This document shows, one piece after another, positions 1 through 48,626 of a stretch of 48,626 nt of DNA (positions are counted from its first letter, which is position 1; each line of letters opens with the position of its first letter). Below the pieces are notes generated by a model. It did no database searches. It saw only the letters and a list, made by a program, of their open reading frames with translations, and was not told the origin of the DNA. Source of the DNA: Pyrinomonadaceae bacterium (lineage in GTDB: Bacteria > Acidobacteriota > Blastocatellia > Pyrinomonadales > Pyrinomonadaceae); contig JAICGZ010000009.1 of the NCBI GenBank assembly GCA_025922875.1, positions 1-48,626 on the forward strand. The letters run 5' to 3'. The position numbers and the translations under genes were made by a program.

Positions 1-96
1 ACATTTTTTTAATAACCCCCCCCCGGGGTTGGGGGGGGCCGGGGCCCCTTTTTCCCCCCACCCGTTTAAAAAACCCCACCCCGGCCCCCCCCCCCC
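1..96. other. Low-complexity contig edge
   Basis: This stretch is almost entirely runs of C, G, A and T and has no coding potential. Composition changes abruptly to ordinary sequence at about position 97. It looks like an assembly or base-calling artefact at a contig end rather than biology. Confidence 0.7.
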
Positions 97-111
97 CGCA
101 CTCCAAGGAGT
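97..111. repeat. Family C palindromic repeat, partial arm
   Basis: The bases CGCACTCCAAGGAG match the outer arm of the element inside nadD (29151-29240) and the fragment at 17213-17247. The contig probably breaks inside a copy of this repeat. It ends directly at the stop codon of the gene at 112-1047. Confidence 0.5.
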
Positions 112-1047
112 TTACTTATGAATTAGATCCAATGTTGCGACGAGTGTCGGACGAGCAGACGAAGCCATCATCACTAACGAAGGTTCCGGATCAGTCTTCG
201 CTAAACCCAGACCGCGGGTGGTCGCTTGTTGCTCAGTGGTCGTCTGTGCTCCGCCGATTTGCTGTGTCTTGTCTGTTTTGAGCGGCGCCTGCATCTCCTT
301 CTCGAGACCCGCCCACACTTCAGTGCTGGGTTTGACTGGGCAGCTTTCTTTAGAGTCGCGACAGAGAGCGATCAAATCGTCTTCAATCGGAATACCACTC
401 AAAGGTTCACGCGTAAAAACAAAGAACAAGCGTTCAGTCCCCGCGATTTCATCGAAGGCAAACCAGCGCAGTCGCTCCTCGGCAGACTGGCTTGTCGGAA
501 TTTCGAAAGGAACATGTGCCTGGACGTAGTTCCCTGCCTCGTCGAGATCCGCGTTGGGATAAATCATCACGGCTGGTCCATCGTTCGTGCGATTGAAAAT
601 GTAGAGATAACCATCCGTATTCGTTTCCAACAACACACGCACACGATCGCCCTTGTGGAAGACGTGATCGGGATCGACGCGCACCGCCGAACCGTTCGAA
701 TCCCGCATAAACAAAGTCAATCCAAGACCGATACGCGGCGCGTTCACAGGCTTCGTAGCTGTGGATGGCGTAGATGGCGTAACCGGAGTAACCGGAGTTC
801 CCGAAGTACTCGACTGCGCCGGCTTTTTATCTGCGGGCTTGTTGACTGCGTGAGTCGCACCGGAGGTTTGTTTGGGCGGCCGTCTCCTACCCGGCTTCTT
901 TGCCGCGCCTGAAGTCGCAGGTTTTTCCTTTGGCCGTGACGTCAGAAAGGCACCACGAACATCATCCTCGTCCTGCAATGGTGCGGCTATGCCGATCACT
1001 ACAGCACAAAAACAAACGAGTCCTAAAGCTATGACGCTCAGTCGCAT
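112..1047 (-). CDS. Secreted DUF4384-like protein
   Basis: A 311-residue protein starting with a Sec-type signal peptide (residues 1 to about 22, hydrophobic LGLVCFCAVVIGIA) and then a Lys/Pro/Ser/Thr-rich linker (about 28-102). The linker holds short TP and SP repeats (TPVTPVTPSTPST). Residues about 105-235 resemble a DUF4384 domain, with the marks GYLYIFNRT and LFFVFTREPLSG. The rest is Gln/Thr-rich. ATG at 1047 is preceded by AAGGAGT, a good ribosome binding site. The gene follows the Ser/Thr kinase gene on the same strand, and the kinase carries a similar domain outside its membrane segment. The two may act in one surface pathway, which is inference. Function is unknown. Confidence 0.75.
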   Translation of the reverse strand: MRLSVIALGLVCFCAVVIGIAAPLQDEDDVRGAFLTSRPKEKPATSGAAKKPGRRRPPKQTSGATHAVNKPADKKPAQSSTSGTPVTPVTPSTPSTATKPVNAPRIGLGLTLFMRDSNGSAVRVDPDHVFHKGDRVRVLLETNTDGYLYIFNRTNDGPAVMIYPNADLDEAGNYVQAHVPFEIPTSQSAEERLRWFAFDEIAGTERLFFVFTREPLSGIPIEDDLIALCRDSKESCPVKPSTEVWAGLEKEMQAPLKTDKTQQIGGAQTTTEQQATTRGLGLAKTDPEPSLVMMASSARPTLVATLDLIHK

Positions 1048-1059
1048 TACTAAACTCCT

Positions 1060-1109
1060 TGTTACAGGATTTACATGACTATCAAGGTTACAAGGCCAGG
1101 ATTACGGGT
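1060..1109. repeat. Family E repeat (acaggatttaca words)
   Basis: The gap between the kinase and the downstream secreted-protein gene holds degenerate copies of the word ACAGGATTTACA, as at 5309-5327, 11921-11958 and 31452-31508. Symmetry is weak here, so it may be a decayed copy. Confidence 0.4.
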
Positions 1110-1123
1110 AAAGATCGCGAGCG

Positions 1124-3106
1124 CTAATTGTGCTGGATACGGATGTCAAAGACAACCGGCTCGCTGGTCTGATCAGGCGCTGCTTTCACTCTCACAAACG
1201 GCGCCCGGGCGTTTGATTCGTCGAGTTCAGTGACCACGCGTTTTTCCTGATATTTGCTCACAAACGATTTTAGTTCCGCCTGCTGCGCCGGCGACAAAGG
1301 CCGCCCGGTAACTGGCTCATTCAGAAACGAAGGCGACGGCAGTTGAGTCCGTGAAAAGATAACCGTGAAATTGTCCGTTCCAGGGTTCTTATCAAGCGTT
1401 ACATTATTACCGGACCCGCTTGGAAAACTAAACTCGACTCCCTTTGTGACCTTATTGCTCCTGACTCCACTTTCCGGCAGCGGGTTTGTCGTCAGGAACG
1501 CGGTCGGCTGGTTGTTCTCGCCAGGGCCGAAGATATAAACGTATCCCTCTTCATTGAAAGCGAAGTGAAACTTGAACGACTGGCCGGAAGCAAGCGGTAC
1601 CAGTCCCGCAATTCTGTTTGACTGCGCACCCGAAGCTGCCGGCTCGAGTTCAAGCCAGTAGCGACTGATCTCTTGCGGAGCGTTGACGACTTCACCGGAA
1701 CTGTTGACGTTTGTTGCATTGGATTCTGTCGTTGTCGACCTCGAACGATTCCAAAGCCAAAGGCCGCCGATGCCAACAACTAAAATAAGTCCGAACGTAA
1801 CCACAGCAGCTATCAACAACGCTGCTTTGCTTTTTGAAGCCCGTCTCTCGGCTGCAATCTTCGGCAGCTCAGGCGCCGGCTTTGGCGCGGGTGGAACCGT
1901 TACGCTTGACGCCATCGAGGCGGATTCGGCTACTGTCGCTCCGGACATGTCAGGCTCACGTTTCGCCGGCTCATAAACTGTCAGATCATTTGTGGCAGCG
2001 GCGCGCCCGGGAGTAGGAGTAGTCGGCGATGGCTCGATCGTAAGTATAGTTGGCGCGTTGACGTCGGAATTTGTTTCCAGACTAGTCTTGAGCGCAATCG
2101 TTTCAGCCACGTCCGCAGCCCCGGCGCCGGCACTCGGCGACGTAGCTAATCCCGCACGCAACTCGTTGGCTAGAGCACCAGCGGTCGGTTGCCGATCACC
2201 TCGATCTTTTGCAGTAGCACGTTCGATCGCATCGCTGAAACCTCGCGGTACGTCCGGCACGACTTCGTGCAGCGGTCGCGGGCTGGTGGTGACATGTTCG
2301 CGTCGCAACTCCTGCAACGTGTTTCCCGCGAAAGGACGCCTGCCCGAAATCATCTGGTAAAAGACGAGGCCTAGACTATAAAGGTCCGCGCGTCCATCGA
2401 TCTCGCTATTGCCGTCACGCGGAATCTCGCCCCACTGTTCCGGCGACATGTAATAAGGAGTGCCGAGCACCTGGCCCGCCATCGTGAGCGCGGTGTTTCC
2501 TCCATTATCACCGGCAATTTCACGCATCTTGGCGATGCCGAGATCGAGCAGTTTGATTACCGGCTCTCCGCCTTCGGCAGGCTTTCCCACCATGATGTTC
2601 TCTGGCTTGAGGTCGCGATGTACGACACCCATGGAATGCGCAGTATCGAGAACACTCATAATCGGTGTGAGGATCTCGAACGCTTCAGCGGCAGTAAACC
2701 GTCCGCGAGTCTTGAGTTCCTGCTCGAGAGTATGCCCTTCGACATACTCCATCACCATGTAGATCGTGCCGTCGCTCGCCGTGCGAAGATCGTAAACCGT
2801 TACCGAGTTCGGGTGTCGAAAACGACGCGCCGCCTGACCCTCGCGCCGGAACCGTCGCAGCCACTCGGCATTTGTTCTGACTTCCGGCGGCAGCACTTTG
2901 ATAGCGACGCGATCGCCAAGCAGGATATGACGCGCGCGATAAACTGCCCCCATTCCGCCTTTGCCCAAAAGCGCTTCCATCTGGTATTGCCCGTCGAGCA
3001 CAGTGTTGACGATCGACGCCGGATCGGCCTCCAACACCTCTCCGTCAATCGCACAGAAGCTCACGCTGTCGTCGTATTTTGCTTTGCAGGCAGTGCAGTA
3101 TTTCAT
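1124..3106 (-). CDS. Membrane Ser/Thr protein kinase with DUF4384-like C-terminal domain
   Basis: A 660-residue Hanks-type kinase. Residues 1-25 form a zinc-ribbon-like start (CTAC, then FCAIDG). The kinase domain (about 40-305) shows the glycine loop GKGGMGAVYRA, the VAIK lysine, HRDLKPEN and DLG in place of DFG. A Pro/Thr-rich linker is followed by one membrane segment near residue 430-452 (AALLIAAVVTFGLILVVGIG). About 480-630 is an external DUF4384-like domain with GYVYIFGPG and FTVIFSRTQLPSPSF. It should phosphorylate cytoplasmic proteins in response to an unknown external signal. ATG at 3106 lacks a clear Shine-Dalgarno. The downstream gene at 112-1047 encodes a secreted protein with a related domain. 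Confidence 0.9.
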   Translation of the reverse strand: MKYCTACKAKYDDSVSFCAIDGEVLEADPASIVNTVLDGQYQMEALLGKGGMGAVYRARHILLGDRVAIKVLPPEVRTNAEWLRRFRREGQAARRFRHPNSVTVYDLRTASDGTIYMVMEYVEGHTLEQELKTRGRFTAAEAFEILTPIMSVLDTAHSMGVVHRDLKPENIMVGKPAEGGEPVIKLLDLGIAKMREIAGDNGGNTALTMAGQVLGTPYYMSPEQWGEIPRDGNSEIDGRADLYSLGLVFYQMISGRRPFAGNTLQELRREHVTTSPRPLHEVVPDVPRGFSDAIERATAKDRGDRQPTAGALANELRAGLATSPSAGAGAADVAETIALKTSLETNSDVNAPTILTIEPSPTTPTPGRAAATNDLTVYEPAKREPDMSGATVAESASMASSVTVPPAPKPAPELPKIAAERRASKSKAALLIAAVVTFGLILVVGIGGLWLWNRSRSTTTESNATNVNSSGEVVNAPQEISRYWLELEPAASGAQSNRIAGLVPLASGQSFKFHFAFNEEGYVYIFGPGENNQPTAFLTTNPLPESGVRSNKVTKGVEFSFPSGSGNNVTLDKNPGTDNFTVIFSRTQLPSPSFLNEPVTGRPLSPAQQAELKSFVSKYQEKRVVTELDESNARAPFVRVKAAPDQTSEPVVFDIRIQHN

Positions 3107-3116
3107 TCAGGGCAAA

Positions 3117-3170
3117 CCACAGATTACGCCGATTCCACAGAGTTTACCTAATCTGTGTAATCTGTGGATA
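3117..3170. repeat. Family D palindromic repeat at the glgP 3' end
   Basis: The left arm CCACAGATTAC and right arm GTAATCTGTGG are inverted around a short centre. The right arm runs into the phosphorylase gene, so its last codons (PQITQIR and stop) are repeat sequence. Related copies are at 36071-36124 and, in part, 47344-47389. Confidence 0.75.
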
Positions 3171-5303
3171 GATCTTACGGGCATAGTCTTCAACCATTCG
3201 ATCGCTGTTGTACCTCGGTGCGAGCGTCTGAATCGCACGCTTCATCATCGCGATCCAGTTGCGAGGCAGTCCATCATTGTCGCGGTTGTAAAAGCGTGGC
3301 ACAACTTCCAGTTCGAGTGTGCGATACAGCGACTCAGCGTCGGCGCCATCCATCTCCGCGACTGAAGCAGTGTCATTTCCGTTGCCGATGGCAAAACCGT
3401 TGGTTCCGTCGTAGCCCTCGAGCCACCAGCCATCAAGTATCGAAAGATTCAACCCACCATTGATCGCGACTTTCTCGCCGCTTGTGCCCGACGCTTCCAA
3501 CGGGCGGCGCGGAACGTTCAACCAAACGTCGACCGATTGGACCAACTGGCGCGCAATCTCCTGATCGTAGTCTTCGAGAAACACAACCCGCTGCCTGACG
3601 GCCGGATCGTATTTCCACTGGGCCAGTTGTTGCAGGACGAGCTTCGATCCTTCATCCTGCGGATGTGCTTTTCCCGCAAACACAAACTGGACCGGACGCT
3701 CTTCGTTATCAATCAACTTCAAGAGGCGCTTCCTATCAGTCAGGATTAAGTTCCAACGTTTGTAACCAGCAACACGGCGTGCGAAGCCAATCGTCAGTGC
3801 AGCGGGATCAAACATCGTTTTCGCTGCCTCAATGTAATCGGCTTTCTCTCCGGCCGCGATTCGCGATTGGGCCGACCGCTGGCGAATAAACGCAATCAGC
3901 CGCTCTTTTAAATTCACGTGAGCTTTCCATAATTCTTCATCAGGAATGCGAGCGACAACATCCGTCCAGGCGACCGGGTTTCGCAGCTTCGCTTCCCAAT
4001 CGTCGCCAACATGCTGCTCGAACAAATAGCGCAACAGGGGCGAAATCCACGTCGGCGCATGAACGCCGTTAGTGATATGGCCGATTGGAATTTCTTCAAC
4101 CTTCTTCTCGGGCCAGAGTTTCTGCCAGAGAGCGCGCGAAACCTCTCCGTGTTTGCGACTCACACCATTCGTCGAACGACACATGCGAATAGCGAGCGGT
4201 GTCAGTCCATAGCGTTCGGACTTGTTTGCCGGATCGACGCGGCCGAGCGCGAGAAATTCCTCTTCAGTTAGACCAAGCTCGTTCAGATAACCGGGTCCGA
4301 ATGCACGTGTAACGAGTGAAGCTTCGAACTCATCGTTGCCCGCGGCAACGGGTGTGTGTGTTGTAAAAACACATTGCCGTTTCACGGTGTCAATCACTGC
4401 CGCTAACGGCCGCTTCTCTGCTTGAATTACTTCTCGGGCGAGTTCGAGCGTGAGAAAAGCGGAGTGACCTTCGTTCAGGTGGAACACGTGCGGCGACACG
4501 CCGAGTTTTCTTAATAACCTAACGCCGCCGATGCCGAGCAGCATCTCCTGCACGATTCGTGTTTCGCGATCGCCGCCGTAAAGGTGTCCGGTGACCCATC
4601 GATCAGTCTCGACGTTTTCAGGAATGTTTGTATCGAGAAGATAGAGTGGCACTCGCCCAACATCAGCTCGCCATACCTGGGCCAACACGATGCGCTCACG
4701 AATCGAAATCTCGATGCGCATCGGGGTGTCATCCTCGTTCTTAACCAGGTGAATGGGAAGTTCGTTAGGAAATGTTTCACCGTAGTGCTCTTCCTGCCAA
4801 CCATCCGTGCGCAGTCGCTGCCGAAAATAACCGTAGCGATAGAGCAAGCCGATTGCGACGAGCGGTAAGCCGAGATCGCTGGCCGACTTGAGATGATCGC
4901 CTGCGAGTATGCCGAGCCCACCCGAGTAAAGCGGCAGCGAAGTATGAACGCCGAACTCGGCACAGAAATAGGCGACTGGATGTTCCTTAGTTATGCCTTG
5001 AGGCTGGAAATGAGGAGGCGAAATCGCATACGAACGAAATCTCTCATCGATACGATGCAGACGTTCCAGGTAAACCGGATCCGTTGCGGCTTCGGCAAGT
5101 CGATACGCGGAAGTCCTGGCGAGGAGTTCTCGCGGGTTGTACTCACACTCTTCCCAGGTTTCCGGATCGAGATCGCGGAAGATACTTTCGCCATCGGCGG
5201 CCCAACTCCACCAGTAATTCCACGCCAATCGTTCCAGTGGAATTAACGGCGCGGGTAACGCAGCTTTTTGCGTCACACGTTGCTCCATTTCAGTTTCAAT
5301 CAT
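3144..5303 (-). CDS. glgP: Alpha-glucan (glycogen/maltodextrin) phosphorylase
   Basis: A 719-residue GT35 family enzyme that releases glucose-1-phosphate from glycogen or maltodextrin using pyridoxal phosphate. The N-terminal ~100 residues look like the DUF3417 helical region of the bacterial subfamily (LAWNYWWSWAADGE). Then come YFCAEFGVHTSLPLYSGGLG, NEGHSAF, HTPVAAGNDEF, ITNGVHAPTW, GFARRVAGYKR and the cofactor-lysine motif EASGTSGEKVAINGG. The Lys is kept, although the usual Met before it is Glu. The C-terminus ends PQITQIR, which is translated from the family D palindrome. ATG at 5303 has no strong Shine-Dalgarno, and a second ATG lies 15 bases inside. It is shorter than the ~820-860 residues of the Thermotoga and Mycobacterium enzymes but the core looks complete. 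Confidence 0.93.
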   Translation of the reverse strand: MIETEMEQRVTQKAALPAPLIPLERLAWNYWWSWAADGESIFRDLDPETWEECEYNPRELLARTSAYRLAEAATDPVYLERLHRIDERFRSYAISPPHFQPQGITKEHPVAYFCAEFGVHTSLPLYSGGLGILAGDHLKSASDLGLPLVAIGLLYRYGYFRQRLRTDGWQEEHYGETFPNELPIHLVKNEDDTPMRIEISIRERIVLAQVWRADVGRVPLYLLDTNIPENVETDRWVTGHLYGGDRETRIVQEMLLGIGGVRLLRKLGVSPHVFHLNEGHSAFLTLELAREVIQAEKRPLAAVIDTVKRQCVFTTHTPVAAGNDEFEASLVTRAFGPGYLNELGLTEEEFLALGRVDPANKSERYGLTPLAIRMCRSTNGVSRKHGEVSRALWQKLWPEKKVEEIPIGHITNGVHAPTWISPLLRYLFEQHVGDDWEAKLRNPVAWTDVVARIPDEELWKAHVNLKERLIAFIRQRSAQSRIAAGEKADYIEAAKTMFDPAALTIGFARRVAGYKRWNLILTDRKRLLKLIDNEERPVQFVFAGKAHPQDEGSKLVLQQLAQWKYDPAVRQRVVFLEDYDQEIARQLVQSVDVWLNVPRRPLEASGTSGEKVAINGGLNLSILDGWWLEGYDGTNGFAIGNGNDTASVAEMDGADAESLYRTLELEVVPRFYNRDNDGLPRNWIAMMKRAIQTLAPRYNSDRMVEDYARKIYPQITQIR

Positions 5304-5308
5304 CTGTT

Positions 5309-5327
5309 TGACAGGATTTACAGGAGG
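5309..5327. repeat. Family E repeat fragment
   Basis: TGACAGGATTTACAGGAGG matches one arm of the element at 31452-31508 and sits directly upstream of the glgP start. No second arm is visible. Confidence 0.4.
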
Positions 5328-5333
5328 GAGAGT

Positions 5334-5885
5334 CTACTCGAATTCCTGGTAGTCAAGAAATGTGCTCGCGTCTTTTTGCTGAAAAAACACCAGGCGCACT
5401 TCCTCAAACCTCTGGTCCGTCGTCAGGAACTGCTTGATGGTTGTCGAGGCGATCTTCGCAGCTTCCGGCTTGGGATAGCCGTATATGCCTGTCGATATGG
5501 AGGGAAATGCGATCGAGGAGATGTGATGCTGGTACGCCAACAACAGTGAGTTTCGATAACAGGACGCCAGGAGTTCTGACTCACGTTCCAGATCGTGGCC
5601 ATAGATTGGGCCAACTGTGTGGATCACGTATTTGGCAGGCAAGTTTCCGCCGGTTGTGAGCACCGCCTCACCTGTCGGTAATCCATCCGGGTAGAGTGTC
5701 TCTCGAATCTCCTGACACTCTTTAAGAATCTGTGGGCCACCGTTGCGATGGATTGCGCCATCGACGCCGGCGCCTCCGAGCAAGGACGAATTCGCCGCAT
5801 TGACAATTGCGGTGACGTCTTGTTGCGTTATGTCTCCGACGACAATCTGGACGCGTCCATCGAGAAATGATTCGTTATTCTTCAC
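5334..5885 (-). CDS. Macro-domain protein, likely O-acetyl-ADP-ribose deacetylase
   Basis: A 183-residue single macro domain of the MacroD/YmdB type, which binds ADP-ribose and usually removes acetyl or ADP-ribosyl groups. Signatures are IVVGDITQQDVTAIVNAANS, LLGGAGVDGAIH, the HTVGPIYGHD region and FPSISTGIYGYP. The reading frame can be extended to TTG at 5942, but the added residues are not family-like. GTG at 5885 is a better start and overlaps the upstream stop by 11 bases, implying translational coupling with the 106-residue protein. Substrate is not evident. Confidence 0.88.
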   Translation of the reverse strand: MKNNESFLDGRVQIVVGDITQQDVTAIVNAANSSLLGGAGVDGAIHRNGGPQILKECQEIRETLYPDGLPTGEAVLTTGGNLPAKYVIHTVGPIYGHDLERESELLASCYRNSLLLAYQHHISSIAFPSISTGIYGYPKPEAAKIASTTIKQFLTTDQRFEEVRLVFFQQKDASTFLDYQEFE

Positions 5886-6195
5886 TGCGTGGCTCGGTTC
5901 TAATTTCGTCGAACATGTCCTGGCGTCGCAGTGCCTCTGCAACCCCTTTTGCCTTGTGCTCGGTTAATGGATGTTCGGGATCAGTGCTCGCGATCTCGAA
6001 GAGGCGGTCGTCCAACATCACCACTCCCAACGAACCAAGCGTAACGCCGGGAGTGATCTGGATTTCGTCCATGTTGTGAATACGGAAGCGGCCGGTCTGT
6101 TCAACCCAATCTTCGATGAAAGGATCACGCAGAGCATGCGCAGCCTCGGATTCGGAAAGATACGCGCCTTCGACGATGAGACAATATTCGCGCAC
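5875..6195 (-). CDS. Conserved-looking small protein of unknown function
   Basis: A 106-residue soluble protein starting at GTG 6195. It is rich in acidic residues, with no signal peptide or membrane segment. The middle (MDEIQITPGVTLGSLGVVML) looks like a beta-rich fold and the end is helical and charged. I do not recognise the family. Its 3' end overlaps the macro-domain gene, so the two are probably co-translated and may share a role in ADP-ribose metabolism, which is inference only. Confidence 0.6.
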   Translation of the reverse strand: MREYCLIVEGAYLSESEAAHALRDPFIEDWVEQTGRFRIHNMDEIQITPGVTLGSLGVVMLDDRLFEIASTDPEHPLTEHKAKGVAEALRRQDMFDEIRTEPRSEE

Positions 6196-6269
6196 TGCTG
6201 CTGGACGCTGATGTGGGTTTCTGGAACGGCGTTAACTTTACCACCAGAGATTTGTCTTCGCCAAATTTT

Positions 6270-6345
6270 TTGTAGGGGTGGCCGTCCCTGGCCACCCCTC
6301 CTCGGGACAAAGGAAGAGGTGGCCACGGAGGGCCACCCCTACAAT
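6270..6345. repeat. Family B palindromic repeat
   Basis: The arms TGTAGGGGTGGCC and GGCCACCCCTACA flank an inner inverted section (GGCCACCCCTCC against GGTGGCCACGGAGG). It lies between the VWA protein and the 106-residue protein genes. A close second copy is at 12483-12557. Confidence 0.85.
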
Positions 6346-6368
6346 GTTTCCCCAAACGCCGCGAACTC

Positions 6369-7088
6369 TTACCGCGCTCGGGCGTACTGCCGGTTCAACG
6401 TCTCACGCAAACGCGAGAAGTAAGAATCAAATGTCACGAACCCGGTCGTGCCCTGGAAAAACGCCCTGCCGCCAGTTTCATTGCTAAGCCTGTTCAATGA
6501 GCTCTGTCCGTAGCTGGCTGCCAAACGGCTGTGACTTGTCAGTCCTTCCGATGGTGCATAGAAACTGAAGACGGACACGCGCCGCTTGTTCGCCTCTTTG
6601 ATTGCGCGCTCGATATCAATCGTGTGACCCGCAGCGGTTGAATCAAATCCACGCGACGTGTCCAGGCCGTCTGAAATCAACAGCACTGCATTAGCGCCGC
6701 TCCAATCACGTTCGAACTTACGCAACGCTTCCAACACTTCGACGTACGGGTTGAACGCAGAACTTTCACGCGATGCGAGCGGTATGCGCAGCGATTTTGC
6801 CGCCTTCTCGAGGTCGGTTGTAAATGGCTGTCGCACCTGCAGCGCGCCACTGGTTATGTAACCAACCATCACGCGCGATCCCTGCGGCAAAGACCGGATG
6901 AAATCGCGTGTTACACCGATCTCATTACCTACCTGTGCCACGAGATCGTCCTGGATCAAAATCGCAATGTTCAAAGGCTCAATCGCCTGTAGACTTCGCT
7001 GTTCGTTTGTTTTTGCGGACGCTGTTCCAATGGCTGAAAGAGTAAGCAAAACCGCCACTGCAAAAGCCGCAAATTTCCTGTAACTCAT
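6369..7088 (-). CDS. Secreted VWFA-related protein
   Basis: A 239-residue exported protein with a clear signal peptide (MSYRKFAAFAVAVLLTLSA, cleavage near ASA-K). It has a von Willebrand factor A fold like the VWFA-related domain frequent in Acidobacteriota. NIAILIQDDL takes the place of the first metal-site strand, so the usual DxSxS is degenerate. VLLISDGLDTSRGFD matches the later SDG loop. ATG at 7088 is supported by AGGAGA 11 bases upstream; the frame runs on to 7163 but those residues precede the signal peptide. Role is probably adhesion or protein-protein contact in the envelope. Ligand unknown. Confidence 0.8.
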   Translation of the reverse strand: MSYRKFAAFAVAVLLTLSAIGTASAKTNEQRSLQAIEPLNIAILIQDDLVAQVGNEIGVTRDFIRSLPQGSRVMVGYITSGALQVRQPFTTDLEKAAKSLRIPLASRESSAFNPYVEVLEALRKFERDWSGANAVLLISDGLDTSRGFDSTAAGHTIDIERAIKEANKRRVSVFSFYAPSEGLTSHSRLAASYGQSSLNRLSNETGGRAFFQGTTGFVTFDSYFSRLRETLNRQYARAR

Positions 7089-7156
7089 CACTTTATTGTC
7101 TCCTATTCCGGCGGTTGTGATGCCATTAAGGGCGCAAAAGATGGCTGTATATGCCT

Positions 7157-7230
7157 CTCGCAAAGGCGCAAAGGCGCAAAGGAAGACTCTCAGACACCGA
7201 AGGCTTTGCGTCTATGCGCCTTTGCGTGAG
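7157..7230. repeat. Family A palindromic repeat (gcaaaggcgcaaag words)
   Basis: CTCGCAAAGGCGCAAAGG is inverted as CTTTGCGTCTATGCGCCTTTGCG with a central spacer. It lies between divergent genes (VWA protein and EF-G paralogue). It is one of six family A copies in the window. Confidence 0.85.
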
Positions 7231-7235
7231 CCAAC

Positions 7236-7265
7236 TTGCTTTAACCCTCGCCCGTCAGATAAATT
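7236..7265 (+). promoter_or_regulatory. Possible promoter for the EF-G paralogue
   Basis: TTGCTT at 7236-7241 and TAAATT at 7260-7265 are separated by 18 bases, a weak match to a sigma-70 promoter upstream of the gene at 7323. It is the only reasonable candidate I found in this gap. Confidence 0.3.
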
Positions 7266-7322
7266 ACTGCCCTAAATCATAACCCTTCGCCAAAATTCGC
7301 ATGTCTGAAAGGAATCAAACAT

Positions 7323-9431
7323 ATGAAAGTCTATCCGACCGAAGCCATCAGAAATCTGTCTGTCATTGGACACGGCGACGCAGGGAAGACGCAGCTTGTC
7401 AGCTCGCTTCTCTACGTCGCCGGAGCCACACCACGCTGGGGTAAGGTAGATGAAGGCACCACGGTTACCGATTACGAAGAAGATTCCATCGCACGCAAGA
7501 TCACACTCAATACCGCACTCGCACATCTCGAACATCGCGATACAAAACTTAATTTTATAGACACTCCCGGATACGCGGCTTTCGTTGCGCACGCGCGGCC
7601 CGCACTCCGCGTCGCAGATTGCGCCGTGGTCGTCGTTGACGGAGTCAAAGGCGTTGAAGTGCAGACGGAAAAGACATGGGCCTACGCCAACGAGTTCATG
7701 GTCCCGAGAATTATGGTGATCACAAAACTCGATAAAGAGCACGCTGACTTTGGCGAGGCACTGAAGACTGCACAAAACACGTTCAGTAGAGCAATCATTC
7801 CCTTTACGTTACCGATCGGAAAAGAGAAAGACTTTCGCGGCGTGGTGGACGTGGTCCACATGAAAGCGTACGAACTGGGCGCCGACGGTCAGGCAAAGGA
7901 GATCGATATTCCCTCCGAAGGCCGCGACATCGTCGATAAGACGCGTGAGCGATTGGTTGAGTTGGTAGCGGAGTCGAACGATCAGTTGATGGAGAAGTAT
8001 TTCGAACAAGGCACTCTTGAAGAGGCCGACATCCTTCCCAATATCAATAACGCTATAGCACAAAGCAAACTCTGCCCGGTCTTCGCTGTGTCGAGTATTA
8101 CGCAAGTCGGGTTGCGCGCTTTACTGAACGGGCTGGTTGACTACGCTCCCGATCCCGCACACCACGAAACTGAGTGGGGCAAACCAGTCGATGCAGGTCC
8201 GGATGCAGAGCGCATCGCGCGTAAGTACAGCGACAGCGAGCCGTTCTCGGCCTATTGTTTCAGGACTGTAGCCGATCCCTTTGCAGGCCGCATCAACATC
8301 TTCAAAGTTATCAGCGGTCATCTACAGACTGACGCTAACGCGCTCAACTCCTCTCGCGGAGTGATGGAGCGTTTAGGCGCGCTTCACGTTACGCAGGGAA
8401 AACAACTCGACAAAGTCAGCGAAGCACATGCCGGCGACATCATCGCGTGCGTGAAATTGAAAGAGACCCAAACCGGCGACACGCTTTGCGACAAACAGAC
8501 GCAAATTGTTTATGACCCAGTCGAATACCCGGAAGCTGCAATCGCTTTTGCGATCGAGCCGAAGTCACGCCAGGACGAGGAGAAGATCAGCGCCGCACTG
8601 CACAAGATCCTCGAGGAAGATCCGGCCCTTCACTTCAGTCGTGATTCTCAGACGAAAGAATTTCTGCTGTCAGGCTCGGGTCAATTACACGTCGAGACGG
8701 TGGTGGAGAAGTTAAGGAAGCGATACGGGGTGGAAGTCACGCTTCATCCGCCCAAGGTGCCGTACAAGGAGACGATTACGCAACGCGCGGAGGTACAGGG
8801 CCGGCACAAGAAGCAGACTGGCGGTCGCGGACAGTTTGGCGATTGCAAGTGCGTGTTCGAGCCATTGCCGCGCGGTGGTGGCTTTGTATTCGAAGACAAG
8901 ATCTTCGGCGGTTCAGTGCCGCAACAGTTTCGACCGGCGATCGAGAAAGGAATCATCGAAGCGGCGAAGTCCGGCGCGATTGCAGGTTATCCGCTGGTGG
9001 ATTTCAAGGTGCAATTAATCGATGGTTCTTATCACCCGGTCGATTCCGACGAGCATTCGTTCAGAGCTGCCGGCCGCAAGGCGTTTCGTGCAGCGATGGA
9101 GAAAGTTAAGCCATCACTGTTGGAACCCGTAATGGACGTCGAGATCGCTGCGCCACAGGAATACAGTGGCGACATCATGGGCGATTTGAACTCACGCAGG
9201 GGTCGCGTCCAGGGAATGGAGACCAGCGGCAAGCAGCAGGTAATCAAGGCACAGGTGCCGATGGCGGAAATGCTCAACTACCAATCGACACTGAATTCGA
9301 TCACCGCCGCGCGTGGCTCTTTCCACATGCAGTTCTCTCACTACGATCCGGTTCCAGGGCAGTTGGCCCAAAAGATCGTCGAGCAATCGCGTGCTGAGGG
9401 ACGCATCCGCGGCGGCGAAGAAGAGGAATAA
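7323..9431 (+). CDS. Elongation factor G-like GTPase (EF-G paralogue)
   Basis: A 702-residue translational GTPase with the full EF-G domain order: G domain with P-loop GHGDAGKT, switch II DTPGYAAF and TKLD; then the beta-barrel, domain III (AIEPKSRQDEEKISAAL), domain IV (around VPYKETI and KKQTGGRGQFGD) and domain V. The P-loop GHGDAGKTQL and the missing canonical AHIDAGKTTTTER of housekeeping EF-G place it in the EF-G-like paralogue group. It is not next to rpsL, rpsG or tuf, which also fits a paralogue. AAAGGA precedes ATG at 7323. Specific role (translocation, recycling or stress) cannot be told. Confidence 0.88.
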   Translation: MKVYPTEAIRNLSVIGHGDAGKTQLVSSLLYVAGATPRWGKVDEGTTVTDYEEDSIARKITLNTALAHLEHRDTKLNFIDTPGYAAFVAHARPALRVADCAVVVVDGVKGVEVQTEKTWAYANEFMVPRIMVITKLDKEHADFGEALKTAQNTFSRAIIPFTLPIGKEKDFRGVVDVVHMKAYELGADGQAKEIDIPSEGRDIVDKTRERLVELVAESNDQLMEKYFEQGTLEEADILPNINNAIAQSKLCPVFAVSSITQVGLRALLNGLVDYAPDPAHHETEWGKPVDAGPDAERIARKYSDSEPFSAYCFRTVADPFAGRINIFKVISGHLQTDANALNSSRGVMERLGALHVTQGKQLDKVSEAHAGDIIACVKLKETQTGDTLCDKQTQIVYDPVEYPEAAIAFAIEPKSRQDEEKISAALHKILEEDPALHFSRDSQTKEFLLSGSGQLHVETVVEKLRKRYGVEVTLHPPKVPYKETITQRAEVQGRHKKQTGGRGQFGDCKCVFEPLPRGGGFVFEDKIFGGSVPQQFRPAIEKGIIEAAKSGAIAGYPLVDFKVQLIDGSYHPVDSDEHSFRAAGRKAFRAAMEKVKPSLLEPVMDVEIAAPQEYSGDIMGDLNSRRGRVQGMETSGKQQVIKAQVPMAEMLNYQSTLNSITAARGSFHMQFSHYDPVPGQLAQKIVEQSRAEGRIRGGEEEE

Positions 9432-9450
9432 TTCACTTTCACGGGAAGCG

Positions 9451-9526
9451 GTTTCCCGCAAAGACGCAAAGAGGCAAAGTAGGTTTGAGTCCTTCTTTGC
9501 CTCTTTGCGCCTTTGCGGGAGAAAAC
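9451..9526. repeat. Family A palindromic repeat
   Basis: GGTTTCCCGCAAAGACGCAAAG is inverted as CTTTGCGCCTTTGCGGGAGAAAACC. It sits between convergent genes, the EF-G paralogue and the secreted protein at 9548, where it could also act as a two-way transcript end. Confidence 0.85.
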
Positions 9527-9547
9527 CGTTAAGAGAGAGCGGTGGTT

Positions 9548-10582
9548 TTACTCCGGACTTATTTGTTTCCTAACGCGTGGCAGTGGGGCGACGCCTGGTC
9601 CAAAGTGCGGACCTTCCTTCACCGTGTAGCCTGCCGGCACTTCGAAGAGCGACTTCGCGGGTTCGGCGCGATTGATGTTTGTCAGTTTGTAAGTTGTCTC
9701 GCCTGAGCGTGGATCGCTGTGACGAGTCATTACCACGAGCTGCAACTCCGGTGAATACCAACGTTCACTCACAATCTCGATCGCGCGTTCATTGCCGATC
9801 TCTCCGGCTGGAATCGTGATCGTCGTGCGCGTGCCTTCGGCTTCGACGCCTTCAATTATCTGTTTCCCAAGTTGTTCCTTCACTTCGTTAGCGTTGTTTC
9901 CACGCTTCCTGAAAACAAACGCGCCCGGAGCTGCACCTTCAGTCCTGAAGGTAAAGTGTTCGATGTCCGGTCCTGGTCCTGCTACTCGCACGCCTGCGTG
10001 CGGCGGGGCTCCTGCGCCCGGCGCCACGACAATGCTTCCAGCTCCTCGTTCGACTTTGAGTTCAAACTTTTGCCCTTCCGGCCCGGGTGTCCCCGGCTTC
10101 GAGTGGAACTCAAATTTGAAAGGTGCGCTCTTGTGCGCAATGTGCGAACGTGAATCAAGGGAATAAGTCACCCTCGCTACCGGATCGTTGATGAAGATTG
10201 TCTGCAAGGGTTCATCACCCGCGCCAACCCCGCCGAGACCTTTCAACGTCTGCTCCCTGCGCGTGCGGCCTTCGCTGTCGCGATAAACCGCGCTGTTGAT
10301 CCGGTTGACGATGCGATTGCCGTCGCTCAGTGTTTGGATCGACTCAGTGACAGCCTCCGCCGAGTACGGAGCACCTTTCACAACTTTCCCGCCAAAGCTT
10401 TCGGAGGCCACAAACACAAAGTCTGCGCCCGGAGGAGGTAACGGCCCGCCTTCCGGCCCTTGAAACACTCGCTGTCTGATCACAACATTGGCTTCCGGTG
10501 CAGGCGTCGCTTGTTGAGCAAATGCCGCAGGCGCCAGCGATAACAAAGTGGCGACAGCCAGAAGTTCGAATAGTCTTTTCAT
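9548..10582 (-). CDS. Secreted protein of unknown function, in the sigma-factor unit
   Basis: A 344-residue exported protein with signal peptide MKRLFELLAVATLLSLAPAAFA and cleavage after AFA. The body is Gly/Pro-rich around 160-205 and otherwise likely beta-stranded, with ERWYSPELQLVVMTRHSDPRSGE near the C-terminus, a style seen in secreted Acidobacteria proteins. No catalytic motif is visible. A strong AAGGAAAGAG precedes ATG at 10582. It lies 17 bases after the anti-sigma-like gene, so it is probably co-transcribed with the ECF sigma factor and may be its target or sensor. Confidence 0.75.
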   Translation of the reverse strand: MKRLFELLAVATLLSLAPAAFAQQATPAPEANVVIRQRVFQGPEGGPLPPPGADFVFVASESFGGKVVKGAPYSAEAVTESIQTLSDGNRIVNRINSAVYRDSEGRTRREQTLKGLGGVGAGDEPLQTIFINDPVARVTYSLDSRSHIAHKSAPFKFEFHSKPGTPGPEGQKFELKVERGAGSIVVAPGAGAPPHAGVRVAGPGPDIEHFTFRTEGAAPGAFVFRKRGNNANEVKEQLGKQIIEGVEAEGTRTTITIPAGEIGNERAIEIVSERWYSPELQLVVMTRHSDPRSGETTYKLTNINRAEPAKSLFEVPAGYTVKEGPHFGPGVAPLPRVRKQISPE

Positions 10583-10599
10583 CTTCTCTTTCCTTTCAG

Positions 10600-11259
10600 C
10601 TATTGAACAAAACGTATAGCGTGGGCCATCCCATCGACCCCTAATAAAACATCAGCCTTAACCTTCTCATTGTAGCGATCCATGTTGACCGGTAAACCGA
10701 ACTTAGCCAGTGCCGAGCGGCGTAGTTCAACGCGAATTATTTGTCCGCCGTCCTGAAGACTCGCAGCATTCATGTAACTGAGCGGAATGAAGTCGGTCGC
10801 AATCTCGTTCGTAGCATGGTTTGCAACCTGGGTGTTTTCAGGGCGGCGCACACCTGCCTTGCGAGCGGGCTTCCGATTTGGACGCGTCGATGGTGCGTCG
10901 ACAGCTTGATACTCAACTTCTTTGGGCAACTCAACAGACGTCTTGTTGTCGTTCTCCGGATTCGTTTGTGGTTGATTCTTTAGTGGGGTTTGTTTGACAG
11001 CTTGACGAGGTGTATCGACAGTCTCCTTGTTCCATCGAAAAACCACGACACTGATAGCAATCAACAACATCGCCGCGACCGCGACTGGCCAGTAACGAGA
11101 ACTCAATCGCCTGCGAGCAATCGGAGTAACTACCTGACGCGCACGAAACGCTTTCAGTACCTTCGCCTCAAGCTCGTCCGGAGCGCCGAGCGTTTTCATG
11201 TCCTCGGCCAGCGCTCGCAAACCGCGCGTTAAGATCTCTTCATCTCTTTGACTGTTCAT
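10600..11259 (-). CDS. Membrane anti-sigma-like protein
   Basis: A 219-residue protein with a cytoplasmic part (residues 1-56, RDEEILTRGLRALAEDMKT), one membrane helix (about 60-76, WPVAVAAMLLIAISVVVF), a Gln/Asn/Pro linker and an external domain. No zinc HxxxCxxC motif is present, so it is not a classic ZAS anti-sigma factor. ATG at 11259 overlaps the sigma-factor stop as ATGA and has GAGGTG upstream. Position directly after an ECF sigma gene is the main reason to propose sigma-factor control. The frame extends to 11385 but that part overlaps the sigma gene. Confidence 0.7.
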   Translation of the reverse strand: MNSQRDEEILTRGLRALAEDMKTLGAPDELEAKVLKAFRARQVVTPIARRRLSSRYWPVAVAAMLLIAISVVVFRWNKETVDTPRQAVKQTPLKNQPQTNPENDNKTSVELPKEVEYQAVDAPSTRPNRKPARKAGVRRPENTQVANHATNEIATDFIPLSYMNAASLQDGGQIIRVELRRSALAKFGLPVNMDRYNEKVKADVLLGVDGMAHAIRFVQ

Positions 11260-11876
11260 GCGAAACACCTCGCTGACTTCACGGTCGCTGAACCCTCGTC
11301 CTCTGCTTCCGTTGCCGGCCGAAGCTTTGCGAGCAGAAGCGCTCGCGCCCGGTACAGACGCGATCGTACCGTGCCGATCGCGCAACCCAAAATCTCCGCC
11401 GTCTCCTCGTAACTGATGTCCTGAAGCTCACACAACACAACGACTTCCCGGTACTTCGATGGCAGGCTCAACACCGCCCTGCGTACTGACTCGATAGTTT
11501 CAGCACGCGTCAGATCTTCAAGTGGACAGACATCCGTACTCGCGTGCATTGATGGAACGTCATCATCAGTGTCATCAGTGAGCGGCGCGAGAAGCTGTTC
11601 AACTCGCAACCGACGGAGCACATGATTCCGTGCGACACCCAACAGGAACGCGCTGACCGATCCTCTTGCCGGATCAAACACGTGACCTTCGCGCATCAGG
11701 AAGAGAAACACCTCCTGTGTTACGTCCTCGGCAATCGTTTTGGACCCACTCATCTGCAATGCAAACCGGTAGATTGAGCCCTGGCGGCGACGATAGAGCA
11801 GCGCCAGCGCTTCTTCGTCTCCGGCCAGCATCGACCGTAGTAATTCGCTATCGTTGAGGTCCGTGTTTTGGGTCAT
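11256..11876 (-). CDS. ECF-type RNA polymerase sigma factor
   Basis: A 206-residue sigma-70 family protein. Region 2 is at about 25-95 (YRFALQMSGSKTIAEDVTQE, then ARGSVSAFLLGVARNHVLRRLR). Region 4 is at about 130-185 (LSLPSKYREVVVLCELQD, then YEETAEILGCAIGTVRSRLY helix-turn-helix). It has no region 3, as expected for ECF factors. It starts at ATG 11876 and its stop overlaps the next gene, so sigma and putative regulator are translationally coupled. Confidence 0.92.
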   Translation of the reverse strand: MTQNTDLNDSELLRSMLAGDEEALALLYRRRQGSIYRFALQMSGSKTIAEDVTQEVFLFLMREGHVFDPARGSVSAFLLGVARNHVLRRLRVEQLLAPLTDDTDDDVPSMHASTDVCPLEDLTRAETIESVRRAVLSLPSKYREVVVLCELQDISYEETAEILGCAIGTVRSRLYRARALLLAKLRPATEAEDEGSATVKSARCFA

Positions 11877-11920
11877 CGGTCATTGGTATTCGCTGGCGGG
11901 CGGAGGAAAGTTCCAGAATG

Positions 11921-11958
11921 TAGGACAGGATTGACAGGATGTTCCAGGATTTACAAGA
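11921..11958. repeat. Family E repeat at a gene 3' end
   Basis: GGACAGGATTGACAGGAT and CCAGGATTTACAAG are two half-elements in direct order, like one arm of the copy at 31452-31508. The stop codon TAA of the gene at 11951 lies inside the word TTGTAAATCCTG. Confidence 0.55.
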
Positions 11959-12472
11959 AGCGGGACTGGAATTCCTCCGTGTTTCGCCGTAACGCGAGCC
12001 ATTCTGAAAAGATTTGTGGGTTTTGGAGCCAAACTGTCAGCCACTGGGCAAGCTCTTCGGCAAGATGCCTGTTCGCTGCCTTTTCATTCGACGCCAACAG
12101 ATCAAGCTCGCTTTTGATTCGCCGCACCTCGTAGAGGAGGTGTTCCAGCATTAGGTCTTCGTGTTCGAAACGCTGGCGCAGACGTTCGATTTTTTCCATC
12201 AAGGCCGTGGCCGCTTCGAGCGTGCCGAACGTGAGGTCTTCCGGAGTTAACAGCGCGTTGTGTTCGCGCCAACGCACGTCAGCCTCGAGGATTTCCGGGT
12301 GGCCGAGTCGAACGCCGTGATCCGCAAGCGCGCGCGCGATCGACGCCGGACTTACGTTCAGTCCGAAGCGCTGAATAATCGTTTCCCGAACGAGTTCGAG
12401 CTCAGCAGCGCCTACAACTTCCTTGTCCAGCGGCTTCCAGACGTCGATTATGAGTAACTCTCTAGATCGCAT
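11951..12472 (-). CDS. Protein of unknown function with helical C-terminus
   Basis: A 173-residue soluble protein. Residues about 20-60 (VRETIIQRFGLNVSPASIAR, then ALADHGV) suggest a small helix-turn-helix-like start. From about 85 on it is long amphipathic helix (ALMEKIERLRQRFEHEDLML), likely coiled coil. I do not recognise the family. Its last codons and stop fall in a family E repeat. It may share a transcript with the downstream sigma gene, 74 bases away. Confidence 0.65.
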   Translation of the reverse strand: MRSRELLIIDVWKPLDKEVVGAAELELVRETIIQRFGLNVSPASIARALADHGVRLGHPEILEADVRWREHNALLTPEDLTFGTLEAATALMEKIERLRQRFEHEDLMLEHLLYEVRRIKSELDLLASNEKAANRHLAEELAQWLTVWLQNPQIFSEWLALRRNTEEFQSRFL

Positions 12473-12482
12473 TGGGAATTTA

Positions 12483-12557
12483 TTGTAGGGGAGGCCCTCC
12501 GTGGCCGCCCCTCTGTTGAATTCGAAGAAGGGGCGGCCACGGAGGGCCGCCCCTACA
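12483..12557. repeat. Family B palindromic repeat
   Basis: TTGTAGGGGAGGCC and GGGCGGCCACGGAGGGCC are arranged as nested inverted repeats ending CCCCTACAG. The layout matches the copy at 6270-6345, six kilobases away. It fills the gap between the unknown protein at 11951 and the secreted protein at 12559. Confidence 0.88.
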
Positions 12558-12558
12558 G

Positions 12559-13287
12559 TTACTTCTGTATTTTTTTGATCAGTCGCAGGGCGTGATTGCG
12601 GGCGATTAGGGGTACGTGTTCGTCAGTACTGAGATCCTGGAGCAGCTTGAGCAACTGCTTCGGATCCGAGAGCCCGTCTCGTTTCAACAGTGACTCCATC
12701 GCCTCCATCAGCTTGGGAGCGTTCAACGGCTGGTTCTCGCGGGCGATCGAAATGTCGAAAATCAGAATCGCCTGATCGGCCGCCTTGCGGTATTCATTCA
12801 CGAGAGTCGAAGCATTCGGATTGTTCGTCCAATTAAACTCCGCCACTCGCTTGCGATCCCCACGCTGCATAGCGATCCGCATCGTCCCAAGATGAGGAAA
12901 CTGCTTGCTTGCCTGGTAATCCGAATCGGACTCGAGAAACTGCAGCGCCTGCCAGGCTGAAGAGATGCGCGCGAGCGCCTCACTCGAAAGCTGGAGCGGC
13001 TCGACGATCGGAGTTTCTTCATTCAAGCGTTCGAAGGTGACTGTCCCGCGCCCGTTTGCGTCGTGTTCTAACACAATGTGTTTGATGTAAAACTTGGGCT
13101 GGGAAAACTCATAGGAATACTTGATTGCCTCAGTCTTCGTGTCGCCATTCGCCCCGGAAGCGGCCACCTGCGACTGCGGACGCGGATTATGCTTCGCGCC
13201 CTGATCCTGCGCGTAAATGGAAATCGCCGCGCTTAAAACCATTAGCGCGGCGGGGAGGCCTTGCAACAATGAATTTCGTTTACTCAC
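12559..13287 (-). CDS. Secreted or periplasmic protein of unknown function
   Basis: A 242-residue protein with a signal peptide (KRNSLLQGLPAALMVLSAAI, cleavage near IYAQ). The mature part resembles no family I know. The last third (about 180-242, LMEAMESLLKRDGLSDPKQL) is helical and may be HEAT-like. GTG at 13287 overlaps the smc stop as GTGA, so it is translated from the smc message. Confidence 0.7.
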   Translation of the reverse strand: MSKRNSLLQGLPAALMVLSAAISIYAQDQGAKHNPRPQSQVAASGANGDTKTEAIKYSYEFSQPKFYIKHIVLEHDANGRGTVTFERLNEETPIVEPLQLSSEALARISSAWQALQFLESDSDYQASKQFPHLGTMRIAMQRGDRKRVAEFNWTNNPNASTLVNEYRKAADQAILIFDISIARENQPLNAPKLMEAMESLLKRDGLSDPKQLLKLLQDLSTDEHVPLIARNHALRLIKKIQK

Positions 13288-16200
13288 TCAAACTTTACCG
13301 ACACCAACTTCGAGACACCTGCCTCCTCCATCGTCACACCATAAAGAGCGCGGGCCATCTCCATCGTCCTCTTGTTATGTGTGATCACAATGAATTGCGT
13401 ATCAGCGGACATCTGGACGACCTTATCAGTAAAGCGTCCCACGTTCGCTTCGTCAAGTGGCGCGTCGACCTCGTCAAGCAAACAGAACGGCGCCGGGCGG
13501 TAATGGAAGATACCCAGCACGAGCGCGAGGGCCGCCATCGCCTTCTCGCCGCCTGACAAAAGCAACACGTTCTGCAGGCGTTTGCCCGGTGGTTGGGCCA
13601 CCACGTCGATGCCCGATTCGAGCACGTCGTCAGCATCGATCAAACTCATCTCGCCGCGGCCGCCGCCGAACAACTCCTGGAACAGCGCGCTGAAGTTTTT
13701 GTTGATCTGATCGAACGCGTGACGGAAACGTTCGCGCGAGCGGCGCTTGATCTCGCGCAACGCTTCCTCAGTGGCGGAAATTCCTTCGACGATGTCCTGG
13801 CGCTGAACAGTGAGGAAGAGTAAACGCTGTTCCGCTTCCGCCAACTCCTCGAGCGCCATCATGTTCACGCCGCCAAAACCTTCAAGACGAGTACGCAGCT
13901 CTTCAACGCGTGCGTGGCTTGCGTCGAGATCGAATTCATCCGGGAAGGTGAGCTCACGCGCAAGATCTTCCAGCGACTGGCCCAACTCGGTTTGGCAGTT
14001 CTCGTGAACAAACGTCTGCCGCGCCTGTGCCTCGGCTCGCTGCACTTCCAACGCACCGCGAGCGTCACGCACTTCACCCGCCCGCCGGTTGAGTTCAGAT
14101 AACTCGGCTGAAAACTCATCTGCTTGCCTGCGCGCTTCCTGCAACCTGTTCGAGAGATCCGAGAGCTGTTCCTCTTCGCGAGCTCGATCACTTTCGACTG
14201 AACTGGCGGCGAGTTCCAAATCTGCGATCGAGAGTTTCAACTCTTCGCTGCGCCCGGCCATTTCAGCGAGATCCATGCGGTATCGATCAACGCGCGCGGC
14301 AAAGTCAGCGAGTTCACTTTCGCTCCGGCGCAATTCGGAAGTTGTGCCACGACGTCGCTCTGCGGCTGCTGCCGCAGTGGCGCGTTGTGCTGCGAGCGAC
14401 TCGCTTTCGATTTCTGCTTCGCGTCTGAGATCTGTTAACAACGCCGACGCCTTGATCACGTTGTCCGCCGCAGCTTCTCTTGCTGTTTCCGCGGCTTCAG
14501 CTTCCAGCAACGCACGCGCGCGCCGGTTTTCAACTTCCAGTCGCTCCTGATCGACACGTGCGGAATCCTGGCCCACAACGCGCATGTGGCGCTCGGCTCG
14601 TTCGAGTTCCTGTTGCAGGTTGGTCGTCGTGTGCTCGCGCGCCAACGCGTCGCGTTCTTCACGACCAATGGCTTCGTTCAAGAGAACGACAGCATCTTCC
14701 AACTCAACCAGACGCGCTCGCGCATCCTTCGCCGATCCGGCTGCTCCATCAACTTCTCGCGACAACGCTTCGGCACGCGTTTCCAACTCTCGTAATTCTC
14801 GTTTGAACGCGAGGAGACCTGCTCCTTCTTCGAGATCACGCGCATCTCCGGCGTTAACGAACTGTCCACTCGCGATCCAATCGCCATTCAGCGTGACATA
14901 CATTTCCCCGGTAGCAATCGACTTTGCCATCGCATCGTCGAGACTGGATGCGATTCGCGCATTCATCTTTTGCGGGAGCGTTCGCTTGAGGACTGTGACG
15001 AGTTGCTGCGGTGCTCCGAGCAGATCGCAAATTCGAAGACCATCGCTAAAGCTTCCGGGAAGACCAGGCGCGAGCGCCGGCCGCTCTTCCAGCCTGCACG
15101 CGAGCGCCGTAATTGTGTTTACTTCGTCGCTACCGCCGTGCAAACCGGCGACAAGGAAGCTTGCGCGTCCACCGTTGTTCTCTCGAAGCCATTGCGCCGC
15201 TCGAACCGCATCGTCCGGCGTAGGCACAACTATCGACTGCAACGACGATCCAAGCACGCCTTCGACCGCTCGTTCCCACTTCGCGTCGACATTCAATGCG
15301 TCGGCAAGTGTGCCGATGAAGTGGAAATCGCGAGGCGTTTCGGGCGGAGAAAAGATGAGCTGAACAGCAGGCGAGTAGTAAGCGCGTCTCTGGTCCAACT
15401 CCTTCAAACTCTCGAGGCGATGGCTGGCACGTGAATACTCATCACGCACTCTCGTCAACTCCGCCTCGGTGTCGCTGACCGCTTCGTGACCACGCACAAC
15501 AGCGTCGACAGCCGTTTCGCGTTCGGCCTGAAGTTTTGCAACCCGCGCTCGCGCGTCGCCGAGCTCGCGAGCAAACCTGTCAGCTTCGAGCTTTCTTTCC
15601 GCGTGTTGACTTGCGGCTCGATCGCCTTCGCGCGCCAAACCTTCCGCCTGTTGAGATAAACGATCGAGAGTGGCTTCGAGCTGGCGTGCAATCTCGCGAA
15701 CTCTCTCGGCGATTGCGGTTTGCGAAAGAAGTTCAGCACGCGCGTTCTCGATCTCGATCTCCGCGGCATTCGCGGCAGCGAGCTTCCCGGCATACGACTC
15801 TTCAGCGGTGCGCAGCAACAGCGCACTCTGATCAAACTCTTCGCGCAGCCTTGCGTCTTCGTGTTGCAAGCGCCGGCATTCGGCTTCAATCAACACGAGA
15901 CGCGAAGTCAAAGCTTCAATCTCGGCTGTAACTTCACCTTTGCGCTTTTCGATCTCACTCAACTGCTCTTGCTGGTAGACGCATTCACGCGCCTGTCGAT
16001 CTCGTCTCAGCACTGCTTCCGCGGCAGCGGCGCGAGCAGTGGACAACGCATCTTCGAGACTTCGCGCTTCCTGAGTCGCCGAGCGTGCAGCTTCTTCTCG
16101 TTTACTTAAGTCGTCTGCGATTCCGAGTTCGAGTTCAGTGATCTGAGCGAGTTTGGCGTGCGTGTCTTCAAGCACAGTCGCAAGCTTTCGGTCTTCCGCG

Positions 16201-17120
16201 ACGTAGACGTGTCGCAACAGTTCGCGCAACTCTTCGCGCAGGACTCCGTACCGGCGCGCCTTTGCTGCCTGGCGCCGCAGACTGTTTACCTGTCGGTCGA
16301 TCTCGGCAACAATATCTGAGATTCGTGAGAGATTCGCACGGGCATTTTCGAGTCTTGCTTCAGTTGCTCGCTGGCGCACGCGAAACTTTGTGATGCCGGC
16401 GGCTTCTTCAATGATCGTGCGACGATCCATCGGCTTCGCGGAAAGGATCTGTCCGATACGACCTTGTTCGATGATGGCGTAGTGGCCACCGGCCAAGCCT
16501 GTTCCCGAAAAGAGATCCTGAATGTCGCGCAGACGACAGATCTTGTCGTTCAGCAAATACTCACTCTCGCCGGAACGATAGAGCCGTCGAGTAACCGAGA
16601 CAGCCTCGCCGGGCGCAAACTCCAATGCGAGATTTCGCCGGCGCCAATGTCGTTTGTGCGTAATTTTGTGAACGGGAGCCGATTCAGTTGCGGTTGGATC
16701 TGGAGTTTGCTCTTCGCCTGGTGCCGCTTCCGCAGCGACAACTTCGGGCGCTGGTTCGGGCGGTAAAACCTCATCGAGATTCACCAAACGATCGTCGATC
16801 CGCTCGAGAGTGGAGTCGATGTCTTCGATATCCGGCTCAGGTTGGTCAACCTCATCGCGCACCATGTGCATGACCACTTCGGCCATGCCGCTGGGCGGCC
16901 GGTTGCGCGCGCCCTGAAAGATGACGTCCTTCATCTCGCCGCCGCGCAGGTGTTTAACCCGTTGTTCGCCCAAAACCCACGCGATCGCGTCGGCAACGTT
17001 GCTCTTACCGCAGCCGTTGGGGCCGACGATGGCGGTGATTCCGTCTCCTGTAAGGACTATTTCGGTGTAATCGGCGAAGGATTTAAAACCGGTGATTTCC
17101 AAGCGTTGCAGTTTGAACAT
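13284..17120 (-). CDS. smc: Chromosome segregation protein SMC
   Basis: A 1278-residue condensin ATPase that compacts and segregates the chromosome with ScpA and ScpB. Walker A is GPNGCGKS at 33-40. Coiled coil runs from about 250, with the hinge near 520-670 (YYSPAVQLIF, then FIGTLADAL). The C-terminal head has LLSGGEKAMAAL (near 1187) and Walker B CLLDEVDAPLDEAN (near 1213). About 75 acidic, Pro/Ala-rich residues (near 89-165) interrupt the N-terminal head between MAEVVM and VSVTRRLYRSGESEY; most bacterial SMCs have a far shorter segment there. ATG at 17120 is preferred to GTG at 17132 because the GTG overlaps a consensus-like -10 box. No Shine-Dalgarno precedes the ATG. Confidence 0.96.
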   Translation of the reverse strand: MFKLQRLEITGFKSFADYTEIVLTGDGITAIVGPNGCGKSNVADAIAWVLGEQRVKHLRGGEMKDVIFQGARNRPPSGMAEVVMHMVRDEVDQPEPDIEDIDSTLERIDDRLVNLDEVLPPEPAPEVVAAEAAPGEEQTPDPTATESAPVHKITHKRHWRRRNLALEFAPGEAVSVTRRLYRSGESEYLLNDKICRLRDIQDLFSGTGLAGGHYAIIEQGRIGQILSAKPMDRRTIIEEAAGITKFRVRQRATEARLENARANLSRISDIVAEIDRQVNSLRRQAAKARRYGVLREELRELLRHVYVAEDRKLATVLEDTHAKLAQITELELGIADDLSKREEAARSATQEARSLEDALSTARAAAAEAVLRRDRQARECVYQQEQLSEIEKRKGEVTAEIEALTSRLVLIEAECRRLQHEDARLREEFDQSALLLRTAEESYAGKLAAANAAEIEIENARAELLSQTAIAERVREIARQLEATLDRLSQQAEGLAREGDRAASQHAERKLEADRFARELGDARARVAKLQAERETAVDAVVRGHEAVSDTEAELTRVRDEYSRASHRLESLKELDQRRAYYSPAVQLIFSPPETPRDFHFIGTLADALNVDAKWERAVEGVLGSSLQSIVVPTPDDAVRAAQWLRENNGGRASFLVAGLHGGSDEVNTITALACRLEERPALAPGLPGSFSDGLRICDLLGAPQQLVTVLKRTLPQKMNARIASSLDDAMAKSIATGEMYVTLNGDWIASGQFVNAGDARDLEEGAGLLAFKRELRELETRAEALSREVDGAAGSAKDARARLVELEDAVVLLNEAIGREERDALAREHTTTNLQQELERAERHMRVVGQDSARVDQERLEVENRRARALLEAEAAETAREAAADNVIKASALLTDLRREAEIESESLAAQRATAAAAAERRRGTTSELRRSESELADFAARVDRYRMDLAEMAGRSEELKLSIADLELAASSVESDRAREEEQLSDLSNRLQEARRQADEFSAELSELNRRAGEVRDARGALEVQRAEAQARQTFVHENCQTELGQSLEDLARELTFPDEFDLDASHARVEELRTRLEGFGGVNMMALEELAEAEQRLLFLTVQRQDIVEGISATEEALREIKRRSRERFRHAFDQINKNFSALFQELFGGGRGEMSLIDADDVLESGIDVVAQPPGKRLQNVLLLSGGEKAMAALALVLGIFHYRPAPFCLLDEVDAPLDEANVGRFTDKVVQMSADTQFIVITHNKRTMEMARALYGVTMEEAGVSKLVSVKFE

Positions 17121-17130
17121 CCGGGAGGCC

Positions 17131-17160
17131 ACTATAAGTGCCAGCCGCTTAGAATGTCAA
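17131..17160 (-). promoter_or_regulatory. Strong sigma-70-like promoter of smc
   Basis: On the minus strand TTGACA (17160-17155) is followed after 18 bases by TATAGT (17136-17131). A start about 7 bases after the -10 box would fall near 17124, only about 4 bases before ATG at 17120. This predicts a nearly leaderless smc transcript, in agreement with the missing ribosome binding site. Confidence 0.6.
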
Positions 17161-17212
17161 TTAAAACTTGAAGTTAGGCTCCGTTAAGTGAAGTGAACAG
17201 CAAGCTTAAGCA

Positions 17213-17247
17213 GGTGGCGACACCAGGCCGCCGCACTCCAAGGAGGT
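17213..17247. repeat. Family C repeat, partial
   Basis: GGCCGCCGCACTCCAAGGAGG matches the right arm of the element inside nadD (29222-29241). The left arm is absent. It lies upstream of smc and next to the stop of the Agl23-like gene. Confidence 0.55.
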
Positions 17248-17252
17248 TACTG

Positions 17253-18902
17253 TCACCCACCGAACTCAGTTCGCCGGACGTAGAGCAGTAGCTTCACGCC
17301 CGGCCGGAGTTGAAAGCTGCCGCCAGCCTCTTTGGAAGGCACTTGTTGATAGACTTCACCATACCCGGCGTCAACTTCCTCCTTCTGCTTCTCGTTGGCA
17401 ATAATTATCGGTTCAGAGGACGCGGCCATCCGCCCGTAATAACCAACCCGGCTGTAATTGCGCAGGTACCAGGGGAGCGGCCAGTAATCAGGGCTAATGA
17501 TGGTTATCCCAGTCTTCCCACCATCCTTTTGCTTCGCGATTTGTTCGATCTCATTGACCAGATCGAGAGTGCCTCGCGTCGTATGAGCATAAACATATAC
17601 ATATCGGGGATTGTCGTTGTCGTAGTTGATGAAATTCAGATCGATACTCTGGTAAGTAGCAACACCGACCGCGACAAGCAGGATGGCCACGACCAACCTT
17701 AGTTGGCCTTTGTCAATTTCATAGATTGCCTGGACTGCGTAGCCGGCAATCAGAGCGAGTGGAACAACAAAATTCAGCAGGAGCCAGGGAGTCTTGTAGG
17801 GAATCAGTGAATAAGCAGCGATCAGACCGAAGGACCAAAGCGCGCAAAACAGCGCCAGCGAGTTTTTGGGTTTCAAAACGACGATTGCTGCACCAATCGC
17901 GCCAAGGAATAACAAAGGCGACTCCTGATTTATCAGCCAACGGATGTACATGTACGGTGGATGAACATGCGCCGTTTGCCCGGTCTTCGTCCAGATAGCA
18001 AACGTTTGCAGTGAAGCGTACAGGCCTTTTTCGTAAGTGAAGAATGACGTGTAGAAGAGAATGTAAAGCGCGAAAAAGACTGTAAGTGCCAGCCCGAGAT
18101 TTCCAAAAACTCTTGTCGTGCCACCCATCTCGTCGATTAATTCGTTCAGCCGTCTTCGTTTGGACCTTCCCCGATTGAAAAGCATGTAGACGAGTGTCAA
18201 AGCGAGGGCGATGATCAAAACCCCGGCCGAGATCATCGCCGTTTCTTTAGTGGCAAACAGAAGTGCCGCGGACGCTGCTGCTGGAATCAAGTATGAAGGG
18301 TTACGCTCGTCATAAAACCGAACGCCGGCGACGACAATTCCCAGCGTGAAGAAAACGAATAGCGTCTCGTGGATAAAGTAGCGCGAGAGATAAACAGCAC
18401 CGGGAGAGACAGCCAACATCAGGGCCGCTGCGAGTGTCGCAACCGTCCCCAATCGTCTCCGTAGTAAAAACATAAGACCGATCGTAGCGAGCCCGAAGAG
18501 CACGGGTATGAGCCGGACAGTAAAGGTAGTCAGCCCGTAGGAATCGCGCGCTGCTGAACCAAACAACAGTCTCGTAACCCAGGGAATCAATGCTGAAAAA
18601 TAGTAGAGAGTAGGGCCGTGATAATTCTCCGGGTCGTACTGGTAAGCTCCTTCGCGGACGAGCCTGACCAGAAAGTTGCCGTTCACGCCCTCGTCGTGAT
18701 GCAGCGGTACGAGATTCAAATCGTACAAACGAAGGACGCCGGCGATTAGGAAGATCGCGATGACGCCGATTCGCCAGTAACGTTCGGGGAACGTATCCAC
18801 AACCGCGCTCTCGGTTGCCTGACGTGCAGCCTCGACTTCAGCGGCACGAATTCGACGACGAGCCTTCCTGCTACGGCTTGATTTTGTAGAGCGTGTACTC
18901 AC
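17253..18902 (-). CDS. Agl23-like (TIGR03663-type) polytopic membrane protein
   Basis: A 549-residue integral membrane protein like the TIGR03663 family (flippase-associated Agl23), related to dolichyl-phosphate-mannose mannosyltransferases. The first ~40 residues are basic and cytoplasmic (STKSSRSRKARRRIRAAEVE). About 10-12 membrane helices follow. The first loop has PLHHDEGVNGNF and YDPENYHGPTLYYF, the acidic loop typical of GT-C folds, and later VYLSRYFIHETLFVFF. GTG at 18902 has GGAG 8 bases upstream and overlaps the upstream gene by 32 bases; the frame also runs back to 18977. It likely moves or transfers a lipid-linked sugar. Confidence 0.85.
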   Translation of the reverse strand: MSTRSTKSSRSRKARRRIRAAEVEAARQATESAVVDTFPERYWRIGVIAIFLIAGVLRLYDLNLVPLHHDEGVNGNFLVRLVREGAYQYDPENYHGPTLYYFSALIPWVTRLLFGSAARDSYGLTTFTVRLIPVLFGLATIGLMFLLRRRLGTVATLAAALMLAVSPGAVYLSRYFIHETLFVFFTLGIVVAGVRFYDERNPSYLIPAAASAALLFATKETAMISAGVLIIALALTLVYMLFNRGRSKRRRLNELIDEMGGTTRVFGNLGLALTVFFALYILFYTSFFTYEKGLYASLQTFAIWTKTGQTAHVHPPYMYIRWLINQESPLLFLGAIGAAIVVLKPKNSLALFCALWSFGLIAAYSLIPYKTPWLLLNFVVPLALIAGYAVQAIYEIDKGQLRLVVAILLVAVGVATYQSIDLNFINYDNDNPRYVYVYAHTTRGTLDLVNEIEQIAKQKDGGKTGITIISPDYWPLPWYLRNYSRVGYYGRMAASSEPIIIANEKQKEEVDAGYGEVYQQVPSKEAGGSFQLRPGVKLLLYVRRTEFGG

Positions 18903-20865
18903 CAACTTCTCCAACTTTTTCAAAGCGAGCGAAGAACCTTTCGTTACCTGGTGTAACGATTCTCTCGTGTGGACCAATAACCGCGTACTCGACGTTGTAA
19001 TTCTTCAATAACTGATCGGCGTCAGGCGCGCCGAGATAGATGCGCTTGATCTCGCCTTCACGCTGAACAAACTCGAGCCCGTGAGTCCAGATGTGGCCCG
19101 GATAACCCATGAGCGAGCGACGACCGGTAAGAAACACTGGTGTGTTGTGTACCGGCGCGTGAATAACCATCGCGCGCGGAGCCGTTTGCTCTTTTACGAG
19201 TTCGGCAAAACGCACACCCGACGCATCGAACACCTGGTATTTGATCGAGCGCAAGGTGATGCCTGCAACGTCGAGGGCGCCGGCAAGGGTGACGCAAACA
19301 AAAAGCACCAGGGCGATAATTCGTCGAATCGGACCTTGGCGCCATAGTCTTGCCAACAACAACGCCACCAGCGGCGCTGATGCCAGCCACCAGTAATAAA
19401 GCACTTTGATGTTGTCCCAGATCCAGGGCGCCATTTTAACGAAGTTCGGAATTATGAAGCAGAGTGTGAACGGCAAGTAGAAAAGCAGCAGTCGTTTGCC
19501 GACAAGATACCCATCTACTTTCATGAGGACTGCTGCAAATATTAGTGGGATGAACAATCCGGTGTTCTTGAACCAAAACCAGATTGGATTGTCCTTGCCG
19601 TGGTCCCAGCCCATTTCCCATGCGAAAAAACTACTGGCATCGACTGCGCTGCTCAATATGGACCAAAGCAGTTGCGGAATTGCGATCACGGAGGCAACGG
19701 CAAAAAATGCAAACCACTCGCGCCAGCGAATAAAAAGCAACGCGAGGCATCCGGCCATTGCCATCACGACGACAAAACTGTGCGCATGGACCAACGGGAG
19801 TAATCCCGCGGCTACGCCGGCAGCCATCATGCGACGAGTGTTGAGCGGGAAACGCGTGTTTGCAGGCTCGGGCGACACAGTCTTTTGTTTCGCACCGGCG
19901 CGTGTCTTTTTTACATTTTCCGGAGGTCGTGATTTTTCAGTTGCGAGCCACCATTGCGTGAAGGCAATCGTCGCGAGCGGAAGTCCCATGAGAAAACCAC
20001 GTTGCGGAACCAGCAGTGCCGAGATTGCGTTGCCCCAACGCCAGGTCGTCTCTGGAATAACAGTGAAAGATGGCGGCAAATCGAGAAGCGCACCGTACAA
20101 GCCACCCTCGTTCTGTCCGGCTTTTTCAAACAGCAGCACCCAACCCATGCCGCCATTCAACAGTACCAGCAATGGCGTGATCACCGCCGCCAGCCTATCT
20201 CGCAACATGACGAGGGCCCACCGGTGGACCAGTCCAATAAACGAGAGTGCGAGAATCAAATTCTCGATGAACATCGACTGGCGTAGATCGGCGCCACATT
20301 TAACAAAGACCGCTGAGACAAAATCAGAGAGAAACGGATAAGTAAATCGCACTCCGGCGTAAGTTGGATCTTCGGGTGGAAAGTTGTTGCCGAACGCGAA
20401 ACTTGTAATCACGCTGAGATGGAACGGAAGGTCGCCGAAGTTATTCAACAGTCCCGTGCTGATGCCTGAGTCGTCCTGAATGACTGCGCGACTGAATACC
20501 TTCCACAGCACGACAGTGGCGGCAGCGTAAAAAAGAAAATACCCTGCCGATTTCAGGTCAGGGCGAAGGAACAGATTTCGAGTGTTATTCGAGACGGCTT
20601 GAAAATCTTGTCTTAGACGCTTTGCGTTTGCAGCATCGGTGAGAATCGCGAGAGGGCTGGAACAGATCGCCGCGCTGAATAAGATCGCGATGCCGGTCAA
20701 ACCGATAAATGAGGCGACCACGAAACTGACTAACCCCAAAGCCGCCATTCCGAGCGCTGCTCCGGCGCAAAGCCTGGCGCCAAACGACGCGTTTTCATCG
20801 TAGAGATACGTTGCAACTGTACCGCTAAGCGTGACGAGTAAGGCCAGTAATAGAGACGCAGTCAT
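18871..20865 (-). CDS. Large polytopic membrane protein, GT-C glycosyltransferase-like
   Basis: A 664-residue protein with about 12 predicted membrane helices starting at the N-terminus (ASLLLALLVTLSGTVATYLY) and a ~110-residue external C-terminal domain. The loop after the third to fourth helix (DDSGISTGLLNNFGDLPFHL) and RFTYPFLSDF resemble acidic loops of lipid-sugar transferases. The C-terminal part (LIGYPGHIW-like YPGHIWTHG, then YNVEYAVIGPHE) is found in similar membrane proteins. I cannot assign a named family. It is translationally linked with the Agl23-like protein, which suggests a shared envelope polysaccharide or glycolipid task. Confidence 0.75.
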   Translation of the reverse strand: MTASLLLALLVTLSGTVATYLYDENASFGARLCAGAALGMAALGLVSFVVASFIGLTGIAILFSAAICSSPLAILTDAANAKRLRQDFQAVSNNTRNLFLRPDLKSAGYFLFYAAATVVLWKVFSRAVIQDDSGISTGLLNNFGDLPFHLSVITSFAFGNNFPPEDPTYAGVRFTYPFLSDFVSAVFVKCGADLRQSMFIENLILALSFIGLVHRWALVMLRDRLAAVITPLLVLLNGGMGWVLLFEKAGQNEGGLYGALLDLPPSFTVIPETTWRWGNAISALLVPQRGFLMGLPLATIAFTQWWLATEKSRPPENVKKTRAGAKQKTVSPEPANTRFPLNTRRMMAAGVAAGLLPLVHAHSFVVVMAMAGCLALLFIRWREWFAFFAVASVIAIPQLLWSILSSAVDASSFFAWEMGWDHGKDNPIWFWFKNTGLFIPLIFAAVLMKVDGYLVGKRLLLFYLPFTLCFIIPNFVKMAPWIWDNIKVLYYWWLASAPLVALLLARLWRQGPIRRIIALVLFVCVTLAGALDVAGITLRSIKYQVFDASGVRFAELVKEQTAPRAMVIHAPVHNTPVFLTGRRSLMGYPGHIWTHGLEFVQREGEIKRIYLGAPDADQLLKNYNVEYAVIGPHERIVTPGNERFFARFEKVGEVGEYTLYKIKP

Positions 20866-20880
20866 CTGGGCGGATTATAC

Positions 20881-20975
20881 CCACGCAAAGCCGCAAAGGC
20901 GCAAAGGGAGACGCAAAGAAAAGGTCAGGCTTTCCTTGGCGTCTTCCTTTGCGCCTTTGCGCCTTTGCGGGAGAA
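20881..20975. repeat. Family A palindromic repeat, long copy
   Basis: CGCAAAGCCGCAAAGGCGCAAAG is inverted as CTTTGCGCCTTTGCGCCTTTGCG with a 30-40 base centre. The word GGCGCAAAG is repeated in each arm. It lies between divergent genes (the membrane protein and ychF). Confidence 0.88.
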
Positions 20976-21019
20976 CTCCTTTTGCATCTCTCGATCTGAT
21001 CAGTTAGTTTCTTCAAAGT

Positions 21020-22120
21020 ATGTTAAGAGCAGGGATCGTCGGGCTGCCGAACGTCGGCAAGTCAACCTTATTCAATGCACTCACGGCGCAATCTGCCGCG
21101 CTGGCGGCGAATTACCCGTTCGCCACTATCGAACCGAACGTTGGCGTTGTTTCAGTTCCTGATGAACGATTGGAACCACTCGCACGTCTGGTGAAGACGG
21201 AAAAGATCGTGCCGGCGACTGTCGAATTTCTCGACATCGCAGGTTTGGTTCGCGGAGCTTCAAAAGGTGAAGGTCTGGGAAACCAGTTTCTGGCAAACAT
21301 TCGAGAAACGGATACTGTGGTCCAGGTCGTTCGTTGTTTTGAGGACGACAGCGTAATTCACGTCGAAGGAGCCGTCGATCCGCTGCGAGATATCGAGACG
21401 ATTCAGATTGAGCTCGCCTTGTCTGACCTTGCCACGGTGGAACGCCGGCGCGAGAAGGCGCAAAAGAATCTGAAGAGTGGCGACAAGACTGCGCGCATGG
21501 AGTTGGAGGTGCTCGACAAGTTACAACCCGCGCTCGAGGAAGGCCGATCGGCGAGAACCGTTCCGCTCACCGAAGATGAACGCGCTGTGACCCGCAACTT
21601 CTTCCTGTTAACAACGAAGCCGACGATCTACGCCGCCAATGTCGAAGAAGCTGCACTCGCCGGGCTTGATGACAATTCAATGGTGAATGCAGTTCGCGAG
21701 GTGGCCACGAAGGAAGCTGCGGAATGCGTAGTCATCTGTGCGCAACTCGAAGCCGATCTGGTTGCGCTGCCTCCAGAGGAGCGCGTGGACTACCTCAAAA
21801 GCCTGGGTGTTTCTACGAGCGGAGTGGATCAACTTATCAAGAGCGCCTATCACCTGCTGGGATTGATGTCGTTTTTGACGGCAGGTGAAAAAGAGGTACG
21901 CGCCTGGACGATTCCGCAGGGGACTCGAGCGCAGACGGCGGCGGGCACGATTCATTCGGACATCGAACGCGGCTTCATACGCGCCGAGATCATCAACTAT
22001 GACGAACTATTTAAAGCCGGCTCTTACGCCGCAGCGCGAGAAAAGGGACTGCTACGGCTTGAAGGCAAAGACTACATCATGCAAGAGGGTGATGTAGTTC
22101 ACTTCCGGTTCAATGTGTAG
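21020..22120 (+). CDS. ychF: Redox-regulated ATPase YchF (Obg family)
   Basis: A 366-residue P-loop protein of the YchF/OLA1 group, which prefers ATP and associates with ribosomes. Motifs are GLPNVGKSTLFNALT at 7-21, the switch DIAGLVRGASKGEGLGNQFL, and NVEE in place of NKxD (near 200), the mark of ATP preference. A coiled insertion follows the G domain, and the C-terminal TGS domain shows AAGTIHSDIERGF and GDVVHFRFNV. Length is normal for the family. ATG at 21020 has no clear Shine-Dalgarno. Confidence 0.95.
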   Translation: MLRAGIVGLPNVGKSTLFNALTAQSAALAANYPFATIEPNVGVVSVPDERLEPLARLVKTEKIVPATVEFLDIAGLVRGASKGEGLGNQFLANIRETDTVVQVVRCFEDDSVIHVEGAVDPLRDIETIQIELALSDLATVERRREKAQKNLKSGDKTARMELEVLDKLQPALEEGRSARTVPLTEDERAVTRNFFLLTTKPTIYAANVEEAALAGLDDNSMVNAVREVATKEAAECVVICAQLEADLVALPPEERVDYLKSLGVSTSGVDQLIKSAYHLLGLMSFLTAGEKEVRAWTIPQGTRAQTAAGTIHSDIERGFIRAEIINYDELFKAGSYAAAREKGLLRLEGKDYIMQEGDVVHFRFNV

Positions 22121-22272
22121 TGTCTCCATCTTCGTGGCCCAGCTGCGTACTTCCCTCATCAGGCGGGTTTAGTTTCTCCTTCTGCGCACGCTGTTCAGCA
22201 CGCCTTTTCTTCCGCTCAGCTTTATCGGCACTTGATAGCGAGTACCCTCGTCAAGCTCGAATCTAACGTTGA
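22121..22272. other. Intergenic stretch with broken coding-like remnant
   Basis: No intact gene is visible between ychF and the family A repeat. On the minus strand two adjacent frames read like real protein: one includes FELDEGTRYQVPIKLSGRKG and ends RRRN-stop, and the other reads SADKAERKKRRAEQRAQKEK and ends near the ychF stop. Neither has a usable start. This could be the 3' remnant of a gene broken by a frameshift and the repeat, or chance. Confidence 0.35.
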
Positions 22273-22337
22273 TCTCGCGCAAAGGCGCAAAGAAAAGCTC
22301 CAGTTGGCTGCCTGACTTTGCGCCTTTGCGCGAGAAA
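22273..22337. repeat. Family A palindromic repeat
   Basis: ATCTCGCGCAAAGGCGCAAAG is inverted as CTTTGCGCCTTTGCGCGAGA. The outer pair is CTCGCG and CGCGAG. It lies in the convergent gap between ychF and the small membrane protein. Confidence 0.87.
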
Positions 22338-22384
22338 CCTGTTTTGATTGCGACCTACGAGGATTGAGGGTGGGGATAAACCAA

Positions 22385-22423
22385 GCGGGCAACCGAGAGC
22401 GGAGCTTACTCCCGATTGCCCGC
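22385..22423 (-). terminator. Rho-independent terminator candidate
   Basis: GCGGGCAA at 22385-22392 pairs with TTGCCCGC at 22416-22423, with further pairing inside (GAG against CTC). On the minus strand the hairpin is followed by TTGGTTTA. It stands just after the stop of the 71-residue membrane protein gene. Confidence 0.5.
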
Positions 22424-22428
22424 GCAAA

Positions 22429-22644
22429 TTACCGTAGCAGGGCTCGAATACCAACGAGAACCAGATAACCAATCGCCAGAACAACCGCCACCTTGATTAA
22501 CAACACTGCCAGTCCAATCAGAACCGAAATGATGCCGAACGTAAGGCCCGCTACTTTCAAGACCAACGGCACGCCCACCGTAAAAACAAATACCCCCAGA
22601 AGGATCATGCCCACAATTCTCAAAACGTCTTTTGCGTCTTTCAT
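22429..22644 (-). CDS. Small two-helix membrane protein
   Basis: A 71-residue protein with a short charged start (MKDAKDVLR) and two long hydrophobic helices (about 9-32 and 36-62), ending RALLR. No family is recognisable. ATG at 22644 has GGAGAG at good spacing and a hairpin follows the stop, so it looks like a complete single-gene unit. Confidence 0.7.
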   Translation of the reverse strand: MKDAKDVLRIVGMILLGVFVFTVGVPLVLKVAGLTFGIISVLIGLAVLLIKVAVVLAIGYLVLVGIRALLR

Positions 22645-22804
22645 CGTCTGCTCTCCAATCGCTTCGCGCCCCTAAATGTTGGGCTTATCGCCCGCAGCCA
22701 ACTATACGCACATTCTAGCCATAGCGTTCCAATGAAGATTCTGAATGCTTCGCCCGTAAAAATGGCTGTTTTCAGGCGTGATTCCTAAAACTACAAGTCG
22801 CGCG

Positions 22805-22832
22805 TTTAAGTCTTTTCGGCGATAATTATACA
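22805..22832 (+). promoter_or_regulatory. Weak promoter candidate for rarA
   Basis: TTTAAG at 22805-22810 and TATACA at 22827-22832 are 16 bases apart. If used, transcription would begin near 22839, about 7 bases before ATG at 22846, which also lacks a Shine-Dalgarno. Confidence 0.3.
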
Positions 22833-22845
22833 TACTTTTTGCGCC

Positions 22846-24171
22846 ATGGATCGCTGGAATTCAAGAAGTCTGTTTAGCGACGATGCTCCTCCCGAGGCTG
22901 TGTCCACTGAAGGCACGCCTCTCGCCGAGCGCATGCGCCCGCGTTCACTGCCGGAGTTCGTCGGCCAGACGCATCTGGTTGGTGAAGGCCGCATTCTCCG
23001 ACGACTCCTCGCCGGGGGCGGCGCCTTACCTTCATTGATCCTTTGGGGAGCGCCAGGCACCGGCAAGACTACGTTGGCTCGCTTACTTGCCGATAGCAGT
23101 GGACAGCGTTTCATTGCCTTGTCGGCAGTGTTCTCGGGCGTGAAAGATTTGCGGGAAGCTATTCAACAGGCGAAGACTGAAAAACGATACGGCAAGCGTA
23201 CGGTACTCTTCATCGACGAAATCCACCGCTTCAATAAGTCGCAACAAGACGCCCTGCTTCATGCTGTCGAAAACGGTACCGTGACTCTCATCGGCGCAAC
23301 CACGGAAAATCCTTCGTTCGAAGTAACCGGCGCGCTTCTTTCACGTTGCAGAGTTTTAGTACTTAACCAACTTTCCGAAGACGAGATCAAAACCATCCTC
23401 CAGAATGCACTCAGAGACGAAGAACGCGGTCTCGCAAGTTTCAAAGCCTCGATCTCTGATCAACTGTTGGATCGGATCGCACATTCTGCCGGCGGCGATG
23501 CGCGTGTAGCGCTCACAGCGCTGGACGCAGCAGTCGAATCCACTGCTCCTGATGCAAACGGCGCCAGAGCAGTTACAGAACAAACAGTCATCGAGGCGCT
23601 TGGTCGCGCTCACTATGCTTACGACAAAGGCGGAGAAGAACATTACAACCTGATCTCCGCGCTCATTAAGTCTCTCCGAAATTCGGATGTCGATGCATCG
23701 CTCTACTGGCTGGCGAGAATGATCGAGGGCGGCGCAGATCCGATCTTTATCGCGAGGCGCTTGTGCATCCTCGCTTCCGAGGACGTCGGCCTCGCCGATC
23801 CACAGGCGATGGTCCAGGCCGCCGCCGCTGCCGATATCGTCCACCTGATTGGTCTGCCCGAAGCGCTGTTTCCTTTGTCACAAGCAACCATCTATTTGGC
23901 GCGTGCCCCCAAGTCGAACGCTGTGAAGAATGCTTATCATCGAGCACTGATTGACGCGGAAGAAACCGCGCGAGTGCCTGTGCCGCTACATCTGAGGAAC
24001 GCAGTTACTCCACTGATGAAACAGGTCGGATACGGCAAAGATTACCGTTACGTCCACAGCGATCCGGACGCCAAAGAAGAGATGGAATGTTTGCCGGAAC
24101 AACTGCGTGGCAGAAAGTATTTTTCGGAAGATGAACAAATCAAGGGTGAGGAATTTGGAAGTGACGACTAA
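22846..24171 (+). CDS. rarA: Replication-associated recombination ATPase RarA (MgsA)
   Basis: A 441-residue AAA+ clamp-loader-like protein that acts at stalled replication forks. The N-terminus contains LAERMRPRSLPEFVGQTHLV. Then come Walker A WGAPGTGKTTLARLLA (around 68-83), Walker B LFIDEIHRFNKSQQD, sensor 1 GATTENPSFEV and the arginine finger region ALLSRCRVLVL. The C-terminal part (about 270-430) has the tetramerisation region typical of the family (ASEDVGLADPQAM, YLARAPKSNAV). Length matches E. coli RarA (447). Confidence 0.96.
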   Translation: MDRWNSRSLFSDDAPPEAVSTEGTPLAERMRPRSLPEFVGQTHLVGEGRILRRLLAGGGALPSLILWGAPGTGKTTLARLLADSSGQRFIALSAVFSGVKDLREAIQQAKTEKRYGKRTVLFIDEIHRFNKSQQDALLHAVENGTVTLIGATTENPSFEVTGALLSRCRVLVLNQLSEDEIKTILQNALRDEERGLASFKASISDQLLDRIAHSAGGDARVALTALDAAVESTAPDANGARAVTEQTVIEALGRAHYAYDKGGEEHYNLISALIKSLRNSDVDASLYWLARMIEGGADPIFIARRLCILASEDVGLADPQAMVQAAAAADIVHLIGLPEALFPLSQATIYLARAPKSNAVKNAYHRALIDAEETARVPVPLHLRNAVTPLMKQVGYGKDYRYVHSDPDAKEEMECLPEQLRGRKYFSEDEQIKGEEFGSDD

Positions 24172-24988
24172 TCGAAAGTCTGATAAGGAGAGGGCATTCC
24201 TGCAAGACCTGTTCATTGCTCCCGACTGGGGCGAACGATTTGCGGAATTGATCGATGAGCACGTGAAGGTTCCCAACGAGGGCAAGGCCCTTTACGTGGC
24301 GGCTGGCACTGGCGGACACGCGATGGCCCTGCAAGAGCGGGCCGGCAGCAAACTCGAACTGCTATGCGTTGATGAGAATCCCGAGTGTCTCGAGTTAGCG
24401 CGCGCCAAGGCAACCGCGACGAACGAACAAACAACGTTCGATACCGCGCAACTGGATAGTCTTAACCTGGGCGATAACCAGTTCGATCTGGTAATCGGAA
24501 ATGCATCGCTCGTCTCACGTCAAAGAGTTCGAAAAATGTTTTCCGAAATGGTACGCGTGGCTGCGCCGAGTGCGACGATAGCTTTCGCGTTGCCGACCGC
24601 TTCGAGCTTCGGCGAGTTCTTTTCGATCTACTGGGAGGCGCTGCACAACAACGGACTCATCGATCATGAATCCGACGTCGAGCAGTTGATTACTGAGCTG
24701 CCGACCGTTTCAGATGTTGAGCAGTTAGCGGAAGACGAAGGTCTCACGGATGTGGAATCGTGGACCCGCATCGAAGAGTTTGACTTCGAGTCAGGAGAAC
24801 AGTTTTTGAGCGCCCCTCTGATAGCAGAGTTTTTGATGCACGAGTGGCTGGCCCTCGTACCTGACGATAAGAAGAGCAGGCTGTTCAGCGAGATCTCTCG
24901 ATTAATTAACGAAGAGAGGCATGAGGCGGAGTTCGCGTTTTCCGTGAAAGCGACCCTGATAGTCGGGCAGAAGGCTCACAGCCACTAA
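24161..24988 (+). CDS. Class I SAM-dependent methyltransferase-like protein
   Basis: A 275-residue protein with a Rossmann methyltransferase fold: motif I ALYVAAGTGGHAMAL, the acidic strand end LLCVDENPECLELA, and motif IV FDLVIGNASLV. From about 190 there is an acidic, mainly helical C-terminal part of unknown role (SDVEQLAEDEGLTDVESW). GTG at 24161 is chosen because GAGG lies 9 bases before it; the frame can be extended to GTG 24107 inside rarA. Its start overlaps rarA by 11 bases, so it is co-expressed. Substrate is unknown. Confidence 0.78.
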   Translation: MTTNRKSDKERAFLQDLFIAPDWGERFAELIDEHVKVPNEGKALYVAAGTGGHAMALQERAGSKLELLCVDENPECLELARAKATATNEQTTFDTAQLDSLNLGDNQFDLVIGNASLVSRQRVRKMFSEMVRVAAPSATIAFALPTASSFGEFFSIYWEALHNNGLIDHESDVEQLITELPTVSDVEQLAEDEGLTDVESWTRIEEFDFESGEQFLSAPLIAEFLMHEWLALVPDDKKSRLFSEISRLINEERHEAEFAFSVKATLIVGQKAHSH

Positions 24989-24995
24989 CACCGCA

Positions 24996-25027
24996 GGTCT
25001 TAGATCTCAGCCGCAGAAACTAAGACC
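24996..25027. terminator. Hairpin between convergent genes, possible terminator
   Basis: GGTCTTAG and CTAAGACC form a perfect 8-base stem with a 16-base loop between the methyltransferase and tatA ends. No T-run follows on either strand, so Rho-independent function is uncertain. Confidence 0.35.
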
Positions 25028-25046
25028 GAAACCAAGAGCGAACCAG

Positions 25047-25244
25047 CTACTTACCCTCCACTTCCTTGGGACGCGGTTCGCGTTCCCCTTCTTCTATGCC
25101 CTCTCTAAATGCTTTTTTGCTTTGTCCCAGGGCCTTCGCCAACTGCGGCAGTCTGGTTGCACCGAAAAGTAAAAAGACTACAAGTACGATTATTATCAGC
25201 TCCGGGGTGCCAAGCCCCGCGATCGCCAACATTGTTTGATTCAT
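25047..25244 (-). CDS. tatA: Sec-independent (twin-arginine) translocase subunit TatA/TatE
   Basis: A 65-residue protein with one N-terminal membrane helix (LIIIVLVVFLLFG), then the FGATRLPQLAKALGQSKKAFREG amphipathic helix and a charged tail. The LFGxxxLPxLAKxLG pattern is the family mark. It forms the pore for folded Tat substrates together with TatC, which is not in this window. AGAGGA precedes ATG at 25244. Confidence 0.93.
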   Translation of the reverse strand: MNQTMLAIAGLGTPELIIIVLVVFLLFGATRLPQLAKALGQSKKAFREGIEEGEREPRPKEVEGK

Positions 25245-25285
25245 AATTTCCTCTTTCTAAGGGGCCGTGCCGGCTTATGGGCCAG

Positions 25286-25813
25286 CTATTCTCGAGTATC
25301 CGATTCGTAGAACAGGTACTTTCTCCAGGTCTCGTCCGCTCTGCCAAGGTAGCGCATGATTTGCCGGTTAACGTGCAGTGAGAAACCGCGAGGCCTGCGC
25401 AACAAGTGCATGCCGGATTCTTCGGGAGTCCGGTTGCCCTTCCGGTGATTACAGCGCTTACAGCAAGCAACCAGATTATCCCATGCCGACTCCCCTCCAC
25501 GCGAGCGAGGAAGCACGTGATCGAGAGTCAACTCCGAGGGTGGATACTGAGTGCCGCAGTACTGACAGGTGGAGTGATCGCGCAGCAGAATATTCTTCCG
25601 CGAGAGCGAACGCCGTTCGAAAGGAATGTGAATATATTCGGTAAGCCGGATCACCGAAGGGGCATGGATTGAGAGCCTTTGCGAATGAAGCATGTGGCCA
25701 TTGTGCTCTTCCACTCGCGCTACTCCTTTAAAGATCATCACCACTGCGCGCCGCTCGGTGCACACGTTGATGGGCTCGAAAGAAGTATTCAGTACTAAAA
25801 CCCTGCCATTCAT
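25286..25813 (-). CDS. HNH endonuclease family protein
   Basis: A 175-residue protein. Residues about 1-75 are a conserved N-terminal part ([20 protein letters not shown]). The HNH zinc-nuclease core (about 80-130) shows [24 protein letters not shown] and [15 protein letters not shown], giving two CxxC pairs plus the catalytic DH. This full-length type is widespread as a single chromosomal gene and is not tied to phage here. Role is likely DNA cleavage or repair; target unknown. Confidence 0.88.
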
Positions 25814-25906
25814 ATTACGGCTGATATTACGCGAGCGTGGAAGAGAGTGTCAAAATATGTTCGGCGTGGGGGCCACAAAAAGGTTCCCGCAAAGGGAAAT
25901 TTCCTG

Positions 25907-26626
25907 CTACGCTCGCGCCAAGGTTAGGACAAAGACCCCCCTTGCCCCTGCCGAGTTCAGGGCTTCGGCACAGGCGGAGACGGTCGCGCCTGTAGTAAAA
26001 ACATCATCGACGAGCAAGATGGCCTCATTCTCCACCAGCCGCGGGTGACGCACTTCAAAGGCCCCAGCCACCGTGTCGTGCCGGCCTTTAGCGTCGAGCC
26101 CGGCCCTGTACTTTTCCGAAGAAGACACTCGCCACAGGCTGCCATCGTCCAAAGGTAATCTCAGCGATTTCGAAAGCACGTGGGCGATGATTGACGCCTG
26201 ATTGAATCCTCTGGTCCGCATCCGTTCGCTATGCAGCGGCACTGGCACGATCCTCGTGCTTACGTTCAACGGCTCACGCATCGCAACGGCGGTTATAAGT
26301 GTTTCGACGTGCTCTGAAACATGTGGCTGACGTTTCAGCAACAGCACTGACTCACGCAGCGCTCCTTCGTAAAACCCAACGGCACGGGCCGCCGCAAAAG
26401 ATTGCGAATCACAACGACGACACCTCGATCCTTCAACCGGAGCCGGCACTCCACATTTCAAACATATCGTTTCCGCTCCGTTGAAGATCCGCGTGGAACT
26501 CCAACAAGCTTCACAAGCAACACCAAACTTCCGACGCTCAACACTCCCACCACAAACCGCACACACTTGAGGATAGGCCAACGTGAGCAGAGCATCGTAG
26601 AACACCGTGAGGAGGTCTCCATTCAT
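25907..26626 (-). CDS. ComF family phosphoribosyltransferase-like protein
   Basis: A 239-residue protein with a four-cysteine zinc module (CAVCGG, CEACW, CLKCG, CRRC) and a C-terminal phosphoribosyltransferase fold with the motif ILLVDDVFTTGATVSAC. The middle region has VPVPLHSERMRTRGFNQA, typical of ComF/GntX. The family is linked to DNA uptake and processing in competent species. ATG at 26626 is the likely start; GTG at 26671 is possible, but its extra residues come from repeat-like sequence. No Shine-Dalgarno is visible for either. Confidence 0.88.
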   Translation of the reverse strand: MNGDLLTVFYDALLTLAYPQVCAVCGGSVERRKFGVACEACWSSTRIFNGAETICLKCGVPAPVEGSRCRRCDSQSFAAARAVGFYEGALRESVLLLKRQPHVSEHVETLITAVAMREPLNVSTRIVPVPLHSERMRTRGFNQASIIAHVLSKSLRLPLDDGSLWRVSSSEKYRAGLDAKGRHDTVAGAFEVRHPRLVENEAILLVDDVFTTGATVSACAEALNSAGARGVFVLTLARA

Positions 26627-26627
26627 T

Positions 26628-26680
26628 ATGTGCTTTTTGTGCCCGTGTGTGGTTAAAACTAATCGTGCCACTTTGTGGCT
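26628..26680. repeat. Family F-like repeat, degenerate
   Basis: GTGCTTTTTGTGCCCGTG and GTGCCACTTTGTGGCTC resemble words of the copies at 32906-32955 and 40976-41035. It lies directly upstream of the comF ATG and overlaps the longer alternative start. Confidence 0.4.
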
Positions 26681-26681
26681 C

Positions 26682-26716
26682 TAAACAAAGCGACCTCCCC
26701 GATTCGAGGAGGCCGC
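26682..26716 (-). terminator. Rho-independent terminator after the DksA-like gene
   Basis: On the minus strand GCGGCCTCC pairs with GGAGGTCGC (nine pairs, one G-U) and is followed by TTTGTTTA. It lies 22 bases after the stop of the gene at 26739-27107. Confidence 0.65.
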
Positions 26717-26738
26717 ATTTTGAACTTACAATACCGAG

Positions 26739-27107
26739 TTAATCTTCGTCGTCGCCCAACAGTCCGCGCTCCTGAAGATCCTGGCAGCGCACACAGTGCC
26801 GGGCCCACGGCACCGCGTCGAGGCGTTTTTCCGGCAACGCTTCACCACAGTGAACACACTTGCCGTAACCTGCGGTCTCAATCCGTTCGAGCGCTTCATC
26901 GATCAGATTCAGCAACTGGCGATCATTGTCAGACATGGACACGAGCAGTTCTTTTGTATAAGCGTTAGCTGCCATGTCGGCCGGGTCTTGCGTCGCTTCC
27001 GCATCGCGCTCGCGACTATAGAGCTCGGCGGCCTGCACCTGACCGACCAAACCTTCGCGACGGCCCAACAACTTGTCTCGAAAAACTTTAGTTCGCCTCT
27101 TATCCAT
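26739..27107 (-). CDS. DksA/TraR-type C4 zinc-finger protein
   Basis: A 122-residue protein with a helical N-terminal part (RRTKVFRDKLLGRREGLVGQ) and a C-terminal C4 zinc finger: CVHCG near 84-88, then HCVRC. Between them EALPEKRLDAVPWAR matches the DksA/TraR signature. Such proteins bind the RNA polymerase secondary channel and adjust transcription under stress. The usual DxxDxA tip is not obvious here, so polymerase effects may differ from E. coli DksA. GGAGG sits 10 bases before ATG at 27107. Confidence 0.88.
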   Translation of the reverse strand: MDKRRTKVFRDKLLGRREGLVGQVQAAELYSRERDAEATQDPADMAANAYTKELLVSMSDNDRQLLNLIDEALERIETAGYGKCVHCGEALPEKRLDAVPWARHCVRCQDLQERGLLGDDED

Positions 27108-27151
27108 TATTATTAATCCTCCACCCTACTTGATATGAATGGTTGGCTCGA

Positions 27152-27610
27152 TCATTTCTGATACGGCAAACCATGTACGATCGTGTACGCTCGATATAAC
27201 TGCTCAAATAACAGCACCCGCGCCATTTCGTGCGTTAACGTCAAGCGTGACAATGACCAACGCTTGTCGACCCTGTTTTTGAAGTCACTCGCAACGCCGT
27301 TGGGTCCGCCGACGATAAACGCGACTTCCTTGATCCCGTTTCCTTCCCAACCCTGAACGTGCTCGGCCAGCTGTTGAGACGTCCACTCCGCACCGTCCGG
27401 ATCCAAAAGCACCGTTAAGGCGCCGGGACGGAGAGCGTCTGAGATGCGCTGCGTCTCCTTATCGATGCCCGTCTTATCAGTTCGGCCAAGTTCTCTCAGC
27501 TCCGTGACCTCACAACGAACGAAATGTGAGAGGCGCTCGGCATAATCCTGAACCAGCGCGCGCAACCTGGCGTCTCGAGTCTTGCCTGTCCAGATGATCC
27601 GCAGACGCAT
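27152..27610 (-). CDS. rlmH: 23S rRNA (pseudouridine-1915-N3)-methyltransferase RlmH
   Basis: A 152-residue SPOUT-fold methyltransferase that modifies helix 69 of 23S rRNA. Signatures are the knot loop AFIVGGPNGV, then LSLSRLTLTHEMARVLLFEQ and the terminal YRAYTIVHGLPYQK. Length is normal (E. coli 155). It starts 3 bases after the sigma-54 activator gene and ends the rplU-to-rlmH cluster. Confidence 0.95.
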   Translation of the reverse strand: MRLRIIWTGKTRDARLRALVQDYAERLSHFVRCEVTELRELGRTDKTGIDKETQRISDALRPGALTVLLDPDGAEWTSQQLAEHVQGWEGNGIKEVAFIVGGPNGVASDFKNRVDKRWSLSRLTLTHEMARVLLFEQLYRAYTIVHGLPYQK

Positions 27611-27613
27611 TAC

Positions 27614-28537
27614 TCAAAGCTCATAGCGCGCCAATTTCTCGTAAAGGTTCTTACGACTAATTCCGAGTATGCGCGCGCACTCAGTCTTGTTGCCTCCGGT
27701 CGCCGCCAGAGTCTCAGCAATGTAAGCTGCCTCCAACTGCGCTAAGCTCTGCCGTTTCCCCTTCTGTTGCTGCGCGTTGACGGCGGCTCTCAATCCCGGC
27801 GGCAAGTCCTGAGCTTCGAGGCGCTTTCCTTCGGCGACTATCACCGCGCGCTCCACGATGTTCGCGAGCTCACGCGCATTTCCCGGATACTCATAAGTCT
27901 CCAATATCTCCCGCGTCTCCGGCGAAAGGCGCTGCACGTTTCGCCCGTGCTTGGCGGAATAACGCTCCAGAAAATGCTGAACAAGTTTTGAAAGATCATC
28001 CCTACGCTCACGCAGAGGAGGCACTCGAATATTTATGACGTTCAGACGATAAAAAAGATCTTCTCGAAACCGGCCTGCCTTCACTGCCCGATCGAGATCC
28101 ACGTTCGTCAACGCTATCAAACGAGCGTCGAGCTTGATCGTCTTTCTTCCACCCAACCGCTCGAACTCACGGCTTTCAATCACGCGTAGCAGTTTCGCCT
28201 GTGCATCAGTTGAAAGATGCGCAATTTCGTCGAGAACAACTGTTCCCTTCTGCGCCGCCTCGAAGCGCCCGGCCTTCGTCTCCACCGCGCCTGTAAACGC
28301 ACCACGCTCGTAACCAAAGAGTTCGGCTTCGAGCAGGTCAGCGGGAAGCGTCGCACAGTCGATCTTTACCAACGGCTGCGCCGACCGCCGCGACTTCGAG
28401 TGAATAAAGGACGCGAGCAGATCCTTCCCCGCGCCCGATTCTCCCGTAATCAACACGTTCGTATCGGTTGAACTCACGCGCTCCGCGAGACTGACCGCCT
28501 CGCGCATTCCGGGAGAGCGCGCAAACAGTTCGATCAC
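27614..28537 (-). CDS. Sigma-54-dependent transcriptional activator without sensor domain
   Basis: A 307-residue bacterial enhancer-binding protein. The AAA+ domain (about 5-235) has Walker A GESGAGKDL, the sigma-54 contact loop ELFGYERGAFTGA, Walker B GTVVLDEIAHLS and the arginine-finger region FREDLFYRLNVINIRVPPLRER. A Fis-type helix-turn-helix closes the protein (GNKTECARILGISRKNLYEK). No receiver, GAF or PAS domain precedes the ATPase, so activity is probably set by abundance or a partner, as in PspF-like proteins. GTG at 28537 overlaps the rsfS stop as GTGA, placing it inside a ribosome/cell-growth operon. Confidence 0.9.
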   Translation of the reverse strand: MIELFARSPGMREAVSLAERVSSTDTNVLITGESGAGKDLLASFIHSKSRRSAQPLVKIDCATLPADLLEAELFGYERGAFTGAVETKAGRFEAAQKGTVVLDEIAHLSTDAQAKLLRVIESREFERLGGRKTIKLDARLIALTNVDLDRAVKAGRFREDLFYRLNVINIRVPPLRERRDDLSKLVQHFLERYSAKHGRNVQRLSPETREILETYEYPGNARELANIVERAVIVAEGKRLEAQDLPPGLRAAVNAQQQKGKRQSLAQLEAAYIAETLAATGGNKTECARILGISRKNLYEKLARYEL

Positions 28538-29001
28538 GATTCTGTTCTCAAAGAGCCGCCACCGTCCGCGCTGAATTCCGCGGGTAACGTGACCCGTTTA
28601 GATTCGCGCCACAAACGTTCTAGGTCGTAAAACTTCCTGGCCTTCTGTTCAAACACATGGACAACAAAATCGCCGTAATCCAGCAGGATCCACTCGGCGG
28701 TTTTGTAGCCCTCAACTCGCGCGGCTGCATGGCCCGACTTCTTGAGAGTCTCGTAAACCTCGTCTGAAATCGCCTGCACCTGTCGTTCGTTTGCACCACT
28801 GACGATGACAAAGTAATCGGTGAAGCTGGCGATCTCGCGCAGGTCTAAAACTACAGGCTCGATTGCCTTCTTTTCGCCGGCCGCATGAAGGGCAGCTAGT
28901 ACACGTTCGTCGAGGCGCTCAGCAGTCTCGGCCTGAGCTTTCGAGCGCGGAGTCGATTGAGGATGTAAAGACTGTTCTTTAACTGATGAGTTTTGCTTCA
29001 T
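28534..29001 (-). CDS. rsfS: Ribosome silencing factor RsfS
   Basis: A 155-residue member of the RsfS/Iojap family, which binds ribosomal protein L14 and blocks subunit joining in starved cells. A ~30-residue charged extension precedes the family core: VLDLREIASFTDYFVIVSGA, RVEGYKTAEWILLDYGDFVVH and ARKFYDLERLW. It overlaps the end of nadD by 23 bases and the next gene by 4, so it is tightly coupled. Confidence 0.95.
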   Translation of the reverse strand: MKQNSSVKEQSLHPQSTPRSKAQAETAERLDERVLAALHAAGEKKAIEPVVLDLREIASFTDYFVIVSGANERQVQAISDEVYETLKKSGHAAARVEGYKTAEWILLDYGDFVVHVFEQKARKFYDLERLWRESKRVTLPAEFSADGGGSLRTES

Positions 29002-29716
29002 TCAATTCTCGATAAATTCCGTACTTCTTTATGTAATCAAGCACTGGCCCAGGTAAAAAGTTAACTAACTCTTCCATGCGACCTTCACTGGCAAGACGTC
29101 TGATGTTTGTCGCGGAAACATCTTTCATTACTACGTCGGTAAAGAATATTCTCCCTGGAGTGCGGCGGCCTCGCGCCGCTTTGTTATCGACAACGCTTGA
29201 TCGAGACCAAAGCGGCGCCTGGTCGCCGCACTCCAGGGAGGTTCTCAAATCAATAACGCGTTCGGCATGTCGACCGACGTGCGTTGTCTCGGGTTCGTAT
29301 CCCGGCCTGGTGACGACGATATGGTTCGTCATCGTCAACAAACGTTTCCACTCACGCCAGGTATCGATCTCAGACCACGAGTCCGCACCCATGATGAAAA
29401 AGAGCTCAGTCGAATCATCCAGCTCGCGCTGAAAATGCTGGATCGTATCGACCGTGTAACGCCGATTCGGAGCATCAAGCTCGAAAGTCGAAATCACTAA
29501 CTCCGGATCGTTCTGCGTCGCCAACGCCAGCATCGCATAACGATGTACGGGCGCGGTTACAGGCCGACTCAACTTGTGCGGCGCGAGCTGCGCCGGCACA
29601 AAAAGTACTTTCTCAATCTCAAACAACTGGCAAACTTTGCGTGCGACTTCGAGATGGCCTATATGAACCGGATCGAACGTCCCGCCATACAATGCTATCC
29701 GTTTTCTTGCGCCCAT
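28979..29716 (-). CDS. nadD: Nicotinate-nucleotide adenylyltransferase with in-frame repeat insertion
   Basis: A 245-residue enzyme that makes nicotinic acid adenine dinucleotide from NaMN and ATP in NAD synthesis. The N-terminus has GGTFDPVHIGHLEVA; the middle has FFIMGADSWSEIDTWREWK; the end has KDVSATNIRRLASEGR. The family is usually about 190-215 residues. The excess is explained by residues about 160-189 (within SLECGDQAPLWSRSSVVDNK), encoded by the 90-bp family C palindrome at 29151-29240. The insertion keeps the frame and falls between VIDLR and IFFTDVVMKDVSATNIR, just before the second ATP-binding motif. ATG at 29716 follows obgE by 3 bases. Confidence 0.95.
   Translation of the reverse strand: MGARKRIALYGGTFDPVHIGHLEVARKVCQLFEIEKVLFVPAQLAPHKLSRPVTAPVHRYAMLALATQNDPELVISTFELDAPNRRYTVDTIQHFQRELDDSTELFFIMGADSWSEIDTWREWKRLLTMTNHIVVTRPGYEPETTHVGRHAERVIDLRTSLECGDQAPLWSRSSVVDNKAARGRRTPGRIFFTDVVMKDVSATNIRRLASEGRMEELVNFLPGPVLDYIKKYGIYRELNEAKLIS
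29151..29240. repeat. Family C palindromic repeat inside nadD
   Basis: CTCCCTGGAGTGCGGCG and CGCCGCACTCCAGGGAG are perfect inverted ends; inner arms GCGCCGCTTTG and CAAAGCGGCGC pair again, leaving a ~30-base centre. The whole element is 90 bases, exactly 30 codons, and is open in the nadD frame. Partial relatives are at 97-111 and 17213-17247. Confidence 0.92.
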
Positions 29717-29719
29717 CTC

Positions 29720-30760
29720 TTACAAAGTAAGCTCCACCGTATCCGTTCGCTTGCTCTGCGCATTTAGTTCTTCCAACTTCGCCGACACCGCGTTTACAAG
29801 CTCACGTACGCCTTCGCCGGTGGCGGACGAGATCGCAAAGAACGGCTTCATGTCTTTCAACGCGCTCTGCTTCAGCGACTCCAAACGCTGTGGTTCATCC
29901 AGCGCATCGATCTTTGTCGCCACTACAAACTGAGGCCTCCTTGCCAGTTCCTGATTGTAGGCCCCTAATTCGCGATTAACCGTTTCGTAGTCACTGACCG
30001 CATCCCGCCCCGAAACAGAAGAAACGTCGACCAGATGCAGCAACAACTTCGTGCGCTCGATGTGCCGCAGAAAACGATCGCCCAGACCCGCGCCGGTGTG
30101 CGCGCCTTCAATCAATCCCGGTATGTCGGCAATGACGAAGGTGCGAAAGTCTCCGAGATCAACCACACCTAAATGCGGTTCCAACGTCGTGAACGGATAA
30201 TCGGCGATCTTCGGACGCGCTGCCGAAACGGTTGAAATAAACGTCGACTTCCCCGCGTTTGGAAAACCGACCAGACCAACGTCGGCGAGCAACTTGAGTT
30301 CGAGTTGCAACTCGATCTCTTCTCCCTTGCCGCCGCTTTGATGGTAGCGAGGTGCGCGATTCGTCGAAGTCGTAAAGTGTGCGTTTCCAAATCCGCCGCG
30401 ACCGCCACGCGCAGCGAGCCAGCGATCACCATCGTGGCTGAGATCGTGCAGCAGGTCGCCTGTCGTTGCGTCAAAGATCTGAGTTCCCACCGGAACTCTA
30501 ACAATTAGATCGTCGCCATCACGCCCGGAACGATTGGATCCTTCACCATGCGAACCGCGCTCCGCAGTGTGCCGTGGGTTGTAACGCAGATGAAGCAGCG
30601 TGTTGAGCGAACCGTCCGCGAGCAGGACCACATCGCCACCGCGGCCACCGTCGCCGCCGGATGGACCACCGCGCGGGACAAACTTCTCGCGCCGGAAAGC
30701 CGTTACACCGTTACCGCCGTCCCCCCCTTGCACGTGAATCTTGGCGCGATCGATAAACAT
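29720..30760 (-). CDS. obgE: GTPase ObgE/CgtA
   Basis: A 346-residue Obg GTPase for 50S assembly and growth control. The Gly-rich Obg fold comes first ([20 protein letters not shown]), then the G domain with [28 protein letters not shown] and TKID. A short C-terminal tail ends the protein. Length is typical. It lies downstream of rplU-rpmA as in most bacteria. Confidence 0.96.
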
Positions 30761-30772
30761 CCTAAATTGAAA

Positions 30773-30813
30773 GCGACGCCTGAAGCGCGCAGTAGCTGCT
30801 CGTCAGGCGTCGC
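30773..30813 (-). terminator. Hairpin between rpmA and obgE, possible attenuator
   Basis: GCGACGCCTGA (30773-30783) and TCAGGCGTCGC (30803-30813) form a perfect 11-base stem. On the minus strand it is followed by TTTCAATTT and then the obgE start. Partial termination here would make more L21/L27 than ObgE. Confidence 0.45.
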
Positions 30814-30833
30814 GAACTTGCAGGAAATCTTTT

Positions 30834-31103
30834 CTAAGCAGCAGTTTGCTCCATGGGATAAACGCTGACGAACTTCCCTGATCTTCCTTTGTCTTCAAAC
30901 TTGACGACGCCGTCAATCAATGCGAACAAAGTATCGTCCTTGCCTCGGCCCACGTTGTTGCCGGGTTTCCACTTGGTGCCACGCTGGCGCGCGATGATGT
31001 TGCCGCCGAGCACCTTCTCCCCGCCAAACTTCTTCAAACCCAATCGTTGAGACTGCGAGTCGCGACCATTTCGAGATGAACCAACGCCTTTTTTGTGTGC
31101 CAT
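30834..31103 (-). CDS. rpmA: 50S ribosomal protein L27
   Basis: An 89-residue L27 with the expected start [20 protein letters not shown] and [16 protein letters not shown]. The N-terminus reaches the peptidyl-transferase centre. No cleavable N-terminal extension of the Firmicutes type is present. It starts 9 bases after rplU. Confidence 0.97.
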
Positions 31104-31112
31104 TGTCTTTAC

Positions 31113-31388
31113 CTACCCAATCGAATCAATCTTCAATGTCGTATAGTTCTGCCGGTGACCACGCGTGCGCTTGTACTGTTTGCGGCGCTTCTTCTTGAAG
31201 ACGACGATCTTCTGATCTCGACCGTGATCCACGACTGTTGCCGAGATCTTTTCCCGGTCACCTGTGCTCAACAAGGCTTCGAGCTCGATTGAGCTTCCGG
31301 TATCTGCTTCGATGGAAGGCACGCGAATCGTTTGCCCTTCTTCGACCAGGAACTGTTTTCCACCGGCTCTGATAACTGCGTGTGACAT
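31113..31388 (-). CDS. rplU: 50S ribosomal protein L21
   Basis: A 91-residue L21, somewhat shorter than the usual ~103. AVIRAGGKQFLVEEGQTIRV opens it and KRRKQYKRTRGHRQNYTTLK is the rRNA-binding end. GAGGTGAT is a near-perfect Shine-Dalgarno. It begins the L21-L27-Obg-NadD-RsfS-RlmH unit. Confidence 0.96.
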   Translation of the reverse strand: MSHAVIRAGGKQFLVEEGQTIRVPSIEADTGSSIELEALLSTGDREKISATVVDHGRDQKIVVFKKKRRKQYKRTRGHRQNYTTLKIDSIG

Positions 31389-31451
31389 GATTTATCACCT
31401 CATAAAAAGTCGGACATTATAAGCCACGGCTTTCCTGAACCGCAAACCGTT

Positions 31452-31508
31452 GGACAGGATTACAAGATATATCTTGAAAATCCTGAAACATCTTGTAAAT
31501 CCTGTCCC
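31452..31508. repeat. Family E palindromic repeat
   Basis: GGACAGGATTACAAGAT is inverted as ATCTTGTAAATCCTGTCC around a short centre with a second inverted pair (TATATCTTGAAAATCCTG). It begins one base after the accC stop codon on the minus strand. Confidence 0.85.
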
Positions 31509-32891
31509 CTAAGACGTTGCGGCTTTACGCCCGTTGCGCGACAAAAAGTACTCCATAAAATCCGTCCCGATATCCCCGGCCCGGAACCGCGGGTCGTCCA
31601 TGATCTTCTGGTGCAGCGGAACGGTCGTCTTGATTCCCTCAACCACCATCGCCTCCAGCGCTCGCTTCATGCGCGCTATCGCCAGTTCACGCGTGCGAGC
31701 ATGAACAATCACCTTCGCGATCAGCGAATCGTAAAACGGAGTGACCTGGTAACCGGAATAAACAAACGTATCGACTCGCACACCCGGCCCTCCAGGTAGA
31801 TTGAAAGCCGAAATGACCCCAGGCGACGGCGCGAACGTCTCGGGATTCTCAGCATTGATCCGGCACTCGATCGCGTGTCCCACTATCAAAAGATCGTCCT
31901 GCGTGTAGCCGAGTGGCTCGCCTTCCGCAATCCTGATCTGGTTGCGAACGATGTCGGCAAGCGTGACCATCTCAGTGACCGGATGCTCGACCTGGATGCG
32001 CGTGTTCATCTCCATGAAGTAGTAATTGCCATGCGCGTCCAACAGAAACTCGACGGTGCCCGCGCTCGAATACCCCAGCTTCTTACAAGCCGCAACGGCC
32101 GCTTCACCCATCTCCCTGCGTAGCTCAGGAGTCAACACGGTGGAGGGCGATTCTTCCATCAACTTCTGATGCCGGCGTTGAATGGAGCACTCGCGTTCGC
32201 CCAGATGAATACACTCGCCAAACTCGTCAGCCAGCACCTGGATCTCGATGTGGCGCGGCTGCTCGATATAGCGTTCGATGTAAACACTACCGTCGTTGAA
32301 GGCTGCCGCAGCCTCAGTCGATGCCGTCTCCAGCGCCTTGCCCAACTCCTGCTCGGAACGAACGATACGCATACCGCGACCACCGCCGCCGGCTGAGGCT
32401 TTGACGATCACGGGATAACCAATCTCGCGAACGAGTCGAATGCCTTGTTCTTCCGACGTAATGCCGCCTGAACTTCCAGGGACGATCGGAAGACCGGCTT
32501 CGTTCATTGCGCGACGAGCTTCGATCTTGTCACCCATCAGACGAATAATCGGTGCGGGTGGTCCAATAAACTTGATGTTGCACGCTTCGCAGATCTCGGC
32601 GAAGTAAGGCGACTCAGCGAGAAAGCCGTAACCGGGATGAATTGCATCGACGTTGAATATCTCGGCGGTGCTGATGATTGCCGGAATGTTGAGATAGCTC
32701 TGCGCGGAAGGAGCTGGTCCAATGCAGGCAGCCTCGTCGGCGAAACGGACGTGCAATGAGTCTCGATCGACGTCGCTGTGAACGGCGACCGTCCTGATGC
32801 CCATCTCCTTGCAAGTCCAAATGATGCGGCAAGCGATCTCGCCGCGATTAGCGATCAGGATCTTCTTGAACTTGCGTGCATTAAAAGCCAT
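31509..32891 (-). CDS. accC: Acetyl-CoA carboxylase, biotin carboxylase subunit
   Basis: A 460-residue ATP-grasp enzyme that carboxylates biotin on AccB in the first step of fatty acid synthesis. It has [14 protein letters not shown] at the start, the glycine-rich ATP loop [23 protein letters not shown] and the catalytic [14 protein letters not shown]. The C-terminal end is a little longer than E. coli AccC (449). It follows accB with one family F repeat between them. Confidence 0.97.
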
Positions 32892-32905
32892 ACGAACCGT
32901 TGCCT

Positions 32906-32955
32906 ACAAAAAGGCACAAAATGCACAAAATGTTTTTGTGCCTTTTGTGCCTCTT
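32906..32955. repeat. Family F palindromic repeat
   Basis: AAAAAGGCACAAAATGCACAAAA is inverted as TTTTTGTGCCTTTTGTGCCT. It occupies nearly the whole accB-accC gap. Confidence 0.85.
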
Positions 32956-32960
32956 TATGA

Positions 32961-33539
32961 CTAACTTCGAATGCCAAATAGTGGCTGGCCGTACTCTACC
33001 GGCTGCCCGTTCTCGACATAAATCTTCACTACTTCACCCGCGGTCTCCGCCTGAATCTCGTTCATGAGTTTCATCGCCTCGATGATACAAACAACCGTAT
33101 CGGGTTCGACGCTGGTCCCGATCTTCACAAACGGATCGGCACTCGGAGACGGCGAACGGTAGAACGTGCCCACAATTGGTGAAGGAATAATATGTAAGTC
33201 CTGATCCTGAGACGCCGCTGTCGTCGCCTGTGTGCCTGGATGTGATGGTCCGGGTACTGCGGGAGCAGGGGCAGGCACACCAGACTGTGCGGGTACAGGA
33301 GCCGGCAATGAAGCGTCTACAGGTCCACTGGATTCCAACGCCGCCGATTCGCGTCGCAGCCGAACACGAAAACCTGCATTCTCGAGTTCGAGTTCCGCCA
33401 GACCATTCTCACGCAACAGCGCAATCAGTTCGCGCAGTTCGTCCATGTTGACGGACGCCGAAGGCCGTTCCGGCGCCTCAGACTGCCGCGAACGATTTCG
33501 CCGCGCCGGTGTCTCACTTTGTTCTTTGGGTGCTGACAT
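32961..33539 (-). CDS. accB: Acetyl-CoA carboxylase, biotin carboxyl carrier protein
   Basis: A 192-residue carrier. After a basic N-terminal tail comes the helix [21 protein letters not shown] long Pro/Ala linker of about 50 residues ([19 protein letters not shown]) follows, and the biotinyl domain ends the protein with the target lysine in [11 protein letters not shown]. It is slightly longer than E. coli AccB (156), mostly in the linker and tail. The only purines at Shine-Dalgarno distance are GGGA, 7 bases upstream, from the end of the family A repeat. Confidence 0.95.
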
Positions 33540-33543
33540 TTAA

Positions 33544-33609
33544 TTTTCCCGCAAAGGCGCAAAGACGCAAAGATTTACTCTGCGTCTTTGCGCCTTTGCG
33601 AGAGAAAAC
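33544..33609. repeat. Family A palindromic repeat
   Basis: TTTTCCCGCAAAGGCGCAAAG is inverted as CTTTGCGCCTTTGCGAGAGAAAA. It fills the rplQ-accB gap, 3 bases from the rplQ stop and 4 from the accB start. Confidence 0.88.
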
Positions 33610-33612
33610 TCG

Positions 33613-34200
33613 TTACTCCTCGTTTTCAGGCTTGGACTCTGTATCGCTGTCCTTCGCTTCCTTCCCGCGGCCTTTCTTCTTTTTAGCGGACGCAGGTCTG
33701 GCTCGTTTCTTCGCCGCTTCGATTGCTTCGACTTCGCGCGGGTTATCGACGAGTTCGATAATTGCAAGCTCGGCGCGATCGCCGTCACGATGGCCCAGTT
33801 TCAGAATGCGAGTGTAACCGCCGGGCCGATCTTTATAACGCTCTCCAAGGTCAGTGAACAGACGCCTCAGCGCGGCTACTCCGGCAGTTCGTTCCGGGCG
33901 AGGCTGGCCTCGCTTACCCGCGATCTCACTAGCCGCCATGTTACCCGCGTGAAAAAACCCCGCCGCCTGCCGGCGCAGGTGCAACGCTCGCGCGTCGGAA
34001 CCGTCATCAGCAAAACTGCGCGCCTTGCGCGATAACGTGATGGCGCGCTCGACGAACGGCCGCAGCTCCTTCGCCTTCGGCAAGGTGGTGATGATGCGCT
34101 CCTCGCGAGAATTGATCAATGAAGTCGCCAGATTGCGGAGCATCGAATGGCGATGCTCACTGGTGCGACCAAGTTTTCTATGTGCCTTTAAGTGTCGCAT
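33613..34200 (-). CDS. rplQ: 50S ribosomal protein L17 with long C-terminal tail
   Basis: A 195-residue L17. The conserved part is residues 1-120 (LKAHRKLGRTSEHRHSMLRN, GGYTRILKLGHRDGDRAELA). Then comes a ~70-residue Lys/Glu-rich tail (KKRARPASAKKKKGRGKEAK) not found in the ~127-residue E. coli protein. It starts 5 bases after rpoA. Confidence 0.95.
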   Translation of the reverse strand: MRHLKAHRKLGRTSEHRHSMLRNLATSLINSREERIITTLPKAKELRPFVERAITLSRKARSFADDGSDARALHLRRQAAGFFHAGNMAASEIAGKRGQPRPERTAGVAALRRLFTDLGERYKDRPGGYTRILKLGHRDGDRAELAIIELVDNPREVEAIEAAKKRARPASAKKKKGRGKEAKDSDTESKPENEE

Positions 34201-34205
34201 GACTA

Positions 34206-35261
34206 CTACTGTTCCTCGTCGCCTTCATAATCCGACAGATCAGCACCATCACGGCCGCCGGTTCCGGGAATCGGATTACCCTGCTCGTCGAATTCCATAC
34301 CAAAGTCGAGACCCATACCGTTCAGAATTTCTTTGATCTCGTTCAGCGACTTCTTACCGAAGTTCTTCGTAGCCAGCATCTCTCGTTCGGTGCGTTGGAC
34401 CAGATCTCGAATCGTCCGAATGTCGGCATTTTTGAGACAGTTGTAGGAACGCACTGAGAGTTCCAACTCATCGACCGAGCGATCCAGCTGATCGTTGCGA
34501 GGCAGTGGCGGACGCTCCATCTTCGTATAAGCGAAGTCGTCCGTGTCCTCTTCGAAGTTGATAAAGATCGACATGTGGTCCTTGATCAACTTCGCCGCCA
34601 GGCCGATAGAGTCTTCCGGTTTAACTGAGCCATCGGTCCAAACTTCGATCGTCAGTTTGTCAAACTCCGTGTTCTGGCCGAGGCGCGCTGCTTCGACGTT
34701 GTAATTAACTTTCTTGACTGGTGTGTGCACTGAATCAATCGGGATATATCCGAGCGACAGATCTTCGTCGAAATTTCTATCCGCCGAAACGTATCCACGG
34801 CCACGCTTCAAGCGCATCTCGATCTTCAGAGCTCCGCCATCGCTGACTGTGGCAATGTGAACTGAAGGATCGAGAATCTCCACGTCAGCATCGGCCTCAA
34901 TGTCGGCCGCGGTGACTTCACCCGCTTCCTCCTTCGAGATTCTCAGCGTCTTCGGTTCGCTGCTGTGGAGCTTAAATGGTACTTGTTTGAGATTGAGAAT
35001 AACGTCAGTGGCGTCTTCCACCACTCCTTTGATTGATGAAAATTCGTGTTCGACACCTTCAATTTTAACCGCCGTGATAGCAGCGCCTTCGATTGAGGAG
35101 AGCAGAGCACGACGAAGTGAATTTCCTACGGTCGTTCCGAAACCTCTCTCAAATGGCTGTGCTGAGAAGCGACCATATCGTTCTGTCAAAGTCTCCGCGT
35201 CCGCCGCAAGCCGGCGCGGCATTTGAAATCCTGTCCAAAGATTATTTTGATCCATAGCCAT
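34206..35261 (-). CDS. rpoA: DNA-directed RNA polymerase alpha subunit
   Basis: A 351-residue alpha subunit. The N-terminal domain (about 1-235) has [20 protein letters not shown] and the C-terminal domain (about 265-335) has [20 protein letters not shown] and [15 protein letters not shown]. An acidic tail ends it ([14 protein letters not shown]). ATG at 35261 is preferred; the frame extends to 35315 but over non-conserved sequence. The rpsD-rpoA gap holds a hairpin (GGCGACG at 35298-35304 with CGTCGCC at 35316-35322). Confidence 0.96.
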
Positions 35262-35337
35262 AGCGTTTTCAGGTCCTAAGAAAAATGCGTCTGATGAGGC
35301 GACGACGATGCGCAACGTCGCCGCCAGCCGGGGTTAA

Positions 35338-35976
35338 CTACTTGCTATAAAGCTCGACAATTAGCTGCTCGTTGATCAAGCGATCGATATCGTCGCGCAC
35401 GGGCAGGCTGGCCACACGCGCGGTCATGTCGCCGCCGTCGGCAGTAATCCACGACGGGCGTCCACGACCGGACGCAGTTTGCCACGCACCCTCAATGTGA
35501 GCGTTCTTCCTGCTCGCTTCTCTCACACTGATCACGTCGCCGGGTTTCACTTGAAATGAGGGAATATCTACTTTGCGATCATTTACCAGAATGTGGCCGT
35601 GATTCACCAGTTGTCGCGCCTGCCGGCGTGAGGTCGAAAAACCGGCGCGGTAAACGGCATTATCCAGCCGCCGCTCCAGCAGGAACAGAAGGTTTTCGCC
35701 GGTGATGCCCTTCATCCGAGCGGCACGTTCGAAGTAGTTTCGAAACTGCCCTTCGAGGATGAAGTAGATACGCTTCACCTTCTGCTTTTCGCGCAATTGC
35801 TGGCCGTAACCGACCAGCGCCTTACCACGGCGCAGCGAGTTGCCATGCTGTCCGGGTGGTTGCGTACCACGTTTTTCAATTGGGCAAGCGGGCTTGTAAC
35901 AACGATCGCCCTTCAAAAATAACTTTGCGCCTTCGCGACGGCAAAGGCGACACACTGCCTCTCGATATCTAGCCAA
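35338..35976 (-). CDS. rpsD: 30S ribosomal protein S4
   Basis: A 212-residue S4, a primary 16S binder and translational regulator. It keeps four Cys near the N-terminus (CRLC, then C26 and C31), so it is the zinc-binding form. The S4 domain is [20 protein letters not shown]. It lies between rpsK and rpoA, after a 145-base gap with a palindrome. Confidence 0.97.
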
Positions 35977-36070
35977 TTATTTGCCTCCGGTCTAATGCCT
36001 CCGGTCTGTTGCCAGCCGGAAAAGTTTACAGATCCGCGATTCGGATCCTTCATCCTTTGGTTAATGTTTG

Positions 36071-36124
36071 TAGCCGCGGATTACACGGATCAAATCCGGA
36101 TCTAATCCGTGTCATCCGTGGTTA
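36071..36124. repeat. Family D palindromic repeat at the rpsK 3' end
   Basis: TAGCCGCGGATTACACGGAT is inverted as ATCCGTGTCATCCGTGGTTA. The final TTA is the rpsK stop codon on the minus strand. The rest of the gap (35977-36070) has two direct copies of GCCTCCGGTCT near 35984-36007 and no gene. Confidence 0.85.
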
Positions 36125-36520
36125 AACTCTTCGCCGCTTTGGCGGTCTGCAACCGTTATGCGGAATGGGCGTCGTATCGCGAATCGTCATCACGCGGATG
36201 CCGGCATTCGCAATCGCCCTGATCGCCGATTCACGTCCACCACCTGGACCCTTCACGCGCACTTCGCACTGGTGCATGCCGGCTTCGTGCGCCTTCTTGG
36301 CGGCTTCATAAGCAGCCTGCTGCGCCGCGAACGGTGTGCCCTTGCGTGATCCACGAAAGCCGCGAGCGCCCGCGGACGATTGCGCGATCAGGTTCCCCTC
36401 GAGGTCCGTAATCGAGATCATCGTGTTATTGAACGACGCCGCGATATGCACAATCCCGTTGGGAACGTTCTTCTTCTCTTTCTTACGAAAGACTTTTTTC
36501 TTTCCGCCTGCTTTAGCCAT
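36122..36520 (-). CDS. rpsK: 30S ribosomal protein S11
   Basis: A 132-residue S11 of the platform region. It shows [33 protein letters not shown] and the end [17 protein letters not shown] of the family G repeat arm stands 8 bases before ATG at 36520 and is the only Shine-Dalgarno-like site. Confidence 0.98.
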
Positions 36521-36525
36521 AGATT

Positions 36526-36612
36526 ATTTCCAATTGCCGATTGCCGATTTCAATTTATTACCTCGTTCGCCTCAGACCACCAATTCGCAATGGCCAATTG
36601 GCAATCGGCAAT
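36526..36612. repeat. Family G palindromic repeat
   Basis: ATTTCCAATTGCCGATTGCC is matched by GGCCAATTGGCAATCGGCAA at the far end, with a ~40-base centre. It fills the rpsM-rpsK gap (97 bases). Confidence 0.82.
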
Positions 36613-36617
36613 GCTCT

Positions 36618-37001
<384 letters not shown>

Positions 37002-37012
37002 TGTATTTCTCG

Positions 37013-37126
37013 TTATCCTTGTCTCTGTTTGTGTTTGGGATTAACGCAGATCACTCGCACCACGCCTTTGCGATGGATGATCTTGCACTTGTCGCACATC
37101 TTCTTTACTGACGCACGGACTTTCAT
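37013..37126 (-). CDS. rpmJ: 50S ribosomal protein L36
   Basis: A 37-codon gene. The protein begins [20 protein letters not shown] and ends [13 protein letters not shown], with the zinc ligands CxxC, Cys and His. It lies between infA and rpsM, the usual place. Confidence 0.96.
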
Positions 37127-37150
37127 TGCGTAACCTCTGTCTTCCGATAC

Positions 37151-37372
37151 CTATTTGTATCGATATGTGATTCGACCCCGATTGAGATCGTATGGCGAAA
37201 GCTCTACCAAAACCCGATCGCCGGGAAGAATGCGAATAAAATGCTTGCGCATTTTCCCCGATATGTGCGCAAGCACCTGGTGCTGGCTGTCTTCCAACTC
37301 AACTCGAAACATAGCGTTAGGCAAAGTTTCCAGCACCTTTGCCATAACTTCTATCGCCTCTTCCTTCGCCAT
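37151..37372 (-). CDS. infA: Translation initiation factor IF-1
   Basis: A 73-residue OB-fold protein that blocks the ribosomal A site during initiation: [40 protein letters not shown] and [19 protein letters not shown] precedes ATG at 37372. A 127-base gap to map follows the gene upstream. Confidence 0.97.
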
Positions 37373-37463
37373 ATCCTCTCAGATTGAAATTTTGACGCTG
37401 CCGACAAACTGCGAATAATAGCATGCACCGCTTTTCATTGCCAAGGCGGGGCTAACAAAGTAA

Positions 37464-37500
37464 TGGGGTAGTGGGTCAGTTTCAAATTGACCCACTACTC
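37464..37500. repeat. Family I palindrome after map
   Basis: TAGTGGGTCA and TGACCCACTA form a perfect 10-base stem with a 9-base loop. The end touches the map stop codon. No other copy was found in the window, and it might act as a terminator hairpin, though no T-run follows. Confidence 0.7.
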
Positions 37501-38279
37501 TAAACCAATGCGGACTCCAGCGGGCTGGCCGAGGAAACCAGCGTCAGCACTTCCGGCCCCTCTTCGGTAATCGCTATCGTGTGTTCCGCATGGGCGCTGG
37601 GCTTGCCATCGAGCGTTACGACCGTCCAGCCATCCGCCAAAACCTTTGTGAGATGGGTGCCCTGGTTCACCATCGGCTCGATCGCGAAGACGTACCCGGT
37701 CTTGATCTTCGGCCCGAGTCCCGGCTTGCCGTAGTTCGGAATCTGCGGATCTTCGTGCATCCGCCGCCCGATCCCGTGACCAACGTAATCGCGCACCACA
37801 GAATAGCCGTTCCCTTCCGCGTGCTCCTGGACTGCCCACCCGATGTCCCCGAGATGATTTCCCGCGCGGCATTGCTGGATTGCACGTTCCAGACACTCTT
37901 CCGTGACGCGAATCAGTTTGAGATGTTCCTCATCAACCTCACCAACCGGGACTGTCGTGGCCGTGTCGCCAACATAGCCTTCAAGCGTCACGCCGCAGTC
38001 AATTGAAAAGATGTCGCCTTCCTGCAAAACGTACCTGGAAGGAAACCCGTGCACGATCTGTTCGTTGACCGAAGCGCAGATCGAATACGGGAAACCGTTG
38101 TAACCCTTGAACGTCGGCAGAGCGCCGGCGTCGCGGATCATCTTCTCGGCCTCTCGATCGATCTCGATCGTGGTCACGCCGGGCTTGACTAAGCTGCGCA
38201 AGTGCTGCAAGACCAGACCGACAAGACGGCCTGAAGCGCGCATTTTTTCGAGTTCTCTTTTGGATTTCCCAATAATCAT
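37500..38279 (-). CDS. map: Methionine aminopeptidase, type I
   Basis: A 259-residue metallo-aminopeptidase that removes the starting Met. Ligands are in [16 protein letters not shown] (two Asp), [12 protein letters not shown] (His), AIEPMV (Glu) and [11 protein letters not shown] (Glu). ATG at 38279 overlaps the adk stop as ATGA. The stop TAG is the first base triplet of the family I palindrome. Confidence 0.96.
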
Positions 38280-38929
38280 TGTTCGGCTACAACCCGCTCG
38301 ATGTTCTTATAAATTGCTTCCGGTTCGCCAGTACCATCAACTGTGCGCAGCAGATTTGCTGACTTGTAATACTCGACCAGCGGTCGGGTTTGCTCTTCGT
38401 ATGTTGCGAGCCGCGCTTTCACTGTCTCCACATTATCATCAGCACGATGCACGAGCTGCGCCTCCGGATGAAAGTCGCAAACGTTATCGTTCTTCGGCGG
38501 CTTGAAATACATGTTGTAAATCTCGCCACACACCGGACAATTTCGTCGCCCGGTCATTCGCTGCTCGAGCATCTCGAGTGGAACGTCGATGAGTACCGCG
38601 ACGATCTGATTGCCTTGCTCCGTTGCCAGTTTTTCGAGACTCGCCGCCTGTGCGGGCGTGCGCGGGAAGCCGTCGAGAATGTAACCGTTGTTGCAATCGT
38701 CCTGTGCCGTACGTTCCTTCACGAGACGAATCGTCAACTCATCCGGAACGAGTTGTCCTCGCTCCATTATCTCTCTCACTTCCTGCGCGAGTGGCGTCTG
38801 CGCATTCTTGAGCGCACGAAAGATATCGCCGGTAGAGATCTGCGGCAAATGCAGGCGCTCTTGAAGCAAGCGCGCCTGAGTGCCCTTACCGGCGCCAGGC
38901 GCTCCCATCAACACGATTATCTTCGACAT
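38276..38929 (-). CDS. adk: Adenylate kinase
   Basis: A 217-residue kinase that interconverts AMP, ADP and ATP. P-loop is [10 protein letters not shown]; the core has [10 protein letters not shown]; the LID domain holds zinc-type cysteines (CPVCGEIYN, then [10 protein letters not shown]). ATG at 38929 is the natural start; the frame runs to 38974 through repeat-flanking sequence. It sits between secY and map. Confidence 0.96.
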
Positions 38930-38955
38930 ACCGGCGACTTCCCGCTCCAAACGGA

Positions 38956-39035
38956 CTTTCCCGCAAAGGCGCAAAGAAGCAAAGTAAATCCCGGTTCGGC
39001 CTCTTCCTTTGCTTCTTTGCGCCTTTGCGGGAAAA
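38956..39035. repeat. Family A palindromic repeat
   Basis: CTTTCCCGCAAAGGCGCAAAGAAG is inverted as CTTCTTTGCGCCTTTGCGGGAAAA. It fills most of the secY-adk gap. Confidence 0.88.
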
Positions 39036-39058
39036 CTGCTTCGGCTTAAATAAAACGA

Positions 39059-40477
39059 TCAGGCGCGTCTTCCCCGCAAACGCCCGCCACCGCCGAGGAA
39101 GCCCTCATAATTACGCATGACGAGTTGGGCCTCGATCTGCGCCACCGTGTCCATGGCCACGCCTACAAGGATCAGTAACGACGTCCCGCCGAAATAAAAC
39201 TGATACCCCATGCCGGTCGGGATCCACGAAAGCCCGGGAGTGGTGCTGACAAATGCATCGAGCCACGTTCCAATCAGAGGCAATCTCGCAACCTGAAATC
39301 CGCTCAACATGAATTGCGGCACAAACGCCACCAGAGCGAGGTAGATAGCGCCAACTGTAGTCAGCCGCGTCAGAATTGAATTGAGATGTTCGGCGGTGGC
39401 CCTGCCGGGACGAATACCGGGCATGAACCCGCCGTGCTTACGAAGATTGTCGGCTACTTCCTCGACGTTGAAAACAATCGACACGTAAAAGAACGTGAAG
39501 AAGATAATGAGCGACAGGAAGATCAACTCGTAATACGGATTGCCCGGATGAAAGAGCTGAAACCTCTCCCAGATCCATGCCCACCATGTCGTCGTATTGG
39601 CCGGATCGGGTGGAAACGCTGCAAACACACTCTGCGGCATCGACAACACCGACGAGGCAAAGATCACAGGGATCACGCCACCCATATTGATCTTCAACGG
39701 CATCGTCGTTTGCTGGCCGCCTACAACCTGGCGCCCGACGTGGCGCTTCGCATAACTAACAGGAATCTTCCGGCGTGCTGATTCGACAAAGACGATAAAC
39801 GCGATAATCAGTATCAGGGCCACCAGCAAACCGAACACGCCGAGGATCTCCATGGTGTCGCCGCCACGAACGCGTCCGAAAACCTGCTGCACGCCCTGCG
39901 GCAAACCGATAACAATACCCGCGAAGATCAGCAACGAGATACCATTACCAACACCGCGTTCGGTAATCTGTTCACCCAGCCACATGACAAACATCGTCCC
40001 CGTGGTCAGAGTCAACACAGTGCTGAGACGGAAGCCCCAGCCCGGCGCGCCGACACCGTTAACCTGCAGCCAGTGTGCAACGAAAGATGTTTGAATCGCC
40101 GCGAGACCGACGGTCAGATAGCGAGTCCACTGATTGATCTTCTGCCGGCCCATCTCCCCTTCTTCCTGCAACTTTTTCAGTTGCGGCGAGACGACGGTCA
40201 TGAGCTGGAGGATGATTGAAGCCGTGATGTAAGGCGTGACACCGAGAGCAAAGACGGAGATCGTACGAAAGTTTCCACCAGAGAAGAGATCAAGCACGCC
40301 GAGCAATGTGCCGGAAACATCCCGCCACACTTCATCAAGACGCGCCTTGTCAATACCGGGAGTGCCGACGTGCGCACCGAAGCGATAGACCGCGAGCAGT
40401 CCGAGCGTAAAGAAAATGCGCCGGCGTAGATCCGGCACATTAAACATATTGCGAACTGCGGCGAAAAACTTTTCCAT
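39059..40477 (-). CDS. secY: Preprotein translocase subunit SecY
   Basis: A 472-residue channel protein with ten predicted membrane helices. It shows VTPYITASIILQLMTVV, QLKKLQEEGEMGRQKINQWT, ISYAKR-type VSYAKRHVG and NLRKHGGFMPGIRPGRAT. AGGAGGG precedes ATG at 40477. Length is slightly above E. coli SecY (443). Confidence 0.97.
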   Translation of the reverse strand: MEKFFAAVRNMFNVPDLRRRIFFTLGLLAVYRFGAHVGTPGIDKARLDEVWRDVSGTLLGVLDLFSGGNFRTISVFALGVTPYITASIILQLMTVVSPQLKKLQEEGEMGRQKINQWTRYLTVGLAAIQTSFVAHWLQVNGVGAPGWGFRLSTVLTLTTGTMFVMWLGEQITERGVGNGISLLIFAGIVIGLPQGVQQVFGRVRGGDTMEILGVFGLLVALILIIAFIVFVESARRKIPVSYAKRHVGRQVVGGQQTTMPLKINMGGVIPVIFASSVLSMPQSVFAAFPPDPANTTTWWAWIWERFQLFHPGNPYYELIFLSLIIFFTFFYVSIVFNVEEVADNLRKHGGFMPGIRPGRATAEHLNSILTRLTTVGAIYLALVAFVPQFMLSGFQVARLPLIGTWLDAFVSTTPGLSWIPTGMGYQFYFGGTSLLILVGVAMDTVAQIEAQLVMRNYEGFLGGGGRLRGRRA

Positions 40478-40504
40478 ACTGCCCTCCTGGTGTTGGTTCC
40501 CGCG

Positions 40505-40960
40505 TTACGCGGAAATCTCCACAGCGGCACCGCCAGCCTGCTCGATCTTCTGTCGAGCGCTCTTTGTAAACCGGTGGGCCGAAACGCGAAGCGGTTTCGA
40601 AACTTCGCCATTTCCCAGCACCACGACGTCGTGCTTCGCCTTCTTAATCAGCCCGCGAGTGTGCAGCACTTCCGGAGTGATCTCTTCGTCGGCATTGAAA
40701 TGTTGATCGAGTGCGCCGAGGCTAATCTCCAGCCATTGCTTTTTGAAGATGTTGGTGAAGCCACGCTTCGGCAAGCGCCGGTGCAGCGGCATCTGGCCGC
40801 CTTCAAAACCGATCTTGCGCGAATAACCCGAGCGAGACTTCTGTCCCTTCTCCCCGCGGCCCGCGGTCTTGCCCAGACCTGAGCCCGGTCCACGTCCGAC
40901 TCGTTTCTTCTTGTGGGTCGAACCCTTTGCCGGCTTAAGGCTGTTAAGACTGATAGCCAT
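40505..40960 (-). CDS. rplO: 50S ribosomal protein L15
   Basis: A 151-residue L15. It begins [20 protein letters not shown] and has [20 protein letters not shown] with [17 protein letters not shown] is 7 bases before ATG at 40960, better than the adjacent ATG at 40963. It lies just upstream of secY as usual. Confidence 0.96.
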
Positions 40961-40975
40961 CATTTACTCCTTCCA

Positions 40976-41035
40976 GCCACGAAAAGGCACAAAAGGCACA
41001 AAATCATTTTGTGCATTCTGTGCTTTTTGTGGCTC
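40976..41035. repeat. Family F palindromic repeat
   Basis: GCCACGAAAAGGCACAAAAGGCACAAAAT is matched by ATTTTGTGCATTCTGTGCTTTTTGTGGC. It fills the rpmD-rplO gap and ends at the rpmD stop codon. Confidence 0.88.
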
Positions 41036-41244
41036 TACTCAACTATGCGTAACAGGTGTGGCACCTTCGCGACCGCGCCGCGCATAGCATCGCTGTCGGG
41101 ACGCTCGACGATTTGGTTAAGCTTTCGCAACCCAAGGCTGCGCACGATCGACTTATGCGTCTTCGGTGCGGCTATAAAGCTTCGATAGTACTGAATGCGA
41201 ATCTTCGGCTGCGATTCGTTTGTTGTTTCAGATCTACGTGGCAT
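41035..41244 (-). CDS. rpmD: 50S ribosomal protein L30
   Basis: A 69-residue L30: [20 protein letters not shown], then [20 protein letters not shown] and the end VPHLLRIVE. The start may be ATG 41244 or GTG 41247, both after GAGGAG. It follows rpsE by 3 bases. Confidence 0.94.
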
Positions 41245-41247
41245 CAC

Positions 41248-41754
41248 TTACATCTCCTCAACTTGCTTGCCACGCAAACGCGCCAGCTCCATCGGATCCT
41301 TCATACGCAACAAGGCATCGAAAGTCGCGCGCACCACGTTGTGCGGATTGGTTGAACCCAGCACTTTTGTGCGCACGTCGCGAACACCTACTGCCTGCAT
41401 CACCGCACGCACGGCGCCGCCCGCAATCACGCCTGTACCTTCCGAAGCCGGTTTGACCAGCACGCGGCCCGCGCCGTATTCGCCGATCAACTGGTGCGGC
41501 AGCGTGTTATTGATTAAGGGAACGCGAATCAGATTCTTCTTCGCCGACTCGACTCCCTTTTTAATAGCCAAAGGAACTTCGCGCGCCTTGCCGGTGCCAA
41601 AACCGACGTGCCCGCCTTCATCGCCTACGACTACGAGCGCCGCAAAGGAAAGGTTCTTGCCGCCCTTAACGACCTTGGTCACGCGATTGATGGAGATCAC
41701 CTGATCTTTAAGATCGAGCCCCTGCGCGGGAATGCGTTGCTTGGGTTGTCTCAT
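41248..41754 (-). CDS. rpsE: 30S ribosomal protein S5
   Basis: A 168-residue S5, involved in decoding fidelity. It has [20 protein letters not shown] and [20 protein letters not shown] in the RNA-binding fold, and [17 protein letters not shown] toward the end. Length is typical. Confidence 0.97.
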
Positions 41755-41757
41755 AAT

Positions 41758-42204
41758 TTATTCTTTGCTTTTCTTCTTCTTCTTTTCTTTGGGCTGCTCA
41801 GGTTCTGCTGCCGGCGCCGGCTCTTCAGCTTCTGCAACGGCTTCATTCTTGTTCAACCCCGCCGCCCTCGCCGCGTCAGTCAAAGCCTTGATGCGGCCGT
41901 GATAAAGATAGCCGCCGCGATCGAACACTACCTGCTCGATTCCTTTTGCGAGAGCACGCTCGGCAATTGCCTGGCCGATGCGGCGTGCAGCATCGAGATT
42001 GCCGCCGGTGTTACCGCGCAGATCTCTTTCCGTCGACGAAGCGGAAACCAATGTCTGGCCGTTCTGGTCGTCGATCACCTGCGCGTAAATGTGGTTCAAG
42101 CTGCGATAGATTGCCAGTCGCGGCTTCTCGGGAGCTCCCCTGACCTTGCGGCGAATTCGCGCATGAATCGCGGTTCGGACTTCTGCTCTGCTTGTGTTTG
42201 CCAT
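41758..42204 (-). CDS. rplR: 50S ribosomal protein L18 with charged tail
   Basis: A 148-residue L18 (5S rRNA binder). The core (1-117) has [20 protein letters not shown] and [21 protein letters not shown] ~30-residue Pro/Glu then Lys-rich tail follows ([14 protein letters not shown]) beyond the usual ~118-residue length. It starts 12 bases after rplF. Confidence 0.95.
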
Positions 42205-42216
42205 CTCGCCTCTACA

Positions 42217-42777
42217 TCACTTGCCGGTTTTGCCGGGCTTCAACTTGATCGGAACGTTGGCGTAACGCACGCCTTTACCTTTGTAAGCATCAGGCTTGCG
42301 AAGCTTGTGCATCTCGGCAGCTACCTGGCCCAGCTTCTGCTTGTCGATACTCGTGAGCGTTAAAGTGGTCTGGTACTGCTGAATACTTCCCCTGGTCGTC
42401 AGACGTTCGGCCTTCGCGTCAACCTCAGGCGGCAAAGGAAACTCGATCGGATGCGAATAGCCCAGAGAGAAGACGATCTTCTTTCCCTGCACGTCGGCCT
42501 TGTAACCAACACCGACCACGTCCATCTGCTTACTGAACCCTTCAGTCACGCCGACGATGGCGTTGTTTGCCAGAGCACGAGCAAGCCCGTGCAATGCGGC
42601 GTGCTCATCAGATTCACGCTCGGCACGCAACTCCTCGCCTTCAACTTTGAAGTTGATTCCCTGCGGGATTGGCGTCTTCAACGTGCCTTTTGGACCTTTG
42701 ACTTCGAGCTCCTGCTCATGAACAGTCACGGTCACGCCCTTCGGCACTGTAATCACTTTTTTTCCAATTCGTGACAT
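42217..42777 (-). CDS. rplF: 50S ribosomal protein L6
   Basis: A 186-residue L6 with two beta-alpha repeats: [40 protein letters not shown] and the rRNA-binding end [23 protein letters not shown] at 42777 is taken; the open frame goes back to 42825 only through the family G repeat. GGA of that repeat lies 9 bases upstream and may be its Shine-Dalgarno. Confidence 0.97.
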
Positions 42778-42782
42778 TTTCT

Positions 42783-42864
42783 TATTTCCAATTGCCAATT
42801 GCCGATTGCCGATTTTGTTTCTCAATTTCCATCAACTGGAAACTGGCAACCGGCAACTGGCAAC
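42783..42864. repeat. Family G palindromic repeat
   Basis: ATTTCCAATTGCCAATTGCCG faces GGAAACTGGCAACCGGCAAC at the other end. It occupies nearly all of the rpsH-rplF gap (90 bases), 3 bases from the rpsH stop. Confidence 0.82.
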
Positions 42865-42867
42865 GAG

Positions 42868-43260
42868 TTAATAGATCTGGGCCAACAGTTCGCCGCCGAT
42901 GTTCTCGCGGCGGGCGGCCTTACCGCTCATCAGACCTTTTGAGGTTGAGACGATGTTGATACCGTATCCGCCGAGCACTTTTGGTATCTCACTCGAGCCG
43001 ACGTACACGCGTCTTCCGGGGGTCGAGACACGCTGCAAGTGCGTGATCGAAGACGTACCGCGCGCGTCGTAGCGCAGAAAAATTCGCACAGTACGCTTGA
43101 GTCCTTCGCCCTTGATGACGAAGTTGTTGATGTAACCCTCTTCCTTCAGAATGCGGGCAATCTCAAGTTTGAGCTTTGAAGCCGGAATATCAACTCGCGA
43201 GTGCTTGGCCGCGATGGCGTTGCGGATTCGCGTCAACATATCGGCAATAGGATCAGTCAT
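42868..43260 (-). CDS. rpsH: 30S ribosomal protein S8
   Basis: A 130-residue S8. It starts TDPIADMLTRIRNAIAAKHS and ends with the family end STSKGLMSGKAARRENIGGE. S8 also represses spc-type operons in other bacteria; no S8 site was identified here. Confidence 0.97.
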   Translation of the reverse strand: MTDPIADMLTRIRNAIAAKHSRVDIPASKLKLEIARILKEEGYINNFVIKGEGLKRTVRIFLRYDARGTSSITHLQRVSTPGRRVYVGSSEIPKVLGGYGINIVSTSKGLMSGKAARRENIGGELLAQIY

Positions 43261-43283
43261 GAAGTAACTCCGTTAATTGTCAA

Positions 43284-43469
43284 CTACCAGCTCGACTTAA
43301 CAACGCCAGGAATCTGACCTTGCAGCGCTAACTCACGAAAACAGATGCGACACAGGTTGAACTTCCGCAGGTAACCCCGCGGTCGCCCGCAGCGTTTGCA
43401 TCGTGTGTAGGCGCGCACCGAGAATTTCGGTCGACGTGCAGCTTTCGCAATCAGTGATTTCTTTGCCAT
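43284..43469 (-). CDS. rpsN: 30S ribosomal protein S14, zinc type
   Basis: A 61-residue short S14 (type Z). It holds [20 protein letters not shown], i.e. two CxxC zinc knuckles, and ends [16 protein letters not shown] at 43469 is the natural start; the open frame extends to 43493 through repeat-flanking sequence. Confidence 0.97.
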
Positions 43470-43481
43470 AGTTCTTCTTCG

Positions 43482-43514
43482 ATATAGGTCCAACAGGTCC
43501 TATAGGACCTATTA
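43482..43514. repeat. Family H palindromic repeat
   Basis: ATAGGTCC and GGTCCTATAGGACCTAT form overlapping inverted repeats. It directly adjoins the rplE stop codon and leads into the rpsN start region. Confidence 0.82.
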
Positions 43515-44057
43515 TTAAGTTCTAAAGGGCATCCCGAGCCCTTTCAAAAGCGCACGCGCCTGTTCGTCATTGCGTGCCGTCGTCACGATCGAGATGTTCA
43601 TCCCACGCAGCTTGTCCACCTTGTTGAAATCGATCTCCGGAAAGATCAGCTGCTCGCGGATTCCAATCGTGTAATTGCCACGGCCGTCAAAAGCCTTCGG
43701 TGAAACTCCGCGGAAGTCTCTCACTCGCGGCAGCGCCACGGAGACAAGCCGATCGAGAAACTCGTACATGCGATCGCCTCGCAACGTAACAACAACCCCG
43801 ATCGGCATCCCCTGCCGCAACTTGAACGAAGCGATCGATTTCTTTGCCTTCGTGATCACCGGCTTCTGCCCGGTGATCGCGCGCAGTTCGTCGGCCGCCG
43901 TATCGAGAATCTTGGCGTTGGCAATAGCCTCGCCCATGCCCATGTTGATTACGACTTTTTCGATACGCGGCACGGCCATCGGATTGCTGATGCCAAACTC
44001 CTTCGCAATCTGCGGCGCTACGTCTTTTTGATATCGCTCTTTTAACCTTGCAGACAT
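43515..44057 (-). CDS. rplE: 50S ribosomal protein L5
   Basis: A 180-residue L5 (5S rRNA binder). It shows [40 protein letters not shown] and [31 protein letters not shown] precedes ATG at 44057. Length is typical. Confidence 0.97.
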
Positions 44058-44073
44058 GTCAGATCCTCAAAAC

Positions 44074-44143
44074 ATTTCCGATTTCCGATTGCCAATTTGC
44101 AATTGCTTCCAATTCTCAAATCGGCAATTGGAAATCAGCAATG
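44074..44143. repeat. Family G palindromic repeat
   Basis: ATTTCCGATTTCCGATTGCC is matched by ATCGGCAATTGGAAATCAGC-like words at the other end (TCGGCAATTGGAAAT). It lies between rplX and rplE, 3 bases from the rplX stop. Confidence 0.78.
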
Positions 44144-44146
44144 ATG

Positions 44147-44488
44147 TTATTTCTCCAACGAGTGGCCGCTGGAGGCCGCAACCCGCGTCTTCGATCCATC
44201 GCTATCCCTTTGATATTTCACGCGCGTGGGTTTGCCGGACTGCGGATCGATCAACTGCACGTTTGAGATGTCGATAAACGATTCCTTATCCACAATGCCC
44301 CCACCGCGATTCGCCTGCGGATTTGCTTTCTGGTGACGTTTGATCATTCCCGAGCCTTCGACTTTCACCTTTCCCTTTTTATGGGAGACTTCGAGCACGC
44401 GCCCACGCCTGCCCTTGTCGCGCCCCGCGATAATCGCTACCTGATCGTTCTTCCTGATCTTCGCGCGCTTTGTTCCTGTTCCTGCCAT
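44147..44488 (-). CDS. rplX: 50S ribosomal protein L24
   Basis: A 113-residue L24 with a KOW motif: [20 protein letters not shown] near the start and [20 protein letters not shown] further on. It initiates 50S assembly. It starts 1 base after the rplN stop. Confidence 0.96.
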
Positions 44489-44489
44489 T

Positions 44490-44858
44490 TCAAATCACCT
44501 CCGGCGCGAGCGAAACAATCTTCATAAAATTCTTATCGCGCAGCTCGCGCGCCACTGGTCCAAAAACGCGTGTGCCTATCGGCGTCCCATCCTCCTTGAT
44601 CAGGACCGCCGCATTCTGATCGAACCTCACGTACGTTCCATCAGCGCGTCGCACTTCCTTGCGCGTGCGTACGATCACGGCATCCTGAACGGTGCCCTTC
44701 TTGATAGTTCCGTCGGGCGAGGCCTCTTTGACCGTTACTTTGATTCGATCTCCCAGGCTGGCGATTTTTCCAGTGGAACCGCCAATGGGCATGATCATCT
44801 CCACTCGTCGCGCCCCGGAATTGTCAGCAACCTCCAGGGAGGTTTGCATCTGGATCAC
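44490..44858 (-). CDS. rplN: 50S ribosomal protein L14
   Basis: A 122-residue L14: [20 protein letters not shown] at the start and [20 protein letters not shown] at the end. GTG at 44858 is used because the full MIQMQT start is conserved in the family. L14 is the docking site of RsfS, also encoded in this window. Confidence 0.97.
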
Positions 44859-44888
44859 TGTCGTTACCTCCGACTCTTGCCGCGAAGC

Positions 44889-45203
44889 CTACTTCGCGGC
44901 TTTCTGAACGATCTCAACTACGCGCCAACGCTTGCGCGCCGAAAGTGGTCGCGTTTCAACAATCCGCACCTTGTCGCCAACAGTGGCGCCCAATTCGTCA
45001 TGGGCCATGAACTTCGACGTTTTGCGCACGTAACGACGATATTTCCGGTGACGGACCAGCCGGTCCACACGCACCACCACGGTCTTCTGCATCTTGTCGG
45101 AAGCGACTGTCCCGACTTTTTGCGACCGGTTGGCGCGGCTGGTGTCGGCCCGCGGCGCTTCGGCAGCGTTTGCGCTTTCAATGTTCTCTTGATTCTCTGC
45201 CAT
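44889..45203 (-). CDS. rpsQ: 30S ribosomal protein S17
   Basis: A 104-residue S17 with a ~25-residue Ala/Asn/Glu-rich N-terminal addition ([20 protein letters not shown]). The core has [20 protein letters not shown] and [20 protein letters not shown]. Family length is usually about 80-90. Confidence 0.95.
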
Positions 45204-45216
45204 TATTCTTCTCTCT

Positions 45217-45260
45217 TAATAGGTCCTATTCGACCCAATAGGCCCTATAGGACCTATTAA
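45217..45260. repeat. Family H palindromic repeat
   Basis: TAATAGGTCCTATT and AATAGGCCCTATAGGACCTATTA are inverted. It fills the rpmC-rpsQ gap and ends 3 bases from the rpmC stop. Confidence 0.85.
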
Positions 45261-45263
45261 CAA

Positions 45264-45464
45264 CTAATTCCGCCCTTGCTTCGAGATCGTCTCGATCCGC
45301 GCCAGCGCTTTCTTCTCCTGGCGAATGCGCTTGACCGCGTCGACTTCACCGAGGGCCAGTTTGAAGTTCAGCCGGAAAAGCGACTCGCGCAAACGCGCTG
45401 CTTCCGCGCGCAATTCGTCCTCGGCCATTTCGCGATACCTGTCGAGTTCTTCTCGCTTCTTCAT
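45264..45464 (-). CDS. rpmC: 50S ribosomal protein L29
   Basis: A 66-residue helical L29: KREELDRYREMAEDELRAEA and LRESLFRLNFKLALGEVDAV. It starts 2 bases after rplP, and its position between L16 and S17 confirms the identity. Confidence 0.95.
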   Translation of the reverse strand: MKKREELDRYREMAEDELRAEAARLRESLFRLNFKLALGEVDAVKRIRQEKKALARIETISKQGRN

Positions 45465-45466
45465 TA

Positions 45467-45895
45467 CTAGATCGCGCCTCCTTCCTGATCGGCGCGCGTT
45501 ACAAACTTGGTCTTGATCGGAAGCTTCTGCGCCGCGAGCCGCATGGCATCGCGCGCGGTGGCTTCATCGACCCCTTCAATCTCGTAAAGGATGCGGCCAG
45601 GCTTGACCACGGCAACCCAGTATTCCGGAGCGCCCTTGCCCTTTCCCATACGCGTTTCAGCGGGCTTCTTCGTCACCGGCTTATCAGGAAACATTCGGAT
45701 CCAGATCTTGCCGCCACGCTTGATGTGCCTGGTCATGGCGATACGAGCAGCCTCGATTTGCCGGTCAGTGATCCACGCCGGCTCAAGGCTCTTGAGCCCA
45801 TACTCACCGAAGCTGATCTCGCTGCCACGCGTCGCGACGCCAGTCATGCGTCCACGCATCTGCTTCCGGTGCTTAACTTTCTTCGGCATCAACAT
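45467..45895 (-). CDS. rplP: 50S ribosomal protein L16
   Basis: A 142-residue L16. It starts [20 protein letters not shown] and holds [20 protein letters not shown] and [23 protein letters not shown] of the family G repeat lies 11 bases upstream and is the only Shine-Dalgarno-like site. Confidence 0.97.
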
Positions 45896-45902
45896 AATTT
45901 TT

Positions 45903-45988
45903 TATTTCCAATTGCCCGATTGCCAATTCCGATTTGAGAAGGCCGAAGGTCCTTAAATCGGCGATTGGCAATTGGCAATTGGCAATCT
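45903..45988. repeat. Family G palindromic repeat, longest
   Basis: ATTTCCAATTGCCCGATTGCC opposes CGATTGGCAATTGGCAATTGG; the centre holds AGGCCGAAGGTCCTT. It fills the rpsC-rplP gap (94 bases) and ends 1 base from the rpsC stop. Confidence 0.85.
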
Positions 45989-45989
45989 C

Positions 45990-46754
<765 letters not shown>

Positions 46755-46769
46755 AATCTTCTCCAGTTC

Positions 46770-47336
46770 TTACTCTTCGGTCTTAGCTTTTTTCTTCGAA
46801 GCTTTCTTTGCCGGCTTCTCCGCGGCTGTGGCTTCTTGAACCTCTGTCGTCTCCTGAGCCTTCGGTGTGGCGCGCCTCGCTCTCGGTGCTGCCACGGCGC
46901 CGCCACGCTTTCGTCGCTTACTTTCCGAAAGCTTCGCAGGCTTGGCTTCCACTTCAGGCGCGCCTCCCTTTGCGGTAGGCTTTGCGTCATTACTCAACGA
47001 GATCGTGACGTGACAAAAATGTCTTTGCTCTCGATAAGCACGACCCTGTGGCGCTGGTCTCACGCGACGCCGGTTCTTCGTTGGTCCACGATCGACAAAC
47101 GCCGTCCTCACCCAAAGATCGTCCGGGTCGATCGAGATATTCGCTTTCTCGGCAATCTCGTTTGCATTCGCAATCGCCGAACGCATGCACTTCTCGATGT
47201 GCCCAGCCGCGCGCTTCTTTGTAAATCGCAGAATCGCCAGCGCCTGGTTTACGTCTTTGCCGCGAATCATATCCACGACCAGCCGGGCCTTCTGCGCCGA
47301 ACCTCGTAAATATCTTGCACTCGCTGTTGCTTCCAT
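46770..47336 (-). CDS. rplV: 50S ribosomal protein L22 with long C-terminal tail
   Basis: A 188-residue L22. The core (1-112) has SAQKARLVVDMIRGKDVNQA and GRAYREQRHFCHVTISLSN. Then comes a ~75-residue Lys/Ala/Glu-rich tail (KPAKKASKKKAKTEE) missing from the ~110-residue E. coli protein. Confidence 0.96.
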   Translation of the reverse strand: MEATASARYLRGSAQKARLVVDMIRGKDVNQALAILRFTKKRAAGHIEKCMRSAIANANEIAEKANISIDPDDLWVRTAFVDRGPTKNRRRVRPAPQGRAYREQRHFCHVTISLSNDAKPTAKGGAPEVEAKPAKLSESKRRKRGGAVAAPRARRATPKAQETTEVQEATAAEKPAKKASKKKAKTEE

Positions 47337-47343
47337 CTTCGAA

Positions 47344-47389
47344 TCCTTATCCGCGTTAATCCGTTCGCAAGATCCGCGTCATCCGCGGC
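47344..47389. repeat. Family D repeat, half element
   Basis: ATCCGCGTTAATCCG and ATCCGCGTCATCCGCGG are direct, not inverted, words like one arm of 36071-36124. They fill the rpsS-rplV gap up to the rpsS stop codon. Confidence 0.55.
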
Positions 47390-47695
47390 CTACTTCGCCG
47401 GCGCTGACGCGACCTTGCTGGCTTTTTCGACCTTCGTTCCCGAGTGGCCCTTGAACGTTCGTGTCGGCGCAAACTCACCGAGCTTGTGGCCCACCATGTT
47501 CTCCGTGACGTAAATCGGGAGATGGCGTTTACCGTTGTGCACGCCGAAAGTCAGTCCAACCATGTCGGGAGTGATCGTGGAACGCCGCGACCATGTCTTG
47601 ATCACCGGCGGGCGCTGCCCACCTGCGCGCGCCTTCTCGACCGCCTTCACGATACCTTTGTCGATGAACGGTCCCTTTTTAACTGAACGAGCCAT
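47390..47695 (-). CDS. rpsS: 30S ribosomal protein S19
   Basis: A 101-residue S19. It has [40 protein letters not shown] and [28 protein letters not shown] precedes ATG at 47695. It follows rplB with a family H palindrome between. Confidence 0.97.
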
Positions 47696-47719
47696 GTTTC
47701 TCCGATCCTCGATTTCCTG

Positions 47720-47752
47720 GTATAGGTCCTATCGGACCTATAGGACCTATTA
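47720..47752. repeat. Family H palindromic repeat at the rplB stop
   Basis: ATAGGTCCTATCGGACCTATAGG and the following GACCTATTA are nested inverted words. The final TTA is the rplB stop codon on the minus strand. Confidence 0.85.
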
Positions 47753-48580
47753 CTTCGCTCTGCGATCCTTCAGAATCATCTTCTGAGTTCGCTTGTTGCT
47801 GCGCGTCTTGTAACCGCGAGTCGGCTGGCCCCAGGGCGTCACTGGATTTCTGCCGCCTGAAGTCTTGCCCTCACCACCACCGTGCGGGTGGTCCACAGGG
47901 TTCATCGCCACACCGCGGACTTTCGGACGCAAACCTTTCCAACGCGATCGCCCGGCTTTGCCGAGCGAAACATTTTCGTGCTCGATGTTGCCGACCTGGC
48001 CGACCGTGGCTTTGCAAACCAAAGGCACACGTCGCACTTCACCCGAAGGCATGCGCAACTGTGCATACTCGCCTTCCTTCGCCACAAGTTGCGCAAACGT
48101 GCCAGCGGAGCGCGCCATCTGTCCGCCCTTTCCGGGGCGCAACTCGATGTTGTGGATCTGCGTGCCCAACGGGATATTGATCAAGGGCAGCGTGTTGCCG
48201 GGAAGAATGTCGGCCTCGGCGCCACTCATGATCGTCTTCCCGACTTCCAGACCTGTCGGCGCGATGATGTACCGCTTCTCACCGTCAAGATAGGTAATCA
48301 GCGCGATATGAGCCGAGCGATTTGGATCGTACTCAATCTGAGTGACGCGTCCGGGCACGCCTTCCTTATCGCGCTTGAAGTCGACAATGCGGTAAAAGCG
48401 CTTGTGACCGCCGCCGCGACGACGCACCGTAATCCGGCCGTCGTTGTTGCGTCCGGAAATTCTCTTCTTTGGCTCGAGCAAAGACTTCTCGGGAATCGCC
48501 CCAAGTGTCAACTCGTCACGCGTCAGATACGTCTGGTAACGTCGCGCTGCCGATGTGGGTGTAAGTTTCTTTATGCCCAT
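47750..48580 (-). CDS. rplB: 50S ribosomal protein L2
   Basis: A 276-residue L2, needed for peptidyl-transferase activity. It has [40 protein letters not shown] and the conserved [20 protein letters not shown] with its functional His. Length is typical. Confidence 0.98.
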
Positions 48581-48592
48581 CGTCTTAGTCCG

Positions 48593-48626
48593 CTATATTG
48601 CTTCGCCGTAATCAACCGGCTTCTCG
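48593..48626 (-). CDS. rplW: 50S ribosomal protein L23, 3' end only
   Basis: Eleven codons run to TAG at 48593-48595 and read EKPVDYGEAI at the end. The gene continues beyond the window. Identity rests on the position directly before rplB in the S10-type order; the fragment is too short to confirm alone. Confidence 0.55.
   Translation of the reverse strand, partial: EKPVDYGEAI

Follow-up and report, generated by a model that had tools for sequence, protein, structure and literature searches.

REP elements have been reported elsewhere to supply stop codons and C-termini to genes (PMC3733652, Di Nocera et al. 2013), so that, going by the available part of that report, the phenomenon described here is already known in kind. 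Like the repeat family studied here, the GTAG and CGTC REP superfamilies (PMC3733652) consist of short palindromes that are present in many copies and mostly just past gene ends. Our family, however, lacks the GTAG and CGTC tags and has its own core, and the element that we describe is, at 51 bp, longer than the 20–40 bp given in the same source as the usual REP length. REPINs and RAYT-mobilized REPs (PMC3116915 and PMC2817692) also show an inverted pair of arms around a loop, many copies, and a mostly extragenic location, but no good RAYT gene was found in the genome studied here, which is 93.5% complete. Rickettsia palindromic elements (RPE; PMC3733652) are likewise palindromic repeats turned into protein sequence, but they insert in frame inside genes, whereas none of our elements lies deep in a gene. 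Finally, enterobacterial RU elements that contain reading frames (PMC2759123) are, as here, small mobile repeats fused to genes to which they add residues, but these MITE-like units span 103–168 bp, while our element spans 51 bp and its family is without target-site duplications. Measured against these systems, as the accessible portions of the papers describe them, the present case is a modest extension of a known phenomenon: a single family of repeats that has captured about twenty gene ends, with a few stereotyped tails.

The window that we analyzed is the whole stretch of 48,626 nucleotides at positions 1 to 48,626 of contig JAICGZ010000009.1 (GCA_025922875.1, Pyrinomonadaceae bacterium), and all coordinates refer to it. 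At the 3' end of its glgP gene lies a palindromic repeat element of 51 bp (3117–3167, no strand assigned), in which two 18-nt arms (3117–3134 and 3150–3167), 89% complementary, flank a 15-nt loop (3135–3149). GlgP is a protein of 719 amino acids encoded by a minus-strand ORF (3144–5303), with the C-terminus ...YARKIYPQITQIR*. On that strand, the arm at 3150–3167 is read as codons 713–718 (PQITQI), and the adjoining 3144–3149 of the loop provides the Arg719 codon (3147–3149) and the TAA stop (3144–3146). The sequence thus bears out an earlier note on this DNA, which had claimed that a palindrome arm forms the end of GlgP; the interval that it gave, 3117–3170, extends 3 nt beyond the arm end (3167). 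The arm read by glgP matches the arm consensus exactly over 18 nt, with its inverted partner present, and sequences within three mismatches of the arm occur three times in the window versus 0.00 on average in 100 shuffles. A second element of the CCACGG subfamily is found at 36071–36124 (no strand assigned). It is a palindrome of the same kind, with 27-nt arms that are 81% complementary, and the TAA at its tip is the stop of a minus-strand ORF (36122–36520).

Upstream of the repeat, the native coding part of glgP (3168–5303, minus strand) specifies residues 1–712 of an alpha-glucan phosphorylase and ends at an invariant Tyr712. The protein scores 820.3 bits against TIGR02094 (curated cut-off of 191.7), with positions 1–598 of the 600 in the profile aligned to residues 110–712. 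To see how its homologues end, we searched 59 genomes, 52 of which had a match at threshold, and read 76 loci, mostly from Pyrinomonadaceae and other Acidobacteriota (29 from the genome search and 47 from named genomes, in two overlapping sets). Seventy were readable past residue 712, while the other six leave the contig or stop aligning earlier. Homologues without the repeat that end in the same residues, which the earlier note had named as the observation that would speak against it, were looked for, and QITQIR ends none of the 70 readable sequences. Within the same genus, where we found 11 loci, all 10 with a readable stop end one residue past Tyr712, in Ser (8), Pro (1), or Ala (1) (IYS*, IYP*, and IYA*), and none has the PQITQIR tail. 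Tyr712 is invariant in an alignment of 22 homologues, and the natural tail past it measures 0–18 residues in the 28 readable of the 29 genome-search loci. Since the same-genus ends sit one residue past Tyr712, the cost of capping would be at most one residue plus the native stop. The suggestion that the native end had been replaced or capped is therefore supported, with "capped" the better word, because the loss is limited to the stop and one native residue at most, without any domain. In an AlphaFold2 model of GlgP (mean pLDDT of 85.2), the last helix comprises residues 700–711, and residues 715–719 have a pLDDT below 50; the PQITQIR tail is thus predicted to be unstructured, beyond a last helix that ends at 711. 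Taken together, the homologue ends and the model indicate that the catalytic body is whole and that the repeat is the source of a loose tail. GlgP proteins from outside Acidobacteriota (L177–L182, L187, L188, L190, L193, and L194) have about 140–163 extra C-terminal residues, which are missing from the GlgP of the near relatives of the window's genome.

Could the tail be native and resemble the repeat only by chance? Pro713, taken alone, would fit this explanation, since it is native in G010. We nevertheless consider chance extremely improbable in view of the exact 18-nt consensus match with an inverted partner and the absence of the tail from all other readable homologues. In the whole genome, the arm within two mismatches gave 92 + 97 = 189 matches, and the reversed-pattern control gave 0 + 0; with this control and the window shuffles, chance resemblance was rejected.

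The junction with the next gene offers a view of what may have happened. Downstream of glgP is a Ser/Thr protein kinase gene (1124–3106, minus strand), which is also its neighbor in G015 and G010. The element is separated from the kinase start codon by a 10-nt spacer (3107–3116, minus strand); the original glgP tail that the earlier note proposed to look for downstream of the repeat is absent, these 10 nt being all that precedes the next ATG. From glgP stop to kinase ATG, the distance is 37 nt in the window, 33 nt in G015, and 75 nt in G010. In G015, the junction reads TAC TCG TAG, followed by the 33-nt spacer. In the window, the element stands where G015 has TCG TAG and the greater part of the spacer, and a short similar stretch precedes the ATG. 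Alignment of the junction with relatives shows no clean insertion, and the nearest relative without the insertion, G004, has 84% GlgP identity, the empty site itself not being seen directly. Since the alignment is ambiguous, an insertion that itself removed native bases looks the same at this junction as one that was trimmed by a deletion afterwards.

From these comparisons of sequence, we infer with high confidence that a member of a REP-like family inserted at the glgP–kinase junction and capped GlgP with PQITQIR. An interspersed palindromic element would have entered this junction in the lineage of the window's genome, eliminating the last residue and stop of the native gene along with most of the short spacer, either at once or by a later small deletion. 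Translation would now pass through one arm and end at the TAA in the loop, adding PQITQIR to a complete enzyme. Such an insertion would be tolerated because the C-terminal tail of GlgP is free and variable and the element carries its own stop codons. The added tail is probably neutral, although it could be functional.

G015 and G010 have the same glgP–kinase order, so that the flanks of the element are genuine on either side, which bears on the possibility that a metagenome assembler joined glgP to another copy of the repeat. The fragmentation of the genome (542 contigs) and the 189 arm matches would make such a join conceivable, but the kinase gene directly past glgP in two other genomes and the repeat ends common to separate genomes, three for CstA and two for DUF2520 (see below), make it highly improbable. 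On the strength of this gene order and of the other captured ends in several genomes, we rejected an assembly join.

It is also conceivable that the element is retained as an RNA hairpin, which would stabilize the mRNA of glgP or modulate the kinase gene that starts 10 nt further on, with the coding tail as a side effect. The minus-strand RNA of the element folds at −18.4 kcal/mol (z of −2.5), and REPs near a stop have been reported to affect translation (PMC12306157, in its available part). However, any palindrome is expected to show a low folding energy, ribosomes that stop in the loop would presumably open the hairpin, and relatives do without the element. In addition, we found no intrinsic terminator (hairpin plus T run) in 2900–3400 and no Rfam family at the element. 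We thus regard a hairpin role as unlikely and keep insertion with capping as the preferred reading.

The glgP element belongs to a large family with the core sequence CCACAGATTACACAGATT. The arm within one mismatch is present in 15/15 genus-mates searched (1 to 52 matches each) but in only 5/43 other relatives, and the window's genome has the highest copy number among the genomes searched. Judged broadly, this is a REP family: short palindromes with a shared consensus, in many copies, that are extragenic and adjoin the 3' ends of genes. It falls outside the GTAG/CGTC superfamilies, as, among 139 outer arm ends, only 3 have the GTAG tag and 2 the CGTC tag. Nor does it show the target-site duplications of MITEs: none were found in 54 two-armed elements, which were flanked by direct 3-mer repeats in 0/54 cases and by direct 4-mer repeats in 2/54 (shuffle mean of 0.55, maximum of 4). 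In this genome, the only Y1_Tnp match is partial and weak (33 bits), and the stretch around it (L148) has no repeat elements listed; since the genome is 93.5% complete, a RAYT gene may be missing from the assembly. The element has few copies in genus-mates that carry as many as 15 Y1_Tnp matches, and we saw no link between copy number and the number of Y1 transposases in the genomes searched. We found no published description of the family in the literature searched (repeat strings; Acidobacteria, Pyrinomonadaceae, and REP), judged by titles and abstract openings, and within this limited search it may be undescribed.

We then asked where the elements lie relative to genes. We used the 88 elements in the window and in 80 stretches drawn from about 100 places among the matches listed (one of the 80 was taken for a transposase hit), and we called genes with a purpose-built codon-usage model rather than curated annotation, which left 476 genes. 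None of the 88 elements is deep in a gene, compared to 70.3% of 3,520 uniform random places. A gene stop lies inside the element or at most 20 nt before it in 53/88 cases, versus 4.6% of the uniform places and 13.4% of 3,000 places that are not deep in a gene. The stop codon itself is inside the element in 20/88, versus 3.0 and 9.0% in the two controls (binomial p of about 9e-5 against the stricter, not-deep control), while 35/88 have an intact stop 0–20 nt upstream. Thirty stops are 0–9 nt before an arm, eight of them directly abutting it (seven TAA and one TAG). Enrichment also extends to gene starts, which lie in the element or at most 20 nt away in 36.4% of cases versus 14.9%, and this counts against a pure 3'-end preference, with the qualification that some of the gene-start calls run long.

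This bias is accompanied by many gene ends that are read from the repeat. Twenty-three genes stop inside an element, five of which overlap it only by 1–2 nt of the stop codon, while 18 draw at least 10 nt from it. Another four genes are read through an arm that stands alone, which brings to 22, glgP included, the genes with at least 10 nt of repeat-coded end, two weaker ORFs (L072 and L117) having been dropped by the filter. The tails are stereotyped: six are PQITQ.. or close (window, L070, L098, L124 minus, L129, and L135), seven are TDYTD or close (L073 plus, L074, L092, L118, L121, L126, and L132 plus), and five, from an outward-read arm, end in ..SV or ..SA (L073 minus, L100, L103, L105, and L119), with four others (L108, L124 plus, L132 minus, and L146). 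The HRLHR frame is used as a captured end by one gene (L108) and by one weak ORF that was filtered out (L072). In 10/10 hand-chosen captured proteins, such as CstA, TyrRS, malic enzyme, and FTR1, the Pfam domains end before the tail. These findings show that gene-end capture is a genome-wide habit of this repeat family, which the earlier note had no means of seeing.

We compared three captured genes besides glgP, encoding CstA, DUF2520, and TyrRS, across the genus. The repeat tail of CstA is common to the window's genome, G004, and G010, while the ends differ in G013, G003, G011, and G005; the homologues in four further genomes are only distant and align no further than residue 555. At the CstA coding ends in three genomes (L207, L208, and L209), the right arm, which comprises the KSV stop and the bases after it, is preserved, while the left arm has decayed to a degree that differs by genome. 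DUF2520 has an 11-residue tail past the shared core in the window's genome and G004, while all 11 other readable loci (L224 is unreadable) continue for 15–25 residues of different sequence; a native end of that length seems to have given way to one of 11 residues. The repeat tail PQITQILKSV (L129:4017-4883 and L223) resembles a native stretch at the same place, DPQILDRISKAL in a relative. TyrRS ends in KATDYTD in the window's genome and differently in 12/12 other loci, 10 of which stop three residues past the shared core. In G004, a related repeat lies 6 nt past the TyrRS stop, where the window's genome reads into one. The orthologue comparison thus supports capture in 3/3 other genes checked, and together these cases indicate that capture is recurrent, varied in age, and able to outlast speciation.

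A bolder idea is that the family acts as a portable gene-end module, whose arms and tips contain stop codons and code for the stereotyped tails (PQITQ.., TDYTD, and ..SV); these, fixed on about twenty proteins of one genome and in part kept over speciation, may have been selected as tags or back-up stops. We view this as distinctly unlikely. The captured ends across the genus could be used to ask about tail neutrality and about repeats as back-up stop codons, and they offer a clean, countable case in which palindromic repeats have reshaped the C-termini of proteins in an uncultured family of Acidobacteriota, for which homologues show the earlier state. They also carry a warning for annotation, since PQITQ, TDYTD, and ..SV tails in these genomes can be repeat-derived rather than conserved parts of proteins.

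The elements just past intact stops (35/88) and the TyrRS repeat in G004 would also suit a variant of the insertion scenario, in which capture takes two steps. The element would first land past the native stop, and a later deletion or stop loss would let translation enter it, the internal stop codons then limiting the extension. G004, with a different palindrome directly past its glgP stop, fits this order of events too, but no glgP intermediate was found, and the spacer is without the element in the three relatives compared. We give this variant a little under even chances, within the favored reading of an insertion that capped GlgP. As for the palindrome past glgP in G004 (L010), it reads CAGGATTAG..., and similar sequences also occur in the genome of the window itself (G000), where they account for 10 matches at 8 places.
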